64,000 nt of DNA. Origin: Phyllobacterium zundukense. GTDB lineage: Bacteria > Pseudomonadota > Alphaproteobacteria > Rhizobiales > Rhizobiaceae. The stretch covers positions 248,001 to 312,000 of the forward strand of contig NZ_CP017943.1 in NCBI RefSeq assembly GCF_002764115.1, given 5' to 3'. Within the stretch, counting starts at the first letter, position 1. The number at the start of each line of letters is the position of its first letter. The position numbers and the translations under genes were made by a program. A model generated the notes under the pieces. It saw only the letters and a program-made list of their open reading frames with translations. It did no database searches and was not told the origin of the DNA. Shown piece after piece: positions 1-64,000 of the stretch.

Positions 1-95
1 AGTCGATTTTCCGACGCGGATAATCGACAGAAGCGGTTCGACAAATTGGCACCTGCAAGCTGCGCTTGCGACGTCACTTCAATGTATCGCAAGTG

Positions 96-1610
96 CTAGA
101 TTGCGCTCGGATGCACCCAGCCGCCGTCGAGGTAAAGGGCGTCGTTGACACTGGTGCGTTGCAGTTTTTGGGAATAGTTCTTGAGGCCGGTCTCAAAGAT
201 CTGGGGTGTGCGGACTATGGGTAATGAGCTACCAGAGCTACCTGTACGGGGTTCGCGCAGAACCTCAGACAAAACACTGCCAGTCATGGTGTTGGGAATG
301 GCCATGCCGATGAGCGAAAGGATGGTCGGCGTGATGTCGCATATGCCGGAGGGGATGTCGGAGACATAACCGCCGTCGAGGAAGGCAGAGCCGGCCACAA
401 TACCGACCGAGGCAAGCTCCTTCGGATGCAGACCACCATGCACGCCGAGACCCGGGCGCCGGTCATTGTCGTAGAAGGTGCCGCCGACCAATCCGAATTC
501 ATCGACGCTGTCGTCGGCGCGGAAGCAGAAATATACATCCGGCGCGCGCGGATGGTCGGCAAAGACGAGATGGCTGGCGAAACTGCCGGGCGCTATGCCT
601 TCGACCTCGTTCTTTCCAGTCGTAAAGATCGGCCCCACCCATGGCTGTTCGACCAGCGCTTCGACCAGCCGGGTAAGCTGCGTGGTCGAGCGGTCCGTGA
701 GGTAGAGCGCCCCCACCTGTCCAGGCACAACGACAACATTGACTCCGCTTCCGGGTGCTGTGGCCGGGCTGAAGCCTGCGGTCGTTAGACTGTCGGCGAC
801 CGAGACACGTGTATGGGCGGTAATGTGACCGTGATCCGAAAGCACAATGATTTGGACCCCGGCGGCCCTCCCTTCGGCTTTCCACCAGTCGAGAATGCGG
901 CCGAACTCAGCATCACAGTGGTCAATCACCTGCCGGGTCTTGGCCCCTCCCGTGCCGTTGAAGTGCGACGAGGTATCTGGCTCGCCATAAGACAGTACGG
1001 TGACGTCCGGGGCATGCTCCGGCCAGAGATAATCGAGGAAGATCGAGGTAATCAATGTCTGTGCTTCGATGTCCGGCTCGCCCTGCGGCGGCACCGGCGG
1101 CAAAGGTCCGAAGCGGCGGGTAATTTCCGTCAGCGTGCTTTCCGGGGTGCAGGCTTCCGGGAAATGCCCAGAAATGCGGATATGGCCGAATTCCTCCGCC
1201 TTGTGATGGAAAAAACGCGTGGTGCCCGGCGTATTTGTGGCAAGCACGGCCAGGCTTTTTCCCGCCCGTCCTAAGATTTCGCCCAGCGTCGGCGAACTCA
1301 TCAGCTTGCCGCCGCTTTCGCGGTTCAGCCGGTCGAGCAGGACGGCGTCGGACGTGTCCACGTATCGTTGCGGGGTAGTTCCACGATCGACATATTTGTT
1401 GCCGACCATGCCGTGTTGGCTGGAAGTGGCGCCAGTGACAAGACTGGGGAAAGCAACGCGGGTTTCGCTCGGATAAACTGTCCGTTGTGCGGCAAGGCTT
1501 GTGCCAAGAGCCCTTAGTCGCGCAATGTTTGGAGTCTGGGCAGAATCAATGAGGTCAGGACGCAAGCCATCGAAGCTCACAACAAGAAATTTAACAATTG
1601 AGGGATACAT
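96..1610 (-). CDS. Alkaline phosphatase superfamily hydrolase (type I phosphodiesterase / phosphonate hydrolase-like)
   Basis: A 504-residue two-metal hydrolase of the alkaline phosphatase superfamily. Visible landmarks are FDGLRPD with the first metal Asp at about residue 14, YPSET with the likely nucleophile Thr50, PDTSSH (about 211-216), SDHGH (about 258-262) and HGGLHP near residue 395, the usual order of metal ligands in nucleotide pyrophosphatases and phosphonoacetate hydrolases. No signal peptide is seen, so it is probably cytoplasmic. It is transcribed away from a PhnF-like regulator, and a perfect palindrome lies 25 bp upstream of its start, which suggests control by that regulator. 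The setting favours hydrolysis of a phosphonate or phosphodiester. The exact substrate cannot be read from the sequence. Confidence 0.85.
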   Translation of the reverse strand: MYPSIVKFLVVSFDGLRPDLIDSAQTPNIARLRALGTSLAAQRTVYPSETRVAFPSLVTGATSSQHGMVGNKYVDRGTTPQRYVDTSDAVLLDRLNRESGGKLMSSPTLGEILGRAGKSLAVLATNTPGTTRFFHHKAEEFGHIRISGHFPEACTPESTLTEITRRFGPLPPVPPQGEPDIEAQTLITSIFLDYLWPEHAPDVTVLSYGEPDTSSHFNGTGGAKTRQVIDHCDAEFGRILDWWKAEGRAAGVQIIVLSDHGHITAHTRVSVADSLTTAGFSPATAPGSGVNVVVVPGQVGALYLTDRSTTQLTRLVEALVEQPWVGPIFTTGKNEVEGIAPGSFASHLVFADHPRAPDVYFCFRADDSVDEFGLVGGTFYDNDRRPGLGVHGGLHPKELASVGIVAGSAFLDGGYVSDIPSGICDITPTILSLIGMAIPNTMTGSVLSEVLREPRTGSSGSSLPIVRTPQIFETGLKNYSQKLQRTSVNDALYLDGGWVHPSAI

Positions 1611-1634
1611 TTCGGTGCCATCTTTCGCGGTCTA

Positions 1635-1648
1635 GTGGTCTAGACCAC
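1635..1648. promoter_or_regulatory. Palindromic operator for the GntR/PhnF-like regulator
   Basis: GTGGTCTAGACCAC is a perfect 14-bp palindrome between the divergent hydrolase and GntR genes. Its core fits the GT-N-TA-N-AC pattern known for HutC-subfamily GntR operators, and from memory it is close to the PhnF sites described in mycobacteria (TGGTATAGACCA). Binding by the adjacent regulator is inferred. Confidence 0.7.
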
Positions 1649-1721
1649 ATCAATAGAGCGCCTATATGACATCTGTGTGACAGCGCAAAACTTGACATAG
1701 AAGTTTAATAAGGAAGACGGA

Positions 1722-2456
1722 ATGCAGAACGATGGTATGAACCTCTGGCGGCAAATGGGGGAAACCCTAGCTAACGAAATAACCAACGGAGTGTGGACGC
1801 CAGGTTCTCGAATTCCCTCCGCCCCTGATCTGGCCATTCGGTTTGGTGTAAACCGACATACCGCGCTGCGAGCTTTGGCTCACCTTCAAGACGAGGGGCT
1901 CGTACGAATCGAACGCGGAAGAGGTGCGTTCGTTGTAGAAGACGTTATATCTTATCGCATGGGACCAAGAACCCGGTTTGAGGAAAACTTGGTCGGGCTA
2001 AATAGAGTTCCGAGCCGGAAACTGATATCATTGGGCGACCTTCCGGCGGATGAAGCGGTCGCGGCGGGGCTGGGCATACCAGTCGGCCAAACCGCTACAC
2101 TGGCAAGGCTTCTAGGAGAGGCCAATGGCCTTCCCCTTAGCTATGGGAGCAATTACTTTCCCACGTCACGGCTTCCCGGAATTTCCGAGGTGTTTCGTTC
2201 GGCTCAGCAGGAAGAAAAAGAACGCCTTTCGATAACTGCTTGTCTGCACCAAGTCGGGATTACTGATTTTCAGCGAAAGATGATGCGTGTGCGCTCGCGC
2301 CAGCCAACCAACGATGAGGCGCGCTATCTGAGGATGCCGCCGAATGAAAGTGTGCTGGAGGTGATCGTGACTAATGTCGATTCAGATGGCATTCCAGTTA
2401 TGTATGCCGCTACCTGCTTTTGCTCGAGCCGCGTCGAATTCGTCATGGACATGTGA
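1722..2456 (+). CDS. GntR-family (HutC/PhnF-like) transcriptional regulator
   Basis: A 244-residue regulator with an N-terminal winged helix (about 5-75, SRIPSAPDLAIRFGVNRHT followed by a recognition helix and wing ending RGRGAFVV) and a C-terminal UTRA effector domain (about 95-240). The linker motif RTRFEENL and the end motif (D-G-I-P-V then a F-x(4)-RVEFV stretch) resemble PhnF, the phosphonate regulator, more than HutC or FarR. The ATG at 1722 is preceded by AAGGAAG, a good ribosome binding site. It is divergent from the phosphatase-superfamily gene, with a palindromic operator in between, so autoregulation plus control of the hydrolase is likely. The effector is unknown. Confidence 0.85.
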   Translation: MQNDGMNLWRQMGETLANEITNGVWTPGSRIPSAPDLAIRFGVNRHTALRALAHLQDEGLVRIERGRGAFVVEDVISYRMGPRTRFEENLVGLNRVPSRKLISLGDLPADEAVAAGLGIPVGQTATLARLLGEANGLPLSYGSNYFPTSRLPGISEVFRSAQQEEKERLSITACLHQVGITDFQRKMMRVRSRQPTNDEARYLRMPPNESVLEVIVTNVDSDGIPVMYAATCFCSSRVEFVMDM

Positions 2457-2948
2457 TTATCATTTCAAAGGTCAAACCGCGCGCCGCCAGTCATGGCGCT
2501 GCACTGCTCGAGCGTAGTACCCTGACTGCTCCAATCGAACGTGTTTCGTTCTCATCTATGTCGTGCCAGAGAAGATCGGTAACTCTGATTCGACAGTTAG
2601 TACCTCTGAGTGCAGCGACCGAATAGCTTCGGCGGTTTGTTGTTGAGATCAGAGGACGCTGCCCTAACCCTTAGCTTCCTAACCTTCTTCTGCTTGCGCT
2701 ACGCCCAGCCAGGCTGCGCGGCAAGCGGCGGCAACACATGCCAACGCAACTTTTCTGATAGAACTACCCACTGACTTCTCCATTTTCGACGACTTTGCCT
2801 ATCCCTGCGCTGCTATTCCGGGCCAGGGCGATAATCCCCACAGGCCTGGATCCGACTCAACACGGGATGCATGAGACGTGAGGCTATGACGAACGAGGCC
2901 GCCATAGTCCGTGCGGGTGAAGTAGTCGTAGCCCACTAGCACGCGATG
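2457..2948. other. Gene-poor interval
   Basis: No convincing gene in about 490 bp. On the minus strand, directly after the dioxygenase stop and in the same frame, some 47 codons stay open to about 2800 and include the peptide GYDYFTRTDYGGLVRHSL. I do not recognise it. It may be the 3' relic of another gene or a lost C-terminal extension. Confidence 0.4.
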
Positions 2949-3881
2949 CTAAGCAGTCTTGGATTGCTCCACAGTCCTCAGTGCAAATGCGGGGATCGGA
3001 GTTTCTCCTTCCAAAGCGAGGTGAAACACTGTGCGTTCTTGGGTAGACTCCCAACCTTCGCGATTATGAAGAACGGCTCTGTTGTCGAAAATTACAAAGT
3101 CATTGGCTTCCAAAGCGGCGTGCCACTGGTCCGATAAAGAAAACACAGCCGCCCATAAGCGCTCCAATAAGTTCCTACTTTTCTCGGAAGAATAACCTTC
3201 AATCAAAGCGTCACGGCGCCTCGGCAGATAAAGGAAAGGTCGATTTGTGGACGGATGCAAACGAACGAGGGGGTGTCTTGGACCATCGGCTCGCTTTGCA
3301 TCGTCTACCGATGCACCAGTCATGAATGTATTAAAATCTTGCGATCGATTATGGACGCTGAACACAGCTCGAAGTGTTGAAATCTCTTTTTTCAAATCTG
3401 AGGGCAAACTTTCGTAGAGGGTGTAGGTGTTCATAAAGCCCGTACGTGGGGGATTGTCTGGCGCGTTGCGCGCGTACAAGACAGAATATGCGTTCGGTCT
3501 TTCGCGGTGAGATCCATCGGTGTGCCAAATTTGCGCCGCGGCACCTTTATCGCCAACAGGGCGACCATCGGAAGCCGTCGCGTTGGACAAAACTTTAAGT
3601 TCTGCTCGACCACTCGGCTGGACTGAATCCATCTCTCCGGTGTTTTTACGATCCGACAGGATTTTTCCGAAAAGGGTGGCGAAACCTACTATCTCGTCAT
3701 CAGTGAGGGATGGCTGGCGGAAGCGTAGCACAAGGAATTGATCCAAGGCTTGTCTCAACGATTGCACTGTAGCGACATCTGGTGACTTCACCAAATGCGC
3801 TACCGAAATGCCCGTTACGTCAGCACCTAAGAAAGGCGACGCCGGGGCAATAGTAATAACATCATTTTCTAATGTGCTCAT
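2949..3881 (-). CDS. TauD/TfdA-family Fe(II)/2-oxoglutarate dioxygenase
   Basis: A 310-residue member of the TauD/TfdA family, which hydroxylates small acids such as taurine, 2,4-D or phosphonates using Fe(II) and 2-oxoglutarate. The iron facial triad is visible as HTDG (His and Asp, mid-protein) and the distal His in FDNRAVLHNR near the C-terminus, where the Arg residues would bind 2-oxoglutarate. I start it at the ATG at 3881, which follows AGGAG, not at the longer frame beginning at 3902. Its upstream neighbours are decayed transporter pieces, so it may once have shared an operon with a dedicated importer. Nearby phosphonate genes make a phosphonate hydroxylase possible, but taurine-like substrates are not excluded. 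Confidence 0.85.
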   Translation of the reverse strand: MSTLENDVITIAPASPFLGADVTGISVAHLVKSPDVATVQSLRQALDQFLVLRFRQPSLTDDEIVGFATLFGKILSDRKNTGEMDSVQPSGRAELKVLSNATASDGRPVGDKGAAAQIWHTDGSHRERPNAYSVLYARNAPDNPPRTGFMNTYTLYESLPSDLKKEISTLRAVFSVHNRSQDFNTFMTGASVDDAKRADGPRHPLVRLHPSTNRPFLYLPRRRDALIEGYSSEKSRNLLERLWAAVFSLSDQWHAALEANDFVIFDNRAVLHNREGWESTQERTVFHLALEGETPIPAFALRTVEQSKTA

Positions 3882-3949
3882 TTGTTTCTCCTGGGTTTTC
3901 AAGCGGGTTTGTGCGGTGCCGCGCCCACACTATAGTGGGATGTCGCGAC

Positions 3950-3991
3950 ACAGCGCCGTAAGTTAGCGCGCCTGTGATCAGCAGGGCGGCA
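3950..3991 (-). pseudogene. Relic of a MalG-type ABC permease N-terminus
   Basis: The minus strand encodes HAALLITGAL, nearly the same as HAALLTTGAL at the start of the intact permease at 7966-8802 and like HAILTTGAI in the permease at 30254. The two loci share 15 identical bases (CAGCAGGGCGGCATG). The reading frame then becomes unrelated. With the binding-protein relic just upstream, this looks like the residue of a deleted transporter operon. Confidence 0.5.
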
Positions 3992-4017
3992 TGAGGCTTC
4001 CCATCACGACGATGCGG

Positions 4018-4287
4018 TCAGGGTCGATGGCTCTCCAAACCGCCGTTCGCGAAGTGAGCCTGAACGAGGTCGTCGTAGCTCCGATTGGAATTGTCGAGTT
4101 CGACCTTAATTCCGGGATGGGTCCTCTCGAACTCCTCGGCCAGTTCCACCCACATAGCGTTAAGATCGGAGGATGCAGCTGTTACCCTGATCTTTCCAAC
4201 CTCGTCGGCCGATGCGATGTGAACCTACAGCGACAAGATCGCCGCGGCGACTGGTACTGCAAGGAACTTACGTCTTGATGTCCACAT
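4018..4287 (-). pseudogene. Relic of a family 1 extracellular solute-binding protein
   Basis: From an ATG at 4287, preceded by GAGGGAG, the minus strand reads a signal peptide beginning MWTSRRKFLAVPVAAAILSL. An in-frame TAG follows, then the frame continues through VHIASADEVGKIRVTAA, FERTHPGIKVELDNS and SYDDLVQAHFANGG to a stop at 4018. This is the typical N-terminus of an ABC sugar-type binding protein (compare the HTDIKINFRAA and SYDEAVQALI stretches of the intact protein at 31129). About 80% of the gene is missing and a nonsense codon interrupts the leader, so it is dead. Its downstream end abuts the permease relic. Confidence 0.75.
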
Positions 4288-4380
4288 ATGAAACTCCCTC
4301 ATGTTATGGTTGAAACTCTCGCGGAACTGCCAGGAACTGGGCCCTGCGCAAGAGTGATCCGGTGGCTCGCTGTTAGTCTG

Positions 4381-5295
4381 TCAATAGACCGGTGTCCTCC
4401 ACTCGGGGTGGTTCCGGTCTTTCCCGGTGACGAGCGAGAAATAGATTTCCTGCAATTTCGTGGTCAGAGAGCCAGGCTGACCATCGCCAACGGGAAGGCG
4501 ATCGATGGTCGTGATCGGCGCAATCTCAGCGCCTGTGCCGCAGTGGAAGACCTCATCGGCAGCGATCAACTCGCTTCGATCGACATCCCGCTCCACCGTG
4601 GTGAGGTCCAAATACTCCTTGGCAATTTCGATGACGGTTTGGCGGGTAATCGACTCAAGGATATCGCTGGCCACATCTGGGGTGATGAGCCGGCCATCCT
4701 TGACGAGGAAGATGCATGTCGTCGGCCCTTCCGAAACCTTGCCACGCGAGTTCAGAAGAATTGGCAGATCGTAGCCATCCTGCTTCGCCTGGATCGAAGC
4801 CAGCCGGGAGTTATGGTAGTTGGCGTTACATTTGATCCTTGCCGGCATCACATTGTCGGGCATTCTGATCCACGAGCTTATCTGTGCGGAGGCGCCTTTC
4901 TTCACCTGGCTTGCCGATGGGCGCGGGATGGCTGTGATGGTCGTGCCGACCGGCCCGGTGGCGACCATATCGCCTTCATTCGTAAGGAAGGCCGAAACGC
5001 GCAAGTGCGCTGAGCACCGGATGTTGTTGGCCTTGCATAGGTCAAAGATCGCCTGTGTCAGTTCCTCCTCGCTCGGGCCAGGATCGAACCGCATCGCCTT
5101 CTGAGAGAAGGCGTAACGTTTGAAATGCTCTGCAAGCCTGAACAGGTAGAGCTGCTCATCCTCGTCATTCCAGTAGCCCCGGAGGCCTTCGAAGACTCCG
5201 ATTCCGTATTTTCCGGCTAGCGAGAACGCGTGTAGTGTTGCATCGCTCCACGGAACGATCTTTCCATTGTGATAGACAAATTCTGGGGCTGCCAT
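4381..5295 (-). CDS. ilvE: Branched-chain amino acid aminotransferase-like (class IV)
   Basis: A fold-type IV PLP aminotransferase of about 304 residues, which moves an amino group between an L-branched-chain (or similar) amino acid and 2-oxoglutarate. Seen: GVFEGLRGY near the N-terminus, the PLP-lysine region RIKCNANYHNSR, and the GKVSEGPTTCIF cofactor-phosphate motif. An upstream ATG at 5307 adds four residues. I prefer 5295, which has GAGAG upstream. It is the last intact gene of a leftward run (ABC importer, aminotransferase, this gene). That context suggests a catabolic role on an imported amino compound, not housekeeping isoleucine or valine synthesis, so the symbol reflects family only. 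Confidence 0.85.
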   Translation of the reverse strand: MAAPEFVYHNGKIVPWSDATLHAFSLAGKYGIGVFEGLRGYWNDEDEQLYLFRLAEHFKRYAFSQKAMRFDPGPSEEELTQAIFDLCKANNIRCSAHLRVSAFLTNEGDMVATGPVGTTITAIPRPSASQVKKGASAQISSWIRMPDNVMPARIKCNANYHNSRLASIQAKQDGYDLPILLNSRGKVSEGPTTCIFLVKDGRLITPDVASDILESITRQTVIEIAKEYLDLTTVERDVDRSELIAADEVFHCGTGAEIAPITTIDRLPVGDGQPGSLTTKLQEIYFSLVTGKDRNHPEWRTPVY

Positions 5296-5376
5296 GTCCG
5301 CTCTCATTGTTTATTTGATTGAGGGGAAAGCCGAGGTCGGAGTACTGGGTGACGAACCTCGACTTTGACGTCGTGT

Positions 5377-6525
5377 TCAGGAGAAATAGGCCGCCGCAAT
5401 CGCGTCCAGACCACGCTGAAGGTCGGAGCGTTCTCTTGCTTTACCTGTGCCAAATCTAATTCGATGCGGCGCCGAGCCGCCTGCGAGGAGGAAACTGCTC
5501 GCAGGGCCCACGTCCGCACCGCGGCGTTTGCAATCTTCGCCGAACCCCTGGAGATCCCTATTCGATGGGGCTTCCATCCAGACGTGCAAGCATTCGGGTG
5601 CAGTCCGGTAACTGGTGGCTTTCAGCGTTTCCGCAACCATGTTTTGCCGTGCGCGGGTTTCTTCGCGGACAGCTGCAATGATCCGGTCGGCACCGCCGTT
5701 GTGAACGAGTTCCGTCGCAACACCCGCATTGGCAGGCGCGATCATCCAATAGGTCATGCCGCTCCCGGGCCAGAACAACCGGGCCGGTTCAGTGGTCGTC
5801 GGCGTTACCAGATAGGCCGCCTTGAGGCCCGCGCCGATCGATTTGGCCGTGCCGAGCATATAATAGGTGATGTCGGGCGCCAAATCGGCGAGCGGTGACG
5901 GCACGCCCTCCGGCAGTAGCGAATAGATGTCGTCTTCGAAGATCGCAACACCATGTTTTCGCGCGATCTCGACGATCTCCTTGCGGCGCTCTAACCCCAT
6001 CATGGCGGTTGTCGGATTTTGCAACGTAGGCAGAGTATAGAGCGCCCGCGGCTTGTGCTCCTTGCACACTTTTTCGAACGCGTCTGGTATGATCCCTTGA
6101 TCATCCAGTTTGACGCCAACCAGATTAAAGCCCATTTGCTTGGCGAATTTTGCCATGGTGGGGTAGGTCAGTTCCTCGACCGCCAGAACGCCATTTGCTC
6201 CTACGAGAGAACCGCAAAGAACAGTTAAAATTGCTTGCGTCGAGTGGGACAGAACCACTCGCTCCGGATCGGGAGCCGCAGAAAGGCGCCGCGTCACGAA
6301 CTGGGCGCCCGCTGCACGATCTTCCGGAAACCCCAGAAACTGGTGGACGCCAATCCAGTCCATCGGCTCCCTTGCTTCTAGGAGGCTCCGCATCGCCGCG
6401 CGATATTCATGGTCGAAGACTTCAGGAACACGCGGCGGGAGGTTGCCCGTCATCGGAACAGGAGGCAGTGATGAGCCGTCCGTTTTCTGTGTTTCGATTT
6501 GAGCGGTTGGTGTCGGAGCGTTCAT
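5377..6525 (-). CDS. PLP-dependent aminotransferase class I/II, MocR-like catalytic domain without HTH
   Basis: 382 residues of fold-type I aminotransferase. TLPTLQNPTTAMM is the substrate-binding Asn-Pro segment, FEDDIYSLL carries the PLP-contacting Asp, and the GTAKSIGAGLKAAY stretch holds the Schiff-base lysine. The sequence is closest in style to the aminotransferase domain of MocR/GntR regulators, but the winged helix is absent, so it is probably an enzyme and not a regulator. It lies 130 bp downstream of the binding-protein gene and 80 bp upstream of the class IV aminotransferase, all on the same strand, so it probably processes the imported substrate. The substrate is unknown. Confidence 0.85.
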   Translation of the reverse strand: MNAPTPTAQIETQKTDGSSLPPVPMTGNLPPRVPEVFDHEYRAAMRSLLEAREPMDWIGVHQFLGFPEDRAAGAQFVTRRLSAAPDPERVVLSHSTQAILTVLCGSLVGANGVLAVEELTYPTMAKFAKQMGFNLVGVKLDDQGIIPDAFEKVCKEHKPRALYTLPTLQNPTTAMMGLERRKEIVEIARKHGVAIFEDDIYSLLPEGVPSPLADLAPDITYYMLGTAKSIGAGLKAAYLVTPTTTEPARLFWPGSGMTYWMIAPANAGVATELVHNGGADRIIAAVREETRARQNMVAETLKATSYRTAPECLHVWMEAPSNRDLQGFGEDCKRRGADVGPASSFLLAGGSAPHRIRFGTGKARERSDLQRGLDAIAAAYFS

Positions 6526-6655
6526 GATGGCCTCGCGTTCTCTAATTTTGGTTGGCTCTTTGGGGATCGCGCCCGCGCAGGAAAGGCTGGATCAGAGACC
6601 TCGCAGCCAGCGGGGAAGTGGGGCCGAAAGGATGACCAATCGGTCCCCATCATGT

Positions 6656-7942
6656 TTATTTCAGGAGCTTCTCTGTTTCGGCCGACATCTCTGCGACGGC
6701 TGCGGCAGGGTCGGTCTTACCGGTGACCACGCGACGAACGATTTCGATCTGAGCGTCAAAGATCTGGTCAGTGTTGTCGACCTGATAAGTGTACCAGTCA
6801 CCGGCATCCGACAGTGATGCGGTCAGACTGCGGACGTAGGGATTGGATTTGAGATAGTCCGCAAACAGCTCGCTTTCGTTGAGCGCTTTGGAATTTGCCG
6901 GGAGGTACCCTGCATATTCGGCTTCCAACGCCTGTGCCTCAGGTCCATAAGCCCATTCGATGTATTGAAGGGCGGCTTTCTGGCGGGCGGGGTCGTCGGT
7001 GAGAATGAACATGCCGTGTGAGACAGCAGAGAGCTTGCCTTTGCCGGCAGTAACGGGGAAAGGTCCTACTTCAAGTTTGAAGTTATTCGCTTGCGCGGCT
7101 TTCATGATGGACGGAATGCCGCTGGCGGACCGGAGAAGAATTCCAACTGTTCCTGCATTGAAAGCCTGACGTGCCTGATCCCGCGTCATCGCCACGGTAT
7201 TGGCTGCTTTCGCGAAATTGCCAATGATGCTCATAGCCTCGACACCGAGCTCACTATCGAAGCCGACGGTTCCGTTCTCCCCCTGCATCGAGCCACCAAG
7301 GCCGGACAACACGTTCTGATACATCCAGTTGTTAGATGCTTCGAACTCGAAGTAGCCGCCGCTGATATTGCCGCCGAGCGCCGAGACCTTCGCTGCTGCA
7401 TCGATGATCTCTTCCCAGCTTTGGGGCACATGATCCTGGTCCCAACCCGCCTTTTTGAGCAGGCTCATGTTGTAGAAGACAGCGGGAACGGTCAGGCCGT
7501 AGGGCACGGCATAGACATGATCGTTCGCCGTCGCAGCCTCAACAAGGGCGCGAGAAACACCCGATGACGCAATGAAATCCTGACCTCCGGGTATGGTATC
7601 AATCGGCTGGACGATGCCCTTCTCTGAATAAAGCCCAGTATAGTTGATCAACTGGTGGGTCACGTCGGGAAGCTGACCAACGAGCGAGTCCCGGAGTGTC
7701 GACTGAAAGAGCGGTTGCCAGTTGTCTCCTCCCGAAACGTACTCGATCTGTACATCCTTGTGTGAACCGTTGAAGGCGGCCTGCATTCGCTGGAGAAACT
7801 CGGTACGATTTGGCCACGAATGAGAAATCTTCAGTGTAATTGTCTCAGCCAATGCTTCGGTCGAGCAGAGAAGCGAGAACGCTGGAACTGTGATAAGGCC
7901 AGCAGCGAGGGCTTTGGCGAAAATTCGGCGGGTTAGTTTCAT
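6656..7942 (-). CDS. ABC transporter extracellular solute-binding protein (family 1, UgpB/MalE-like)
   Basis: A 428-residue periplasmic binding protein with a twin-arginine-like leader (KLTRRIFAKALAAGL) and a probable cleavage site after ALA near residue 34. The mature part starts ETITLKISHSWPNRTEF and has the family 1 pattern LPDVTHQLINYTGLY and VPYGLTVPAVFYNMSLLKKAG. I start it at the ATG at 7942; a longer open frame upstream belongs to an overlapping gene read out of frame. It ends an ATPase-permease-permease-binding protein set. Sugar-type systems of this class include glycerol-3-phosphate importers. The aminotransferases and phosphonate enzymes around it make a phosphonate or amino-acid-like ligand possible. 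This is an inference. Confidence 0.9.
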   Translation of the reverse strand: MKLTRRIFAKALAAGLITVPAFSLLCSTEALAETITLKISHSWPNRTEFLQRMQAAFNGSHKDVQIEYVSGGDNWQPLFQSTLRDSLVGQLPDVTHQLINYTGLYSEKGIVQPIDTIPGGQDFIASSGVSRALVEAATANDHVYAVPYGLTVPAVFYNMSLLKKAGWDQDHVPQSWEEIIDAAAKVSALGGNISGGYFEFEASNNWMYQNVLSGLGGSMQGENGTVGFDSELGVEAMSIIGNFAKAANTVAMTRDQARQAFNAGTVGILLRSASGIPSIMKAAQANNFKLEVGPFPVTAGKGKLSAVSHGMFILTDDPARQKAALQYIEWAYGPEAQALEAEYAGYLPANSKALNESELFADYLKSNPYVRSLTASLSDAGDWYTYQVDNTDQIFDAQIEIVRRVVTGKTDPAAAVAEMSAETEKLLK

Positions 7943-7965
7943 TGTAGCTGTCCTATCTTTGGGGA

Positions 7966-8802
7966 TCATTTCACTGCACCGCCTGTGAGGCCTTCGACGA
8001 ACCATTTTTGTGCGGAGAGGAATGCGATGATGAGTGGGAGGACGACGATGGTGGATGCGGCCATGAGCGGGCCGTAGTCGTTTCCGGCTTCTTCGTTCTT
8101 GAAGGCCATGATGCCGAGCGGCGGCGGCATGAGGGCTTGGTCGCGCACCGCGATCAGCGGCCAGAACAGGCTGTTCCAGTGGCCGACGACCGAAAAGATG
8201 CCAAAGGCGATAATCGCCGGAAGCGCCATCGGCACCATGATTTTCCAGACGATCGACAGCTCGGACAGGCCATCGAGACGGGCAGCATGGATGACGTCGT
8301 CGGGGATCGTCTTGAAGAACTGCCGGAACAGGAAGATGCCAAAGGGCGAGACAATGTAGGGGAAGATCAGCGCTGCATAGGTGTTGAGGATGCCGATCTG
8401 GTAGCCGAGGATGAACAGCGGCAGGGACAGCACCTCGTGCGGCAGGATCAGCGCGATCAGCACCATGCCGAACAGCAGGTTCTTGCCGTGAAAGTCGAGC
8501 TTGGCCAGCGCATAGGCCGCCGGCGCGCAGATGACGATCTGCAGCACGACGATCATCGAGCAAACAAAGATGCCATTGAACATGTATTGCGGCAACGGTG
8601 CCTCGGTCAGAGCCTTGGTGTAGTTCTCGATGCCGTAGAACTGTTCCGGCCAAAAGCTGAAGGAGGCCCGGAAGATCTCGCCCGGCGGCTTGATCGACAG
8701 CGAGATCATCCACACAAAGGGAATGAGGATCAGCGCTCCGGTAGTCAGCAGGGCGGCATGGCGAAGAATGGCCGAGGGCGGCGCGAGGCGGTGGGTGCTC
8801 AT
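7966..8802 (-). CDS. ABC transporter permease, MalG/UgpE-like
   Basis: A 278-residue inner-membrane permease with about six hydrophobic segments and the conserved cytoplasmic EAA loop (AARLDGLSELSIVWKIMVPM), through which it contacts the ATPase. The N-terminal segment RHAALLTTGALILIPFVWM is typical of the MalG side of CUT1 importers. The ATG at 8802 overlaps the stop of the preceding permease by 4 bp, which marks translational coupling and rules out the longer frame extending to 9090. It partners with the permease at 8799-9755. Confidence 0.92.
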   Translation of the reverse strand: MSTHRLAPPSAILRHAALLTTGALILIPFVWMISLSIKPPGEIFRASFSFWPEQFYGIENYTKALTEAPLPQYMFNGIFVCSMIVVLQIVICAPAAYALAKLDFHGKNLLFGMVLIALILPHEVLSLPLFILGYQIGILNTYAALIFPYIVSPFGIFLFRQFFKTIPDDVIHAARLDGLSELSIVWKIMVPMALPAIIAFGIFSVVGHWNSLFWPLIAVRDQALMPPPLGIMAFKNEEAGNDYGPLMAASTIVVLPLIIAFLSAQKWFVEGLTGGAVK

Positions 8803-9755
8803 TGGTAGTGAACCCTGTCGTCCATGACGCGGGCCTGGATGAGGGTCAGCGCAACGACGATGAAGAGGAAGACGACAGCGACGGAGGCGCCATAGCCGGT
8901 GCGCAGGTACTCGAAGCTTTCGCGGTAGAGGGTGTAGAGCAGCATCTCCGAAGCATGGCCGGGCCCGCCTTGCGTCAGAACCTGCACGGTATCGAAGGTC
9001 TCGAAGGCCCTGAGCGCCACGACGATGAAGACAAACATGGAGACCGGCCCGAGCATCGGCAGGGTGACGGTGCGCAGCCGATCGAGCCAAAGGTCAGCGC
9101 CGTCAATGTCGGCAGCGTCATAGAGGTCCTGCGGGATCGATTTCAGCCCGGCGAGGAACAACACCATGGCATAGCCGAGGTTTTGCCAGATGCCGATGAT
9201 GGCGAGCGTTGGAAGCACGGTCTGTTCGTCGCGCAACCAGTTGGCCGTCGGCAGACCCAAGCTGGCCAATGTCTGGTTGACGAGACCGATGGTTGGATGC
9301 AGCAGCGCCTCCCAGGCGATCGCCATGGCGGTCAGCGTCGCCATGAAGGGCAGGAAATGGATGGCGCGGTAGAAGGCTCGGCAAGACTTGCCGCTTTCGA
9401 TCGAGAGTGCAATCAAAAGGCCGAGGATGATCGTGCCGGGGACGACGATCACGACATAGAGGATGGTGTTGACCAGCGAAGCGCGGAAGCCCTCGTCGGC
9501 GAAGACCTCTTTGAAGTTACCGAACCCGACGAAGGAGAGCGAGCTCGCGCCGAACTGCCAGTCGGTGAGGGCAATGCCAAAGACGGCAAAGACTGGCAGG
9601 AAGAACAGGGCGACAAGCAGGACGAGTGCCGGTCCGGCCAATGACCAGGCCGCGAGTGTTTCGGCGAGCCTGGGATTGCGCAGCGCCTTGCGGGTGCCGG
9701 GCCGGTCTGCCGAAGGGCCGGCAGGTTTGATTGCGGTGGAAGCGACGCTGCTCAT
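8799..9755 (-). CDS. ABC transporter permease, MalF/UgpA-like
   Basis: A 318-residue permease with a roughly 30-residue cytoplasmic N-terminus, then membrane spans starting near LAAWSLAGPALVLLVALFF. The EAA loop appears as AADIDGADLWLDRLRTVTLP. It overlaps the ATPase gene by 1 bp (stop and start share a base) and the next permease by 4 bp, so the three are tightly coupled. This is the MalF-like half of the membrane channel. Confidence 0.92.
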   Translation of the reverse strand: MSSVASTAIKPAGPSADRPGTRKALRNPRLAETLAAWSLAGPALVLLVALFFLPVFAVFGIALTDWQFGASSLSFVGFGNFKEVFADEGFRASLVNTILYVVIVVPGTIILGLLIALSIESGKSCRAFYRAIHFLPFMATLTAMAIAWEALLHPTIGLVNQTLASLGLPTANWLRDEQTVLPTLAIIGIWQNLGYAMVLFLAGLKSIPQDLYDAADIDGADLWLDRLRTVTLPMLGPVSMFVFIVVALRAFETFDTVQVLTQGGPGHASEMLLYTLYRESFEYLRTGYGASVAVVFLFIVVALTLIQARVMDDRVHYQ

Positions 9756-10927
9756 TACACGTGCTCCTTGATCCGCAGCACGGTCGCGCCCGCATCATCA
9801 TTCGGGCGCAGGCGGCGTCCGTCGGCGGAAAAGAGCAACAGGCGCTCCGGCTTGACGCCAAGATGCAGGGTCTGGCCCGAGACGATCTGCGGTGCGCGTT
9901 CGGCGAGGAGCCGGGCAATGACCGGATGATCGGTTCCCGGAACGTTAAGATGGACGAAGAGGTCAGACCCCATGTGCTCGACCAGGCGCACCGCGCCGGT
10001 CAGGACATTCGGGCCACCGGCATCGACGAGATGGAACGCTTCGGGGCGGACACCCAGGGTCAGGGCTGTACCCGGTCCGATATTGCCGGCAATGGAAAAG
10101 CTCGTGCCGGCCGTATCGGCCAGTCCGTCTTCGCGCAGCCTTGCGTCCAACATGTTGATCTTGGGTGAGCCGATAAACTCGGCGACGCGCCGGTCGTCGG
10201 GATCGTCATAAATCTCCTGCGGGGGGGCGACCTGCAGCAACTCGCCGTCGAGCATCACCGCCACCCGGTCCGACATGGTCATGGCCTCGGACTGGTCATG
10301 GGTGACATAGACGAAGGTGACACCGAGTCGATTATGCAATTCCTTGATCTCGGCGCGCATCTGCACTCTGAGCTTGGCGTCGAGATTGGAGAGCGGCTCA
10401 TCCATCAGGAAGACCGCCGGCTCGCGCACCATGGCACGGCCGACGGCGACACGCTGGCGCTGGCCGCCTGACAGCTGACCGGGCTTGCGGGCAAGCAGAT
10501 GACCGATACCAAGCGCTTTCGCGGTCCGCATCACATCCAGCTCAATCTCTGCAGATACCGGCTTGGTGCCCGGTAGCAACCCGCCGACCATCGACAACCT
10601 CTGCCAGGCCGACAGCCGCCGCATACGCAAGGGCAGGGCCATGTTCTGAGCGACTGTCATATGCGGATAGAGCGCATAGGACTGGAACACCATCGCCACG
10701 TCGCGCCGCTTCGGACGTACGCCGTCGACGACACGATCGCCAATCGAAATCGAACCGCCGGTCTGCACCTCGAGGCCTGCGAGGATGCGCAGCAGCGTCG
10801 ACTTCCCGCAGCCCGACGGGCCGAGCAGCGTCAGGAACTCACCATCGGCTATCTTCAGCGAGACATCGCGCAGCACGGGGGTGGCGCCGAATGTCTTTTC
10901 TATTTTTTCGATGGTTATCGCCGACAT
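9755..10927 (-). CDS. ABC transporter ATP-binding protein, UgpC/MsmK/MalK-like
   Basis: A 390-residue ATPase. Walker A is GPSGCGKST, the Q-loop lies in MVFQSYALYPHM, the signature is LSGGQRQRVAVGRAM, Walker B is FLMDEPLSNLD, the H-loop is YVTHDQSEAM, and a C-terminal TOBE/OB regulatory domain follows from about residue 240. A roughly 30-residue insertion after the Q-loop (WQRLSMVGGLLPGTK) is also seen in the ATPase at 28154, so the two importers are related. It is the first gene of the leftward operon and is divergent from the LysR gene, with 165 bp between the start codons used here. Confidence 0.93.
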   Translation of the reverse strand: MSAITIEKIEKTFGATPVLRDVSLKIADGEFLTLLGPSGCGKSTLLRILAGLEVQTGGSISIGDRVVDGVRPKRRDVAMVFQSYALYPHMTVAQNMALPLRMRRLSAWQRLSMVGGLLPGTKPVSAEIELDVMRTAKALGIGHLLARKPGQLSGGQRQRVAVGRAMVREPAVFLMDEPLSNLDAKLRVQMRAEIKELHNRLGVTFVYVTHDQSEAMTMSDRVAVMLDGELLQVAPPQEIYDDPDDRRVAEFIGSPKINMLDARLREDGLADTAGTSFSIAGNIGPGTALTLGVRPEAFHLVDAGGPNVLTGAVRLVEHMGSDLFVHLNVPGTDHPVIARLLAERAPQIVSGQTLHLGVKPERLLLFSADGRRLRPNDDAGATVLRIKEHV

Positions 10928-11092
10928 CGGTTACCTCGTTCAGTCGGCAATGTTCAAAAGCATCGCCTTGATGAGTTCAATTGAGGCTGACCATCGATTG
11001 GCTTTGTTACATGGTTGTGACAATTATCGAATATTGCGATGCCAGTTAAGCGATTCTGGATGAGTATCCATCCGGTTCATGGGAGACGAATT

Positions 11093-12004
11093 TTGGCCGA
11101 GGAAAAGGATCTTTCACTCAATGCGGTGCGGGCGTTTGTACAGGTCGCACGAGACAACAGCGTCACGCGGGCATCGAAGACGCTTGGCATCACCCAGAGC
11201 TCGGTCAGCCGCCATCTTGCGGTGCTGGAGGAGTATTTCGGGGCAAAGCTGATCGAACGGCGCGGCCGCCAGAGCCAGTTGACGGACTTCGGACGACTAT
11301 TCGCCGATGCCGTGGCCGAGCCGCTCGATACGATCCTCTTCACCGCAAAGCGGATGCGTCGCAGCGACAGGACGGACGCCAATCGTCTCGTCGTGCGGAC
11401 GTCGCTTTCCACCTTCGCCTATACGGTCCTGATCCCCAATTTGCGCGAATTCTCCAAAGAAATGGGCGGCGTCACGGTCGACGTCATCAGCACGTTGTCC
11501 GCACCCGCTTCGACCGACAGCTTCGACGTGCTGTTGACCCGAGACCTGATGTTGACCGAGCCAGCCGACCGCTGGGACGTCCATGACGAGCAACTCGTCT
11601 GCGTCGGTGCCCCGGACTGTGTCGCCGGCCGCGGCCTCAAGGCCTTGCGGAGCACCTCGGTAATTGCAGTGACATCCCGGCCCGACATCCTGCCGACCTG
11701 GCTGCGCGGAATGGACCTGAAGACGTCCGATATCACCTCAGGCGCCCGTTACGATCATCACTATCTCGCCCTGCCGGCGGTCACCACCGGGCAAAGCCTG
11801 TTGGTGACGCCGCACATCGTCGTCGCGGAGCTGATCAGACAGGGCCTTCTGGAAGTGCTTGCCGGGTCACGCGCGCCAAGCGGCATGCAGTACCGTGCCT
11901 ATGCGATCGATCGCAGCGACAACCCGGATGTCGCCCGCGCCTTCTGCCGTTGGCTCACCCGGCTTTGCCGCAAAATGACGGAGGAAGACGTCCCAGCCAA
12001 ATAG
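11093..12004 (+). CDS. LysR-family transcriptional regulator (PalR-like by context)
   Basis: A LysR regulator with an N-terminal winged helix-turn-helix (LNAVRAFVQVARDNSVTRAS, then LGITQSSVSRHLAVLE) and a periplasmic-binding-protein-like effector domain from about residue 90. I favour the TTG at 11093 because GGGAGA lies 6 bp upstream and the helix starts at the usual distance. ATGs at 11039 and 11060 would lengthen it without a visible ribosome site. It sits between the leftward transporter-aminotransferase operon and the rightward aminotransferase plus phosphonopyruvate-hydrolase genes, so it probably controls both. In Variovorax the phosphonoalanine genes are also reported next to a LysR gene. 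Confidence 0.85.
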   Translation: MAEEKDLSLNAVRAFVQVARDNSVTRASKTLGITQSSVSRHLAVLEEYFGAKLIERRGRQSQLTDFGRLFADAVAEPLDTILFTAKRMRRSDRTDANRLVVRTSLSTFAYTVLIPNLREFSKEMGGVTVDVISTLSAPASTDSFDVLLTRDLMLTEPADRWDVHDEQLVCVGAPDCVAGRGLKALRSTSVIAVTSRPDILPTWLRGMDLKTSDITSGARYDHHYLALPAVTTGQSLLVTPHIVVAELIRQGLLEVLAGSRAPSGMQYRAYAIDRSDNPDVARAFCRWLTRLCRKMTEEDVPAK

Positions 12005-12058
12005 TCGCGCTTCTGATTCCATCGGGAAATGCGATCGTTATGCCCGCTTTGTGCGATG

Positions 12059-12078
12059 CCGCAATTGGCGCGTTGCGG
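12059..12078. promoter_or_regulatory. Inverted repeat upstream of the aminotransferase-hydrolase operon
   Basis: CCGCAA, 8 bp, TTGCGG forms a perfect dyad about 50 bp upstream of the TTG start at 12128. The 9-mer TGCGATGCC, which overlaps its left arm (12052-12060), also occurs at 11035-11043 in the divergent region on the other side of lysR. It is a candidate LysR-type binding site. Binding is inferred. Confidence 0.45.
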
Positions 12079-12127
12079 TTACCTTAGCTAGTTCTGGGTC
12101 AAACCCGGTGTTTCGAGGAGAGTTGCA

Positions 12128-13366
12128 TTGTCACTCATCGCCAAAAGACTACAAGCCGTCCGTCCCTCTCAAACCAAGGCCATGACCGCCGCCGCCGCTG
12201 CCCTGAAGGAAAAGGGAATCGATGTCATTACGCTTAGCCAGGGCGAACCGGATTTTGATACGCCCGACGTGGTGCAAAGAGCTGGAATAGCTGCCATTCG
12301 TGAGGGCAAGACGCGTTACACGCCTGTCGCCGGCGTCAAGCAGCTGCGTGAGGCGATCCGTCAGAAGCTCCTGCGCGACAACAGCCTCGACTACGACATC
12401 GACGCTATCACCGTCGGCTGCGGCGCCAAGCAAGTGGTCTTCAATGCGCTCTTCGCCAGTCTCGATCCGGGCGACGAGGTCGTCATCCCGACACCCTGCT
12501 GGGTGTCGTATCCCGACATGGTGCGGCTTGCCGGTGGCGAGCCGGTTCTCGTTGCCTGCCACGAACGTTTCGGCTTCAAACTGAAGGCGGAAGATCTGGA
12601 GGCGGCGATCACGCCGCGCACCAAGTGGCTGATGCTGAACTCGCCCAACAATCCGACCGGTGCGGTCTATTCCAAGGCCGAGCTTGCTGCGCTGGCCGTC
12701 GTTCTGCGCCGCCCCAGTCAGGTGCACGTGCTTGCCGACGATATCTACGAGAAGCTCGTTTATGGCGTGCGTTTCGCCACGATGGCCGAGGCAGCACCTG
12801 ACCTGATCGACCGGACGCTGACGGTCAACGGCGTTTCCAAATCCAGCGCCATGACCGGATGGCGCCTCGGCTACGGCGCCGGGCCGAAGGATCTGATCAA
12901 GGCGATGAACACGATCCAGGGTCAGACCTCGTCCCACACCAGCTCGATCTCGCAATATGCGGCGATCGAGGCGATCGGCGGCAACCAGGACTACATCGAC
13001 GATTTCGTCTCGAGCTTCCGCAAGCGCCGCGATCTCGTGGTCGAAAAGATCAACGAGGCACAAGGACTCAAATGCCGCACCCCGGACGGCGCCTTCTATG
13101 TCTTCGTCAATTGCGCCGGCGTGATTGGCAGCACCACCCCTCAGGGCAAGGTGATCGAGACCGATACGGATTTTGCCCTGTACTTGCTGGAGCATTTCGG
13201 CGTCGCCGTGGTGCCGGGCAGCGGCTTCATGGCCTCGCCCTATATCCGCATTTCCTATGCAGCGTCGGTCGAAGAGCTGCAGCACGCCTGCGGCCGCATC
13301 CTTGCCGCGTGCGAAGCCCTTTCCGAAAGTGAGAAGATCTATGAGCAAAGCAAAGCAACTGCGTGA
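12128..13366 (+). CDS. Class I aminotransferase (aspartate / phosphonoalanine transaminase-like)
   Basis: A 412-residue fold-type I aminotransferase of the aspartate aminotransferase Ib type. Seen: LSQGEPDFDTPD, NSPNNPTGAVYS, LADDIYEKLVY, the Schiff-base lysine in NGVSKSSAMTGWRLGYG, and a substrate-carboxylate Arg in YIRISYA near the end. Translation starts at TTG 12128, with GAGGAG six bases before GCA-TTG. The next gene begins inside its last 26 bp, so the two are co-translated. Paired with a phosphonopyruvate-hydrolase-like enzyme, it most likely converts L-phosphonoalanine to phosphonopyruvate, as PalB does in Variovorax. General aspartate transamination is the alternative. Confidence 0.88.
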   Translation: MSLIAKRLQAVRPSQTKAMTAAAAALKEKGIDVITLSQGEPDFDTPDVVQRAGIAAIREGKTRYTPVAGVKQLREAIRQKLLRDNSLDYDIDAITVGCGAKQVVFNALFASLDPGDEVVIPTPCWVSYPDMVRLAGGEPVLVACHERFGFKLKAEDLEAAITPRTKWLMLNSPNNPTGAVYSKAELAALAVVLRRPSQVHVLADDIYEKLVYGVRFATMAEAAPDLIDRTLTVNGVSKSSAMTGWRLGYGAGPKDLIKAMNTIQGQTSSHTSSISQYAAIEAIGGNQDYIDDFVSSFRKRRDLVVEKINEAQGLKCRTPDGAFYVFVNCAGVIGSTTPQGKVIETDTDFALYLLEHFGVAVVPGSGFMASPYIRISYAASVEELQHACGRILAACEALSESEKIYEQSKATA

Positions 13367-14213
13367 CCGCATGGCCGAACGCGGCCTCGTTCACATCATG
13401 GCGGCCCACAGCCCGCTGTCCGCCATCCTCGCCGAAGAGGCCGGCTTCGACGGTCTCTGGGCTTCCGGCTTCGAACTTTCGGCGCTCTACGGACTTGCCG
13501 ATATGAGCCTGATCACGATGACCCAGCATCTCGATATGCTGCGGGCGATCGCCGGTCAGTCCTCGCTGCCGATCGTCGCCGATATCGATACGGGCTACGG
13601 CAACGCATTGAACGTGATCCATGCCATCCGCGAATACGAAAAGGCGGGCACGGCCGCCGTCGTGATCGAGGACAAGACCTTTCCGAAGGTCACCAGCCTG
13701 GCCGCCGATGGCCGCCAGGAACTGCTGCGCATCGAGGAATTCCAGGGCAAGATCGAAGCTGCGGTCTCCACCCGCAGCGATCCGGATTTCCTCGTCATTG
13801 CCCGCACGGAAGCCCTGATTGCGGGCCTCGGCGAAGAGGAAGCGCTGAAGCGCGGCATGGCATATGCCGAGGCCGGCGCGGACATGGTTCTGATCCACTC
13901 GAAAAAGAAGGACCCGGCCGAGATCGAGAGTTTTTCCCGCGCCTGGAAGGGCATCGTCCCGCTCGTCATTGTTCCGAACGCTTATCCGGAACTCAACGCC
14001 ACGCGTATCCGCGCGCTCGGCAACATCAAGATGACGATCTACGGCAATTATGGTATCCGCGCCGCGACGACTGCGATGCAGGATGCTTTCCGGCGGATCA
14101 TCGCCGATGGCGGCGTGCAGAACGTGCACAAGGACATCGTGCCCGTCGAAGAGATCTTCCGGCTTCAGAAGATGGACGAGGTCAAGGCCGACGAAAAGCG
14201 GTTCCTGAGATAG
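13341..14213 (+). CDS. pphA: Phosphonopyruvate hydrolase-like C-P bond enzyme (PEP mutase / isocitrate lyase superfamily)
   Basis: A 290-residue TIM-barrel enzyme of the PEP mutase/isocitrate lyase superfamily. DIDTGYGN (81-88) holds the metal-binding Asp residues. EDKTFPK (110-116) is the lid motif shared by PEP mutase and phosphonopyruvate hydrolase, followed by RQELLRIEEFQGKI. At residue 118 the protein has Thr where PEP mutases have Asn (FPKVTS, not FPKxNS). As I recall, Thr118 is the residue that marks Variovorax phosphonopyruvate hydrolase, and the length also matches. It would cleave phosphonopyruvate to pyruvate and phosphate. It overlaps the aminotransferase by 26 bp. A methylisocitrate-lyase-like activity is less likely. 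Confidence 0.82.
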   Translation: MSKAKQLRDRMAERGLVHIMAAHSPLSAILAEEAGFDGLWASGFELSALYGLADMSLITMTQHLDMLRAIAGQSSLPIVADIDTGYGNALNVIHAIREYEKAGTAAVVIEDKTFPKVTSLAADGRQELLRIEEFQGKIEAAVSTRSDPDFLVIARTEALIAGLGEEEALKRGMAYAEAGADMVLIHSKKKDPAEIESFSRAWKGIVPLVIVPNAYPELNATRIRALGNIKMTIYGNYGIRAATTAMQDAFRRIIADGGVQNVHKDIVPVEEIFRLQKMDEVKADEKRFLR

Positions 14214-14229
14214 GTAGGGACGATGCGGC

Positions 14230-14286
14230 TAAAGCCCGCCGCCAATTCCGATCGACGACGTAGGTTTCTCCGGAAGACGGGCTTTA
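14230..14286 (+). terminator. Possible long-loop terminator
   Basis: TAAAGCCCG and CGGGCTTTA (9-bp perfect arms, 39-nt loop) lie 16 bp after the hydrolase stop. There is no clean T-run, so this is a weak call. Confidence 0.35.
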
Positions 14287-14370
14287 TGTTGGGTTGCTTA
14301 CCTTGATCAGATTACGCCGTTTGGCACGAGCTTCGGAGACGGCAAGTTTTTTTAGGGTCTCTTCACTACA

Positions 14371-14550
14371 ATGGCGACTACTACGCTTGGCGATTGGATC
14401 CGCGGTCGCCTCAACCCTAATCAATCCCGATTCGACGAGGATCTAGATCATAACCGAATGCTCGACGGGACATCGGGTCTTGTCGATCCAGGCAAGCACA
14501 ATGACGTAGCATCCGCAGTTGGCGGACCAATTCTTAAAGGTGGACGATGA
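14371..14550 (+). CDS. Small ORF coupled to the D-amino-acid aminotransferase
   Basis: A 59-codon ORF starting MATTTLGDWIRGRLNPNQ and ending GGPILKGGR. Its TGA overlaps the ATG of the aminotransferase by 4 bp, the usual sign of translational coupling. It has no recognisable domain and no clear ribosome site. It could be a leader peptide gene or the 3' relic of a lost upstream gene. Confidence 0.35.
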   Translation: MATTTLGDWIRGRLNPNQSRFDEDLDHNRMLDGTSGLVDPGKHNDVASAVGGPILKGGR

Positions 14551-15455
14551 GCGGCATATCATCAGCTCGGATTGCTTATTTGGACGGTCGGTATCTTCCA
14601 ATAGAGGAAGCCAGGATACCAATCTTTGATCGTGGGTATAATCTCGGCGACGGGATCTATGAAGTCACAGCCTTTGTCGGACGGCGCATGGTTGATTTCG
14701 ACGCGCATCTCTCTCGCCTGCGCTCCTCTCTTGAGCACATCAACATCAAAGTGGACCTTGATTTTGCCGATTGGCAAGCCATTCATCACCGGTTGATCGA
14801 TGCGAATACTATTGAGACGGGGACCGTCTATATTCAAGTCACGCGTGGCGTGATGGAACGTGATTTTGTGCCGACCAAGGACCTGTCCCCGACCATCCTT
14901 GGCATTGTCCAGCCAAAGCCGCTCGATTCCGATCCGAGGCTCGATTCCGGCATTTCGGCCGCACTGGTTGAAGATCTTAGATGGAAGCGTCGAGACATAA
15001 AATCGACCTCCCTCCTGGCACAGGTTCTCGCAAAATCCCGAGCGCATGCAGTGGGGGCGGGCGAGGCAATACTTCACGAGGGCGGCATCGTCACGGAAGG
15101 TGGATCTACCACCGTTTTCGGAGTGGATAGAGATGGTGTTGTCTGGACGCATCCACTCGGGCCAACAATTCTACCAGGAATCACACGCAAGCGTGTCATT
15201 GCTCTGGCAGAGGAACTAGGACTGCCTGTCACGGAAGAACCAATAACGGTTTCCGCTCTGCGTCAGATGTCTGAGGTCTTCCTCACAGGCGCTACCTTTT
15301 TCGTCATCCCGGTTGTCGAGATCGATACACAGCCAGTCGCTGATAGGAAGCCTGGTGCGGTTACGCTCAGGCTGCAAAAAGCCTATCGGGATTATGCGCG
15401 TAGCGGCGACACTGCTACCAATGTTCTGACTGGAGATTGTGAGCGTACTCCCTAA
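14547..15455 (+). CDS. dat: D-amino-acid transaminase (class IV aminotransferase)
   Basis: A 302-residue fold-type IV PLP enzyme. FDRGYNLGDGIYEVTAF and FDAHLSRLRSSLEHI are typical of D-alanine/D-amino-acid transaminases. WKRRDIKSTSLLAQVLAK carries the PLP lysine, and EGGSTTVFGV plus LPGITRKRVIALAEE form the cofactor-phosphate site. It interconverts D-alanine or D-glutamate and their 2-oxo acids. It follows the phosphonopyruvate-hydrolase-like gene on the same strand after a 330-bp gap, so it probably has its own promoter. A role in using the D-enantiomer of the transported substrate is conceivable but unproven. Confidence 0.88.
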   Translation: MSGISSARIAYLDGRYLPIEEARIPIFDRGYNLGDGIYEVTAFVGRRMVDFDAHLSRLRSSLEHINIKVDLDFADWQAIHHRLIDANTIETGTVYIQVTRGVMERDFVPTKDLSPTILGIVQPKPLDSDPRLDSGISAALVEDLRWKRRDIKSTSLLAQVLAKSRAHAVGAGEAILHEGGIVTEGGSTTVFGVDRDGVVWTHPLGPTILPGITRKRVIALAEELGLPVTEEPITVSALRQMSEVFLTGATFFVIPVVEIDTQPVADRKPGAVTLRLQKAYRDYARSGDTATNVLTGDCERTP

Positions 15456-15724
15456 CGTCGCCAGTTGTTCCCGCGGGTCTGATGCCCTGTCGGCGATCCA
15501 TATGCCATTGCCACCGTGGCCGGAGCAGGCGTCCGTAACAACGCCTGAAAATTTTCCCCAGCGTTTTGTAGACCGATGATGAGACCGAAGGAGGGAGATT
15601 GCCCTATTTCTCTAAGCAATTCTCCTGATTGACATTTCCGGTCGCGACTATGAATCTCTAGCCGCACTATAACCGGGTTGTCGCCAATCCTCTCGCACGC
15701 CCATACGCACCACGAAGGTATAAA

Positions 15725-15934
15725 ATGGCTACTGGCACTGTTAAATGGTTTAATTCGACCAAAGGTTTTGGCTTCATTCAGCCGGATGATGGCGGTACTG
15801 ATGTTTTTGTCCATATCTCGGCCGTAGAGCGGGCGGGACTGCGTGGTCTCAATGACGGTCAGAAAATCAACTACGAAATGGTGCGGGACAAGAAATCGGG
15901 CAAAATGTCGGCCGATCAATTGAGCGCCGGCTAA
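15725..15934 (+). CDS. Cold-shock domain protein (CspA family)
   Basis: A 69-residue single OB-fold protein. The RNP1-like [20 protein letters not shown] and RNP2-like DVFVHISAV motifs bind single-stranded RNA or DNA. GAAGG precedes the ATG by about nine bases. The roughly 270-bp leader region has no other gene and may hold the long 5' UTR common in csp genes. A T-rich terminator follows about 50 bp after the stop. A second paralogue is at 38831. Confidence 0.95.
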
Positions 15935-15984
15935 ACGACGCGTCTCGTTCGCGCGACCGGCGGCGAGGGACCTCGAAAAGCAAG

Positions 15985-16014
15985 AGGGCTGAGTTTGATG
16001 TCCGGCCCTTTTTT
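15985..16014 (+). terminator. Rho-independent terminator of the cold-shock gene
   Basis: AGGGC, 15-nt loop, GCCCT, then a run of six T (16009-16014), 50 bp downstream of the cold-shock stop codon. Confidence 0.65.
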
Positions 16015-16203
16015 CCCATCAATCACACCGCACTTGAGCGTGTAGTTTCAGCGATTGTTTGGCAGCAGACCGGATATTTGTATGGACAGGCGTGACGGCG
16101 CCGCGTCTCACAGATTGCGGCCGAAGAGCTTTCTGGCGGGATGCGGGCATTGGGGGAGCGTGGCTCGCTGGCATGCCCAGTGAGGGCGACTCGATGACTG
16201 GCG

Positions 16204-16320
16204 TCAAACCGGTCTGAGACGAGAGAAGAGGGTGAGATTGTAGGCGACGACCGAGGACCGGACGTAGGCCTTGAAGTGGTCGAGCCCGCGCCAAGTACAG
16301 CGGTCGAGACCATAGGTCCG
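16204..16320 (-). pseudogene. 3' relic of a DDE transposase
   Basis: The minus strand encodes TYGLDRCTWRGLDHFKAYV followed by RSSVVAYNLTLFSRLRP and a stop. This matches the C-terminal end of IS-encoded DDE transposases of the IS1182/ISNCY kind, with the xxGLDRxxxRGxxxFKxYV then ARNL pattern. A stop lies just upstream in frame, so only about 38 codons remain. I see no terminal inverted repeats. Confidence 0.55.
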
Positions 16321-16713
16321 CTATGACGGCGCTCGTCGCGGCGAATCCGGCGTTCTGATCGCCAAGTGTCGCGAACTGGATATGAGGGGGAAACCCCTTC
16401 GAGCCGATTTTATCAAGGGACCACGCCGTTTCTTGGCAACGTCATGCAATAAGCCGACGATCCTTTCATCCTCCCTATCCAAAGCCAACAAAAGCCGCAA
16501 AGGATGGGAGGATGCAAGGTTCTTTGCCTTTGGCGAGGCAACCAGTACGGGCCACGCGGAACCCTGTTCGGCCGATGGCCGACGTTAAAATACGGCGCTA
16601 TCGAGCTTTCAAAGAGATGGCTGTGGCATGCAAATGCGACGGGTTACTTTGCCGAGGACGTAGATGAGATAATCTTCTAAAAATTGGGGCTGTATTTACA
16701 ATCCAGTCAACTC
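16321..16713. other. Gene-free interval with an inverted repeat
   Basis: No gene is supported. CATCCTCCC (16467-16475) and GGGAGGATG (16506-16514) form 9-bp perfect arms, extended by imperfect TATCC/GGAT pairing, around a 30-nt spacer. It could be an IS relic end or an RNA hairpin in the leader of the activator gene. Confidence 0.4.
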
Positions 16714-18687
16714 ATGCAGACTGGGCGTGCCAAAAGAAGGGAGAGCGATCTGCCGGGAGGTTTGTCGCGCAAACTCATGTCTTTGCATTCGGAACACATT
16801 CGCGAGATCGAAGCTGTCAGTCTGGGGGGCATCAGCAATCGGGATGAGACCGTTGTGCAATCATGGCTGCGCTGTATCACGCAGCACAAGCTCGATCCGG
16901 CGCAAAGTTGTGAAGCCTATATTGTTCCGGACATCCAGCTGCGGGAGCACCGCCAGCAATCCGAACAGTTGATCGCAATCGCGCGGTCGGGGCTCGAGAA
17001 CCTTTTTCGTCACGTCGCCGGCCAAAATTATGTGCTCCTGCTCTCTGACCGGCAGGGCGTGACAGTCGAGTTTTTAGGCGACCCGCTGTTTGACAACAAC
17101 TTGCGCAAGTCGGGTCTTTATCTAGGCTCCGAATGGTCGGAAGAACGCGCCGGAACATGCGCGGTTGGTTCGTGCCTAGAGACCGGTGAGGCTTTGACCA
17201 TCCACCAAACGGATCATTTCGACAACACCCATACGCCGCTAACGTGCACTGCCGCTCCTATATACGATGCACAGGGCGAGTTGTCGGCAGTGTTGGATAT
17301 CTCGCTTCTACGGTCTCCTCAGATAAAGGCCAGCCAGAACCTCGCGCTCCATCTTGTGACGGCGACTGCCAGGCGGATCGAACTTGCCAATCTTATGGCA
17401 CAAACCCGCAACGAATGGGTTTTGCGCTTTTCCCGCTCTCCGGAATTTCTTGATGTCGATCCTGAGGCTGCGGTGTCGATCGACGGGCGAGGGCGCATTA
17501 TTGGCGTGACGCATGACGGAGCAAAGATATTGGCGCGGGCGTCCGGTCTCGATTGGCGTCAGCCCGATAGTTTGATTGGACAGCCTGTTTCGCGTTTCTT
17601 CGACATGGATGTTGATGATCTGGGTGATCTTACCCGTACGCGTCCATCAGAGGACAGACTGGTATTTGCTCGCGACGGCAACATCCTGTTTGCGCATGCG
17701 ATCGAGCCAAATTACAGGTATCGCGGCCCACAGGCGATACCGGAAAAAATACCGGCCTCGCTGCGACGCTTAAGTGGCGGCGATCCGCAACTGGCCGCCC
17801 TGCAGGCAAAGGCCGCCAAACTCGCTGACAAATCGCTGCCGATTTTGATCCAGGGCGAGACCGGAACGGGCAAGGAGTACCTCGCGCGCGCAATCCACGA
17901 CAGCGGCGGTGCGAAGGGTCGCTTCATCGCGGTAAACTGCGCGGCCATGCCCGAACAACTTATCGAGAGCGAACTGTTCGGTTATGTTCCTGGATCATTT
18001 ACCGGAGCACTGGCAAAAGGCCGCAAGGGCCTTATCGAAGAAGCGGATGACGGGACGCTCTTCCTGGACGAGATTGGTGATATGCCTTTGGGATTGCAGA
18101 GCCGCCTGCTGCGGGCATTGGCCGAGCGCGAGGTTCTGCCACTTGGTGCTTCCCGACCGAAGCCGGTGAATATTCGTGTTCTGTCCGCTTCCCACCGCAA
18201 CCTGGCCGAGCTTGTCGCGCAAGGAAGATTTCGCGAGGATCTGTTCTACAGGCTGAACGCGGCTACCCTGTCACTGCCTGCGTTGCGAGACCGCAGCGAC
18301 TTCGAGTGGTTGCTGGATGAGGTGCTCAAGAAATGCAAGTCGAGCGCCGGGATTAGCCCCAAGCTTGGTGCAGAAGCAAGATTGCTGCTCAAACGGTACA
18401 CTTGGCCCGGTAATGTCCGCGAACTCTTTAACGTCCTTGATGTTGCTTCCGCGCTTTGCGAAAACGGCGTCATTGAGCCTGTTGATCTACCCGACCACTT
18501 TCATCGTCCCGCGTTCAAACCTTTATCCAATTCAACATTGTCATCTGGCGATGGCCTGTCTTTACGCCTTACGGAGGCTCTTGCATCCTCAGGTGGAAAC
18601 ATTTCGGCGGCCGCTCGTTTGCTCGGCGTTGACCGGTCCACGGTGCATAGACAGTTGCGACGGCTTCGGCAAAAACCAGCCCACTAA
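16714..18687 (+). CDS. acoR: Sigma-54-dependent activator, AcoR-like (GAF, AAA+, Fis HTH)
   Basis: A 657-residue enhancer-binding protein. A GAF-type sensor covers about 80-205 and a linker about 206-345. The AAA+ domain has Walker A GETGTGKE (381-388), the sigma-54 loop GSFTGA (427-432) and Walker B DGTLFLDE (446-453). A Fis-type helix-turn-helix lies at the C-terminus (GGNISAAARLLGVDRSTVHR). The loop reads GSFTGA, not the usual GAFTGA. I start at ATG 16714; a TTG at 16684 would add ten residues. The domain order is that of AcoR, the acetoin-catabolism activator. A strong -24/-12 promoter ahead of the downstream dehydrogenase operon fits it as the target. Confidence 0.88.
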   Translation: MQTGRAKRRESDLPGGLSRKLMSLHSEHIREIEAVSLGGISNRDETVVQSWLRCITQHKLDPAQSCEAYIVPDIQLREHRQQSEQLIAIARSGLENLFRHVAGQNYVLLLSDRQGVTVEFLGDPLFDNNLRKSGLYLGSEWSEERAGTCAVGSCLETGEALTIHQTDHFDNTHTPLTCTAAPIYDAQGELSAVLDISLLRSPQIKASQNLALHLVTATARRIELANLMAQTRNEWVLRFSRSPEFLDVDPEAAVSIDGRGRIIGVTHDGAKILARASGLDWRQPDSLIGQPVSRFFDMDVDDLGDLTRTRPSEDRLVFARDGNILFAHAIEPNYRYRGPQAIPEKIPASLRRLSGGDPQLAALQAKAAKLADKSLPILIQGETGTGKEYLARAIHDSGGAKGRFIAVNCAAMPEQLIESELFGYVPGSFTGALAKGRKGLIEEADDGTLFLDEIGDMPLGLQSRLLRALAEREVLPLGASRPKPVNIRVLSASHRNLAELVAQGRFREDLFYRLNAATLSLPALRDRSDFEWLLDEVLKKCKSSAGISPKLGAEARLLLKRYTWPGNVRELFNVLDVASALCENGVIEPVDLPDHFHRPAFKPLSNSTLSSGDGLSLRLTEALASSGGNISAAARLLGVDRSTVHRQLRRLRQKPAH

Positions 18688-19187
18688 CTATTGTACTTGA
18701 ACCCCAGAATTTTGAACGCCATCAAAAATGTGCGATTGCTGTACGCTGGTCTGACGGGCGAATTGTTGTCAATTCGCGTCTCGTCCGAGCGCGGAATGCG
18801 ATGACACACTGGCGCGTGAAGGCCGAAGTTCCCGTGGCAATTTTCTTCCTCGCGCGCAAACGCTCCGTTGAGTGTTTTTGTGCCAAGCAATCCGCAAGCG
18901 ACAGCGATCTCAGTGAAATTCAAATCCGTTTCGAGCAGCAACCGTTTTGCTCTGCGAACCCTTAAGCGATCCCGCACTCTTAACGGTGATTTGCCCAGTT
19001 CCTCCTTGAATATCCTCTCCATCTGCCGACACGTGATTCCAATGCGCTGCGACACCTCAAACATGCTGATGGGTTCTTCCATCGTTGCCTCGAACACACG
19101 CAGTGCTTGTTTGATAGCCCTGGTTTTTGGAAAAGCACAGTGTTGCAACTGTTGCAAAATGGGGTGCGCCACCTGTTGTACTGCCAC
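18684..19187 (-). pseudogene. Truncated AraC/GlxA-type regulator
   Basis: The minus strand holds a double helix-turn-helix of AraC type (ALRVFEATMEEPISMFEVSQ, then ITCRQMERIFKEELGKSPL and RAKRLLLETDLNFTEIAVAC) like the C-terminal domain of GlxA-family regulators. The roughly 200-residue N-terminal DJ-1-like domain is missing. The second helix region degenerates after GLLGTKTLNGAF, and the following 60 residues look like a shifted frame. It is probably dead. Its 3' end overlaps the end of the sigma-54 activator gene by 4 bp. Confidence 0.75.
19143..19157. promoter_or_regulatory. Candidate enhancer: paired TTGCAA sites
   Basis: TTGCAA-CTG-TTGCAA lies about 110 bp upstream of the -24/-12 promoter, a usual distance for enhancer sites of sigma-54 activators. 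It falls inside the broken AraC gene. Assignment to the AcoR-like protein is inferred. Confidence 0.35.
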
Positions 19188-19264
19188 AGCTTAGACACCC
19201 GCCCAAGGCGTAACCTGCCGCGATTTATATAATTAGAACAATTACATAACGCCATACCGCGTGC

Positions 19265-19280
19265 TTGGCATAGTTCTTGC
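19265..19280 (+). promoter_or_regulatory. Sigma-54 (-24/-12) promoter
   Basis: TTGGCATAGTTCTTGC carries the invariant GG and GC with exactly 10 bp between them, matching TGGCAC-N5-TTGC closely. It lies about 105 bp upstream of the butanediol dehydrogenase start and downstream of a sigma-54 activator gene, which supports a regulator-target pair. Confidence 0.75.
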
Positions 19281-19383
19281 GATCGTAGCATTGCCAATTG
19301 TCGAGCAGCGATTGGACGACCACGGGAAGACGAATGAATGCAACAGCCCCGTTTGGCGATGATGCCGGGGCCGGGAGGAATGA

Positions 19384-20460
19384 ATGAAAGCATTGCGTTT
19401 CCATGCGGCGAAGGATTTGCGTCTCGAAGAGATCGCTAAACCAACGTCGAATCCACCAAGTGGACAAGTTCTCATCCGCAATACGTTTGTCGGTATCTGC
19501 GGCACTGATCTGCATGAATATGTGTCGGGCCCAATTTTCATTCCGGTTGAACCGCATCCCTTCACCGGGACCAGCGGCCCACAGGTGCTCGGCCACGAAT
19601 TTGGCGGAGTTGTTGAGGCGGTGGGTGAGGGCGTCACATCAGTCAAGCCGGGAGACCGCGTGTCCGTGCAGCCGCTGATCATGCCCCGCTCTGGCGATTA
19701 TTTTGCCGATCGGGGCCTGTTCCACCTCAGCACAGATCTCGCACTTGCAGGTTTGAGCTGGCAGTCAGGCGGCATGGCGGAATACGCTCTGCTCAACGAA
19801 TACAATGTTCAGAATATCCCCGATGAAATGACCGATGAGGAAGCGGCTCTCGTTGAGCCGTCAGCAGTCGCGGTCTATGCCTGTGACCGCGGCGGTGTGG
19901 CCGCTGGAAGCAGCGTATTGGTTACTGGAGCTGGACCCATCGGTGTGCTGACGCTGCTGGCGGCCCGCGCGGCAGGCGCAGCACAGCTTTTCTTGTCGGA
20001 CATCAACGATACGCGGCTTCACCTCGCAAGGACCATTTTGCCCGATGTCGTTACAATCAACCCCGTGCGCGAAACGGTTGGCGACGTCGTACGCTCCAAG
20101 ACAGAAGGTGGCGTCGGCTGTGATGTAGCAATCGAGTGCGTTGGCAATGAACATGCGTTAAAAGCCTGCACCGATGCCGTGCGCAAACAAGGGGTCGTCG
20201 TACAGACGGGACTGCATCCCCACGAGAACCCGCTCGATTGGTTTCAAGTCACGTTCAAGGACATCGACCTTCGCGGATCCTGGGCTTATCCCACCCATTA
20301 TTGGCCCCGTGTGATCCGGTTGATTGGTTCTGGGCTTTTGCCCGCCAACAAGGTCATCACCAAACGCATCACCCTTAATGAAGCTGTGGCGGAAGGCTTT
20401 GAAACCCTGCTTGATCCCGCGGGCAAGCATCTGAAGATTCTGATCGACATGACTGCATAG
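19384..20460 (+). CDS. Zinc-dependent alcohol dehydrogenase, 2,3-butanediol dehydrogenase-like
   Basis: A 358-residue MDR dehydrogenase. GICGTDLHEY holds the catalytic Zn Cys and LGHEFGGVV the Zn His/Glu; the NAD-binding Rossmann fold is at VLVTGAGPIGVLTLLAAR with an acidic residue (SDIND) after it, favouring NAD. The structural-zinc Cys cluster is absent, as in (R,R)-butanediol dehydrogenases, which interconvert 2,3-butanediol and acetoin. The ATG at 19384 follows GGGAGGA. It is the first gene after a sigma-54 promoter, and the flavin monooxygenase follows 68 bp later. Sorbitol or other polyol dehydrogenase activity is an alternative. Confidence 0.87.
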   Translation: MKALRFHAAKDLRLEEIAKPTSNPPSGQVLIRNTFVGICGTDLHEYVSGPIFIPVEPHPFTGTSGPQVLGHEFGGVVEAVGEGVTSVKPGDRVSVQPLIMPRSGDYFADRGLFHLSTDLALAGLSWQSGGMAEYALLNEYNVQNIPDEMTDEEAALVEPSAVAVYACDRGGVAAGSSVLVTGAGPIGVLTLLAARAAGAAQLFLSDINDTRLHLARTILPDVVTINPVRETVGDVVRSKTEGGVGCDVAIECVGNEHALKACTDAVRKQGVVVQTGLHPHENPLDWFQVTFKDIDLRGSWAYPTHYWPRVIRLIGSGLLPANKVITKRITLNEAVAEGFETLLDPAGKHLKILIDMTA

Positions 20461-20528
20461 CCGGGATTGCGGAAGAGGAGCCTGCACCCCGATCAACGAT
20501 TGACATGCAAGCAGATGGAGGAGATTTC

Positions 20529-22331
20529 ATGCTTGACGACAGCCCCCACCAGAAAGTTGAGACCGTCCTTGGCAAGCTCGAAAGAGCCTTTGCTAATAAT
20601 GATGTCGATGCGGCTGCTAATCTGTTTCAGGACGATTGTTACTGGCGCGATCTTGTAACGTTCACCTGGAACATTAAGACGCTCGAAGGACACAACCAGA
20701 TCAGGGACATGCTCTCCGATCAGCTTGTGCATATCAAACCGCGAGACCTGCGGCAGGACTTGAAGGAAGTCGCCACCGAGGACGACGGTGTCGTCCAGGG
20801 TTGGATCGAGTTCGAGACAGATGCCGCCAGGGGCTATGGCCACATCCGCCTGAAGAACGGCCGGATCTGGTCATTATTGACGACAATGTCGGAACTCAAA
20901 GGACACGAGGAACCCAAAGGTTTCTTGCGCCCCCTCGGCGCACAACATGGCAGCAAGCCAAATCGCAAGACCTGGAAGGAGAAGCGCGAAACAGAGGCTG
21001 CCGAACTTGGCTATTCGGACCAGCCTTATTGCGTCATCATTGGCGGCGGGCAGGGCGGTATTGCGCTTGGTGCCCGCCTGCGCCAGCTTGGGGTGCCGAC
21101 GATCATCGTCGAGAAGAATGAACGCCCCGGCGACAGCTGGCGAAAGCGTTACAAGTCGCTCTGCCTCCATGATCCGGTCTGGTACGATCATCTCCCCTAT
21201 ATCCCGTTTCCGGACAACTGGCCGGTCTTTGCGCCGAAGGACAAGATCGGGGATTGGCTGGAGATGTACACAAAGGTCATGGAGCTGAATTACTGGAGTT
21301 CTACGGTCTGCAAATCCGCCAAGTTCGACGAAGTCAGTGGCGAATGGACGGTTGTCGTCGAGCGCGAAGGCGAGGAAATTGTGCTGCGACCAAAACAGCT
21401 GGTGTTGGCGACAGGCATGTCCGGCAAGGTCAATTGGCCGAAGTTCAAGGGGATCGATGTGTTCAAGGGCGAACAACAGCATTCATCCCAGCATCCGGGG
21501 CCAGAAGCTTATACGGGCAAAAAGGTTGTGGTTGTTGGATCCAATAACTCGGCCCACGATATCTGCGCGGCGCTGTGGGAAGTCGGGGCTGACGTGACCA
21601 TGCTGCAGCGCTCATCGACACATATTGTCAAATCAGATTCGCTGATGGAAATCGGCCTTGGTGATCTTTATTCCGAACGCGCCGTGGCCAGCGGAATGAC
21701 GACACGCAAAGCCGATCTCATCTTCGCGTCGCTGCCTTATCGCATCATGCATGAGTTCCAGATCCCAATCTACAACAAGATCCGCGAAAAGGACGCCGAT
21801 TTCTACAGGCGACTGGAGAAAGCAGGTTTCATGCTTGATTTCGGCGATGATGATTCTGGCCTGTTCATGAAGTATCTGCGCCGTGGTTCGGGCTACTATA
21901 TTGACGTCGGCGCCTGCGACCTCGTCGCCGATGGCAAGATCAAGCTCATTAGCGGTGCAAATGTCCGCGAACTTAATGAGAATGGGATCGTGCTGGAAGA
22001 CGGACGTGAACTCGAGGCTGATCTGATTGTTTACGCAACGGGCTATGGTTCAATGAACGGCTGGGCGGCCGATCTGATCTCGAAAGAGGTTGCTGACAAG
22101 GTCGGCAAATGCTGGGGACTTGGCTCCAGTACCACAAAGGATCCTGGACCCTGGGAAGGCGAGCAGCGCAATATGTGGAAACCCACACAACAGGAGGCGC
22201 TGTGGTTCCACGGTGGCAACTTGCATCAATCGCGTCACTACTCGCAATACCTATCCCTCCAACTGAAGGCCCGCATGGAGGGTATCGAAACGCCTGTCTA
22301 CGGCCTTCAAGAAGTGCATCATCTTTCCTGA
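20529..22331 (+). CDS. Flavin-dependent monooxygenase with N-terminal SnoaL/NTF2-like domain
   Basis: A 600-residue two-part flavoprotein. Residues about 5-130 look like an NTF2/SnoaL-like fold (CYWRDLVTFTWNIKTLEGHN and an acidic, aromatic pocket). From about residue 165 an FAD Rossmann motif (IIGGGQGGIALGARLRQLG) and a second NADPH-type motif (VVVGSNNSAHDICAALWE) follow, in the style of FMO/Baeyer-Villiger enzymes, then the ATGY motif (IVYATGYGSMN). I choose ATG 20529, directly after GGAGGAG, over ATG 20505. It shares the sigma-54 operon with the dehydrogenase, so it may oxidise the ketone that enzyme makes. The substrate is unknown. Confidence 0.88.
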   Translation: MLDDSPHQKVETVLGKLERAFANNDVDAAANLFQDDCYWRDLVTFTWNIKTLEGHNQIRDMLSDQLVHIKPRDLRQDLKEVATEDDGVVQGWIEFETDAARGYGHIRLKNGRIWSLLTTMSELKGHEEPKGFLRPLGAQHGSKPNRKTWKEKRETEAAELGYSDQPYCVIIGGGQGGIALGARLRQLGVPTIIVEKNERPGDSWRKRYKSLCLHDPVWYDHLPYIPFPDNWPVFAPKDKIGDWLEMYTKVMELNYWSSTVCKSAKFDEVSGEWTVVVEREGEEIVLRPKQLVLATGMSGKVNWPKFKGIDVFKGEQQHSSQHPGPEAYTGKKVVVVGSNNSAHDICAALWEVGADVTMLQRSSTHIVKSDSLMEIGLGDLYSERAVASGMTTRKADLIFASLPYRIMHEFQIPIYNKIREKDADFYRRLEKAGFMLDFGDDDSGLFMKYLRRGSGYYIDVGACDLVADGKIKLISGANVRELNENGIVLEDGRELEADLIVYATGYGSMNGWAADLISKEVADKVGKCWGLGSSTTKDPGPWEGEQRNMWKPTQQEALWFHGGNLHQSRHYSQYLSLQLKARMEGIETPVYGLQEVHHLS

Positions 22332-22349
22332 CCCAAGACTTAAACGTGG

Positions 22350-22377
22350 TCCCGTGGCAACTGCGTGTGCCACGGGA
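22350..22377 (+). terminator. Strong hairpin after the monooxygenase
   Basis: TCCCGTGGCA, 8-nt loop, TGCCACGGGA: a 10-bp perfect stem 19 bp after the stop. No T-run follows, so termination or mRNA 3'-end protection are both possible. Confidence 0.55.
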
Positions 22378-22866
22378 AAGGATTTCCAACGGCGATTTTA
22401 GCGGTATGGGCCTATTCATTCGATTGTTCATCAAGACGGGGTTCAGAACAAGAACTGTTTCCCCAGACCCGCTCTCTCCCCTTTGCAATCCGGCCCAGGT
22501 GGCAGTTATGTTCTAAGATAACTGTGTAAGCCGGTTCTGGTATGCAGGCAAAGATGCTCTCGCTTGAAAAGGCCTGCCTCTGGTGGTTGTCTCAAGGCAA
22601 AACCTTCCCGAAATCGCTTCGCTTGAGGGTAAAGCGTCACCTAAGTCGAGCATTACCTTGCGACTGCGTTTGTCTCACTTGAGGCAAGAACAACCAAGGA
22701 GGTCGCATGCGTCAGCCCTTGAATTGGCCGTTTCCTGCACGACTGCCACGGCGGCAAGAGAGAATGTTGATCAGCACGCGGCGCGTGGTTCAGCCCCGGG
22801 GTTTCACTGCTATACCGGTCACTTCTTGTGGAGATCAACACGTGAATAGTGTCAAGCGAAGCGCGA
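22378..22866. other. Gene-free interval
   Basis: About 490 bp with short overlapping frames only. I see no domain, repeat or RNA gene that I can support. Confidence 0.4.
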
Positions 22867-24272
22867 TTATTTACTACGCACCGAATTCGCCATTGCTGCC
22901 GCCAACCGCTTTACACCAAGTTCGAGGCTCTCGACGGGTTGATCGAATGCCAAGCGTAGGTGGTGGAGCACGCTGCGGGTAGGCGATAGAAGATCACCGT
23001 CGGTACACAGGACACCTTGCCTCAACGCTAGCTGCTGAAAAGCAGCTGTGTTTACACCTCCCACATCGACCCAAAGGAAGGCACCGCCGCCTGGCCGCAC
23101 AAAAGTCCAGTCTGGTATGTGTTGGCGCAGCAACTTTGACATGACATCTCGTGCGGATCGGAGATGTGCCACTCTTGCTCGGATCAAGGAATCAATAGTG
23201 CTGCCGGCGCTGACGAGTCTGCAGCTGTCTTGATCGTAACGTAACGGCCTACTTCTCGAGGGGGAACACGAAGCCAGCCAACGCGAAGCCCGGCCCAGAG
23301 GGTCTTGCTGAACGAACCGACCGTGACCACGCGATCCTTTCTGCTCCAAGATGCCAGGGGCGGTGGCGGTTCCTTGTCGAACCACAATTCGCTTAGGGTG
23401 TCATCCTCAAGCACCGTTAGGCCCGTCTCGTCAGCAATCTCAGCTAACTCTGCGCGCACATCGGAGGTGTAGACCACTCCCGTTGGATTTTGGTGGTTGG
23501 GAGTTACATGGAGCAGACGGGGCGATATCGAGAGGACCATATGCCTCGTTACACTTGGGCTCAAGCCAAAGCGTCCCAATGGTGCCCCCACGAGGCGCGC
23601 TCCAGCGAGCGAATAGGCGTCGATTGCACCGTGGTATGTTGGATCTTCGATCAAGACCCGATCACCACGGGATAGCTCCGCCGCGGCTACCAGGCTAATG
23701 GCCTGCTGCGCACCCGTCGTAATGATTATTTGCTCAGGTGTTGTAGGGAGCCCGGCATTGTCGTAGCGGCTCGCGATCAGCATTCGAAGCTGGGGCAGGC
23801 CCTGGGGATGGTAATCCCTCTCTGCGAGCAGGAAAGCTGCCTGATCAGCGATGATCTGAGCGAAAGCCGTTGGAGCTTCAGGCGCAATTATGGACAAGTC
23901 AACTGTTCCTGATGATGCCTTTTGGCCCCCGGGTGCCAGTCGCGAGGCTGCGCGCACGTCCCTGGACAAAGAAACCTTCGCGCCAGGGGCGCCAGCGACC
24001 CGCGTCCCACTACCCTTTCGTCCCACGACTATGCCACTTTCTTTCAAATGCAGGAACGCTCGCAAGACGGTGGTTCGACTGATACCAAGCCCTGCAGCGA
24101 GCTCTCGCTCCGAAGGCAATCGGTCGCCAGGAATCATCTCCTTCCGCACCACGCAAGCCTCAATGGCGCCGGCGAGACTCTTGTAAAGTGGCTCACCGGG
24201 TCTGCTCCAGTCGCCAAGAAAAGACAACACTCGCACCAGTCCTTCAGAACGCACCACGATCCCTCCATCCAT
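22867..24272 (-). pseudogene. Frameshifted MocR-type regulator (GntR HTH plus aminotransferase domain)
   Basis: Two overlapping minus-strand frames together make one MocR protein. Frame one (24272 to about 23210) has the winged helix (GDRLPSERELAAGLGISRTT), the aminotransferase domain with TPNHQNPTG, and the PLP lysine in VGSFSKTLWAGLRVGW. It breaks after YVTIKTAADSSAP. The other frame then continues with GSTIDSLIRARVAHLRSARD through to the end (WTFVRPGGGAFLWVDVGG). A single-base change in roughly 23205-23235 explains this. It is either a real pseudogene or a sequencing error. It is divergent from the dehydratase gene, its likely target. Confidence 0.8.
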
Positions 24273-24410
24273 TACTAAGAACTGCACGCTCAAAAATGGC
24301 ATCCATCTGCAGAAGCCGATGATACCACTTTCTTAAAAACTGGACTCTTTCAACGCAAGGGCTCTCTGACATGGTGTCCAGCGCGAACTTCTTAAAGAAA
24401 GGACCGAACG

Positions 24411-25400
24411 GTGACTGAAGCTCAAGCTCTTGCGGTAAGTGACATTCCCGCCCTCGTGGAAACTGCACATACCCGGGTCGCCGGCCATATTCACCGCACC
24501 CCTCTACAACGGTCCACCTACTTCAGCAGCCGTACTGGAGCGAACGTTTTCTTCAAGCTTGAACAGCTTCAGGTTTCTGGTTCCTTCAAGGCGCGCGGGG
24601 CCGTGAACAAGATCGCCTCGTTGTCAGAAGCCGAGCGTGCCAGGGGGATTGTCGCTGCTTCTACAGGCAACCATGGCGCTGCTGTAGCACATGCTGCGAA
24701 TGCGTTCGGAGCAAAAAGCCTAATCTTCATGCCGGAGAACGCCTCGTCCGTTAAGATAGATGCAGTCCGCGGACTTGGTGCAGAGGTTCGCTTCTACTCG
24801 AAAGACAGCGGACAAACCGAAATCCACGCCCGCGCTTTCGCGAATGAGCGCGGTCTCACGTTCGCTTCCCCCTATAATGACCCGGCAATTATTGGCGGGC
24901 AGGGGACGATCGGCAAGGAGTTGATGGAACAGATTGGCCAGGTCGACGAGTTATTCCTGTCGGTCGGAGGCGGCGGACTGCTCAGCGGCATTGCCGGATA
25001 CCTGAAGGGAATTGGTCAGACACTTCGGGTCTGCGCATGCTCCCCACAAGCCGATCATGCGATGTATGCATCAATCCAGGCTGGCAAGGTTGTGGTTTTC
25101 GAGGCTGATCCAACGATTGCTGACGGATGCGCCGGGGGCATGGAAGAGGATGCCATCACCCTTCCATTGGTCACTCGGCTCGTTGACGAATGGCATCTCC
25201 TTTCGGAGGAGGCCACGAAGGCCGCGATGCGGCTGTACATCGAGAACGACAACCATCTTCTGGAAGGGTCAGCAGGACTTGCCATCGCTGCTCTGCTCGA
25301 AGCCGCAGAGCATGATCCTGCACGCTTCGAGGGCAAGACAGTTGTTCTCGTCATTTGCGGATCCCGCATCAGTCCAAAGACGCTGAAAAGTCTTCTTTGA
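24411..25400 (+). CDS. Threonine/serine dehydratase-family PLP enzyme (EutB-like)
   Basis: A 329-residue fold-type II PLP enzyme. FKLEQLQVSGSFKARGA carries the Schiff-base Lys, STGNHGAAVA binds substrate, and SVGGGGLLSGIAGYLKG is the Gly-rich phosphate loop. There is no C-terminal ACT domain, so it is the catabolic, not the feedback-regulated biosynthetic type. The start is GTG 24411 after AAAGGA. A MocR regulator next to a stand-alone dehydratase recalls hydroxyectoine utilisation (EutB), but the other ectoine genes are not in view. The reaction is deamination of a hydroxy amino acid to a 2-oxo acid. The substrate is uncertain. Confidence 0.85.
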   Translation: MTEAQALAVSDIPALVETAHTRVAGHIHRTPLQRSTYFSSRTGANVFFKLEQLQVSGSFKARGAVNKIASLSEAERARGIVAASTGNHGAAVAHAANAFGAKSLIFMPENASSVKIDAVRGLGAEVRFYSKDSGQTEIHARAFANERGLTFASPYNDPAIIGGQGTIGKELMEQIGQVDELFLSVGGGGLLSGIAGYLKGIGQTLRVCACSPQADHAMYASIQAGKVVVFEADPTIADGCAGGMEEDAITLPLVTRLVDEWHLLSEEATKAAMRLYIENDNHLLEGSAGLAIAALLEAAEHDPARFEGKTVVLVICGSRISPKTLKSLL

Positions 25401-25758
25401 TCACCGCTGTTGAGTGCACGGACATCGGGCGCGTCATCGGGCCCGTTTGCCGATGGTGCTTTCATCTTCGACCAGCTCATTCTCACGCCGCCAGCCTCGG
25501 GATGCAGCGCTCGACCAATCGCAGGAATCGTTGGTTGTGAGCCACCAGTATGCTGCGACACTAACTTGCTTAGCGCGTGATTTGGGTTGGTCGGCGTGCA
25601 CATGTCTGCCGGCTAAGTGACTTTACAGTAGCCCTTCGACTTTCAGTGCTTTTTGCACAGATGTGCGGTAGCGATGCGACCGAGAAGCGCTTGCAGGCTC
25701 GCAAAGCGAGTAAGAGGATCGTTTGCCGAGCCCATTGCTTCTCCGAGGCGATCTTCGT
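25401..25758. other. Gene-free interval with one dispersed repeat copy
   Basis: No gene is supported. Positions 25512-25546 match 34246-34280 at 31 of 35 bases. On the minus strand this copy encodes HNQRFLRLVER with an open frame, so the repeat may be a piece of a mobile-element gene. Confidence 0.4.
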
Positions 25759-25779
25759 TTGTGGAGCCAGGCTCCACAA
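25759..25779. promoter_or_regulatory. 21-bp palindrome upstream of the MFS gene
   Basis: TTGTGGAGCC, A, GGCTCCACAA is a perfect dyad with a one-base centre. It directly abuts and partly overlaps the conserved element shared with the ABC operon. It could be an operator, or with its strong stem a hairpin at a transcript end. Confidence 0.45.
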
Positions 25780-25817
25780 TGTCATCAAAATGAAATAAAA
25801 CACCGTTAAAGGCTGCC
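25772..25817 (+). promoter_or_regulatory. Conserved regulon element, copy 1 (upstream of MFS transporter)
   Basis: This 46-bp stretch aligns with 28091-28135 with only about ten differences. The core contains TCATCAAAATGA (TCAT/ATGA arms) followed by AATAAAACACCGTTAAAG. An RpiR regulator gene lies between the two copies, so both are candidate RpiR operators. The copy is 120 bp upstream of the MFS start. Confidence 0.6.
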
Positions 25818-25936
25818 GCTAACACAGAGCATCGGGAGGCACGGGAGCTCTCCGTTCAATCGAACTCCATTGACTCTGGATCAGCAACTCGCAAATCGGC
25901 CAGGCGGCCGACTGCGCCAACGTTCTTCTGGAGACA

Positions 25937-27109
25937 ATGTCCAGTCTGCTCACTCCTTGGCGAAGTGTCGCTGCGGCATTTGTCTTGAACGGTGTCTTGT
26001 TCGGAACCTGGGCCTCTCGCGTCCCAGCCGTGATGACGCGCTTTGATCTTGACGAGGCGGGCCTCGGAGCGCTGTTGCTGCTTCTGGGGCTGGGCGCGCT
26101 CATTTCGTTCCCGCTTGCCGGCCGGATGTCCGATAGTTTGGGTGCTGTGCGAGTGACCCGAAGGATCGCGGCCGCATTCCTGATTTCGATCGTCTTGCTT
26201 GGTTTCGCCCCAACGTTGCCGCTGCTGGGGGTCGCGCTTTTCTTCTTCGGAATGTGCCATGGTTCTATGGATGTGACGATGAACAGCTGGGCGAGCGAAG
26301 TGGAAAAACACATGGGGCGGCCAGTGATGTCGTCGTTCCATGCGATGTGGAGCCTTGGTGCAGGGCTCGGCGCAACGAGCGGCTATTTTGCCGCTCATGC
26401 CGAGGCACCCCTGCACATCCATTTCGCTTTCACCGCGGTCGTCGCCGGCGCCCTTCTGGGACCGCTTCTCCGGTTCGATTGGCCGTCTACCACCCGGCCG
26501 AAGCGGAAGGGAGCGGTCAGCTTCGCGCTACCTAACTGCACTCTCCTTCTTGTAGGGTTCATTGCGCTTGCTTCCGGGTTGGGCGAGGGCGTTGCTGCCG
26601 ATTGGAGCGCCGTCTACCTGCACGATGTTGTCGGAACGGCGGAGGCGCACGCCGCGCTGGGCTACGCGGGCTTTTCCGCCGCTATGGTGATCATGAGGCT
26701 CGCTGCGGATTTCCTCGTCTCGCGCTTGGGGCCAGCCGCCGTTGCACGGCTGAGCGGATACTCGGCCGCCATTGGAATTTTCCTAATCGTCGCCTCCGAC
26801 ACCTTACCGCTTGTCCTGCTGGGTTTCGTGCTCATGGGGGTCGGCTACGCTGCCCTCATTCCGCTTGCCTTCAGTCGGGCAGCCGCGGACCGTCATGTGC
26901 CGCCAGGCCGGGCGATCGCCTCCGTCGCAACCTTCGCCTATGGCGCCATGGTCCTCGGGCCTCCCGCGATCGGACTGCTTGCGGAAGCCACTAGCTTGCG
27001 CGTCTGCTTTTTCGTGGTTGGGGTTTCTGCCGTGTTGGCTGCAGCCCTGGCTCCAGTGTTGAAGCAGGAACAGGTTGATGGCGCGCCTGCGACTGGAGAA
27101 GGACATTGA
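25937..27109 (+). CDS. MFS transporter, YbjJ-like
   Basis: A 390-residue major facilitator with 12 predicted membrane segments in two halves of six. After the first span it reads NGVLFGTWASRVPAVMTRF, which is typical of the YbjJ/FucP-like branch of sugar-related MFS carriers, followed by the loop-2/3 motif GRMSDSLGAVRVTRR. The ATG at 25937 follows GGAGAC. It is preceded by the same element that precedes the ABC operon at 28154 and followed by the RpiR regulator, so it is probably part of that regulon. Direction (import or export) and substrate cannot be told. Confidence 0.87.
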   Translation: MSSLLTPWRSVAAAFVLNGVLFGTWASRVPAVMTRFDLDEAGLGALLLLLGLGALISFPLAGRMSDSLGAVRVTRRIAAAFLISIVLLGFAPTLPLLGVALFFFGMCHGSMDVTMNSWASEVEKHMGRPVMSSFHAMWSLGAGLGATSGYFAAHAEAPLHIHFAFTAVVAGALLGPLLRFDWPSTTRPKRKGAVSFALPNCTLLLVGFIALASGLGEGVAADWSAVYLHDVVGTAEAHAALGYAGFSAAMVIMRLAADFLVSRLGPAAVARLSGYSAAIGIFLIVASDTLPLVLLGFVLMGVGYAALIPLAFSRAAADRHVPPGRAIASVATFAYGAMVLGPPAIGLLAEATSLRVCFFVVGVSAVLAAALAPVLKQEQVDGAPATGEGH

Positions 27110-27258
27110 TTGCGGCTACGGCTCCGCAAATGCGTCCCAGGCAAATTTTGAAGGGGAATTATTGGGACCGACCATGCTAACTCGTAGGGAGCATTCTCGG
27201 CTTTTTAGGAAAACGGCTTTTGTTTTCTTCGGCCTTACAAGGAACAGGTATTTTGGCA

Positions 27259-28083
27259 ATGAGCATTAACCCGCCAGCAATGACAGCGGCACGGCACGAG
27301 AGCATCCTGGCTCACTTGCAGGAGGAGATCGATCGTCTGCCGAATGCGCTTGCTCGCATTGCCAAGTACATTTTGGAAAACCCCGAAAAGGTGCTGCACC
27401 AATCGGTCGCAGAGTTGGGTGAATTCGCGGGAAGCGGTGAAGCAAGCATAGTGCGGCTTTGCCGGCAGATAGGCTTTTCCGGCTTTCGCGATTTCAAGTT
27501 GGCGCTGGCTGGAGAGATTGGCCGTCCGGGACTGCCTACCGCTGGTCCTGAAAATGCGGACAGCGCCCTGCTATCGCTCCATGACACCATGGTACAAAAC
27601 CTCGGCATCGCACACAGCAATGCCGATCTCGAAACCCTCAAGAAGGTCGCCGCGGTGCTTGCGGCAAGCAGACGGATTGATCTCTACGGAGCAGGGATGT
27701 CCGGCGTAACGGCAGAACTGCTCGCCTACAGGCTCTTGCGGGTTGGACTTACGGCGGTGGCGTTCAAAAACTCCAACATGGCGCATGAAGTCGCCAATGG
27801 ACTTGGCCCGGGATGCGTGGCGATCGGTTGCTCGATCTCCGGTCTGTCGGTTGATACCGTGCAATTTCTGAAAGGCGCCCGCTCAGCGGGGGCAGTGACC
27901 GTTGCGATCACCAACCGCGCCCGCAGTCCGCTAAGTGAGGCAGCGGACTTCACTCTGCAGGCATCTGGTCTTCATGACCGCCCGATCGGCGGCACGCTGA
28001 CCCCGATGGTCGGAAAGATCTTCGTGATCGAAAGCCTGATGCTGGCGCTCGGAAAAGCGATTGAGGAATTGTCTGGAAAATGA
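27259..28083 (+). CDS. RpiR-family transcriptional regulator (HTH_6 plus SIS)
   Basis: A 274-residue regulator. The N-terminal HTH_6 domain (about 15-90, RIAKYILENPEKVLHQSVAE and GEASIVRLCRQIGFSGFRDF) binds DNA. The C-terminal SIS domain (about 130-260, RIDLYGAGMSGVTAELLAYR and CSISGLSVDTVQFLKGARSA) senses phosphosugars in this family. I start at ATG 27259; a TTG at 27220 would add 13 residues. It is 70 bp upstream of the ABC operon. The pair of conserved elements around it suggests it regulates both the MFS gene and the ABC operon, with a sugar phosphate or similar as effector. Confidence 0.9.
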   Translation: MSINPPAMTAARHESILAHLQEEIDRLPNALARIAKYILENPEKVLHQSVAELGEFAGSGEASIVRLCRQIGFSGFRDFKLALAGEIGRPGLPTAGPENADSALLSLHDTMVQNLGIAHSNADLETLKKVAAVLAASRRIDLYGAGMSGVTAELLAYRLLRVGLTAVAFKNSNMAHEVANGLGPGCVAIGCSISGLSVDTVQFLKGARSAGAVTVAITNRARSPLSEAADFTLQASGLHDRPIGGTLTPMVGKIFVIESLMLALGKAIEELSGK

Positions 28084-28090
28084 AACTAAA

Positions 28091-28135
28091 CTCCATATTG
28101 TCATCAATATGAAATAATACACCATTAAAGCTGCC
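28091..28135 (+). promoter_or_regulatory. Conserved regulon element, copy 2 (upstream of ABC operon)
   Basis: This stretch runs from CTCCATATTGTCATC to TTAAAGCTGCC and is near-identical to 25772-25817. It contains TCATCAATATGA and sits 19 bp before the ATPase start and 8 bp after the rpiR stop, so a repressor bound here would block the operon. Identification as an RpiR site is inferred. Confidence 0.6.
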
Positions 28136-28153
28136 CCAACCGAAGGAACTGGA

Positions 28154-29302
28154 ATGGCAGCTTTGGACCTCCACATTGACAAAATCAGCAAGCGCTATGG
28201 CGCGACGGATGTGCTGCGCGGCATCTCTTTAAGGGTTGCCGCAGGGGAATTTCTGACCCTGCTCGGGCCGTCCGGTTGCGGCAAATCCACCCTTCTGCGC
28301 ATCATAGCTGGACTGGAGCGCGCGGATCACGGCCATGTGCGTGCAGGGGGCAGGGGGTTGGACGCTATCGCGCCGAAGGATCGCGAGCTGGCCTTCGTAT
28401 TCCAAAGCTATGCGCTTTATCCGCATCTCAGCGTTTACGACAATATCGCAGCCCCGCTGATCATGCGCGAACTGACGGGCTTTGAACGTCTTCCGGTGAT
28501 CGGCGCTCTGCTGCCCGGAGCTGGCCAACGCAACCGCTCGATCGAAGAGAGGGTCCGCCAGACCTCGGCGTTGCTCAAGCTCGACGCGCTGCTCGACCGC
28601 CGGCCGGCAGCACTTTCGGGTGGACAACGCCAGCGTGTGGCTTTGGGTCGCGCCATGGTGCGCAACCCGAAAATCTTCCTGATGGACGAACCGCTGGCGA
28701 ACCTCGATGCAGCGCTGCGCATCCATACGCGTGGCGAGATCGCTCGGCTCCATAGGGAAATGGGAACGACGACGATATTCGTGACCCACGACCAGGCTGA
28801 GGCGGCAGCGCTTTCGGACCGCGTCGCCATCATGTTTGGCGGTGAGATCCGCCAAGTCGCAAGCCCCGCCGATCTCTATCGCGAACCTGTCGATCTCGAT
28901 GTTGCCCGGTTCCTGGCCCAGCCATTCCTGAATGAGTTGGCTGTGACCGCACCGATCGGCGGCGGGCTGATGATCGGTGGCAACAGGATCATTATTCGCG
29001 ATGCGCTCGGATCCGGGGAGGCTGGCACGCTGGCTTTCCGGCCGGAACATGCGTTCCTGGTTGGCGCAAATGAGCCGGGCGTGCTGCCGGTTCAAGTCGC
29101 ACGCATCGAGCACGCTGGGACCGATGCTTATGTCTTTGCCGAGGCTAGCGCGGGTGGGCAGTTCGTCGTTCGGATCGCGGCTGAACGCGCTCATGCGATG
29201 CGAGGCGGGGAGACCCTCGGACTGAGCATCGATCAGGACAAGGCATGGTTCTTCCCCTTTAACGGGTCCCGCCAGCGTCGCGACCACAGCAGGGCGGCTT
29301 GA
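28154..29302 (+). CDS. ABC transporter ATP-binding protein, UgpC/MsmK-like
   Basis: A 382-residue ATPase: Walker A GPSGCGKST, Q-loop FVFQSYALYPHLSV, signature LSGGQRQRVALGRAM, Walker B FLMDEPLANLD, H-loop FVTHDQAEAA, then a TOBE domain (about 240-370). It carries the same insertion after the Q-loop (FERLPVIGALLPGAG) as the ATPase at 9755, so the two importers share ancestry. It opens an operon of six genes ending with a phosphodiesterase and a phosphatase. AAGGAA precedes the ATG. Confidence 0.93.
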   Translation: MAALDLHIDKISKRYGATDVLRGISLRVAAGEFLTLLGPSGCGKSTLLRIIAGLERADHGHVRAGGRGLDAIAPKDRELAFVFQSYALYPHLSVYDNIAAPLIMRELTGFERLPVIGALLPGAGQRNRSIEERVRQTSALLKLDALLDRRPAALSGGQRQRVALGRAMVRNPKIFLMDEPLANLDAALRIHTRGEIARLHREMGTTTIFVTHDQAEAAALSDRVAIMFGGEIRQVASPADLYREPVDLDVARFLAQPFLNELAVTAPIGGGLMIGGNRIIIRDALGSGEAGTLAFRPEHAFLVGANEPGVLPVQVARIEHAGTDAYVFAEASAGGQFVVRIAAERAHAMRGGETLGLSIDQDKAWFFPFNGSRQRRDHSRAA

Positions 29303-29303
29303 G

Positions 29304-30257
29304 ATGGCCGTGGTCGACGATATCCCGATCCGTTCCTTGGCTGATAACGCCTCAACCCACGATCTTTACGCGCGTGCCCAGGCTCGCGCGGGCGTCATTC
29401 TGGCTCTGCCCGCGACGTTGTTGATTGCCGCTCTTGTGATCGGCCCTGCCATTCTCGTCTTCTTTCTGTCGTTCACAGACGCTTCGCTCGGTCTTGCCGG
29501 TGCCCGGTTTGTCGGGCTTGCCAACTATACGCGCATGCTGACCGACCCCGGCTTTGCGCAGAGCTTGCGCAACACCGCGCTTTATGTGCTTGTGGTCGTG
29601 CCGACCTCTATTGGATGGGGGCTTTTGGTCGCTCTCCTGATCGCCCAATCTCGGTTTGCGGCACTCTATCGCACAGCGTACTTTCTGCCTGTGGCAGCGA
29701 CCCTGGTGGCGCTTGCAACCGCCTGGGAAGCAATCCTCCATCCCAGTCTCGGTTTCGCAAATACCCTGCTGCAGCTTTTCGGAGCCTCTCCCGTCAGGTT
29801 TCTGTCCGATCCGGCAACGGCCATCTATTCGCTCGCGGCGATCGGCATCTGGCAGTTGGTGGGTTTCAACATGATCCTCTTCCTTGCCGGTCTTTCGACC
29901 ATTCCAAAGGAACTCTACGAAGCCGCAGCGATTGATGGGGCAGACCATGGATGGAAACGCTTTTTGCTCGTGACCTGGCCGATGCTGGCGCCGGTGACGC
30001 TGTTCGTCACGGTGATGACAATCATCCGCGCCTTTTCGGTGTTCGAGACGGTCGCTGTTCTCACAGGGGGCGGGCCGATGAAGTCCACGTCCGTCATTCT
30101 CTACACATTCTATGAAGAAGGCTTCCGCTACTTTCGAGTGGGCTATGCGTCGGCAATCGCCGTTTCTTTCTTCGTCTTCGTCACCATCCTGTCGCTCGTC
30201 CAGATGCGTGTTTCCGAGCGCCGGGGTCGCTCTAAAACCAATGGAGGCCGGTCATGA
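29304..30257 (+). CDS. ABC transporter permease, MalF/UgpA-like
   Basis: A 317-residue permease with an N-terminal tail of about 35 residues, six membrane spans and the EAA loop AAAIDGADHGWKRFLLVTWP. It starts one base after the ATPase stop and overlaps the next permease by 4 bp. It forms the channel with the product of 30254-31087. Confidence 0.92.
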   Translation: MAVVDDIPIRSLADNASTHDLYARAQARAGVILALPATLLIAALVIGPAILVFFLSFTDASLGLAGARFVGLANYTRMLTDPGFAQSLRNTALYVLVVVPTSIGWGLLVALLIAQSRFAALYRTAYFLPVAATLVALATAWEAILHPSLGFANTLLQLFGASPVRFLSDPATAIYSLAAIGIWQLVGFNMILFLAGLSTIPKELYEAAAIDGADHGWKRFLLVTWPMLAPVTLFVTVMTIIRAFSVFETVAVLTGGGPMKSTSVILYTFYEEGFRYFRVGYASAIAVSFFVFVTILSLVQMRVSERRGRSKTNGGRS

Positions 30258-31087
30258 TCATCACGCAGTCTCCGGCCTCCCGCCTTGCCTCGCACGCCAT
30301 ACTGACAACTGGCGCGATCGTCATGGTCTTCCCTTTTTTATGGATGCTACTGGCCTCGCTGACGCCGCAGAGCGAGATATTCAGCGGCAGCCTCCTGCCG
30401 GTCCCGACGCTCAGTGGCGCAATCGACAATTACGGCAACGCACTTTCGGCCATTCCGCTCCTGCGATTCATGGGGAACGGCATCGTCGTCTGCTTCGCAA
30501 TTCTTGTGCTGCAGATCGCGGTTGCCATTCCTTGTGGTTATGCGCTCGCCAAACTTTCCTTTCCCGGCCGCCCGATCCTCTTAGGGGCCGTCCTTGTCGG
30601 TCTCCTGGTGCCGGTCCAAATACCGACGATCCCGATCTACATAGCGCTCGCGAAATCCGGGCTGCTCAATAGCTACGCTGCGCTGGTGCTGCCCTGGATC
30701 ATCTCGGTGTTTGCCATCTTCCTCTTCCGGCAGTTCTTTGTGACCTTTCCCGACGAGGTGCTGGACGCAGCACGCCTCGACGGTTTCAGCGAACTTTCGA
30801 TCGCCTGGCGGATCATGCTGCCTGCAGCGTGGCCAGCCGTCGCCTCTTTCTCGATCTTCTCCCTCGTGGCCCATTGGAACGATCTCTATTGGCCCCTGGT
30901 GGTGACGACCAATCCCGACATGATGACGCCGTCGCTCGGCATTGCCTATTTCCGGCAGGCGGGCGAGGGCGCCGGAAATGTCGGTGCGCTGATGGCCGGG
31001 GGCGTTCTCGTGACCGCGCCCTTGGTCGGTCTTTTTCTTCTCATGCAGAAGCACTTTATCCGGGGCCTGGTGCTCGTCCGACACTAA
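30254..31087 (+). CDS. ABC transporter permease, MalG/UgpE-like
   Basis: A 277-residue permease: HAILTTGAIVMVFPFLWM first span, EAA loop AARLDGFSELSIAWRIMLPA, about six spans. The ATG overlaps the previous stop (ATGA), which shows coupling. Very like the permease at 7966-8802 in layout. Confidence 0.92.
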   Translation: MIITQSPASRLASHAILTTGAIVMVFPFLWMLLASLTPQSEIFSGSLLPVPTLSGAIDNYGNALSAIPLLRFMGNGIVVCFAILVLQIAVAIPCGYALAKLSFPGRPILLGAVLVGLLVPVQIPTIPIYIALAKSGLLNSYAALVLPWIISVFAIFLFRQFFVTFPDEVLDAARLDGFSELSIAWRIMLPAAWPAVASFSIFSLVAHWNDLYWPLVVTTNPDMMTPSLGIAYFRQAGEGAGNVGALMAGGVLVTAPLVGLFLLMQKHFIRGLVLVRH

Positions 31088-31128
31088 CTCCGTTTTCCAA
31101 CCTAATTCTCAAACCTTAGGAGAGCAAT

Positions 31129-32385
31129 GTGAAAACACTTGCCATGATCCTTGCTGCCGGCATCACTGTCGCCCTAGCAGCCCTGCCGGCGCAAGCCGAA
31201 ACGAAACTCGACGTGTACTACGCCTGGCCCGAACACGAAGTCATCCACAAGCCGATCGCCGATCGCTTCATGGCGGACCATACGGACATCAAGATCAACT
31301 TCCGTGCCGCTGCACCCAGCTATGATGAAGCTGTCCAGGCGTTGATCCGCCAGAGCATGGCGGGCGAGTTGCCGGACGTTCACTATGTCGGGTTCAACGT
31401 GCTGCGTCCGCTCGTCGCGCGTGGCCTCGTAAAGCCCATCGATGATCTCGTTGCCGCGGACCACCTGGCCAAAAAGGGTTATACGGAGCAGGTCCTGTCT
31501 CTCGCAACGATCGACGGCCATCTCTACGGTCTTCCCTTCGCCATGTCGACGCCGGTCGTTTATTACAATGCCGATCTTGTGAAGCAGGCGGGTGGCGATC
31601 CCGACAAGATCCCGGCCGACTGGGACAGCTTTGTTGCGCTCGCCGGCAAAATCGGAGCGCTCGGCGACGGAACGTCCGGCATGTATTATCAGCTTGGCTC
31701 GGACGACTGGACCACGCAGAACCTGGTGCGGAACTTCGGCGGCCAGATGATGAACGACAAGGAAAGCGACATCGCTTTTGACGGTCCTGCCGGCCAGGCC
31801 GCGGTCAAGCTGTTCAAGCGGTTCCATACCGATGGCGCTCAGCCGGCGATCGACTCCCGCGCCGCCCGGCAACTCTTCACCTCCGGCAAGCTTGGCTTCT
31901 TCTTCGCCTCTGCCGGTAGTGTGAGCGGTTTCGAAGGTGAAATTGGAGACCGGTTCAAACTGCGCACGGCCAAGCAGCCGCTCGGCGTTGAAGATGCGAC
32001 AATGCCGACGGGCGGCATGGTTGCAGTAGTCCTGACCGACGATCCCGCCAAGCGCGCCGCTGCCTGGGAGTACGTCAAGTTCGCCACAAGTCCTGAAGGC
32101 CAGAGCATTGTCGTGCCGAATACCGGCTACATGCCGACCAACACGCTTGCGCTCGACAAGGATCATCTCGGCGCCTTCTACGACAAGCATCCCAACTGGT
32201 ACACCAGCGTGCTCCAGACGCCGCGCGCTCGCCCGTGGTTCTCCTGGCCTGGCGATAACGGTGTTCAGATCGGCGAGGTCCTACGCGACGAAATGACGGC
32301 CATCGCGCTCGGCTCCAAGCAGCCGGAAGCCGCTCTCGCGGACATGGCGTCCCAGGTTCGCGCCCTTCTGCCGAAGACCAACTGA
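31129..32385 (+). CDS. ABC transporter solute-binding protein (family 1, UgpB-like)
   Basis: A 418-residue periplasmic protein. The GTG start at 31129 follows AGGAGA. The signal peptide is KTLAMILAAGITVALAALPA with cleavage after QA-A, and the mature protein begins ETKLDVYYAW. Family 1 features: DIKINFRAAAPSYDEAVQAL, ELPDVHYVGFNVLRPL, GLPFAMSTPVVYYNADLVKQ. With a metallophosphodiesterase and a HAD phosphatase directly downstream, the ligand may be a phosphorylated or glycerophospho compound, as for UgpB. Cytoplasmic cleavage after import is inferred, since neither hydrolase shows a signal peptide. Confidence 0.92.
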   Translation: MKTLAMILAAGITVALAALPAQAETKLDVYYAWPEHEVIHKPIADRFMADHTDIKINFRAAAPSYDEAVQALIRQSMAGELPDVHYVGFNVLRPLVARGLVKPIDDLVAADHLAKKGYTEQVLSLATIDGHLYGLPFAMSTPVVYYNADLVKQAGGDPDKIPADWDSFVALAGKIGALGDGTSGMYYQLGSDDWTTQNLVRNFGGQMMNDKESDIAFDGPAGQAAVKLFKRFHTDGAQPAIDSRAARQLFTSGKLGFFFASAGSVSGFEGEIGDRFKLRTAKQPLGVEDATMPTGGMVAVVLTDDPAKRAAAWEYVKFATSPEGQSIVVPNTGYMPTNTLALDKDHLGAFYDKHPNWYTSVLQTPRARPWFSWPGDNGVQIGEVLRDEMTAIALGSKQPEAALADMASQVRALLPKTN

Positions 32386-32448
32386 TCCACTCCTCCCGGG
32401 ACGCTGCACATGTGTGCGGCGTTCCTTCCTTTTTTCGCGGATTTACCT

Positions 32449-33258
32449 ATGAAACTCATTCATCTGACTGACCTCCACCTTGTACGCCCGGGCGCAATGC
32501 TCTTTGGCTTCGACCCTGCCGAACGGTTGCGAAAAACCATCGCGCGTATCAACCGTGATCACGCCGACGCCGAGCTCTGCGTCGTGACCGGCGATCTCAC
32601 TGACGAGGGAGACTTCGCTTCCTACGAACTGCTGCGCGACGTGCTGCGGGACCTGCGCGTACCCACCCGGCTTCTGCTCGGCAATCACGACAGCCGTGAG
32701 AACTTCGTGCGCGCCTTTCCCGGTGAACCGCGCGATGAAAGCGGCTTCGTCCAGTCGGTCCACGAGAGCTCCGCGGGACGCCTCATCTTCCTCGACACCC
32801 TTGTGGAGGGTTCCGGCCATGGCGCGCTGGACGAGGGGCGGCTCGAATGGCTGCTGGCGCGGTTTACCGAGAAGCCGGAAGCGCCCACTTTTCTCTTCGT
32901 CCATCATCAGCTGCAGCCGATCGGTTTGCCGCATTTTGAACCATGGAACACAGAGAACTGGCGTCACAACATGCGGGCAATCGTTGGGGCCGGCAATGTG
33001 CGGCACATCTTCCACGGTCATGTGCATGTCGATGTCGGCGGTACGTGGAGTGGCATCCCCTTCAGCGCAAGCCGCGGCGTTGCGCATCAGATCATTCCGA
33101 ATTTCACGCGCAGGGATGCGGATTTCGTCGAGGACGCGCCGGCCTTCGACATCGCGCTGATAGACGCTGATGGCGTCCTGGTCCATCGCTTGGAAGTGAG
33201 CGACCGCCACGTGGTTGAGATCTCCGCTGCAGGTCCAGTTCCGGAGGGCGAACAATGA
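32449..33258 (+). CDS. Metallophosphoesterase, CpdA/GpdQ-like phosphodiesterase
   Basis: A 269-residue calcineurin-type hydrolase with the full two-metal motif set: DLHL (D-x-H), GDLTDEG, GNHD, VHH and GHVH. This is the class III phosphodiesterase layout of cyclic-nucleotide phosphodiesterase CpdA and glycerophosphodiesterase GpdQ. I use ATG 32449, where the conserved MKLIHLTDLHL begins, not the in-frame ATG at 32410. It overlaps the next gene by 4 bp. In an operon with a Ugp-like importer, cleavage of an imported phosphodiester is the simplest role; cyclic-nucleotide turnover is the alternative. Confidence 0.88.
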   Translation: MKLIHLTDLHLVRPGAMLFGFDPAERLRKTIARINRDHADAELCVVTGDLTDEGDFASYELLRDVLRDLRVPTRLLLGNHDSRENFVRAFPGEPRDESGFVQSVHESSAGRLIFLDTLVEGSGHGALDEGRLEWLLARFTEKPEAPTFLFVHHQLQPIGLPHFEPWNTENWRHNMRAIVGAGNVRHIFHGHVHVDVGGTWSGIPFSASRGVAHQIIPNFTRRDADFVEDAPAFDIALIDADGVLVHRLEVSDRHVVEISAAGPVPEGEQ

Positions 33259-33959
33259 ACCAACAGAATTTTTATGAACTGGTCATCTTCGATTGCGACG
33301 GCGTTCTGATCGATAGCGAGACGCTGGCAAGTCGCATCGACGCTGAGGAACTGACCCGCATCGGCTATCCGACGTCTTATTCTGATGTGGTTCTACGCTT
33401 CACCGGCCTGTCGTCGGCGACCATGCGGAAGATGATCGAGGAAGACTGGGGCCGTGCCCTGCCGAGCGACTTCGATACCATCGTGCAATCCCGGATCAAG
33501 GAAAGCTATCGGACGGAATTGCAAGCGATCAGTGGCATTGACCGGCTCCTGCACCAGTTGCCATTACCGCGCTGCGTCGCCTCGAGCAGCGCGCCGGACA
33601 AGCTGCGACTTGGTCTTGAACTGACCGGGCTTTGGACGCACTTCGATCCACACGTCTTCAGCTCGGTCATGGTAAAGGCCGGCAAGCCGGCACCGGACCT
33701 GTTCCTGTTCGCCGCAACCCAGATGGGCATTGCGCCGGCGCGCTGCGTCGTGGTGGAAGACAGCATTGCCGGCGTTCGCGCAGGTGTCGCGGCAGAAATG
33801 ACCGTGATTGGTTTCACGGCAGGCGGCCATTGCCTTGAGGACCACGGTCAACGATTGCTCTCAGCCGGCGCTGCAGTCGTTGCGACATCGGCAGAAGAGT
33901 TGGGTCCGCTGCTGATGATGAGCGAGGTTTACGCGACTCCCAAGATGGCAGAAGGCTGA
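33255..33959 (+). CDS. HAD-family phosphatase (beta-phosphoglucomutase-like subgroup)
   Basis: A 234-residue HAD hydrolase: motif I DCDGVLIDSE (nucleophile Asp), motif II in VASSSAPDK, motif III Lys in KAGKPAPDLF, motif IV VVVEDSIAGVRAG. The helical cap between motifs I and II places it with GS1/YieH-like sugar and glycerol phosphatases. Its start overlaps the phosphodiesterase stop (ATGA). Acting after the phosphodiesterase, it could remove phosphate from the released monoester. Substrate inferred only. Confidence 0.88.
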   Translation: MNQQNFYELVIFDCDGVLIDSETLASRIDAEELTRIGYPTSYSDVVLRFTGLSSATMRKMIEEDWGRALPSDFDTIVQSRIKESYRTELQAISGIDRLLHQLPLPRCVASSSAPDKLRLGLELTGLWTHFDPHVFSSVMVKAGKPAPDLFLFAATQMGIAPARCVVVEDSIAGVRAGVAAEMTVIGFTAGGHCLEDHGQRLLSAGAAVVATSAEELGPLLMMSEVYATPKMAEG

Positions 33960-33986
33960 TCGCCCGCCGAAACGTCTTTTCCAGGC

Positions 33987-34016
33987 GCCCGGTGACAGCA
34001 TGTGCTGCGGCCGGGC
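33987..34016 (+). terminator. Hairpin after the HAD gene
   Basis: GCCCGG and CCGGGC enclose an inner CAGCA/TGCTG stem, 27 bp after the operon's last stop. There is no T-run. Probable operon-end structure. Confidence 0.5.
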
Positions 34017-34712
34017 TCTGGATCATTCGCGAGGGCGAAACCTACGATACGCGTGGCTCGGGAAGGCATGCCGTTTTCCAAAGGATTAGATAGGCTGCGG
34101 ATCTGCGGCATGCATATGCGGATACGAGCCCAGCTGTCGGCCAAGGCTCGAAGTAAACGGCGGGCCACGGCCGGTGGTATAACGCGCTCCTGTTAGGGGA
34201 ACCCGCAGTTATGTTGCGCGCAGTTCCATCTGGTGTGGCGCCATTCGACCAGGCGCGGGAATCGTTGGTTGTGAGGCACCGCATCCAGCATAAGATGAAA
34301 ATACCTCGGTAATCCCATAGGTTGCCGTTTTCTTGGGTTGCCCCATATCGCGGCTGCGATCCTCCGTCTAATAAATCAGTTATTTAGTTCCGCTAGTGCA
34401 AATCGGATTGGTCGAGCCCGCAACCAATTGCGATAGGGGAAATCGAACTTCTCGGCGCCAATGGCGTACCGAAGCGTGAATAACGTCTGCGCTGTCGAAT
34501 TCCATACAAAATTCACCCCGTTCGCCCTTTCGCGGTAACCCACGGTTAGTTCTAATTACGATGCACTTCATAGACCTGCCTCCGCTTAGCAGGGGTTTAG
34601 CGCCACGCGGAAAGACGGGTCAAATCACAGCGGAATTCAACAGCAAGACGACAAGGAGCTTGACCACCACGCTCGCTTTGCACCAATACCTGTCAGCGGT
34701 TACACTGGAAAC
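34017..34712. other. Gene-poor interval with one dispersed repeat copy
   Basis: No gene is supported in about 700 bp. Positions 34246-34280 repeat 25512-25546 (31 of 35 bases). A 63-codon minus-strand frame ends at 34380; it has no known motif, and I do not annotate it. Confidence 0.4.
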
Positions 34713-35516
34713 CTATGCCCTGCGCTCGGCGATGACGAACATGACGCGGAAGCTGCCGTGCCGCTTGAACAGGGTCCAGAGCGGTTCGAAAGCGTGGTTC
34801 AACCGCGCGGCTTCGACAGCGTCCCCTGACTGCGCCGCACGCGTCAGCGCAAGCGCCGGGGCCGCCAGCAGACCTGCCGCAACGCTGTACCAGGTGTCAC
34901 ATCCGGCAAGCAAGGCATCGGCCGCACCCCAATCGCCGCTGTATCCGATCGAGAACGTGTCAGGGGTGATCTGCCGCAGGCGTGCCAGTTCCCCCGCATA
35001 ATCGTCATTTGCCGCCAGAGGCATTTTTACGGCGACGATGTTGGACACCGCTGAAAGCCGGGCGATCAATGCATCGCTGAATGTGAAGTGCGTGGTGCTT
35101 GGATTGTTGTATATGCACAAAGGCAGGTTTCCCGCCTCGGCCACGGCAACGAAGTGCCGGAAGACTTCGTCGTCTTTTAGGGGAACGTAGGACATGGGTG
35201 CGAGGAGCAGGCCGTCAGCGCCAGCGGATTTGGCATCGCGCGCCAACGCCTTAGCCTCGTCGGTACGCAATGCTCCCACACCCACGACAAGAGGCGTTTT
35301 GCCGCCGATGCATTCCACGGCGACCTGGACCGCACGCTTCCGTTGCTCCCTCGTGAGGTAGGCATAGCCGCCCGTGCTGCCGAGCAGGCCGATGGAATCT
35401 GCGCCGGCGTGATGAATCCGCTCGAGAAAGCGAGCCAGCGCATCGGTGTCGACATGCCCCTCGGCATCGGTTGGAGTGAGGGGGAACGCCGACAGTCCAC
35501 GAAACAAAGTCATCAT
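34713..35516 (-). CDS. DapA-family lyase/aldolase, C-terminus short
   Basis: A 267-residue TIM-barrel enzyme of the dihydrodipicolinate synthase/N-acetylneuraminate lyase family. LLGSTGGYAYLTREQR is the pyruvate-carboxylate loop (normally GTTGE), CIYNNPSTT carries the catalytic Tyr, and VAVKMP the Schiff-base Lys. Family members run to about 290-300 residues; this one stops just after GSFRVMFVIAE, so the last helix or two are missing. It may be a truncated or decaying gene. It lies 14 bp downstream of the LysE-type exporter gene, within a MocR-linked operon. It probably cleaves or forms a 2-oxo acid substrate and not lysine precursors. Confidence 0.75.
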   Translation of the reverse strand: MMTLFRGLSAFPLTPTDAEGHVDTDALARFLERIHHAGADSIGLLGSTGGYAYLTREQRKRAVQVAVECIGGKTPLVVGVGALRTDEAKALARDAKSAGADGLLLAPMSYVPLKDDEVFRHFVAVAEAGNLPLCIYNNPSTTHFTFSDALIARLSAVSNIVAVKMPLAANDDYAGELARLRQITPDTFSIGYSGDWGAADALLAGCDTWYSVAAGLLAAPALALTRAAQSGDAVEAARLNHAFEPLWTLFKRHGSFRVMFVIAERRA

Positions 35517-35530
35517 CTATCCTTTCGAAA

Positions 35531-36169
35531 CTAAATACGGGAGAGCAGCATGCGCAGCCCTGCAAACGCGAAAAACATCGCCAGCAGACTTTCGATCCAG
35601 CGACGACAGCGGCGATACAGAGCCACCATCGGGGGTGTGGAGAAAACGATGGCGTAGCCGCAGAAGATCGCGACACTCAGGACGGCGCAGCCACTCAATA
35701 TCGCAGCAATGCTCTGCCATGAGGAATTCGGGCCGATCCCCAGTGTTACCAGCGCGATCCATGCCAGCACGGATTTTGGGTTCGCCAAATGCATCACGAG
35801 ACCCCTTCGATAGAGCGCACCCGGTGAAAGAGTGACTTCGTCGGCAGACGCGCGCGCTGCCAGCTTCTCGTTTGACGTGAGGGCCGAACGTCCCGCCTTG
35901 AAGGCGAGGAATAGCAGATAGAGGCCCCCGAAAATCTGGAGAACGATCAGCGCCTGGGCGTACCTGGCCAACAAGGCGGAGATGCCCGTCGAGGCCATCA
36001 GACCCCAGAAGATCGAGCCGCTGACAACGCCCGAGGCGAGCATGAGCGCGGCACCTCTGCCGCGAGCCATCGCCACGCCCATAATGCGCATGTTGCTCGG
36101 GCCGGGGCTTCCCGCGGCGATGACATATGCTGCGTAGACTATGAGCAACTGATGGACATCGACATTCAT
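35531..36169 (-). CDS. LysE/RhtB-family amino acid exporter
   Basis: A 212-residue inner-membrane protein with about six hydrophobic segments and the family signature AAGSPGPSNMRIMGVAMARG near the N-terminus, then ANPKSVLAWIALVTLG. I start at ATG 36169; the longer frame from 36193 lacks support. The family exports basic, neutral or hydroxy amino acids. Between a B3/4-domain gene and a DapA-like gene, in an operon divergent from MocR, it likely removes an amino acid analogue that MocR senses. Confidence 0.88.
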   Translation of the reverse strand: MNVDVHQLLIVYAAYVIAAGSPGPSNMRIMGVAMARGRGAALMLASGVVSGSIFWGLMASTGISALLARYAQALIVLQIFGGLYLLFLAFKAGRSALTSNEKLAARASADEVTLSPGALYRRGLVMHLANPKSVLAWIALVTLGIGPNSSWQSIAAILSGCAVLSVAIFCGYAIVFSTPPMVALYRRCRRWIESLLAMFFAFAGLRMLLSRI

Positions 36170-36228
36170 TCTCTGAACCCTTAAAAATCTCATTCAAATC
36201 GGTGGATGCGATCACTCGACCCGAAACG

Positions 36229-36918
36229 TCACTTGGCGATGGCGATTGTTTGGCTCACGATCGTGCAGCCCGGCATCAACGCATTCAGCCCTTCAACCAA
36301 GGCATCCGTCGCCTCCGCCAGCGCTTCGTCGGGCATGGTCTCCAAAGCCTCCAATATGAACCACATCCGGCCTCTTGTGGCCTCCAGGCGGGTTCGAGTT
36401 CCTTGTCGCCAGTTCCAGCGTCTGCAGGTTACACCGTTGTCGTCGCGCCAGACGACCTCTCCCGACAAAGGCGGATCGATGACCTCCTCCCCATTCATTA
36501 CGGTGTCGAACGTTTCCGTCCCGTCCGCGATCGTCAGGAAGGGTCTCCCGACATAGGAGTCGTAGTTCTCGCCGCCCACCGGGATTGCGTATTTGAGGCT
36601 GATGGCGTTGTAGAGATCGACGATCGGGTTGATTGTCGGAATGCTACCGTCCTTGAGGACACGCTTTCTCAGGGCCTGGGCTGAGCATGGCGTGCGGTTC
36701 GGCTTCGCCCCAAAGCGGACATAGGCGTCGGACCAACTCGCCAGATGAGTTTCTGCCCAAGCCGGCCCACCCGCCAACACGCAATCGCAGGCTTCAGCGA
36801 GCAATCGAGGATCGAAACGCCCTTCTCCTGCGGAATTGGCATCGACGTGGACGCTCACTGCTCTGAATCCGGGTGCAATATTCTGTATTCGACCGTCGAT
36901 GACGGGTTTCTCAAACAT
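36229..36918 (-). CDS. B3/4-domain protein (PheT-like editing-domain homologue)
   Basis: A 229-residue protein matching the stand-alone B3/B4 domain of the phenylalanyl-tRNA synthetase beta subunit: TPCSAQALRKRVLKDGSIPT, NPIVDLYNAISLKYAIPVGG and the Gly/Asp-rich GEVVWRDDNGVTCRRWNWRQ. Free-standing members are thought to edit or sense mischarged tRNA or amino acid analogues; the function is not settled. It is the first gene of the leftward operon and is divergent from MocR, with an inverted-repeat operator in the 132-bp gap. The co-operonic exporter hints at protection against a non-canonical amino acid. Confidence 0.82.
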   Translation of the reverse strand: MFEKPVIDGRIQNIAPGFRAVSVHVDANSAGEGRFDPRLLAEACDCVLAGGPAWAETHLASWSDAYVRFGAKPNRTPCSAQALRKRVLKDGSIPTINPIVDLYNAISLKYAIPVGGENYDSYVGRPFLTIADGTETFDTVMNGEEVIDPPLSGEVVWRDDNGVTCRRWNWRQGTRTRLEATRGRMWFILEALETMPDEALAEATDALVEGLNALMPGCTIVSQTIAIAK

Positions 36919-36989
36919 CCAGGCAACTCCATCAATTCAGGCAAAGGCAATCCATGAGCGGCGCGACGAGTGACGAACACCTCTCCTTG

Positions 36990-37060
36990 ACTGGAAACCA
37001 CTATTGCAGTTCACTGGCACAAATGAAACTGCCAGTTATGGGGATGTTCATTGGTCCAGT
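36990..37060. promoter_or_regulatory. MocR operator region with ACTGG repeats
   Basis: ACTGGCA (37013-37019) and TGCCAGT (37030-37036) form a perfect inverted repeat with a 10-bp spacer. It is flanked by a direct ACTGG at 36990-36994 and an inverted CCAGT at 37056-37060. The set lies between the divergent MocR and B3/4 genes. Several spaced half-sites are usual for MocR proteins. Confidence 0.55.
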
Positions 37061-38559
37061 ACAAGGACGGGTCTCGCAGAACGGGAGCAACGCGTCGGAT
37101 CTATCATTCCTTGCTCACGCAGATCGAAGCCGGAGTATACGGTGTCGGCGACACTTTGCCTTCGAGCCGCTCGCTTGCGGAAGAACTGGGTGTTTCAAGG
37201 ACAACGGTGACCACCGCTTTTGACCAGCTCATTTCGGAGGGTTATGTCCAGGTACAGCAGGGTCGAAAAGCAACGGTTGCGTCCGCAGGGCGGCTGAGTC
37301 AAGTTACCCCGTCCGACCGTTCGGCGATCGCCGCTCGCCAGCTTTCGGCCTATGCAACTCGCACGATGGCTCAGCCGTCGAACAGCACCGCCGGGAAGCC
37401 ACAGCTCAAATTCGATTTCCGCTACGGGGATGTCGCAGCGGTGGACTTTCCAAAGACACCCTGGCGAAAAGCGCTGAACACCGCCTTCCTCATGCATCGC
37501 GACAGATTGGGATACGATGATCCGGCCGGAAGCCGATCCTTGCGGGAGGCTTTGCAGAGCTATGTCTGGCGGTCAAGGGGCATCAGCTGCAATCTCGGCC
37601 AAATCTTAGTTGTGAACGGATCGCAGCAGGCACTGGACCTCTGCGCGCGGGTCCTTGTCAATCCCGGCGACGGGGTCGTGGTCGAAGACCCGTGCTATGC
37701 CATGGCAAAAAACGTCATGCTCGCCGTCGGAGCAAACACCGTTGCTGTGCCCTGTGGCGCTCATGGCATGGACACCACGAAGCTTCCCGAGGCTGGCGAC
37801 ATCGCGGTGGCGTACGTGACTCCGAGCCACCAGTTTCCCCTGGGAGGAGTTTTGCCTGCTGCGCATCGCCAAGCATTGATGGAGTGGGCCGCTTCGGCGA
37901 ATACCTATGTTATCGAGGACGACTACGACGGCGAGTATCGGTACGACGTTGGCCCCATACCGCCTCTATATCTGTCTGGACAAGGCCGCGTCATCTACGT
38001 CGGAACGGTCTCGAAGACCCTGTCACCAACGCTCAGGCTTGGATACATCGTGCTCCCGCATCCACTTGTCGAGGCGTTCGTCCACTGCAAGCAGATCGCC
38101 GATCGGCACACCTCCACGTTCGAGCAAGAAGCTCTCGCGGCGCTGATCGAGACTGGCGCTTATGAGCGACATGTCCGCAAGATGAGGAGACTGAACGCGG
38201 AAAGACGCGCTGTATTTCTAGCGTCAATGACCCGCGCTTTTGCCGACGACATCGAGATCGTCGGCACGACCGCGGGACTTCACGTCGTCGTGTGGTTCAA
38301 CACGATGCGCTCCAAGGACGAGGAGCGTTTTGCCGATACCGCTCGAAACCATGACGTCGGAATCTATCCTGTCACACGCCTGTTCTCATCCCCGACTGAT
38401 GAGCGAGCCGGATATATTTTCGGCTATGCGTCCATGTCCGTCGACCAACTCGCCAAGGGAGTGGAGAAGTTGCACTGCGTCTACCTCGACCGTGTCGGCA
38501 ATGCGGAGCCTCTGCGCGGGACCGCGGGCGACAACGGGAAGTTTTTGATGGTCAGATAG
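37051..38559 (+). CDS. MocR-family regulator (GntR HTH plus aminotransferase domain)
   Basis: A 502-residue regulator. The winged helix (about 15-80) reads DTLPSSRSLAEELGVSRTTV; a linker runs to about 120; the fold-type I aminotransferase domain has YVTPSHQFPLGG, IEDDYDGEYRYD and the PLP lysine in GTVSKTLSPTLRLGYIVLP. The start appears to be TTG 37051 (GGGGAT 12 bp upstream), because no in-frame ATG precedes the helix. PLP bound to such proteins senses amino compounds. It probably activates the divergent B3/4-LysE-DapA operon and represses itself. Confidence 0.88.
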   Translation: MVQYKDGSRRTGATRRIYHSLLTQIEAGVYGVGDTLPSSRSLAEELGVSRTTVTTAFDQLISEGYVQVQQGRKATVASAGRLSQVTPSDRSAIAARQLSAYATRTMAQPSNSTAGKPQLKFDFRYGDVAAVDFPKTPWRKALNTAFLMHRDRLGYDDPAGSRSLREALQSYVWRSRGISCNLGQILVVNGSQQALDLCARVLVNPGDGVVVEDPCYAMAKNVMLAVGANTVAVPCGAHGMDTTKLPEAGDIAVAYVTPSHQFPLGGVLPAAHRQALMEWAASANTYVIEDDYDGEYRYDVGPIPPLYLSGQGRVIYVGTVSKTLSPTLRLGYIVLPHPLVEAFVHCKQIADRHTSTFEQEALAALIETGAYERHVRKMRRLNAERRAVFLASMTRAFADDIEIVGTTAGLHVVVWFNTMRSKDEERFADTARNHDVGIYPVTRLFSSPTDERAGYIFGYASMSVDQLAKGVEKLHCVYLDRVGNAEPLRGTAGDNGKFLMVR

Positions 38560-38762
38560 TTTTCATTGGATTGGGCTTCTGGAACCGAACGGATGCGGGT
38601 TGGTTTCCGGCTGCCGACCGGCCGCGGCGACGAATTCGCCCATGGATTACCGGGCAGTCCGGACAGCCGAGAGCTGCCGCCGATCGGTGTGAAGCCGCGG
38701 GACATGTTCGTGCCCGACCTTCACATCGGTACTTTGAAGGTGAAGAGCCGGAATTTTCAGTA

Positions 38763-38813
38763 AACGCCGCCGATCTCGGAGGCGTTCAGCCTGCCCGAAT
38801 TCGCAGGCAGGCT
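38763..38813. terminator. Two hairpins between convergent mocR and csp genes
   Basis: AACGCC/GGCGTT with an inner CCGA/TCGG (38763-38786) and AGCCTGCC/GGCAGGCT (38788-38813) lie in the convergent interval. They probably end transcripts from both sides, although neither has a T-run. Confidence 0.5.
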
Positions 38814-38830
38814 AGCACGCGCCCTTGTGG

Positions 38831-39034
38831 TTAAAGCACGCTGACGTTCTCGGCCTTCGACTTCCCGGTCTTGCGGTCCTGGCCTACCTCGAAGCTGACC
38901 TTGTCACCTTCTCTGAGCGAGCCGCCTCGCTGCAAGGAAGAGACGTGAACGAAGACATCCGTTCCACCATTCTCGGGTGTAATAAAACCAAATCCCTTGT
39001 CGTCATTGAAAAATTTAACAGTACCAGTGGGCAT
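38831..39034 (-). CDS. Cold-shock domain protein (CspA family)
   Basis: A 67-residue OB-fold protein: [20 protein letters not shown] and DVFVHVSSL are the RNA-binding motifs. AGAGGAAC precedes the ATG by about 6 bases. It differs from the paralogue at 15725 at many positions, notably the C-terminal half, so this is not a recent duplication. Confidence 0.95.
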
Positions 39035-39209
39035 GACAGTTCCTCTTGAATTCCCGTAGCGATTTGACTCCGCGATAGACTTTTTATAGCGCTATTGCTT
39101 GCCCATCAACCGCCAACACCGCGATACTGGCGTCGAGGCTCATCTTTAGGGCTTCATGCATTCTGTTGATCTCGTGGAGCTATGAATGAGGGTCGATAGT
39201 TCGGATAGG

Positions 39210-40301
39210 CTATTTGGTCGAGTTGACCGCTGCCTCGAGCTCTTCAATACTCTTCATCACCGCTTCGAAGCCTGGCGGCGTTGCAAAGATCATCGCCGAC
39301 ATTCTGTCGTAGTCGGCGGCAAGTTTCTTGCGCATGGCTGGTGTCGGTACGAGGCGATATGTGCCCGGCACGGCCAGATCGTATCGGTGGTCCGGAGATC
39401 GAAACATGAGTTCCTTATGCTGTCGGCACGCCTCTGCGAGTTCACGCATCGAAGCCGTTGTGAGACCGTAGTCCTGGTGTGTCCAAATCTGATGGACGTC
39501 GTAATAGTGGCGTGAATACCGATTGAGGTCCGGGATCCTTCTTTCCGGGTCTTCTTCAGCGCTGCGCTTTTCGGTCGTTTCCGTCATCGCGTGCAAAATG
39601 AGAACCTTTTCCCAAAACGTCCTCTCCGGCTTGGCGGTCGTTACGTTGGGAACCGTGAAATCACCTTCTCCCATTTCTTTAGCAACATAGGCAACAATCG
39701 TGCGCGCCTCTGCAGGTGACGGGTCTGGGCGCGCGCCGGCTTCAATGCGTACTGCTGACTCAACATAGTCCCCGCTCGTATCGAAAACGCTTTTGTATCC
39801 GAGCACCAGAACGTCGAGGGCCTCTTTTTTTCGGTAGGCATCGTAACCAAAATTGAGAGAGAAATGCCCAGCTTGGCCGATCGTGGCCTCGACCGCAGCG
39901 ATTTCTTGGCTAAGTCTTCCCTTCAGAGGTCCAGACATATATTGACGTGCGGCTTCGTCGACCTCTTCCGCCAGTGCCTTTTGCTGCTTGGTCACCGAGG
40001 AGAGAGCGGCGATCTCGCTCTCTGTCGGTACTTTCAGGTCGGCTTTATAAATGCCGATGTCGATATCTTCGGAGAAGCGATTTATCAGGCCGTAGGCTTT
40101 GCTGAGGCTGGTACCCCCCTTGAAGTAAAGACCGATCGGATCGTCGGCGCGTCCGTTGAATAGGAAGTCGAGGACCCAGCAAACGTATAGGTCTTTTTCG
40201 ATATTCTCAGCTCGCGTTTGTAGGTCGGAAGCCACCGTTTCGAACAAGGCCCGGCGCTCATCGGCGCTACTGCGAAGCACATTAATGAAGCCCTGGCGCA
40301 T
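39210..40301 (-). CDS. abiEii: AbiEii/AbiGii-type nucleotidyltransferase toxin
   Basis: A 363-residue nucleotidyltransferase of the AbiEii toxin family. The catalytic signature is KGGTSLSKAYGLINRFSEDI, with GG at 62-63 and the metal Asp pair in EDIDI (78-82). These toxins transfer nucleotides to tRNA or other targets in type IV toxin-antitoxin systems and can abort phage infection. Its start lies inside the antitoxin gene (20-bp overlap), so the toxin is translated only with it. Length and motif look intact, so it is probably active. Confidence 0.9.
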   Translation of the reverse strand: MRQGFINVLRSSADERRALFETVASDLQTRAENIEKDLYVCWVLDFLFNGRADDPIGLYFKGGTSLSKAYGLINRFSEDIDIGIYKADLKVPTESEIAALSSVTKQQKALAEEVDEAARQYMSGPLKGRLSQEIAAVEATIGQAGHFSLNFGYDAYRKKEALDVLVLGYKSVFDTSGDYVESAVRIEAGARPDPSPAEARTIVAYVAKEMGEGDFTVPNVTTAKPERTFWEKVLILHAMTETTEKRSAEEDPERRIPDLNRYSRHYYDVHQIWTHQDYGLTTASMRELAEACRQHKELMFRSPDHRYDLAVPGTYRLVPTPAMRKKLAADYDRMSAMIFATPPGFEAVMKSIEELEAAVNSTK

Positions 40302-40989
40302 TTCCTTCCTCTGCGACGCGAATGTCGCGCGTTATTGTCTCCACCACGGGATACATCCAGGCAGGAAGCGCGCGAATGTTATCGCGCAGGTCCTGGACGA
40401 TCGATCGCTTTTGCGAGCTTTGCGCGAGGTGACGGACAATACCATCGACGATGGTCTCGAAATTCGATCGTTCATCTCGAAACCAGGTGAGGGCCTGGAC
40501 GATCCGCATGGCGGGTCGCCCCGCCCAAAATGCCGTTTTTGCCGCTATTCGCTTGAAATCGAGCCGGTAGATTACCGGCTTCGCTGCGTTCGGATCGCCG
40601 GAATTGGCTTCGATCTCAATCGTACGGGGGTAGGTATCCGCATAGATCGTCGAACGGGCGGGGACAGCTGTCGTCAAACCAAGGTCGTTCGCGGCTGTCA
40701 TTCCGTCGACAAGGACGCGCAACTTGTCACGCCGCGCAATTGCATCGATGAATGCGGCGCGCGGCGGGAACACCATTTTTCCAGTCAGCTGGCTGATGCC
40801 TGGCTTATCGTAGAAGCCTCGATATGGGCGCCGGATATCTCCCCGGCTGGTAAGCCTCTGCAGCGCCTTCTCGACGGCGTGGGGTGTTCCGATATCGAGG
40901 AAGTCGTCACGCGACCATACGCCCCCGGGGGACGCGGCCGCTATGCGATCGCGAATGCGTTCAAGAGTGTCGGACGTCGGATCAGGCAT
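40282..40989 (-). CDS. abiEi: AbiEi-type antitoxin / autorepressor (DUF6088-like)
   Basis: About 235 residues: an N-terminal winged helix (WSRDDFLDIGTPHAVEKALQ, then LTSRGDIRRPYRGFYDKPG) and a C-terminal domain of the AbiEi/DUF6088 type. Members bind their own promoter and neutralise the NTase. I use ATG 40989; the frame can be extended to a TTG at 40998. A striking array of palindromic half-sites starts 11 bp upstream, as expected for cooperative autorepression. Confidence 0.87.
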   Translation of the reverse strand: MPDPTSDTLERIRDRIAAASPGGVWSRDDFLDIGTPHAVEKALQRLTSRGDIRRPYRGFYDKPGISQLTGKMVFPPRAAFIDAIARRDKLRVLVDGMTAANDLGLTTAVPARSTIYADTYPRTIEIEANSGDPNAAKPVIYRLDFKRIAAKTAFWAGRPAMRIVQALTWFRDERSNFETIVDGIVRHLAQSSQKRSIVQDLRDNIRALPAWMYPVVETITRDIRVAEEGNAPGLH

Positions 40990-40999
40990 GTCTCTCAAC

Positions 41000-41089
41000 C
41001 TTCTGACCGAAGATTATATATAAATTTTGGTCAGTAGCAACCAATCAATCTTACTGACCAAAATTTATATCGAAAGTTTGGTCAGTAGC
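41000..41089. promoter_or_regulatory. AbiEi operator array: four alternating half-sites
   Basis: ATATAAATTTTGGTCAGTA (41018-41036) and its exact reverse complement (41052-41070) form a perfect 19-bp inverted repeat. A third copy of the half-site, TTTGGTCAGTAGC, is at 41077-41089, and a degenerate fourth (TTCTGACCGAAGATT, inverted) at 41001-41015. Orientation alternates. AbiEi homologues are known to bind inverted repeats here and bend the promoter; this array is more extended than the two-repeat arrangement I know of. Confidence 0.75.
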
Positions 41090-42327
41090 GGGCTTAGGAC
41101 CCACTCGCCGGTATCGAAGCCAAGTCCTTTTCGGTCCAGATTGCCGTCGCCCGATCAGGCCGGGCGGATGGCTGCGCTGAAGCCTTGGTTTCAAGTCTTC
41201 ACTCATGCGGGCTGCCATGCCTGACGCGCTCATCGCTCAGATCTGCACAGGGAGCGGACCCATGACCAGCGGTCCCTTCGAAAAAGAGCTGCTGGTGCAA
41301 CGCGATCCGCTGCGTACAAGCAGCCGCACCAACCGGGCGTTGCCAATCCCGCTCTCTTGTCTGGCATCCCGCCCGTTTGATCCGGGCCCGGCCGCGGTCA
41401 TGTCGAACGACCTCAGCCTTAACGCCGCCATCGGCATAACAGCCTCGCGCAAAACCACGCACTCGATCTTGCCCGGACCCTGATGGTCCCGGTCACCCTC
41501 TTTGAGGTCGAAGGACAGATCGGAGTTTATCTGAACAGTCAACCTGTCTCACAGGCCTTTTCGTCCCGCGATCGGGATGACGTCGTAGCCGTAACGTCGT
41601 TGTTCCATGAGCTCGCATAGCGCACGAACTTGATGATGCTGGGCAAGGATGTCATTGATGGCACTGTTCGGCTCGGGTGGCATCAGCCCGTTGATCCGCC
41701 GTGTTGTACCGTTCCCTGGACTCGGCAACCGCATGGCGGAAAGCCTCCAGCACCTTGGAAGCGCGGTTCGCGGTTGCCCGGCTCCCACCTGCCTCGAGGG
41801 CGAGATTGACTGTCATGAGCGTGGTGAGATTCGCGATCGTTCACTCGACAGCCAATCATTTCGTGCTTCCGGTCGGAATCTCGTCGTCAGCGCCATTATT
41901 CAGTGGAATACAGACTACCTTGCCAAATACCCCCGGAACCCGGCCATTGCGGGAAACCGCCGCGGTACTTCATCGAGCATGAGCCGTCGTTCGTACCTGT
42001 TCACGGTTCATCCAAGGTCCCGTACAATTTCGGGGTGTTCTTGTCATGGCCCCATTCAGCTCGTTCTGCCACGCACAATACAAAATGGACCGATTGGCGA
42101 CAATCTGACGGCCTGCAACCCCTCACTCGTCCAATCCCGTCATGGGCAGTCTGTCCCACCGCTCCGAGGTCAGCAGTCATGCATCGTCCCACAAGCGCGC
42201 CTTGGTTGAGAATATTTTGTCCCGATAGCGGCGAAGTTCGGGCTTGGTTTTCCTTCTTTATCTCACGGCTCTTGTTAGTGTTCCTGCGCGGCAGCATGTG
42301 CGCTGTTTTGTTTCAAAGGATCCTCCC
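41090..42327. other. 1.2-kb decayed interval
   Basis: Many short frames on both strands, none with a domain I recognise. On the minus strand 41820 to about 41650 reads MTVNLALEAGGSRATANRAS through KVLEAFRHAVAESRERYNT. After a frame change it continues NDILAQHHQVRALCELMEQ to a stop at 41549, which looks like a small frameshifted gene of unknown family. The remainder, including 41840-42300, shows nothing I can support. Confidence 0.3.
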
Positions 42328-42891
42328 ATGTCCAATCCGACCGTCGTCGGCCTTTCCGGCAACTTCCAGCGCCCATCAAAAACACGATCACTTGTCGCCA
42401 ACGTGGTCAGCCGGATCAGTCATCGATATGGGCTTGCTTCCGAAGTTTTCGATCTGGTTGATTTCGGTGACAACCTTGGCGCGGCCCGCTACGCCAATGA
42501 TCTTGACGCTCCCTCAACGCAAATTGTCGAGAAGATCCTGGCGGCTGACGTTCTCGTGGTTGGGACCCCGACATACAAGGGGAGCTACACCGGGCTTTTC
42601 AAGCACCTCATCGATTTAATCGATCCGCTGGCCTTGCAGGGCAAACCCATTCTCCTGACCGCCACGGGAGGCAGTGACCGCCATGCGTTGATTGTCGAAC
42701 ACCAGCTGCGACCGCTCTTTGGTTTCTTCATGGCACACACATTGCCGACGGGTGTTTTTGCTGTAGATCGCGACTTTCTGGACTACGAAATTGCAACTGC
42801 CCACATCGACGCACGGATCACCCAGGCCGTAAGTGAGGTCCGTCCGTTTGTGGCGGCCGAAAGGTCCGTTGTAAATAGCGCTGCGGAATAA
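42328..42891 (+). CDS. NAD(P)H-dependent FMN reductase (MsuE/SsuE-like)
   Basis: A 187-residue flavodoxin-like reductase. GLSGNFQRPSKTRSL is the FMN phosphate loop, VVGTPTYKGSYTGLFKHLID the second flavin-binding segment, and TATGGSDRHAL the third. It supplies FMNH2 to two-component monooxygenases such as SsuD, MsuD and SfnG. I start at ATG 42328, where homology begins; 28 further open codons lie upstream. It opens the organosulfur region. A paralogue is at 43650 and the partners SfnG and SsuD are nearby. Confidence 0.9.
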   Translation: MSNPTVVGLSGNFQRPSKTRSLVANVVSRISHRYGLASEVFDLVDFGDNLGAARYANDLDAPSTQIVEKILAADVLVVGTPTYKGSYTGLFKHLIDLIDPLALQGKPILLTATGGSDRHALIVEHQLRPLFGFFMAHTLPTGVFAVDRDFLDYEIATAHIDARITQAVSEVRPFVAAERSVVNSAAE

Positions 42892-42967
42892 CGGGATCGG
42901 CCTCTCTTCGTGTCATATGTGTGTGAAGAAACTGGAGCATTATCTTGCGAAGCGGCGTGGAACCGGA

Positions 42968-43249
42968 ATGTCACAGGAACGTTTTCAGCGCATGATCAAA
43001 TCCTTCCCTCCAGTAACAATCGAAGCCGCCTGGTTGGGCAAGCCAACGAATATCTGTTCCGTCACGCAAGCAGCCGAGTTTCTGCTTATGAAATGGCCGA
43101 TACATGACGGACCCAAATTAAAGATTGCCCGCCAGCTGTGCTTTGACGCCCTCGAAGGGAAAGCGAGCGCTGCGGATGCGCGTTCGGCATTTATTGGTGC
43201 AGCGAAAGAAGCCAACATCTTCCACGACTATCTGAGAAAGAGCGCTTAG
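42968..43249 (+). CDS. DUF982-domain protein
   Basis: A 93-residue protein with the DUF982 pattern common in rhizobia: PVTIEAAWLGKPTNICSVTQ-like strand, AAEFLLMKWP, KLKIARQLCFDALEGKAS and ARSAFIGAAKEANI. I start at ATG 42968; the frame also opens at 42917. The function of the family is unknown. It is inserted between the two FMN reductase genes on the same strand. Confidence 0.7.
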   Translation: MSQERFQRMIKSFPPVTIEAAWLGKPTNICSVTQAAEFLLMKWPIHDGPKLKIARQLCFDALEGKASAADARSAFIGAAKEANIFHDYLRKSA

Positions 43250-43444
43250 TCAGCTCTTTCCCTGGTCTCGCCTGAGCCGGTTCATCGCAGCCGATTTCCC
43301 AGAGCGACCGTGGTTCGCAGAGTGCTGGAGAGCATTCGGATCACTGCGGTCATGGGCTAAGGCCAGTGCCGTGTCCGCCATGTCGGCAGAGATGTCACGA
43401 TCCATTGGGCCGGATTTGGGCGCCTGCACCTTCGCGTGGTTCAT
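43250..43444 (-). CDS. Small hypothetical protein
   Basis: A 64-codon minus-strand frame starting MNHAKVQAPK with a polar, low-complexity body (DRDISADMADTALALAHDRS, then HSANHGRSGKSAAMNRLRRD). The composition looks like a real small basic protein, but there is no clear ribosome site and no known domain. It is convergent with the DUF982 gene. Confidence 0.35.
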   Translation of the reverse strand: MNHAKVQAPKSGPMDRDISADMADTALALAHDRSDPNALQHSANHGRSGKSAAMNRLRRDQGKS

Positions 43445-43649
43445 ACGTCGGTTCGCTCGGTCACACATTCATGCGCCAACGGAAATTGGACCGCATCCAA
43501 GTTTAGCCCCAGCCATACAATTAGATCGTCGCTGCCAAATATACGCATCAGCCGTTTCACGTCGGGCGTTCATTTTGGAATGCCTTTCTTTTACGGAGGC
43601 CGCCAAATCCTTAATCTCCAGTAAAGTGGTATAGATAAGGCAATGTGGT

Positions 43650-44246
43650 ATGCAGCGCTTAAAAATTTTGGGTTTGTCAGGCAATATCAGCCGGCCATCG
43701 CGCACGGCGTCCCTTGTCCGGGCAATTACCGCGGCGGTTGGAAAGCTATTCGATGTTGATGGCCGGGTTATTGAACTCGCCGATGCGGCGCCGGTCCTTT
43801 TCCGTGCTTTAAGAGCTGATCAACTGGACAAGGCGGGGCGCGATATTATTGATGCCGTCGAAGCGGCAGATATCCTCGTCGTCGGTTCGCCTGTGTATAG
43901 AGCCTCCTATACGGGTGCTCTCAAGCATCTGTTCGATCTTGTGCACTTCCGCGCATTGACGGGAAAACACATCATCCTTGCTGCTACCGGCGGCACGCAG
44001 CTGCATGGATTAGTTACCGAACACCAGCTCCGTCCGCTCTTCGGCTTTTTCAATGCGCTGACAATTCCGACGGCGGTCTATGCGACTGAGGCCGAATTTA
44101 CTGGACACGAGCTGACCAGTCCCGACGTCGCGAAACGCATCGATCGTTCGGTGACGGAACTCGCCCAGCTGTTTCGTCGTGCCGATGCCAATTCCGGCAA
44201 CAGCCGCTCAAGTCCGCAGCGGGAAATTGTTTTGGCGCAAACCTGA
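43650..44246 (+). CDS. NAD(P)H-dependent FMN reductase (MsuE/SsuE-like), second copy
   Basis: A 198-residue paralogue of the reductase at 42328: GLSGNISRPSRTASL, VVGSPVYRASYTGALKHLFD, AATGGTQLHGL, and the shared EHQLRPLFGFF. It ends 23 bp before sfnG, so the two are almost certainly co-transcribed and this copy is the likely flavin donor for SfnG. The last 25 residues are divergent and polar. Confidence 0.9.
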   Translation: MQRLKILGLSGNISRPSRTASLVRAITAAVGKLFDVDGRVIELADAAPVLFRALRADQLDKAGRDIIDAVEAADILVVGSPVYRASYTGALKHLFDLVHFRALTGKHIILAATGGTQLHGLVTEHQLRPLFGFFNALTIPTAVYATEAEFTGHELTSPDVAKRIDRSVTELAQLFRRADANSGNSRSSPQREIVLAQT

Positions 44247-44269
44247 TTTCATCTTGAAGGGGAATTTAC

Positions 44270-45373
44270 ATGTCACAGATAAAAAGAGAGCCGGTTAAAT
44301 TTGCCTATTGGGTCCCGAACGTATCGGGAGGTCTGGTCATATCCAATATCGAACAGCGCACGAGCTGGGATATTGATTACAATCGCAAACTGGCCCAGAT
44401 CGCCGAAGCAAACGGTTTTGACTATGCGCTGAGCCAGATCAGGTTCACAGCCGGTTATGGTGCTGACAATCAGCATGAATCCGTGTCTTTCAGCCACGCG
44501 CTGCTGGCAGCGACGACGAAATTGAAAGTGATTGCTGCCCTCTTGCCGGGACCCTGGAATCCGGCGCTGGCTGCGAAGCAGATTGCCACCATCAACCATC
44601 TCACCAACGGACGTGTTGCAGTCAATATTGTCAGCGGCTGGTTCCGGGGTGAATTTGCAGCAATTGGCGAGCATTGGCTTGATCACGACGAGCGCTATCG
44701 ACGCTCGGAGGAGTTCATCCGGACTCTGCGTGGTATCTGGACAGAGGACAGCTTCACGTTCAAGGGCGATTTCTACCGGTTTAACGAATACTCGATGAAG
44801 CCGAAGCCGATTGATCCACTACCGGAAATTTTCCAGGGCGGCTCCTCGCGCGCCGCACGCGACATGGCCGCGCGTGTTTCCGATTGGTATTTTACGAACG
44901 GCAATACGCCAGCGGAAATCAGGAAGCAGGTGGATGACATCCGAGCCAAGGCTGCCGCTAACGGCCATTCGGTGAAAATTGGGGTGAATGCCTTTGCGAT
45001 TGCTCGCGACACGGAAGTGGAAGCCCGCACTGTGTTGGACGAGATCATTGCCAAGGCGAACCCGGAGGCGGTGCAGGGCTTTGCCGATCAGGTGAAGAAT
45101 GCCGGTAAGGCCTCGCCGGAAGGCGAGGGGAACTGGGCCAAGTCGTCTTTCGAGGATCTGGTACAATACAATGACGGCTTCCGCAGCAATCTCATCGGCA
45201 CGCCAGAGCAGATTGCGGAGCGCGTGATCGATCTCAAGAATGCTGGTGCAGATCTTATCCTGCTCGGCTTCCTGCATTTCCAGGAAGAGGTCGAGTTTTT
45301 TGGCAAGCATGTGATCCCGTTGATCCGGAAACTGGAAAAGGCGGAAACGGTTACGGCCGTGGCAGCCGAATAA
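44270..45373 (+). CDS. sfnG: Dimethylsulfone monooxygenase SfnG (FMNH2-dependent)
   Basis: A 367-residue luciferase-like TIM-barrel monooxygenase that oxidises dimethylsulfone to methanesulfinate and formaldehyde with FMNH2 and oxygen. The N-terminus FAYWVPNVSGGLVISNIEQR is characteristic of SfnG; further marks are GRVAVNIVSGWFRGEFAAIG and PEIFQGGSSRAARDMAAR. AAGGGG lies about 10 bp before the ATG. It belongs to the class-C two-component flavin family with SsuD (53420), which can use the sulfonate formed later. The ABC importer follows 150 bp downstream. Confidence 0.92.
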   Translation: MSQIKREPVKFAYWVPNVSGGLVISNIEQRTSWDIDYNRKLAQIAEANGFDYALSQIRFTAGYGADNQHESVSFSHALLAATTKLKVIAALLPGPWNPALAAKQIATINHLTNGRVAVNIVSGWFRGEFAAIGEHWLDHDERYRRSEEFIRTLRGIWTEDSFTFKGDFYRFNEYSMKPKPIDPLPEIFQGGSSRAARDMAARVSDWYFTNGNTPAEIRKQVDDIRAKAAANGHSVKIGVNAFAIARDTEVEARTVLDEIIAKANPEAVQGFADQVKNAGKASPEGEGNWAKSSFEDLVQYNDGFRSNLIGTPEQIAERVIDLKNAGADLILLGFLHFQEEVEFFGKHVIPLIRKLEKAETVTAVAAE

Positions 45374-45522
45374 TCCACAACGACCAAGACCGGCAGACCT
45401 GTTCTGTCAGCCAAACCAAGCGCTGTATCGTAGCCCGTATCGTATCGGGTCTGCGAAGGGGATTTTGTGTTCTGTCGTATCGATTTGATCGAACGGGAAA
45501 TGGGCCTGGAGAGACGCAGAAA

Positions 45523-46425
45523 ATGCATTCGATAAACTACCTTCACGAAGGTCCCGCCACCGTTGCCTTTCGGGAGCCGGTGGCCACCCCGGAAATCGAG
45601 CTGATGAGGCAGGTCGAGTGGCCACCCCAACAGCCGGATACTATTCTCGGTCTCGAGGGGATCAGCCTCTCCTTTGGGGGAGTCGTTGCACTCCATAATA
45701 TTGACCTCACTGTGCGATCGGGCGAAATACGCGCGATTATTGGTCCCAATGGTGCTGGCAAAAGCTCCTTGATCAATATCATCAGTGGCGTTTACAGGCC
45801 CGGACGCGGCCAGGTTCGGATCGGGGCCAATCGCTTCGCCCGGGTGCCGACCCAAAAACTTGCTCACCTTGGAATTGCGCGGTCGTTCCAGAATCTTGCG
45901 CTGTTCAAGGGATTGAGCGTCGTCGACAACGTCATCTCCGGTCGAGCATATAAGGTCCGTTCGACCTTTCTCGCGCAGGTACTGGGACTTGGTCTCTCGC
46001 GCCGCGAAGAGGTAGATGCCCGCGAACGTGCGGCCCAAATACTGGATTTCCTCGATCTTACCCACGTCAGCGATCGTCTGGCAGGTAGTTTACCCTATGG
46101 ATTGCAAAAGCGCGTCGAACTCGCACGCGCGATGGTCGCGGAACCGGCGATCCTGCTGCTTGATGAGCCGATGGCTGGAATGACCGCTCCAGAGAAAGCC
46201 GAGATGAGCGAATTCGTTCGTGCCGCCAACCGGGAATATGGCACGACAATTATCCTCGTTGAACATGATATCGGCGTGGTCATGGGCCTTTCCGACCATA
46301 TTGCCGTTCTCGACTATGGTCGCAAAATTGCCGATGGCACGCCCGAAGAAATCCGCGCCGATCAGGGCGTGATTGATGCCTATCTCGGCGTTACTCCGGA
46401 AAATATCGATGGTGAGGGGATTTGA
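45523..46425 (+). CDS. ABC transporter ATP-binding protein, LivG-like
   Basis: A 300-residue branched-chain-type ATPase: Walker A IGPNGAGKSS, Q-loop in IARSFQNLALFKGL, signature LPYGLQKRVELARAM, Walker B ILLLDEPMAGM, and the C-terminal LivG tail. There is an N-terminal extension of about 45 residues before GLEGISLSFGGVVALHNIDL. It starts a five-gene importer (G, H, M, binding protein, F) between sfnG and the SfnB-like gene, so the cargo is probably an organosulfur compound and not leucine. Confidence 0.9.
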   Translation: MHSINYLHEGPATVAFREPVATPEIELMRQVEWPPQQPDTILGLEGISLSFGGVVALHNIDLTVRSGEIRAIIGPNGAGKSSLINIISGVYRPGRGQVRIGANRFARVPTQKLAHLGIARSFQNLALFKGLSVVDNVISGRAYKVRSTFLAQVLGLGLSRREEVDARERAAQILDFLDLTHVSDRLAGSLPYGLQKRVELARAMVAEPAILLLDEPMAGMTAPEKAEMSEFVRAANREYGTTIILVEHDIGVVMGLSDHIAVLDYGRKIADGTPEEIRADQGVIDAYLGVTPENIDGEGI

Positions 46426-47321
46426 TGGTTGAGTTCGATTGGCTCTTCTTCTTCGAGGTTTTGATTGGCGGCCTGCTATCAGGCGTCATGTATTCACTCG
46501 TCGCGATCGGTTTTGTGCTGATCTACAAGACTTCGGGCGTGTTGAATTTTGCTCAAGGGGCGATGCTGCTTTTTGCGGCACTCACCTTCGTCAGCCTGGT
46601 GGAGAGAGCTGTCCCATTTGCGTTGGCGCTGGCAATCACATTTGCATTGATGGTCGCCATCGGGATTGCAATCGAGCGCGTTGTTCTCCGGCCTCTAACC
46701 AACAGATCGCCGATGACGCTCTTTATGGCCACTCTTGGGCTCTCCTATATCATCGAGGGTGCGGCGCAGCTGATATGGGGAACCCAGGTTCACGGCCTCG
46801 ATCTCGGCATTGAAGACATTCCCTTCGACTTAGGCGGCATTTTCATCAGCCAGTTTGATCTCTTTGCTGCCGCTGTCGCAGCGAGCATGGTGGCGCTGTT
46901 ATCGGTTTTCTTCCGGTATACTCGTGTCGGGCTCGCCTTTCGCGCAGTCGCGGATGATCAGTTCGCTGCTCTCGCAGTCGGTTTGCGCTTGCCATGGATT
47001 TGGGCAACCGTCTGGGCCGCCGCGGGGATCGTCGCGCTGGTTGCCGGTTTGCTGTGGGGCGCAAGGCTGGGCGTGCAATTTTCGCTGTCGCTCGTCGTGC
47101 TGAAGGCCCTGCCGGTTTTGGTCCTGGGTGGTTTCGATTCCATTCCGGGAGCGATTGTTGGCGGGCTATTGATTGGTGCCGCGGAGAAGCTCGCCGAGGT
47201 CTATATCGGTGAATATGTTGGCGGTGGCATTGAAAGCTGGTTTGCCTATGTCGTCGCGCTCGCGTTCCTGCTGGTATGCCCCTCCGGACTTTTCGGACAA
47301 AAGCTGGTGGAAAGGGTGTAG
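46422..47321 (+). CDS. ABC transporter permease, LivH-like
   Basis: A 299-residue membrane protein with about eight spans. GGLLSGVMYSLVAIGFVLIY and TSGVLNFAQGAMLLFAALTF are standard LivH N-terminal motifs. It overlaps the ATPase gene by 4 bp and is followed by the LivM-like gene after 3 bp. Confidence 0.92.
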   Translation: MMVEFDWLFFFEVLIGGLLSGVMYSLVAIGFVLIYKTSGVLNFAQGAMLLFAALTFVSLVERAVPFALALAITFALMVAIGIAIERVVLRPLTNRSPMTLFMATLGLSYIIEGAAQLIWGTQVHGLDLGIEDIPFDLGGIFISQFDLFAAAVAASMVALLSVFFRYTRVGLAFRAVADDQFAALAVGLRLPWIWATVWAAAGIVALVAGLLWGARLGVQFSLSLVVLKALPVLVLGGFDSIPGAIVGGLLIGAAEKLAEVYIGEYVGGGIESWFAYVVALAFLLVCPSGLFGQKLVERV

Positions 47322-47324
47322 GCA

Positions 47325-48365
47325 ATGACCGCTATCGCTTCCGATTTTTCCTCATCCCATCGGATTCCGGGATGGCTGCCTCCGGTCCTGCTGCTTGGCG
47401 TGGCCTATCTCGTTATTCCGTTCATCGGTACGAGCTATCTGTTCGAAGCCATCCTGCTGCCCTTCCTGGCGTTGAGCCTGGCTGGAGTGGGGCTCAACAT
47501 TCTGACCGGCTATGCCGGGCAGGTGTCGCTCGGCAGCGCGGCATTCCTGGCGGTGGGTGCCTTCGCCGCGTATAATTTCAACCTTCGCGTCGAGGGGTTG
47601 CCGCTCATCGGCAGTATCATTCTGGCGGGGCTTGCTGCTGCAGCGATCGGCATTGTTTTTGGCCTGCCGAGCCTGCGTCTCAAAGGCTTCTATCTCGCGG
47701 TATCGACCCTTGCCGCGCAATTCTTCGTGCAATGGGCGCTGACGAAATTCAGCTGGTTTTCCAACGATTCCGCCTCGGGTGTGATCGATGCGCCGGCACT
47801 GTCGATCGCCGGCATTGCATTCAACGGAGCCGCCGGGCGCTACCTGTTCTCGTTGACGGTCGTAGTCCTGCTGACCTTTCTTGCTTATCGGCTGGTGTCC
47901 TCCCAATCAGGCCGCAATTTTATTGCCGTGCGCGACAATGAAGCGGCGGCTCGGATCATCGGCGTTCCCGTCCTGAAGACGAAACTCCTGGCCTTTGCCA
48001 TATCGTCTTTCATTATCGGCGTTGCGGGGGTGCTCTGGGCTTTCGCTTACTTGAGAACAGTGGAGCCTGCCGGGTTCAATCTCGACCGGTCCTTCCAGAT
48101 CCTGTTCATCATTATCATTGGCGGGCTCGCATCCATTCGCGGCGCGTTTTTCGGCGCTGCCCTCCTGGTGGTCCTGCCATTGGCTCTTTCCAGGCTCGGT
48201 TCGTTTTTGCTCGGAGACGTTTTCAATTCGGGCGTGCTCGACATGAGCCAGCGCATCGTTCTGGGTGCCTTGATCATTCTGTTTCTTATTCTGGAGCCCG
48301 ACGGTCTGGTGTCGCTCTGGGACAGAATTCGAAAACGATCTGCCGCCGTCTTCGGACGGGTGTGA
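47325..48365 (+). CDS. ABC transporter permease, LivM-like
   Basis: A 346-residue membrane protein with about nine spans. LTGYAGQVSLGSAAFLAVGA and AVRDNEAAARIIGVPVLKTK are the diagnostic LivM motifs. It completes the channel with the LivH-like protein. Confidence 0.92.
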   Translation: MTAIASDFSSSHRIPGWLPPVLLLGVAYLVIPFIGTSYLFEAILLPFLALSLAGVGLNILTGYAGQVSLGSAAFLAVGAFAAYNFNLRVEGLPLIGSIILAGLAAAAIGIVFGLPSLRLKGFYLAVSTLAAQFFVQWALTKFSWFSNDSASGVIDAPALSIAGIAFNGAAGRYLFSLTVVVLLTFLAYRLVSSQSGRNFIAVRDNEAAARIIGVPVLKTKLLAFAISSFIIGVAGVLWAFAYLRTVEPAGFNLDRSFQILFIIIIGGLASIRGAFFGAALLVVLPLALSRLGSFLLGDVFNSGVLDMSQRIVLGALIILFLILEPDGLVSLWDRIRKRSAAVFGRV

Positions 48366-48464
48366 TCCATGCCGGAGCCTGACCGCTCTCCCGCAATAAA
48401 ACTACCTAGTAATCAACATCCGACCGGCAAATTTCTCCGGTCAACGAGAGGAGTGTATCCAGAA

Positions 48465-49799
48465 ATGACGATTTTTAACAAACTCAAAGTCGCTGCGATT
48501 GCAGCAGGGCTGAGCCTTTCCATCGCGCTGCCGGCAGCCTATGCGGACCAGCAGTATTTTCCGCTGCAAAGCTACCGTGTCGGGCCCTATGCGGCCGGCG
48601 GCACCGGCTTCTTTGGTGGGTTCATTGACTACCTCAACCTCATCAACACCCGCGACGGCGGCGTGAATGGCGTCAAGCTCACCTGGTCGGAAGGCGAAAC
48701 GCAGTACGAAGTGGAACGCGGCGTTGAAGTCTATGAGCGTCTCAAAAACAATCCCGGCGTCGCTGCCTGGAACCCACTTTCCGTCGGCATTGCCTACGCG
48801 ATGATCGACCGCATTACAAAGGACAAGGTACCCTTGATCACCATCAATCACGGCCGTACCGATTCAACCGATGGGCGTGTTTTCCCCTATGTTTTTCCAC
48901 TGTTGCTCAACCCCTATAGCGAGACGTCAGGCATCGTCAACTATATCGCCTCCAAGGAAGGCGGCCTGGAAAACCTCAAGGGCAAGAAGATTGTCGTGCT
49001 CTATCACGGCTCACCCTATGGCAAGGAAACCATTCCGATTTACGAACTTCTGGCGAAGAAATATGGCTTCGAACTGCAGCAGATCGAAGTGCCGCATCCC
49101 GGGAATGAACAGCAGGCGCAATGGCTGACGATCCGCCGCGCGAAACCCGACTACGTGGTGCTGCGCGGATGGGGAGTGATGAACCCCGTTGCATTGAAAA
49201 GCGCAGCCAAGGTTGGCTTCCCGGTTGATCATATTGTTGGCAATGTCTGGTCAAACTCCGAAGAAGATGCCATTCCGGCGGGCGATGCCGCTAAAGGCTA
49301 TACGGCTATCACCACACAGGCATCCGGCGCCGAATATCCGGTTGTCAAAGAGATCGTCAAGACACTCTATGACAATGGCAAGGGCAACCTTGAGGACAAG
49401 AGCCGCATCGGCTCGGTCTACCACAACCTTGGCATTGTCAACGGGATCTTGAATGTCGAGGCTATCCGCATCGCTCAGGAAAAATTCGGCAAGCGGACGC
49501 TGACAGGCGACGAGGTGCGTTGGGGTTTCGAGCATCTGCAACTCGATCCGGCACGCGTTGAGGCACTGGGTGCCAAAGGCCTGTTCCATTCGATCAATGT
49601 CACCTGGGACAATCATGAGGGCAATGGCTACGTCACCTTCCAGCAGTGGGACGGCAAGAAATGGAATGTCGTCTCGGATTGGATAGCTCCAGACTGGGCC
49701 CTCCTTCGCCCGATCATCGAGAAGTCTGCCGAAGCCTACGCGGCAGAAAAAGGTATCAAATTACGCACCTCCGAACAGGCTGAAGCTGCAACCAACTGA
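48465..49799 (+). CDS. ABC transporter substrate-binding protein, branched-chain amino acid type
   Basis: A 444-residue periplasmic binding protein of the Leu/Ile/Val type. The signal peptide covers about 27 residues (KVAAIAAGLSLSIALPAAYA, cleavage after AYA); the mature part starts DQQYFPLQSYRVGPYAAGGT. YIASKEGGLENLKGKKIVVL and ELQQIEVPHPGNEQQAQWLT match the second lobe. It is longer than LivK (about 370), as in the URT/aromatic-compound subgroup. I start at ATG 48465; the open frame extends 32 codons further upstream. It lies in the middle of the organosulfur operon, and its ligand may be a sulfone or sulfonate. Confidence 0.9.
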   Translation: MTIFNKLKVAAIAAGLSLSIALPAAYADQQYFPLQSYRVGPYAAGGTGFFGGFIDYLNLINTRDGGVNGVKLTWSEGETQYEVERGVEVYERLKNNPGVAAWNPLSVGIAYAMIDRITKDKVPLITINHGRTDSTDGRVFPYVFPLLLNPYSETSGIVNYIASKEGGLENLKGKKIVVLYHGSPYGKETIPIYELLAKKYGFELQQIEVPHPGNEQQAQWLTIRRAKPDYVVLRGWGVMNPVALKSAAKVGFPVDHIVGNVWSNSEEDAIPAGDAAKGYTAITTQASGAEYPVVKEIVKTLYDNGKGNLEDKSRIGSVYHNLGIVNGILNVEAIRIAQEKFGKRTLTGDEVRWGFEHLQLDPARVEALGAKGLFHSINVTWDNHEGNGYVTFQQWDGKKWNVVSDWIAPDWALLRPIIEKSAEAYAAEKGIKLRTSEQAEAATN

Positions 49800-49804
49800 A
49801 GCCA

Positions 49805-49839
49805 AGTCGAACCGGGCAGCGTCGCTGCCTGGTTCGACT
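49805..49839 (+). promoter_or_regulatory. Hairpin between binding-protein and LivF-like genes
   Basis: AGTCGAACCGGGCAGC and GCTGCCTGGTTCGACT form a nearly perfect 16-bp stem (one mismatch) with a 3-nt loop, 5 bp after the binding-protein stop. Such structures often protect the abundant binding-protein mRNA and cut expression of the next gene. Confidence 0.65.
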
Positions 49840-49874
49840 GCCGTTGCTTCAGCCCAACCTCAGGAGATGATCGT

Positions 49875-50678
49875 ATGGCCGACAAAGACTTTCTGCTTGC
49901 TATCGATGGTGTCAGAGCCACCTACAAACACGCCATCACGGCATTGCATGGGGTGAGCCTGACCGTCGGGCATGGCGAAATCGTTGCACTCCTTGGAGCA
50001 AACGGTGCGGGGAAGACAACAACGCTCAAGGGGATCTCGAACCTGCTTCCGGCGGAGCGGGGGCAGATCACAGCCGGCTCCATCAAGTTCGATGGGAGTG
50101 ACGTGTCTGCCATCAGCCCGGCAGATCTCGTCCGGTCCGGCCTCGTGCAGGTGCTGGAAGGCCGTCATTGTTTCCGCAGCCTGACGGTCGAGGAAAATCT
50201 CATTACCGGCGGGATTGGCCGGAGCGCCAAGCGGGCAGAAATTGCCGATGATCTGGAAAATATCTATGCGTATTTCCCGCGCCTTAAAGAAAAGCGCCGG
50301 ACACTGTCTGGCCTCACATCAGGTGGCGAGCAACAGATGACGGCAATTGGCAGGGCGCTGATGTCGCGTCCACGGCTGCTGGTGCTCGATGAGCCGTCGA
50401 TGGGCCTTGCACCGCTGATCGTGCAGGACATTTTCAAGACGCTCCGCCGGCTCAACCGGGAAACCGGCCTTGCCATCCTCGTGGCTGAACAGAATTCCAC
50501 AGTCGCACTCAAATATGCCGATCGGGCAACAATCCTCGAAAACGGTGTTGCCGTCTTAAGCGGCGCGGCAGACGAGCTTCGCGATAACGAGGACATCAAG
50601 AACTTCTATCTTGGCCAGAAGACCGTGTCGTTCGCGGCTCCTGCACCCGTTCGCCCTGCGCCTGCAGTTGCCATTTGA
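49875..50678 (+). CDS. ABC transporter ATP-binding protein, LivF-like
   Basis: A 267-residue ATPase: Walker A LLGANGAGKTT, signature LTSGGEQQMTAIGRALM, Walker B LLVLDEPSMGLAP, the LivF-type H-loop replaced by LVAEQNSTVALKYADR. It is the second ATPase of the five-part importer. The C-terminus carries an extra proline/alanine-rich tail of about 15 residues. Confidence 0.92.
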   Translation: MADKDFLLAIDGVRATYKHAITALHGVSLTVGHGEIVALLGANGAGKTTTLKGISNLLPAERGQITAGSIKFDGSDVSAISPADLVRSGLVQVLEGRHCFRSLTVEENLITGGIGRSAKRAEIADDLENIYAYFPRLKEKRRTLSGLTSGGEQQMTAIGRALMSRPRLLVLDEPSMGLAPLIVQDIFKTLRRLNRETGLAILVAEQNSTVALKYADRATILENGVAVLSGAADELRDNEDIKNFYLGQKTVSFAAPAPVRPAPAVAI

Positions 50679-50702
50679 ATCCATATCGAAAAGGAGAAGT
50701 CC

Positions 50703-51950
50703 ATGACCATTTCCCAAGTCAACATCGACAATGCTGCTAGAGCGGTCCCGCCGGTTCCAAGGCTTGCTGAGCCCGCTCATGTTGTCGGCAGCGATGCCGA
50801 GGCAATAGCTGTCGCGCGGACATTGGCAGAGACATTCATAAAAGAGTCCGCACAGCGTGATCGCGAACGAATTTGGCCTGTTGCCGAACTTGATGCGTTC
50901 TCGCAGAGCGGGCTCTGGTCAATCAACGTTCCGAAAGAATTCGGTGGCCCGGAGGTTTCTTACGCGACACTTGCAAAGGTGATCGAAATCATTTCCGCTG
51001 CGGATTCCTCCATTGGTCAGATCGCTCAGAACCATCTTGGCGTTGTGGCAGCGATCCGTACCGTTTCGGATCCGGATCAGCAGAAGCTACTGTTTGCCGA
51101 AGTCCTGAAAGGTACGCGTTTCGGCAATGCCTTTTCTGAATTCGGGTCAAAGCGCGCGGCCGATTTTGAGACACGGTTCACCGATAAAGGCGACCATGTC
51201 ATCGTCAACGGCCAGAAATTTTACTCTTCCGGTGCGCTTCTGGCGCACCTGGTTCCGATCGTCGCCCTCGATGACGAAGGCCGAGCCTGGTATGCGATAG
51301 CCGAACGCGATGCGCCAGGTCTGACTGTCATTGATGATTGGTCAAGCTTCGGTCAACGCACCACACTGTCCGGAACAGTGATCCTGGACAATGTCAAAGT
51401 ACCGAAATCACATTTGGTGCCCGGCTACAAGGGCTACGACAAACCAACCGCCGATGGTGCCATTTTCCAGATTATTCAGGTGGCTGTCGATACGGGCATC
51501 GCCCAGGCGGCGATCGATGAAACGGTGAGCTTCGTGCGGACGAAAAGCCGTGCCTGGGTTGACAGCGGTGTGGATCATGCCTGGGAAGATCCCTATACGC
51601 TCCAGGCGGTGGGTGATCTCACTCTGCGTCTGCATGCAGCGCAGGCGATTCTCGAGAAGGCGGGCTATGCCATCGACCGCGCGGTGTTGAACCCGAATGC
51701 AGAAACGGTGGCCGAGGCCCAGATTGTCACGGCTGAGGCGAAGATACTGTCGACAGAAATCGCTATTGCCGCCACAAACAAGCTGTTCGAACTAGCGGGT
51801 ACACGCTCAACCCTAGCCGAACACAATCTGGACAGGCATTGGCGCAATGCTCGGACCCATACCTTGCATGATCCGGTCCGCTGGAAATATGCGATCCTTG
51901 GAAATTATTTCCTTAACGGCGAAAAGCCTCCGCTTCACGCCTGGAGCTGA
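50703..51950 (+). CDS. sfnB: SfnB-like sulfur-acquisition flavoprotein (acyl-CoA dehydrogenase fold)
   Basis: A 415-residue acyl-CoA-dehydrogenase-fold protein: SGLWSINVPKEFGGPEVSYA, GQIAQNHLGVV, GNAFSEFGSKR and a C-terminal helix bundle with HNLDRHWRNARTHTLHDPV. The HWRNARTHTLHDP segment is typical of the DszC/SfnB flavin monooxygenase branch and not of true dehydrogenases, which keep a catalytic Glu. It ends the rightward operon that begins with the ABC importer. It probably hydroxylates or oxidises a sulfur compound with reduced flavin from the co-encoded reductases. Confidence 0.88.
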   Translation: MTISQVNIDNAARAVPPVPRLAEPAHVVGSDAEAIAVARTLAETFIKESAQRDRERIWPVAELDAFSQSGLWSINVPKEFGGPEVSYATLAKVIEIISAADSSIGQIAQNHLGVVAAIRTVSDPDQQKLLFAEVLKGTRFGNAFSEFGSKRAADFETRFTDKGDHVIVNGQKFYSSGALLAHLVPIVALDDEGRAWYAIAERDAPGLTVIDDWSSFGQRTTLSGTVILDNVKVPKSHLVPGYKGYDKPTADGAIFQIIQVAVDTGIAQAAIDETVSFVRTKSRAWVDSGVDHAWEDPYTLQAVGDLTLRLHAAQAILEKAGYAIDRAVLNPNAETVAEAQIVTAEAKILSTEIAIAATNKLFELAGTRSTLAEHNLDRHWRNARTHTLHDPVRWKYAILGNYFLNGEKPPLHAWS

Positions 51951-51985
51951 ACGACGCCGTTCGACAGACTTTGCGGGAGCAAATT

Positions 51986-52008
51986 TTGAGGGCCGGAATG
52001 GCCCTCAA
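51986..52008. terminator. Bidirectional terminator between convergent operons
   Basis: TTGAGGGCC, GGAAT loop, GGCCCTCAA: a perfect 9-bp stem. T-rich tracts lie on both sides (CCTTTT on the plus strand, AAAATTT on the other). The minus-strand flavoprotein's stop codon (52005-52007) lies inside the stem. Confidence 0.75.
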
Positions 52009-53423
52009 TTCCTTTTCTGTGATGCTACCGATTTGTCCTGACGTGCTTCAAAGGCGCTTTCTTTTACACGTTCGGCAATGAATTCCGCGTACCGTGTGAC
52101 TTCCGGGACGCCCATCAATTCACCGAAGGTACCACGCGCCAGCGGCCCGCCGATGAAGAGTTTGCGGGCGATCTCGCCCTTCTTGCCAATTGCTTGCCCG
52201 GTCTTCGCCGTATGAAGGCCAAGCCCGACAGGGTCAGAGGCGAGCAGGCCTTGATTGAACAGCGACCGAACCACCGGATTACTTTGGTCAATCGCGGCAT
52301 GGGCAGGCCCAGTGGTGATGACAATGGCATCGAAGCCTCCGTTTTCAAGGCTCTGGGTATATCGGCGTCGATATGAGACTTTGAATCGCCTGCTCGCTTG
52401 GTGCGCTGAATGCAGTGAAGCTGCGACAATCTCAAGTGTGCCCTCACCCAAACGGCGATCAAGCACATCCTCCACTTGTGGAGCCACGCGAAAGCGGTGG
52501 ACATCCCAAAGTGCCCTCAAATGCCGCACCAGCCGCCGTCGCTCGTCGGAAGGCAATGTGGCCCAGATCACCGGTGCCTGATCGCGCAGGGCATCAAGGA
52601 CGGGGTGCCAGGCCAAGTCTTGGTTTTGCGCTCCTTTTAATACCTGACGCACTGTCTTCAATAAACTGGATGCGGTTTCGTCATTACCAAAACTGCCGAA
52701 TGGCTCAGCGGCTTGTGTGGCGTGTCCACGAGAGCGATAACCGTGACGCGAGAGAGCGACGATGTCACCGCGATGCCCGTTTTTGTCGAGCGAGGCGATC
52801 GCGTCGGCGGCGGTAAGGCCTGTGCCAACGACAAGAACCGCATGATCCTGTTCGATTTCTTGAAGCGCATTCTCAGCATAGGGGTCGGCAATGAAGCGGG
52901 GCGAGCCAATCAAGGGTCGCAAGGCATTTGGGATGGAGGGGAGCGGGTGGGTGGTGGTGACGACAACAATGTCAGCGTCGACATTCTTTTCGTCGGTCAG
53001 GGCAATCGAGTATCGCTGGCCGACAGGTGTGATGTTCAATGCCGTTGAACGCTCGTGCCAAATACGGCCCGTCTCGAGGAAAGGCCCGACATGATTGTGA
53101 ACATAGCGCCCGAATACCGAACGCTGCGGGAATTCATCTCCCCTGGTCGTCCGCGCCAGAACATCTCCGACACTGGTCACATCGTTTGCCAGCCATCGGG
53201 TGAAATGCTCTGGCTCAGCAGAGATCATCGTCATCTTGGCGGCGGGGACATTGATCCGGTGGGCCGGATCCTTGCTTGAATAGGCCAAACCACCGCCAAG
53301 CTGTTCCCTCGGTTCAATCACGACTATCTCGACATCGCTGCGCCGTGTCTGTGCCGCCAGATGATAGGCAATGGCGGTTCCGGAAAAACCGCCGCCGATG
53401 ATCGCAACGACGACTGCTGTCAC
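52005..53423 (-). CDS. FAD/NAD(P)-binding protein, YdhS/HpyO-like
   Basis: A 472-residue flavoprotein with two nucleotide-binding folds: an N-terminal FAD motif ([20 protein letters not shown]) followed by [20 protein letters not shown] with the INVPAAKM family motif, and a second one ([20 protein letters not shown]). This fits the NAD_binding_9/YdhS group, whose few characterised members are hydroxylases. It overlaps ssuD by 4 bp, so it is translationally coupled to a sulfonate monooxygenase; it may act as an alternative oxygenase or reductase in the same pathway. Function not established. Confidence 0.82.
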
Positions 53424-54595
53424 GATTGGCTTGCCCTCAAGCTTGCCGGGCGATGGTCCCCGGCGACAGTTTCGCCAAAGGGTCCCATATTGACTGACGT
53501 CGGGCTCAATCGAATTTCATGGTCGAGCGGCAGGTTCGGAAGCACCAGTTCACCGAAACGATAGGCCTCTTCAAGATGCGGGTACCCGGACAGGATAAAG
53601 GTGTCGATGCCAATCCGGCGGTATTCGTCCATGCGCTCTGCCACTGTTGCCGCATCACCAACCAGAGCAGTTCCGGCGCCGCCGCGCACAAGTCCGACAC
53701 CGGCCCAAAGATTGGGGCTGACTTCGAGCTGGTCACGGCGCCCGCCATGCAGCTGGCTCATGCGAGACTGGCCGACCGAATCCATGCGGGCAAAGACTTT
53801 CTGCGCCGCGGCGATAGTATCGTCGTCAAGCTTGCTGATGAGCTTGTCCGCCGCGGCCCATGCCTCTTCATTGGTTTCGCGCACGATGACATGCAGGCGG
53901 ATACCGAAACTGACCTTGCGTCCAGTTTTCTCGGCCAGAGCATTGACGCTGTTGATCTTTTCCGCCACCGCCGATGGCGGTTCCCCCCAGGTCAGGTACT
54001 TGTCGATCTGTTCGGCAGCAACAGCATTGGCCGCTTCGGATGAGCCGCCAAAATAGAGCGGCGGGTGCGGTGTCTGATGCGGCGGAAAGAGCAACCGCCC
54101 GTCCTCGATTTTAAAATGCTTTCCCGTAAATTCCACCGTTTCGCCGCGGAGCACAGCTTTGTAGATATCCAGGAATTCGCGCGTTACCTCATAGCGTTCG
54201 TCATGCGAGAGGAAGATGCCGTCACCCTTGTTTTCGACCGGATCGCCGCCGGTGACAACATTGATCAGTAATCGCCCCTCGGAAATGCGGTCGAGCGTTG
54301 CTGTCATGCGCGCCGCAAGCGTCGGGGATTGCAGGCCAGGACGGACGGCAACCAGGAAGCGCAACCGCTCGGTCAGTGGTGCCAGGGCGGAGGCGACAAC
54401 CCAGCTGTCCTCACAGCTGCGGCCGGTCGGCAACAGCACACCATAGTAGCCGAGTGTATCGGCCGCCTGCGCCACCTGCTTGAGATAGGGAAGGTCAACG
54501 GCTCTGCCTCCCTCCGAGGTGCCGAGATATCGGCTGTCGCCGTGCGTGGGAAGAAACCAAAGAACCTTGATTTTGTCTGAAACAGAGATGGTCAT
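53420..54595 (-). CDS. ssuD: FMNH2-dependent alkanesulfonate monooxygenase
   Basis: A 391-residue luciferase-like monooxygenase that desulfonates alkanesulfonates to aldehyde and sulfite. Seen: [40 protein letters not shown] (with the active-site Cys typical of SsuD), [20 protein letters not shown] and [21 protein letters not shown] choose ATG 54595, with AAAGGA about 8 bp upstream; a TTG at 54601 is also possible. Reduced flavin would come from the reductases at 42328 or 43650, since this operon lacks its own. Confidence 0.93.
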
Positions 54596-55081
54596 TGTCA
54601 ATCCTTTGGAGCTTCAGGAAGCAATCTTGTGCGAGGCGAGGGTGGAGTTGAGCGAGCCGAACGTGACCATCGAGATTGTCCTTGTAAATTAACCGCACAT
54701 CCGATCGTGTCGGAAAACGAAAGAATAAATTGGCAGCCGGTGGCTAAGAAGAAATGATTTGCTAATCTCGTTGCTTGGGCGGAATTCAAATTTTCAAAAT
54801 GGCGACCAATACTTGAGTCCCGAAAATCCTTGTTACAATTGATCCGGATCGGGAGGGTGCAAAATTCGATTCCGACCGGCAGAACCGGCCCAGTTACATA
54901 ACTTTAGAAACTGGTTTGAAGGTCAGTCTATCTTCGCCGGGCGCTGACACGAGCCAGGTTGCCAAATCCCGCAATTCAAAACTCAGCGCGCAACCCACTC
55001 TTCTTAAAGCCGCAACGCCATAGGCGGGCAATGGCGGCAGGACTATATTACAGCTCGATGGCGATCTCCTCCGGAGACGGG
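54596..55081. other. Promoter side of ssuD and gene-free interval
   Basis: About 485 bp. The first 200 bp upstream of ssuD are visibly A/T-rich and must hold its promoter; no clear box or palindrome stands out. No gene is supported in the remainder. Confidence 0.4.
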
Positions 55082-55309
55082 TTAATGCATACACTCGCAA
55101 AGTTGCTTTCCCTTGTAACCATCCGGGATCCCCGTCACCTCGTGCACGAGAGCGAGCGTTTCAATCCAGGCGGCGATGCATGCCGGGACCGGCCGCGTGC
55201 CTTCCGCCCATGCCCGCACGAGATAGCGATCGCATTCGAGTATGTCGGCAAGGGTTTCCTGCGACCAGAAAAGGTAGGCGAGACATTCAGTAAAGCGGAT
55301 ATGATCCAT
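55082..55309 (-). CDS. Small helix-turn-helix-like hypothetical protein
   Basis: 75 residues from ATG 55309: DHIRFTECLAYLFWSQETLA, then DILECDRYLVRAWAEGTRPV. The SQETLADILECDRYLVRAWA part reads like a short Cro/C1-type helix-turn-helix. Proteins of this size and wording are common in rhizobial genomes without a known role. The longer frame to 55441 has no support. Confidence 0.55.
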   Translation of the reverse strand: MDHIRFTECLAYLFWSQETLADILECDRYLVRAWAEGTRPVPACIAAWIETLALVHEVTGIPDGYKGKQLCECMH

Positions 55310-55437
55310 GCGAGATCCCAAATTAAAGACTAAATCATATGATCGGCATGTATCATTTTTCAGACAGCCGGCTCCCATCTCTGACAGGCTGCCAAGACTT
55401 CGGTTTTCCGGGCAAATGAGCGATCCGTGCTTCAGGC

Positions 55438-55755
55438 TCAAGGGGTTCTATCAAGGATCTCCTGCTTGATGCCGAGCATCAGCCGCAGGATTCTGATTGT
55501 GCCTGCCGCCTCAAGCATGATCGCTTTCGTTTCGTCAGCGTAGCGGAAATCGATATCGTCGGCGAACCGGCTCAACCGAGCTGCGAGATCAGCATCGTTC
55601 GCAGTCTGACCCGAGATCGCAACCAGTGTCTGGTAACAACGGATCGCGGCAGATGCCTCGCGAAGAAGCGCTTGTTTTTCATGGGTTAAGAGAAAAAATG
55701 CATCGTTAGCGTAGCTGATCAGATCGCGGTTGATCCCGTCGCGTACTCGCATCAT
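55438..55755 (-). CDS. Hypothetical protein, second gene of a coupled pair
   Basis: 105 residues from ATG 55755, whose first bases overlap the stop of the preceding gene (ATGA). Mostly helical; INRDLISYANDAFFLLTHEK and ALLREASAAIRCYQTLVAIS are the clearest segments. No recognised domain. Its coupling to the 55755-55997 gene suggests a joint function. Confidence 0.55.
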   Translation of the reverse strand: MMRVRDGINRDLISYANDAFFLLTHEKQALLREASAAIRCYQTLVAISGQTANDADLAARLSRFADDIDFRYADETKAIMLEAAGTIRILRLMLGIKQEILDRTP

Positions 55756-55997
55756 CACTCCACATCGGGTATTTCGCCAGATTGAAACAAAACTGTCGGC
55801 GGCCCGCAACCATCCATACCGGGTTCTGCCTCCCGGCTCCAGGCGATCACGCCGACGTAATTGCCAGCCAACTGCCGTGCGGTGCGAAGTGCCTGCTCTT
55901 CGCTGTCAAACTCTGCAGCGTCAAACGCCGGCACGAGCTCACCGTCATCCGACCTGAAGAATGCCATGACAACAATGAGCCGAGGGGGTTGGGTCAT
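55755..55997 (-). CDS. Conserved-type small hypothetical protein, first gene of a coupled pair
   Basis: 80 residues from ATG 55997 (MTQPPRLIVVMAFFRSDDGE), followed by PAFDAAEFDSEEQALRTARQ and VGVIAWSREAEPGMDGCGPP. I remember similar small proteins as widespread in Rhizobium and relatives, with no assigned function. A longer frame from a TTG at 56048 is possible but lacks a ribosome site. Confidence 0.6.
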   Translation of the reverse strand: MTQPPRLIVVMAFFRSDDGELVPAFDAAEFDSEEQALRTARQLAGNYVGVIAWSREAEPGMDGCGPPTVLFQSGEIPDVE

Positions 55998-56574
55998 GAA
56001 GGGGATGGTTCCAGTGGGCGCAGACAGATTGCCAGAGCATTGTGTCAACTATTCCATCGGGTAAAGGGCGATCGACAAATCTTAATCACGGCAGGAAACG
56101 GACGCCTCCACCTCGATGGGGTTTGCTGCCCTGCGCACTGCAATTGCAGAAATCGATGTCAACAACGCATACCGGCCGGAATTGGCATGCTCCAGCTTCA
56201 AAGGCAGTCACCCTGGTCAATGTCTGGACTGCTGGTTCACGCACAATACGCCACGTCATCCAGGCAAAGAATGCGCCCGCCGCAATCTTGAAGGCGATAG
56301 CCAGCCACGCCGCTCCTGCTCCTTTGGTACCAAATCAAATAGGTCGTCGACCGCGATAGCGGCACCAAGGTCAATTGGATGATCTGTTCCTAATCGGCAA
56401 CACATTGGCAAGGCGTTAGTTCTTCACCGCCCAAGTCGACGTGCGTTGTAGCCCAAGCGGGTTTGATCGCTGCGCGCTATCGTTTCGCGATGTTGATCCT
56501 GCCACGTCCTCGAAGGAGGAGCGGCCAGATGTGGCGGTCGAACAGCTTGGCTGATTTCTCTCTTGAGGGAGCAA
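55998..56574. other. Gene-poor interval
   Basis: No gene is supported. On the minus strand near 56330-56220 a hydrophobic stretch (AAWLAIAFKIAAGAFFAWMT) followed by WRIVRE is open without a start, and could be a relic of a membrane protein. Confidence 0.3.
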
Positions 56575-58180
56575 ATGGGGAAAAGGGGGGCAACGACAAT
56601 GTCAGTCCGCGGCACCGGAAACCAGGCAGGCAACGGCAATAACGGAGCTGCCCCCAGCTTTGCGCCCATTGAAACTGAGCTGAAGCTGCGTGCCTTACCG
56701 AGCGTCCTCAATCAGGTTCGAACCTCACCCGCCATACTACAATGCGCGCGCAACAAGGGAACAATCCGCCGGTTGGAAGCGACGTATTACGACACGACGG
56801 ATCGCCAGCTGTTTGACGCCGGCGTGTGCTTACGGGTGCGGCGCAGCGGCAAACAGTTTACGCAAACAATCAAGCGGCCGACAATCAACGGTCCGTTGGT
56901 ACGCGAGGAATGGGAAGCATTGGTCGGGACGCTTGCCCCGGATCTTAGCGTGTTGCCAACGGCCGAAATTGACGGGATTTTCAACACGATCGCCGTTGAT
57001 CAGCTTGTCCCGATCCTTGTCGCCAGGATACGGCGGCATGCGATTGCCCTCGATGTGCCGGATGGGCAGATCGAAGTTGCGTTCGACGACGGTGTGACCG
57101 GAGCCGAGCAGGAGCCGGTGTCGGAAATCGAGCTTGAACTGAAACAGGGCAGGGCCGCGGCGCTTTACCAGTTCGGTCTCGGCTTGCTGGATGTTGCGCC
57201 GCTCTGCCTTGAAACGCAGAGCAAATCCGCGCGCGGCTATGCGTTGGCACTGAAGATCAGTCCATCCGCTGTGAAGGCTGGTTCGTCAAATCTGCGCCGT
57301 GAAGACAGCGCCGATGAGGGGATTGCCAAACTATTGTCGGGCTGTCAGCAGCAAATACTGGCCAATCTTTGCCCCGCCGCAAGCGGTCATGAACCCGAAG
57401 GCGTCCATCAGTTGCGTGTGGCCCTGCGGCGACTGCACACGGCCTTCTATATTCTGCGGCGTGAGCTGGACGCACCTTCGCTGCAGGCGCTAGACTCAGA
57501 AGCAAAGCGCTTCGCCCGGACGCTCGGACCGGCTCGCAATTGGGATGTCTTTATCGATTCAACGCTTGCCGGTATCGAGAAGGCCAATCTGCGGGATATC
57601 GAATTCTCCACCTTGGGCAACGCCAGCGCTCCCTCCGGGATCAAGCCCAGTGCGTGAAAGCATTGCCGACCCGCAAACCAACCGCTTCCTGTTGTCGTTG
57701 GGGCTCGCCATTGAGCAGCAAAGCTGGCGAAACGATGTTGCAAGCCAGGACCTCGGCCAATTGACCGAGCCGCTGGTAAAGTTTGCGTCCCGCCTCCTTG
57801 CCCGTTTAGAGCGCAAGGCATTCAAGTGCGGGCGGGGTTTCTGGCAGATGCGACCAGAAGCGCGCCACAAGCTGCGGCTTACCTTGAAGAAATTGCGCTA
57901 CGCCACGGAGTTCTTTCTGCCGCTTTATTCCCGTCAGGCGTCGACTAAGAAATATCTCAGGCAACTGTCGCGGCTGCAGGATGCATTGGGCGAAACCAAT
58001 GACATCCGGACCTCGCGAACATTGCTGTCCGATATCCGGGAACGTGTGGATAGTCCCGATGTGCATCGCGCCATCGGCGTGGTAACCGGCTGGCAAGGAC
58101 ATCTCGAGCTTGCCGGAGCCGACCGGCTGCACGACAGGTGGTGCAGATTCAAACGCGCTGCGCCGTTCTGGCCCTCCTGA
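56575..58180 (+). pseudogene. Frameshifted CYTH-CHAD inorganic triphosphatase
   Basis: The first frame (56575-57657) has a CYTH domain with the metal motif ETELKL near residue 27, the tunnel strands ATYYDTTDRQLFDAGVCLRV and CLETQSKSARGYAL, then the first half of a CHAD domain (HEPEGVHQLRVALRRLHTAF and RFARTLGPARNWDVF). A stop follows at 57657. The overlapping frame to 58180 continues the CHAD domain (RHKLRLTLKKLRYATEFFLP and SRLQDALGETNDI). A one-base shift near 57600-57650 explains the break. The CYTH half alone could still fold and hydrolyse triphosphate. Either natural decay or a sequencing error. ATG 56575 follows GAGGGAG. Confidence 0.8.
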
Positions 58181-58215
58181 AATGCCCTGCGTCCGACAAG
58201 GAGCGCATTTCCCTG

Positions 58216-58833
58216 TTACGTATCGCGCAGCGGCTGCGGTTCACCGGAGCGTTTGTAAAGCCGGCATCCGGTGCCGATGGCTGTTTCGTAGAGGCTGTCA
58301 CCTGGTTTGATTTTCGCCCAGGACGAATGTGTCGGCCCGGTTGTGAGGCGAGGCCGGACAATAAGGCCAGCTACCGCGGATAATTCCGATGCATAGGCGT
58401 CAAGCGCTCTCCGGTTCAATCCCGTGTAGCATGTTGCAAGGTACAAATAGTTCTCCAGCTGTTCATGCCCGACACTGTCTGCATTGTTGAGCGCTCCGTT
58501 ATCTGCCGGACCGAGCAGCAGCTCTGCCGCGCATTGAATGACGATGTCGTCCCATGTCACGTCCTGCAAGAAAATCTCGTGTTCCTGTGTCGCAAATCCC
58601 AAGGTGCGATGATGCGCCGGCAGGCATTTGACAAAGGGACGGGCGACTTCTGCATCGTCGAAAATCTGGTGAAGAAGCGCCTTGCCTTTCGAAAAGGACA
58701 GCTGCCTACGGATCTGTTTGATGTGCGCAAGCCAGGCAGTATCTCGAACCTGCGTGGATACCGCTGCCTTGCTGAGCCTGGTCATGTCGGCCACTCGGAC
58801 TACTCCTGTCAGTGCTTTGACGGCAGTTGCCAT
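58216..58833 (-). CDS. Hypothetical protein
   Basis: A 205-codon frame converging on the CYTH-CHAD gene. The middle part (TWDDIVIQCAAELLLGPADN then EQLENYLYLATCYTGLNRRA and LDAYASELSAVAGLIVRPRL) looks like a folded helical protein, but I recognise no family. There is no good ribosome site at 58833; an internal Met (58785) may be the start. Moderate doubt that it is expressed. Confidence 0.45.
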   Translation of the reverse strand: MATAVKALTGVVRVADMTRLSKAAVSTQVRDTAWLAHIKQIRRQLSFSKGKALLHQIFDDAEVARPFVKCLPAHHRTLGFATQEHEIFLQDVTWDDIVIQCAAELLLGPADNGALNNADSVGHEQLENYLYLATCYTGLNRRALDAYASELSAVAGLIVRPRLTTGPTHSSWAKIKPGDSLYETAIGTGCRLYKRSGEPQPLRDT

Positions 58834-58942
58834 TCATCAGAGGCGACTTTCTTCCATGAAATAACGGCGTAATTTTATGTAAATTCGAGGCAATTTATAA
58901 ATACATTGGGGAGGTTCGAACGAACTGTTTGTTACGCAACTG

Positions 58943-59167
58943 TCACATTCTGCCTGCATTCTGGGCATGACACTTCATCCATCCGTCAACCGACCGTGGA
59001 GATGAGCCGTGAGTGACTAGATCTTCCACGTGCTGTTCCTCGCAGCGCAATTCGGCCAGAAGCAGGAGCGTGCCTCGGCAGCTCGTTTCCGGGTCGATGT
59101 CAGCCGCATCAACGCCGGCGCTGTAGGCCCCGAAAGTGCGGATGGCCGATGCGGTTTCAGCCGTCAT
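58943..59167 (-). CDS. Small hypothetical protein downstream of a broken PIN-like gene
   Basis: 74 codons; the ATG overlaps the TGA of the DUF5615-like relic (59164-59167). SAIRTFGAYSAGVDAADIDP and CRGTLLLLAELRCEEQHVED are the clearest parts. The last 25 residues look random. No known domain. Confidence 0.35.
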   Translation of the reverse strand: MTAETASAIRTFGAYSAGVDAADIDPETSCRGTLLLLAELRCEEQHVEDLVTHGSSPRSVDGWMKCHAQNAGRM

Positions 59168-59519
59168 AGCGTTCGCGAAGTTGGCAGCGCGTAACGCAGA
59201 ATGTGAAGTGTTTCGTCGTCTTCGGCTGTGACTTCAAGAATCTGATTTAGAAGGTCATTGTTGTCACCGATTTCGCGCAGCGCCTGCTCGAATAACTCGA
59301 CCTGCAGGTCGAGGTCCATGCCGGGTGGACCGTTGAGGCAGACTAGCCCCGCATGAATGGCGACATTCGCATACTGGCCCTTCGTTCCGGGCTTGTCCTT
59401 CGGCCCCCGGAAATCCACCGAGTTTTTGGTGACGAAAGTCCAGTCACCATCGAGGATGATCGGCTTCAGTTCTTAGTCCTTCAGGCCGCTCAGTTTCAGC
59501 CACACGACATGGCTGGATT
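59164..59519 (-). pseudogene. DUF5615 PIN-like toxin, N-terminus lost
   Basis: The minus strand reads SSHVVWLKLSGLKD, an in-frame TAA where family members have Trp, then ELKPIILDGDWTFVTKNSVD, FRGPKDKPGTKGQY and HAGLVCLNGPPGMDLDLQ to the end. This is the core and C-terminus of a DUF5615-type PIN-like nuclease, normally the toxin beside a DUF433 antitoxin. The first 25-30 residues, with the catalytic Asp, are replaced by a piece of another gene (see next entry), and a nonsense codon follows. No antitoxin gene is seen. Confidence 0.65.
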
Positions 59520-59711
59520 CATATGCAACTTTACGGATTGTCTCGTAGTGCGGCCATCTGTGCGGGTCATTGGTTCCGGCACAGCGGAATTGCAACGTCG
59601 TGAAGCAAATGATTGTCAATCAAACGTCCCTTGATCTGTTCCGCCAGCAGGCGGCCGATAGTAAATTTTCCGATCCCTAGCCAACGGTTGAGATGAATGA
59701 GCCGTCAACAT
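59520..59711 (-). pseudogene. N-terminal relic of a P-loop kinase/AAA-type ATPase
   Basis: Upstream of the PIN-like relic the minus strand encodes LIHLNRWLGIGKFTIGRLLA, then EQIKGRLIDNHLLHDVAIPL and a stop; after a frame change RWPHYETIRKVAYE runs directly into the SSHVVWLKL of the next relic. The Walker A is GIGKFT, and the pattern matches small kinase-like ATPases that begin MLIHLNGWPGxGK. A base change just after the ATG at 59711 also breaks the start. The two relics are joined by deletion or recombination. Confidence 0.55.
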
Positions 59712-59968
59712 TCCCATGGCTAAGCAAGTTGCATCCCGCAAGCGTTTGTCAAAGGCAATCGAGGTAGGAATGTCAGCTCCGGAGGCGGCAATGGTCGCCG
59801 GAAGGCACCAGCGGAGTGCGTTTCGAAGCGTTGGAAGGTGGCGGGCAAAGTTGACAAACTTAAGTTCTCAACGTTCAGACTGCTGTGAGTTGCACATGTG
59901 TGAATTCGTCGAGTAACTATGTCGAGTAATGAACGCGATTCGATTCGCATTTCGGGGGCGAAAATACC

Positions 59969-60922
59969 GTGGATGTAAATGGTGCAGGTGACCTAACTGA
60001 AAACCTCCCGCATCGCCTTATCGAGGGTGACGCCTTCGATGCCTTGGATTTAATCGATGACAATTCATGCCGACTTATAATTACTTCCCCGCCCTATAAT
60101 ATTGGCAAAGAATATGAACGTGATCAAAAGCGTTCCCTCAATGAATATTTGGAATGGCTCAGACCGATAGTGTCAAAAATCACGGACAAAGTTACGGACG
60201 ACGGGCACGTTTGTTGGCAGGTTGGAAACTACGTCAACAACGGTGAAGTGTTCCCTCTCGACTACTATTTCTACGAGATGTTCACTTCCGCTGGTTTCAA
60301 ACTTCGAAACCGGATTATTTGGCACTTCAACTTCGGTCTGCACGCCATGAAGCGTTTTTCTGGACGCTATGAGACGATGTTGTGGTTCACTCGTTCGGAT
60401 GACTACTTTTTTCAACTTGAGCCTGTGCTTGTTCCTCAAATATACCCAGGAAAACGTCATTCTCGATCAAAGGGGGCAAAGGCTGGCACGCCTAGCGGAA
60501 ATCCAAAGGGCAAAAATCCGTCCGATTTCTGGACTTTTTCACCAAGTGAGGCGTTCGTTGATAGTCCTATATGGGAGCTTCCAAACGTCAAAGCCAACCA
60601 CCCTGAAAAGACAATACATCCTTGTCCATTCCCTAGTGAATTGGTGGAGCGCTGTATCCTGGCTTTAACAGAGACCGGTGATAATGTTTTGGATCCCTTT
60701 GTGGGCACTGGTACCAGTGTTATTGCCGCCGATAAGCACAAGCGCATCGGTATAGGGATAGATCAAAGCGCAGCCTACGTGGATTTAGCGAAAGAGCGGC
60801 TGGAAAATCACAAATCAGGGCGGCTGTTTACGCGACCGATGGGGAGACCGGTTCGCCGCCCCAAGGAAGGCGAAGGAGTAGCAACTGTTCCTGCAGAGTG
60901 GCTGACCGAAGCTGCCGAATAA
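59969..60922 (+). CDS. Beta-class DNA methyltransferase (N6-adenine or N4-cytosine)
   Basis: A 317-residue site-specific DNA methyltransferase of the N6_N4_Mtase family. Catalytic motif IV TSPPYN is at 39-44, before the AdoMet motif I LDPFVGTGTS (241-250); this order defines the beta class. A DNA-recognition region between them includes NPSDFWTFSPSEA and NVKANHPEKTIHPCPFPSEL. TSPPYN fits either N4-C or N6-A. The start is GTG 59969 with GGGGGCG upstream. Only 18 bp separate it from the DGQHR gene. Both are visibly more A/T-rich than their neighbours, which suggests transfer as one cassette. Confidence 0.9.
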   Translation: MDVNGAGDLTENLPHRLIEGDAFDALDLIDDNSCRLIITSPPYNIGKEYERDQKRSLNEYLEWLRPIVSKITDKVTDDGHVCWQVGNYVNNGEVFPLDYYFYEMFTSAGFKLRNRIIWHFNFGLHAMKRFSGRYETMLWFTRSDDYFFQLEPVLVPQIYPGKRHSRSKGAKAGTPSGNPKGKNPSDFWTFSPSEAFVDSPIWELPNVKANHPEKTIHPCPFPSELVERCILALTETGDNVLDPFVGTGTSVIAADKHKRIGIGIDQSAAYVDLAKERLENHKSGRLFTRPMGRPVRRPKEGEGVATVPAEWLTEAAE

Positions 60923-60940
60923 GACCGGGTGAGGGGAAAG

Positions 60941-62767
60941 ATGGCCATCAAAGCCAAAAAAACGGTGATCAAAGCCAAAAAAACGGTGATCAAAGCCAAA
61001 AAGGCGAAAAAGCCAAAGGAGTCACCCGAGGAAAAAAAGAAAAAACGCATTAAGCGCAATCACATGAATTGCGTGAGGCGTACGTTTTTGAACACGGGCT
61101 TCGACCGTGTCTCTGAAATAGCTAATAAGGATATCATTTGGGGAAAGCAGGCCGGCGAATTTGATGATGCATTCATATACGAGAATCTCATCATCTTGGC
61201 CGAATATACGACTTCGCAATCTTCGGACACCTCGTCTCATCTGAAAAAAAAGAAAATACTTTTCTCCAATGTCTTGAACGATGCAAAGGCGTTTGTTGCC
61301 TATCTTCGTGCCATGTTCCCTGATTTTGACGCCCGCCTGGGCGCAAAATTCCATCCAGACAATCTCATTGTCCGCATTATATACTGCTCAGTTTACGACA
61401 TTGATGAGTCAACCAAACAGGTTGTAACTGAACCCATATACCTTGATTTCCCCCAGCTGAAGTATTTCGACAAACTGGCGTCGACTATTAAGGTATCCAC
61501 CATTCCTGAAATGTTGGACTTTCTCGAAGTGGACCCTGCAGACGTTGCCAAAAAAGGTGTATTCTCAAAAAAGAAAGCTATTGAGACATACGAAGGTTCT
61601 ATCCTCCCAGAATCTTCCTCTGGTTTTCCCGCTGGATACAAAGTTGTTTCGTTTTATGCCGATGCCGCGGCGCTGCTTGGCAGGGCTTATGTGCTACGCC
61701 GGGATGGCTGGAGAGGTTCCTATCAGGCTTACCAACGGATGATCCAGAAAAAGAAGATTGAGGCCATACGAAAGAAGCTTAAATCAGACAGGCAGGTCTT
61801 CGTAAACAATCTGATTGCAACGCTTCCATCGGATGTCCATCCGGTCGGGAAGGATGATAAAACCATCGAAATCTCAGAATTGACGAATACCCAGGCGGTA
61901 TCGATAAATCTCCCGCTCCGTGCCAATTCAATAGGTCTAATTGATGGGCAGCATCGCCTGTATTCTTACTATGAGTTGAAAGAAGACGATCCAGAGATCA
62001 AGCATCTGAGGCACCAGCAAAACCTCTTGGTCACAGGGATCATATATCCCCCAGACACAGTAAAGGAAGATGCGGAGCGTTTTGAAGCGACCCTGTTTCT
62101 TGCAATTAACTCCAACCAGACAAACGCGCCACCAGCTCTCCGGCAGGAGATTGAAGTAATTCTGCGTCCTTACAGTCCCACAGCTATCGGGAAGCAAATT
62201 ATGCAGAGGCTAGCGAGCGCAGGTCCGCTTTCAGGTTATGTTGAAACCCACGCATTCGACCATGGGAAGCTGAAGAGTACTTCGATTGTCAGCTATGGCT
62301 TGGGTCCACTTATTAAATTGGGCGGGCAAGATTCATTGTTTCGCTTATTTGAGCACCCCCAGAAGGACACTATCGCAAGCGAAGGTTCTTCCGAAGCCCT
62401 TGCTGCGTACTTGCAATTTGCAACTAGCAAGATCAACGCATTTCTCAATGCAGTGAAAAGCGATGTAGGGACCGAGCGGTGGACGGCTGATCGTTCCGTG
62501 GCTGACCGTGTGATTACAGTGACCTATATCAATACATTTTTGATAATCCTCAGACTGATTATTGAGAACGATATGCCAACAGATTTCGCGACTCTTAAAG
62601 CGAAATTGGCGGGGGTCGGCAATTTCCCCTTCAAGGAATTCCGTTCGAGCCAGTACAATCGCAGGGCTCAGGAAATCTTTGCCGCAAAGTTTAAGCCTGA
62701 CGGAAAAAAGGAACTAGCAGAAGACAAATCAGTTCCGACTGAGCTGGAACCTGAGACCACCTCCTGA
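60941..62767 (+). CDS. DGQHR-domain protein with possible nuclease-like N-terminus
   Basis: A 608-residue protein. Residues 1-40 are lysine-rich with a triple IKAKK repeat. Residues about 45-155 hold GEFDDAFIYENLIILAEYTT, where Asp75/76 and Glu88 sit as in a PD-(D/E)xK nuclease core, though the expected Lys is Thr90 and lysines follow only at 102-105. The DGQHR motif lies at 335-339 (GLIDGQHRLYSYYEL), with AINSNQTNAPPALRQEI after it, as in DndB-related ParB-like proteins. ATG 60941 is preceded by GAGGGGAAAG. Pairing with a methyltransferase suggests modification-dependent defence, with this protein as restriction or regulatory partner. The nuclease reading is inferred. Confidence 0.8.
   Translation: MAIKAKKTVIKAKKTVIKAKKAKKPKESPEEKKKKRIKRNHMNCVRRTFLNTGFDRVSEIANKDIIWGKQAGEFDDAFIYENLIILAEYTTSQSSDTSSHLKKKKILFSNVLNDAKAFVAYLRAMFPDFDARLGAKFHPDNLIVRIIYCSVYDIDESTKQVVTEPIYLDFPQLKYFDKLASTIKVSTIPEMLDFLEVDPADVAKKGVFSKKKAIETYEGSILPESSSGFPAGYKVVSFYADAAALLGRAYVLRRDGWRGSYQAYQRMIQKKKIEAIRKKLKSDRQVFVNNLIATLPSDVHPVGKDDKTIEISELTNTQAVSINLPLRANSIGLIDGQHRLYSYYELKEDDPEIKHLRHQQNLLVTGIIYPPDTVKEDAERFEATLFLAINSNQTNAPPALRQEIEVILRPYSPTAIGKQIMQRLASAGPLSGYVETHAFDHGKLKSTSIVSYGLGPLIKLGGQDSLFRLFEHPQKDTIASEGSSEALAAYLQFATSKINAFLNAVKSDVGTERWTADRSVADRVITVTYINTFLIILRLIIENDMPTDFATLKAKLAGVGNFPFKEFRSSQYNRRAQEIFAAKFKPDGKKELAEDKSVPTELEPETTS
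60947..61006 (+). repeat. In-frame 21-bp tandem repeat
   Basis: Two identical units of a 21-mer (starting ATCAAAGCC, ending ACGGTG) at 60947-60967 and 60968-60988, then a partial third unit to 61006. Each encodes IKAKKTV. Because 21 is divisible by three, copy change would alter the length of the basic tail without shifting the frame. Confidence 0.9.
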
Positions 62768-62977
62768 CAGTGTCAGGGTCGCGTAGGCAGCTGAAGAAGT
62801 AAGGCACATTTGAACCGACTTTCGATGTCGCCAGTCGAATGTTGGCACCGAGCGTTTCCCCCCGAAATAACGTGTTGCCGAACGACTGTGGATTCGCTCC
62901 GACCTTGCTCCAGCATCAATACCGGTCCCTTAAAACGCCCGCCAGATGGGGTGACCTTGGCGCGTACTTTGTCTTGG

Positions 62978-63073
62978 CCGAAAGAGGCAATTTACTTGGT
63001 CCCGCAACGCCTATGCGTGACGAATGCGGATATCGACCGGATCTACGAAGCCATTGATGAGGCGCGGACATAA
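62978..63073 (+). pseudogene. 3' relic resembling bioA
   Basis: PKEAIYLVPQRLCVTNADID then RIYEAIDEART and a stop resembles the last 30 residues of adenosylmethionine-8-amino-7-oxononanoate aminotransferase (pattern: vYLxPPLCVTxxxIDxxY). The rest of the gene is absent. The identification leans on the bioZ-like relic that begins 18 bp later, in the order of rhizobial bio operons. Confidence 0.45.
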
Positions 63074-63091
63074 TTGTCCAAGGCGGTCACC

Positions 63092-63459
63092 GATGAGTTC
63101 GGTCAAGGCAAGCCGTATCGCCGGGTTCTGCCATTACGCTCCAGAGCGCCGCGTTTGCGCAGATCGAAAACCAGCTTGATCTCGAACCCGGCTGGATCGA
63201 GCGCTGGATCGGCATCCGCGCGCGGCGCTGGGTCGTGCAAGGAGAACTGCTTACCGATCTTGCAGCAAAGGTGGGTTCGTTAGCGATGAACAATGCCAAC
63301 ATAGACCCTGGCGACATCGCGTTGACGATCCTGGCCACCTCGACCCCTGACCATCTGCTGCCGCCCTCGGCACCGCTGCTTGCCCATCATCTGGGCCTGG
63401 CGAACGCCGGCGCGATCGATCTTGCCGGAGCCTGCTCCGTGACAGACGTTGGACAATGA
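63092..63459 (+). pseudogene. bioZ: Truncated, frameshifted bioZ/FabH-like gene
   Basis: From ATG 63092 the frame reads [20 protein letters not shown]. After a shift near 63155 the neighbouring frame continues [60 protein letters not shown] and AIDLAGACS, ending just at the active-site Cys. This is the first third of a 3-oxoacyl-ACP synthase III. The HYAPERR and [20 protein letters not shown] wording and the bioA-like relic upstream point to BioZ, which makes the pimeloyl precursor of biotin in Rhizobiales. Two-thirds of the gene is missing. Confidence 0.7.
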
Positions 63460-63897
63460 AATCAGGGGAAGTGGGAACCGGTTCGCACGACGGCCCGTCG
63501 GCTGACGGTTTCTGCAATCGCGCCGGTCGCAGTGCCGGGCCCGGGCCTAGGCCCAAGGCTAGCCTCGCTTATCCGCAAGCTCCGCCGCAATGGCAACCGG
63601 CGGTTCGGGGATGTCTTCGGGACGAAGACAAGAAGGGATGGACAGCGCGTCCGCCCGACCCGAAAGGACATCCCGTGCAATTGATATTTGCCGATCCGCG
63701 CAGCCCGAAGGAAGATCCCGACAAGCTCCGCCAATCGAAATCCACGCCGTAGTCCGACGCACTTCTTGGGCGCATTGATCAGGGCGGTTGGCGTTGCGCA
63801 GCCACCCTTCGTCAAGTGCTCATAGCAGGCGGCGCCGTTCAGGTTACAACAGGCTTGTTCGCCCGGTTCGGCTGGAGTTCTAGATCGACTCTGTTCG
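63460..63897. other. Gene-free, GC-rich interval
   Basis: Many short frames on both strands overlap because stops are rare in this GC-rich piece. None shows a recognisable domain, and I see no terminal repeat that would explain how the bioZ-like gene was cut. Confidence 0.35.
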
Positions 63898-64000
63898 TCA
63901 CCAGTCGGATTCGCAGCCGTCGGCCGAACTCTTTATCGTCATATCCAGTGTGCCGTCCGGTTGTCGGAAGAGGTCGTAGGTAATCCGGTCGATAATCTCG
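63898..64000 (-). CDS. 3' end of an unidentified gene entering from the right
   Basis: The minus strand is open from the window edge to a TGA at 63898 and encodes EIIDRITYDLFRQPDGTLDM then TIKSSADGCESDW. The composition looks coding, but 33 residues are not enough to name a family. Confidence 0.35.
   Translation of the reverse strand, partial: EIIDRITYDLFRQPDGTLDMTIKSSADGCESDW

Follow-up and report, generated by a model that had tools for sequence, protein, structure and literature searches.

A methyltransferase gene and a DGQHR-domain fusion gene of Phyllobacterium zundukense as a candidate two-gene restriction-modification system

Two adjacent genes of Phyllobacterium zundukense, encoding a beta-class DNA methyltransferase and a fusion of a predicted nuclease domain with a DGQHR/ParB-like domain, probably constitute a restriction-modification system of two genes in which nucleotide binding gates a ParB-nuclease; cleavage, the methylation target and defence are what we infer. 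The pair lies in a window of 64,000 nucleotides (C4:248001-312000, the whole stretch of DNA that was analysed) on a 586 kb contig of a 6.2 Mb genome in 6 contigs. The restriction reading is backed by the linkage of the two genes, the exchange of methyltransferase partners, the nuclease pattern, the likeness to ParB, the mobility of the pair and its restriction-type neighbours. No publication describing the pair was found in a search of open-access literature.

The gene pair and its flanks

The methyltransferase gene occupies positions 59969-60922 of the forward strand (317 aa, GTG start) and is followed on the same strand by the fusion gene at 60941-62767 (608 aa). The initial annotation had placed both ORFs at these positions, and its description of a methyltransferase, 18 bp and then a 608-residue DGQHR protein agrees with the ORF positions and domain matches. 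The longest frame of the second ORF opens at a GTG at 60929 and gives 612 aa. The ATG at 60941, which leaves the 18-bp gap after the methyltransferase stop codon, is the likely start and is favoured because AGGGGA lies just ahead of it at 60932-60937. Three 21-bp repeats at 60937-61002 give the fusion protein a Lys-rich N-terminal KKTVIKA tail that is absent from its aligned relatives.

The pair is A/T-richer than its surroundings, as had been noted: the G+C contents of the three bins at 60001-63000 (48.3, 45.2 and 50.2%) are the lowest of the 64 one-kilobase bins of the window, the next lowest being 51.1%. It was also said to be flanked by decayed genes, a description that suits the downstream side best. 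There, a gene of 329 aa in four congeners, which we take to be a ketoacyl-ACP synthase III by eye, has been reduced to residues 1-21 and 24-117, which lie in two frames. The upstream gene (227 aa in a congener) is mostly kept: residues 24-225 are still present, and the reading frame changes close to the start of the gene. The fragment of the 329-aa gene at 63093-63438, in two frames and ending at residue 117, has three further copies and a weaker fourth elsewhere in the same genome. Six small neighbouring ORFs matched no Pfam family above cut-off, and a promoter and terminator scan gave no evidence, since its 3 and 6 sites are close to the 3.9 and 5.2 expected.

A blastn comparison of the extended window with contig C1 of the congener G008 showed that the stretch 58996-63761 is replaced by other sequence in that genome. 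The flanks are 84% and 91% identical, and 2.2 kb of other sequence stands in place of 4.77 kb, so a precise empty site was not found in this congener.

Methyltransferase and fusion-protein domains

The methyltransferase matched PF01555 (E 3.6e-48, 164.8 bits against a cut-off of 26.7) and PADLOC MTase_II (E 2.7e-67), and its relatives in the PDB are MboIIA, RsrI and N4-cytosine enzymes. Motif IV precedes motif I, which is the order of the beta class: the catalytic Ser-Pro-Pro-Tyr (residues 40-43) is encoded at 60086-60097 and the SAM motif DPFVGTG (residues 242-248) at 60692-60712, both on the forward strand. Motif IV was found in 71 of the 73 partner methyltransferases of the survey described below, the window's own included, as TSPPY or SSPPY in 70 and as DPPY in one (L062); the remaining two genes are cut by a contig end (L026) or contain a stop (L029). 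The available text of PMC6712171 terms SPPY a hallmark of N4-cytosine enzymes and also gives S/DPPY/F, so the motif is suggestive of that product. Judged by this motif, the mark is probably N4-methylcytosine.

Within the closer class of partners (class A, below), 35 of 41 were compared; the six pairs with a broken or cut gene were omitted. At least 34 of the 35 share D242, P243 and G246, and identity of the same degree extends to many positions from motif IV to motif I. This near-identity suggests that class A methyltransferases have one shared target sequence.

The N-terminal part of the fusion protein (residues 28-200, positions 61022-61540, forward strand) contains the segment GEFDDAFIYENLIILAEYTT (residues 72-91), in which the spacing of a PD-(D/E)xK core with Thr in place of Lys had been recognised. 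The N-terminal third was modelled at pLDDT 96, and its top structural matches are PD-(D/E)xK nucleases, with Nt.BspD6I, R.BspD6I2 and the FokI cleavage domain among the best-matching solved structures; absences from the fold-match lists were given no weight as evidence. The model has the alpha-beta-beta-beta-alpha-beta core of the superfamily. By sequence, neither the fusion protein nor a profile of the nuclease domain gave a useful match to solved structures, the N-terminal third matched no Pfam family, and Pfam searches of 79 nuclease domains gave no consistent family.

The predicted active site (61163-61252, forward strand) was read from the 79 of 81 alignment rows that hold the N-terminal part, the window's protein included. 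Asp75, Glu88, His100 and Lys104 are present in 79/79 and are among seven invariant columns; Thr90, which stands two residues after the Glu in the position of the core Lys, is present in 78/79, with Tyr instead in L070. The Thr noted earlier in the Lys position is real and conserved, and a non-nuclease fold devoid of conserved acids is not what the structural matches and the invariant Asp75 and Glu88 indicate. Lys104 and His100, both invariant, could take the place of the core Lys. The Lys position also varies in known enzymes, being Glu, Gln or Asn in BamHI, BglII and MspI according to the available text of PMC4081073, and in two viral endonucleases of the superfamily the Lys is provided from later in the chain, as described in the accessible part of PMC2940758.

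The DGQHR domain (residues 222-410, positions 61604-62170) appears to resemble ParB in fold and is followed by a C-terminal helical region in the AlphaFold2 model (residues 411-585, 62171-62695), both on the forward strand. TIGR03187 (DGQHR, NCBIfam) was matched above its cut-off (71.9 versus 58.85 bits, E 7e-20), and all 36 members of A1 match it at E <= 1e-3. The pentapeptide itself (residues 335-339, 61943-61957, forward strand) has D and G in 80/81 alignment rows and Q, H and R in 79/81, the remainder being gaps. Homologues at E <= 1e-3 numbered 608 among 7996 scored candidates; the best 120 of these reach down to E 2e-157 and are named at most ‘DGQHR domain-containing’ in public records. 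Relatives occur in Pseudomonadota, Bacteroidota, Bacillota, Planctomycetota, a Thermoplasmatota bin and phages.

Linkage, partner exchange and distribution

A single-protein query of genome contigs returned no relatives and an alignment query returned 130, from which the best 80 loci were picked solely by likeness to the fusion protein. A partner was defined as an ORF within 400 bp that matches the window's methyltransferase by blastp at E <= 1e-3. Such a methyltransferase was present at 72/80 loci (73/81 with the window's own), counting a broken gene (L014) and one cut by a contig end (L026); homologues of the two proteins thus do not occur mainly apart. The partner lies mostly upstream and also downstream or tail to tail, the genes being convergent in L045 and L065 and the methyltransferase following the fusion gene in L068 and L079.

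Among the eight loci outside the 72, a methyltransferase lies directly upstream of a broken fusion gene in L055, two genes upstream on the same strand in L034, and 4.5 kb off on the other strand in L025. In L066, L067 and L069 the distance to another methyltransferase is 0.8-1.2 kb, and those of L066 and L069 match PF01555. L081 is a fragment at a contig end, and L073 is probably the rest of it. No methyltransferase was found at L071, where the fusion gene may be cut short, since it aligns only to residue 459. Which gene of the pair is broken showed no bias (3 versus 2).

The 73 partners comprise 41 of class A, close to the window's methyltransferase, and 32 of class B, a mixed class defined by low identity to it that includes L062 (305 aa, DPPY) here and in the tree count. 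On a tree of the fusion protein with 76 rows, 38 of them labelled A, 32 labelled B and 6 without a label, after removal of five rows that are broken or cut, partner class changed 7 times, 6 of them forced by starred branches, against a mean of 23.5 after shuffling. Among 35 of the 41 class A pairs, the identities of the two proteins correlate (Mantel r 0.79, 0/2000 permutations as high). The pairing of the two genes is not chance, given linkage at 72/80 loci and a kind of methyltransferase that changed at least six times on the tree of its partner. Exchange of the partner while the neighbourhood is kept argues for a working pair. The reverse search, in 397 genomes of the order, found a close methyltransferase (E <= 1e-40) in 3 genomes and the fusion protein (E <= 1e-30) in 2, both as pairs.

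The fusion protein is sparsely distributed. It was found in 1/59 genomes searched, its own, and in 0/19 congeners; 398 genomes of the phylum gave 7 matches at E <= 1e-3, namely the same 2 full-length proteins as in the order search and 5 partial ones. Two of 72,556 plasmid records matched, the full-length copy being on plasmid p2 of Rhizobium ruizarguesonis, where the pair is followed by IS66 genes. The single match among 50,697 phage records was the temperate Akkermansia phage Chantilly, for which no paper was found in the literature; its fusion gene converges with a class B methyltransferase, and the two are bordered by the integrase on one side, beyond a 93-bp ORF, and by the repressor on the other. 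Viral contigs contributed 8 loci, comprising 5 full-length copies, all 5 beside a methyltransferase, and 3 matches in the DGQHR part only. Judged by identical alignment figures, three of the full-length copies (L111, L112, L115) seem to repeat L008, L019 and phage Chantilly, which leaves only L113 and L114 as new. Terminase, tail, baseplate, integrase and repressor families were each matched among the 43 flanking genes of L111-L114. The phage-borne copies, together with the congener whose flanks lack the pair, support the earlier reading of a mobile module.

The immediate neighbours of the 80 loci were compared as a set of 147 flanking genes (150 listed, three omitted). No third gene family is constant among them, the methyltransferase alone being so. 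Some of the genes match defence families, PADLOC mad2 (5) and mad3 (3) included, and the Pfam families BamHI-type nuclease (2) and Phage_integrase (4) were recorded, counts that are only illustrative because they have no control set and because two broken fusion-gene pieces (L018, L060) and the L069 methyltransferase are included.

At L066:5708-7526 and L067:5646-7389 the fusion gene lies near another methyltransferase and an opposite-strand nuclease; the L067 nuclease is OkrAI/BamHI-like, and its L066 counterpart shares 72% identity with it. In L109 (G661:C28:1000-13000) and L025:9787-15062 a different operon begins with a class A methyltransferase. It also encodes a 153-aa protein (a BglII-type nuclease by Pfam, E 1.4e-7 for the L109 copy), a 426-445-aa protein that has no Pfam match and on inspection looks similar to ParB, an SNF2 helicase and a NOV_C protein; this operon is possibly another undescribed system with the same mark. 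In Bacteroidota, a 192-254-aa protein with 50-76% identity recurs near the pair (L031:9725-10486, L056:9723-10484, L034:9706-10452, L061:5766-6476, L022:275-850). It lies immediately downstream in L031, L056 and L034, where a gene of ~295 aa is also common upstream; the L034 copy matched neither Pfam nor PADLOC and the L031 copy had no solved relative. L034:4420-9725 is a four-gene row of class A methyltransferase, GHKL ATPase, 300-aa protein and fusion gene.

Proposed mechanism and alternative explanations

In the mechanism that we propose, the methyltransferase would mark host DNA and the fusion protein would recognise and cut DNA devoid of the mark. The N-terminal domain would be active as a metal-dependent DNase, with the role of the missing Lys filled by Lys104 or His100 from the helix that follows, and the ParB/DGQHR domain would bind a nucleoside triphosphate and gate the nuclease or position it on DNA. 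The outcome would be protection from phages and other incoming DNA. In the available text of PMC12704722 a DndB-like protein bound ATP and GTP, and that of PMC4619093 gives, in GmrSD, a precedent for a ParB-fold domain joined with a nuclease. The candidate defence system of the initial annotation is supported by the linkage and the nuclease-like pattern, from which we infer restriction. A further step, advanced tentatively and with less than even confidence, is that the pair could be a restriction machine of a new kind, in which a ParB-type nucleotide switch loads a single-chain nuclease on DNA or enables it to clamp and slide there. The switch would take the place of the helicase or AAA+ motors that known NTP-dependent restriction systems use, and N4-cytosine methyltransferases, exchanged freely, would provide the self-mark.

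Type II systems of the BamHI/BglII kind have N4-cytosine methyltransferases. The pair is like them in that a beta-class SPPY methyltransferase gene adjoins a PD-(D/E)xK-like nuclease gene in a mobile, patchy unit; linked methyltransferase and nuclease genes, as in Type II, occur at the 72/80 loci, with the nuclease recognised by predicted fold only. It differs from them in the fusion of the nuclease to a DGQHR/ParB-like domain and helical tail in 608 aa, with Thr for the core Lys. The nuclease domain is 12-16% identical to Nt.BspD6I and R.BspD6I2 and 8% identical to the FokI cleavage domain over the aligned part, and unlike these enzymes it has other partner domains and Thr in the Lys position. 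A mention of ParB in a Thermus restriction paper concerned plasmid parB genes only.

The fusion protein shares the DGQHR domain of the ParB superfamily with DndB and differs from it in the additional N-terminal nuclease-like domain; identity with DndB was rejected (29.1 bits for the dnd-associated model, whose cut-off is 450, and 21.3 bits for Pfam DndB, whose cut-off is 29.1). A hidden dnd operon was rejected likewise, as dndC was unmatched in the same genome at E <= 1e-3, in accord with the earlier remark that dndCDE genes are missing here. DpdB of the 7-deazaguanine system Dpd, which also has a DGQHR domain, is the sole PADLOC match of the fusion protein (E 2.2e-7). It has no counterpart to the added nuclease-like domain, and identity with it was rejected at 23.5 bits versus a cut-off of 300. 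The Type IV system GmrSD is not known to have a partner methyltransferase. It joins a nuclease to a domain of ParB/Srx fold that carries a DGQxR motif, a layout similar to the one predicted for the fusion protein, but GmrD is an HNH nuclease and GmrSD cuts modified DNA, according to the available text of PMC4619093.

This architecture is the reason to consider that the fusion protein might be a modification-dependent Type IV nuclease against foreign modified DNA, the methyltransferase having some other role. Such enzymes need no linked methyltransferase, yet 72/80 loci have one, and the Pfam scan of the fusion protein at E <= 1 contained no HNH family; we consider this explanation unlikely. 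DndB is described as an ATP-dependent repressor in the available texts of PMC12704722 and PMC10853773, and the fusion protein could in the same way regulate or limit the adjacent methyltransferase, its nuclease fold being a dead DNA-binding scaffold with the core Lys replaced by Thr. A dead scaffold would have no need of the Asp, Glu, His and Lys that are kept in 79/79 sequences across phyla, and L045, L065 and phage Chantilly have the two genes in convergent orientation, so that such a regulator is rather improbable.

About equally improbable is an abortive-infection unit whose nuclease would degrade host DNA or nucleotides once a phage disturbs methylation. ParB-superfamily proteins of conflict systems have been proposed as nucleotide-depleting effectors in the available text of PMC10853773, but the 147 flanking genes hold no constant family besides the methyltransferase, and nothing was found that points specifically to abortive infection. 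Very doubtful is a counter-defence role for the pair on phages, where the methyltransferase would shield the element and the second protein would aid the element's DNA metabolism. Copies do occur in phage Chantilly and on prophage-like contigs, and Phage_integrase is the commonest Pfam family of the immediate flanking genes; its 4/147 genes are few, however, none of 25 flanking Pfam families, out of these and 117 more, is a phage structural one, and the protein occurs in only 1/50,697 phage records.

A two-gene restriction-modification system is thus the explanation we favour. If it is correct, a family known at most as ‘DGQHR domain-containing’ would be a restriction system across phyla and phages. 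The ParB nucleotide switch, familiar from chromosome segregation, would be tied directly to DNA cleavage, and DGQHR domains would have a testable role outside dnd and dpd operons. The family also offers, for catalytic study, a PD-(D/E)xK-like domain with a conserved core Thr.
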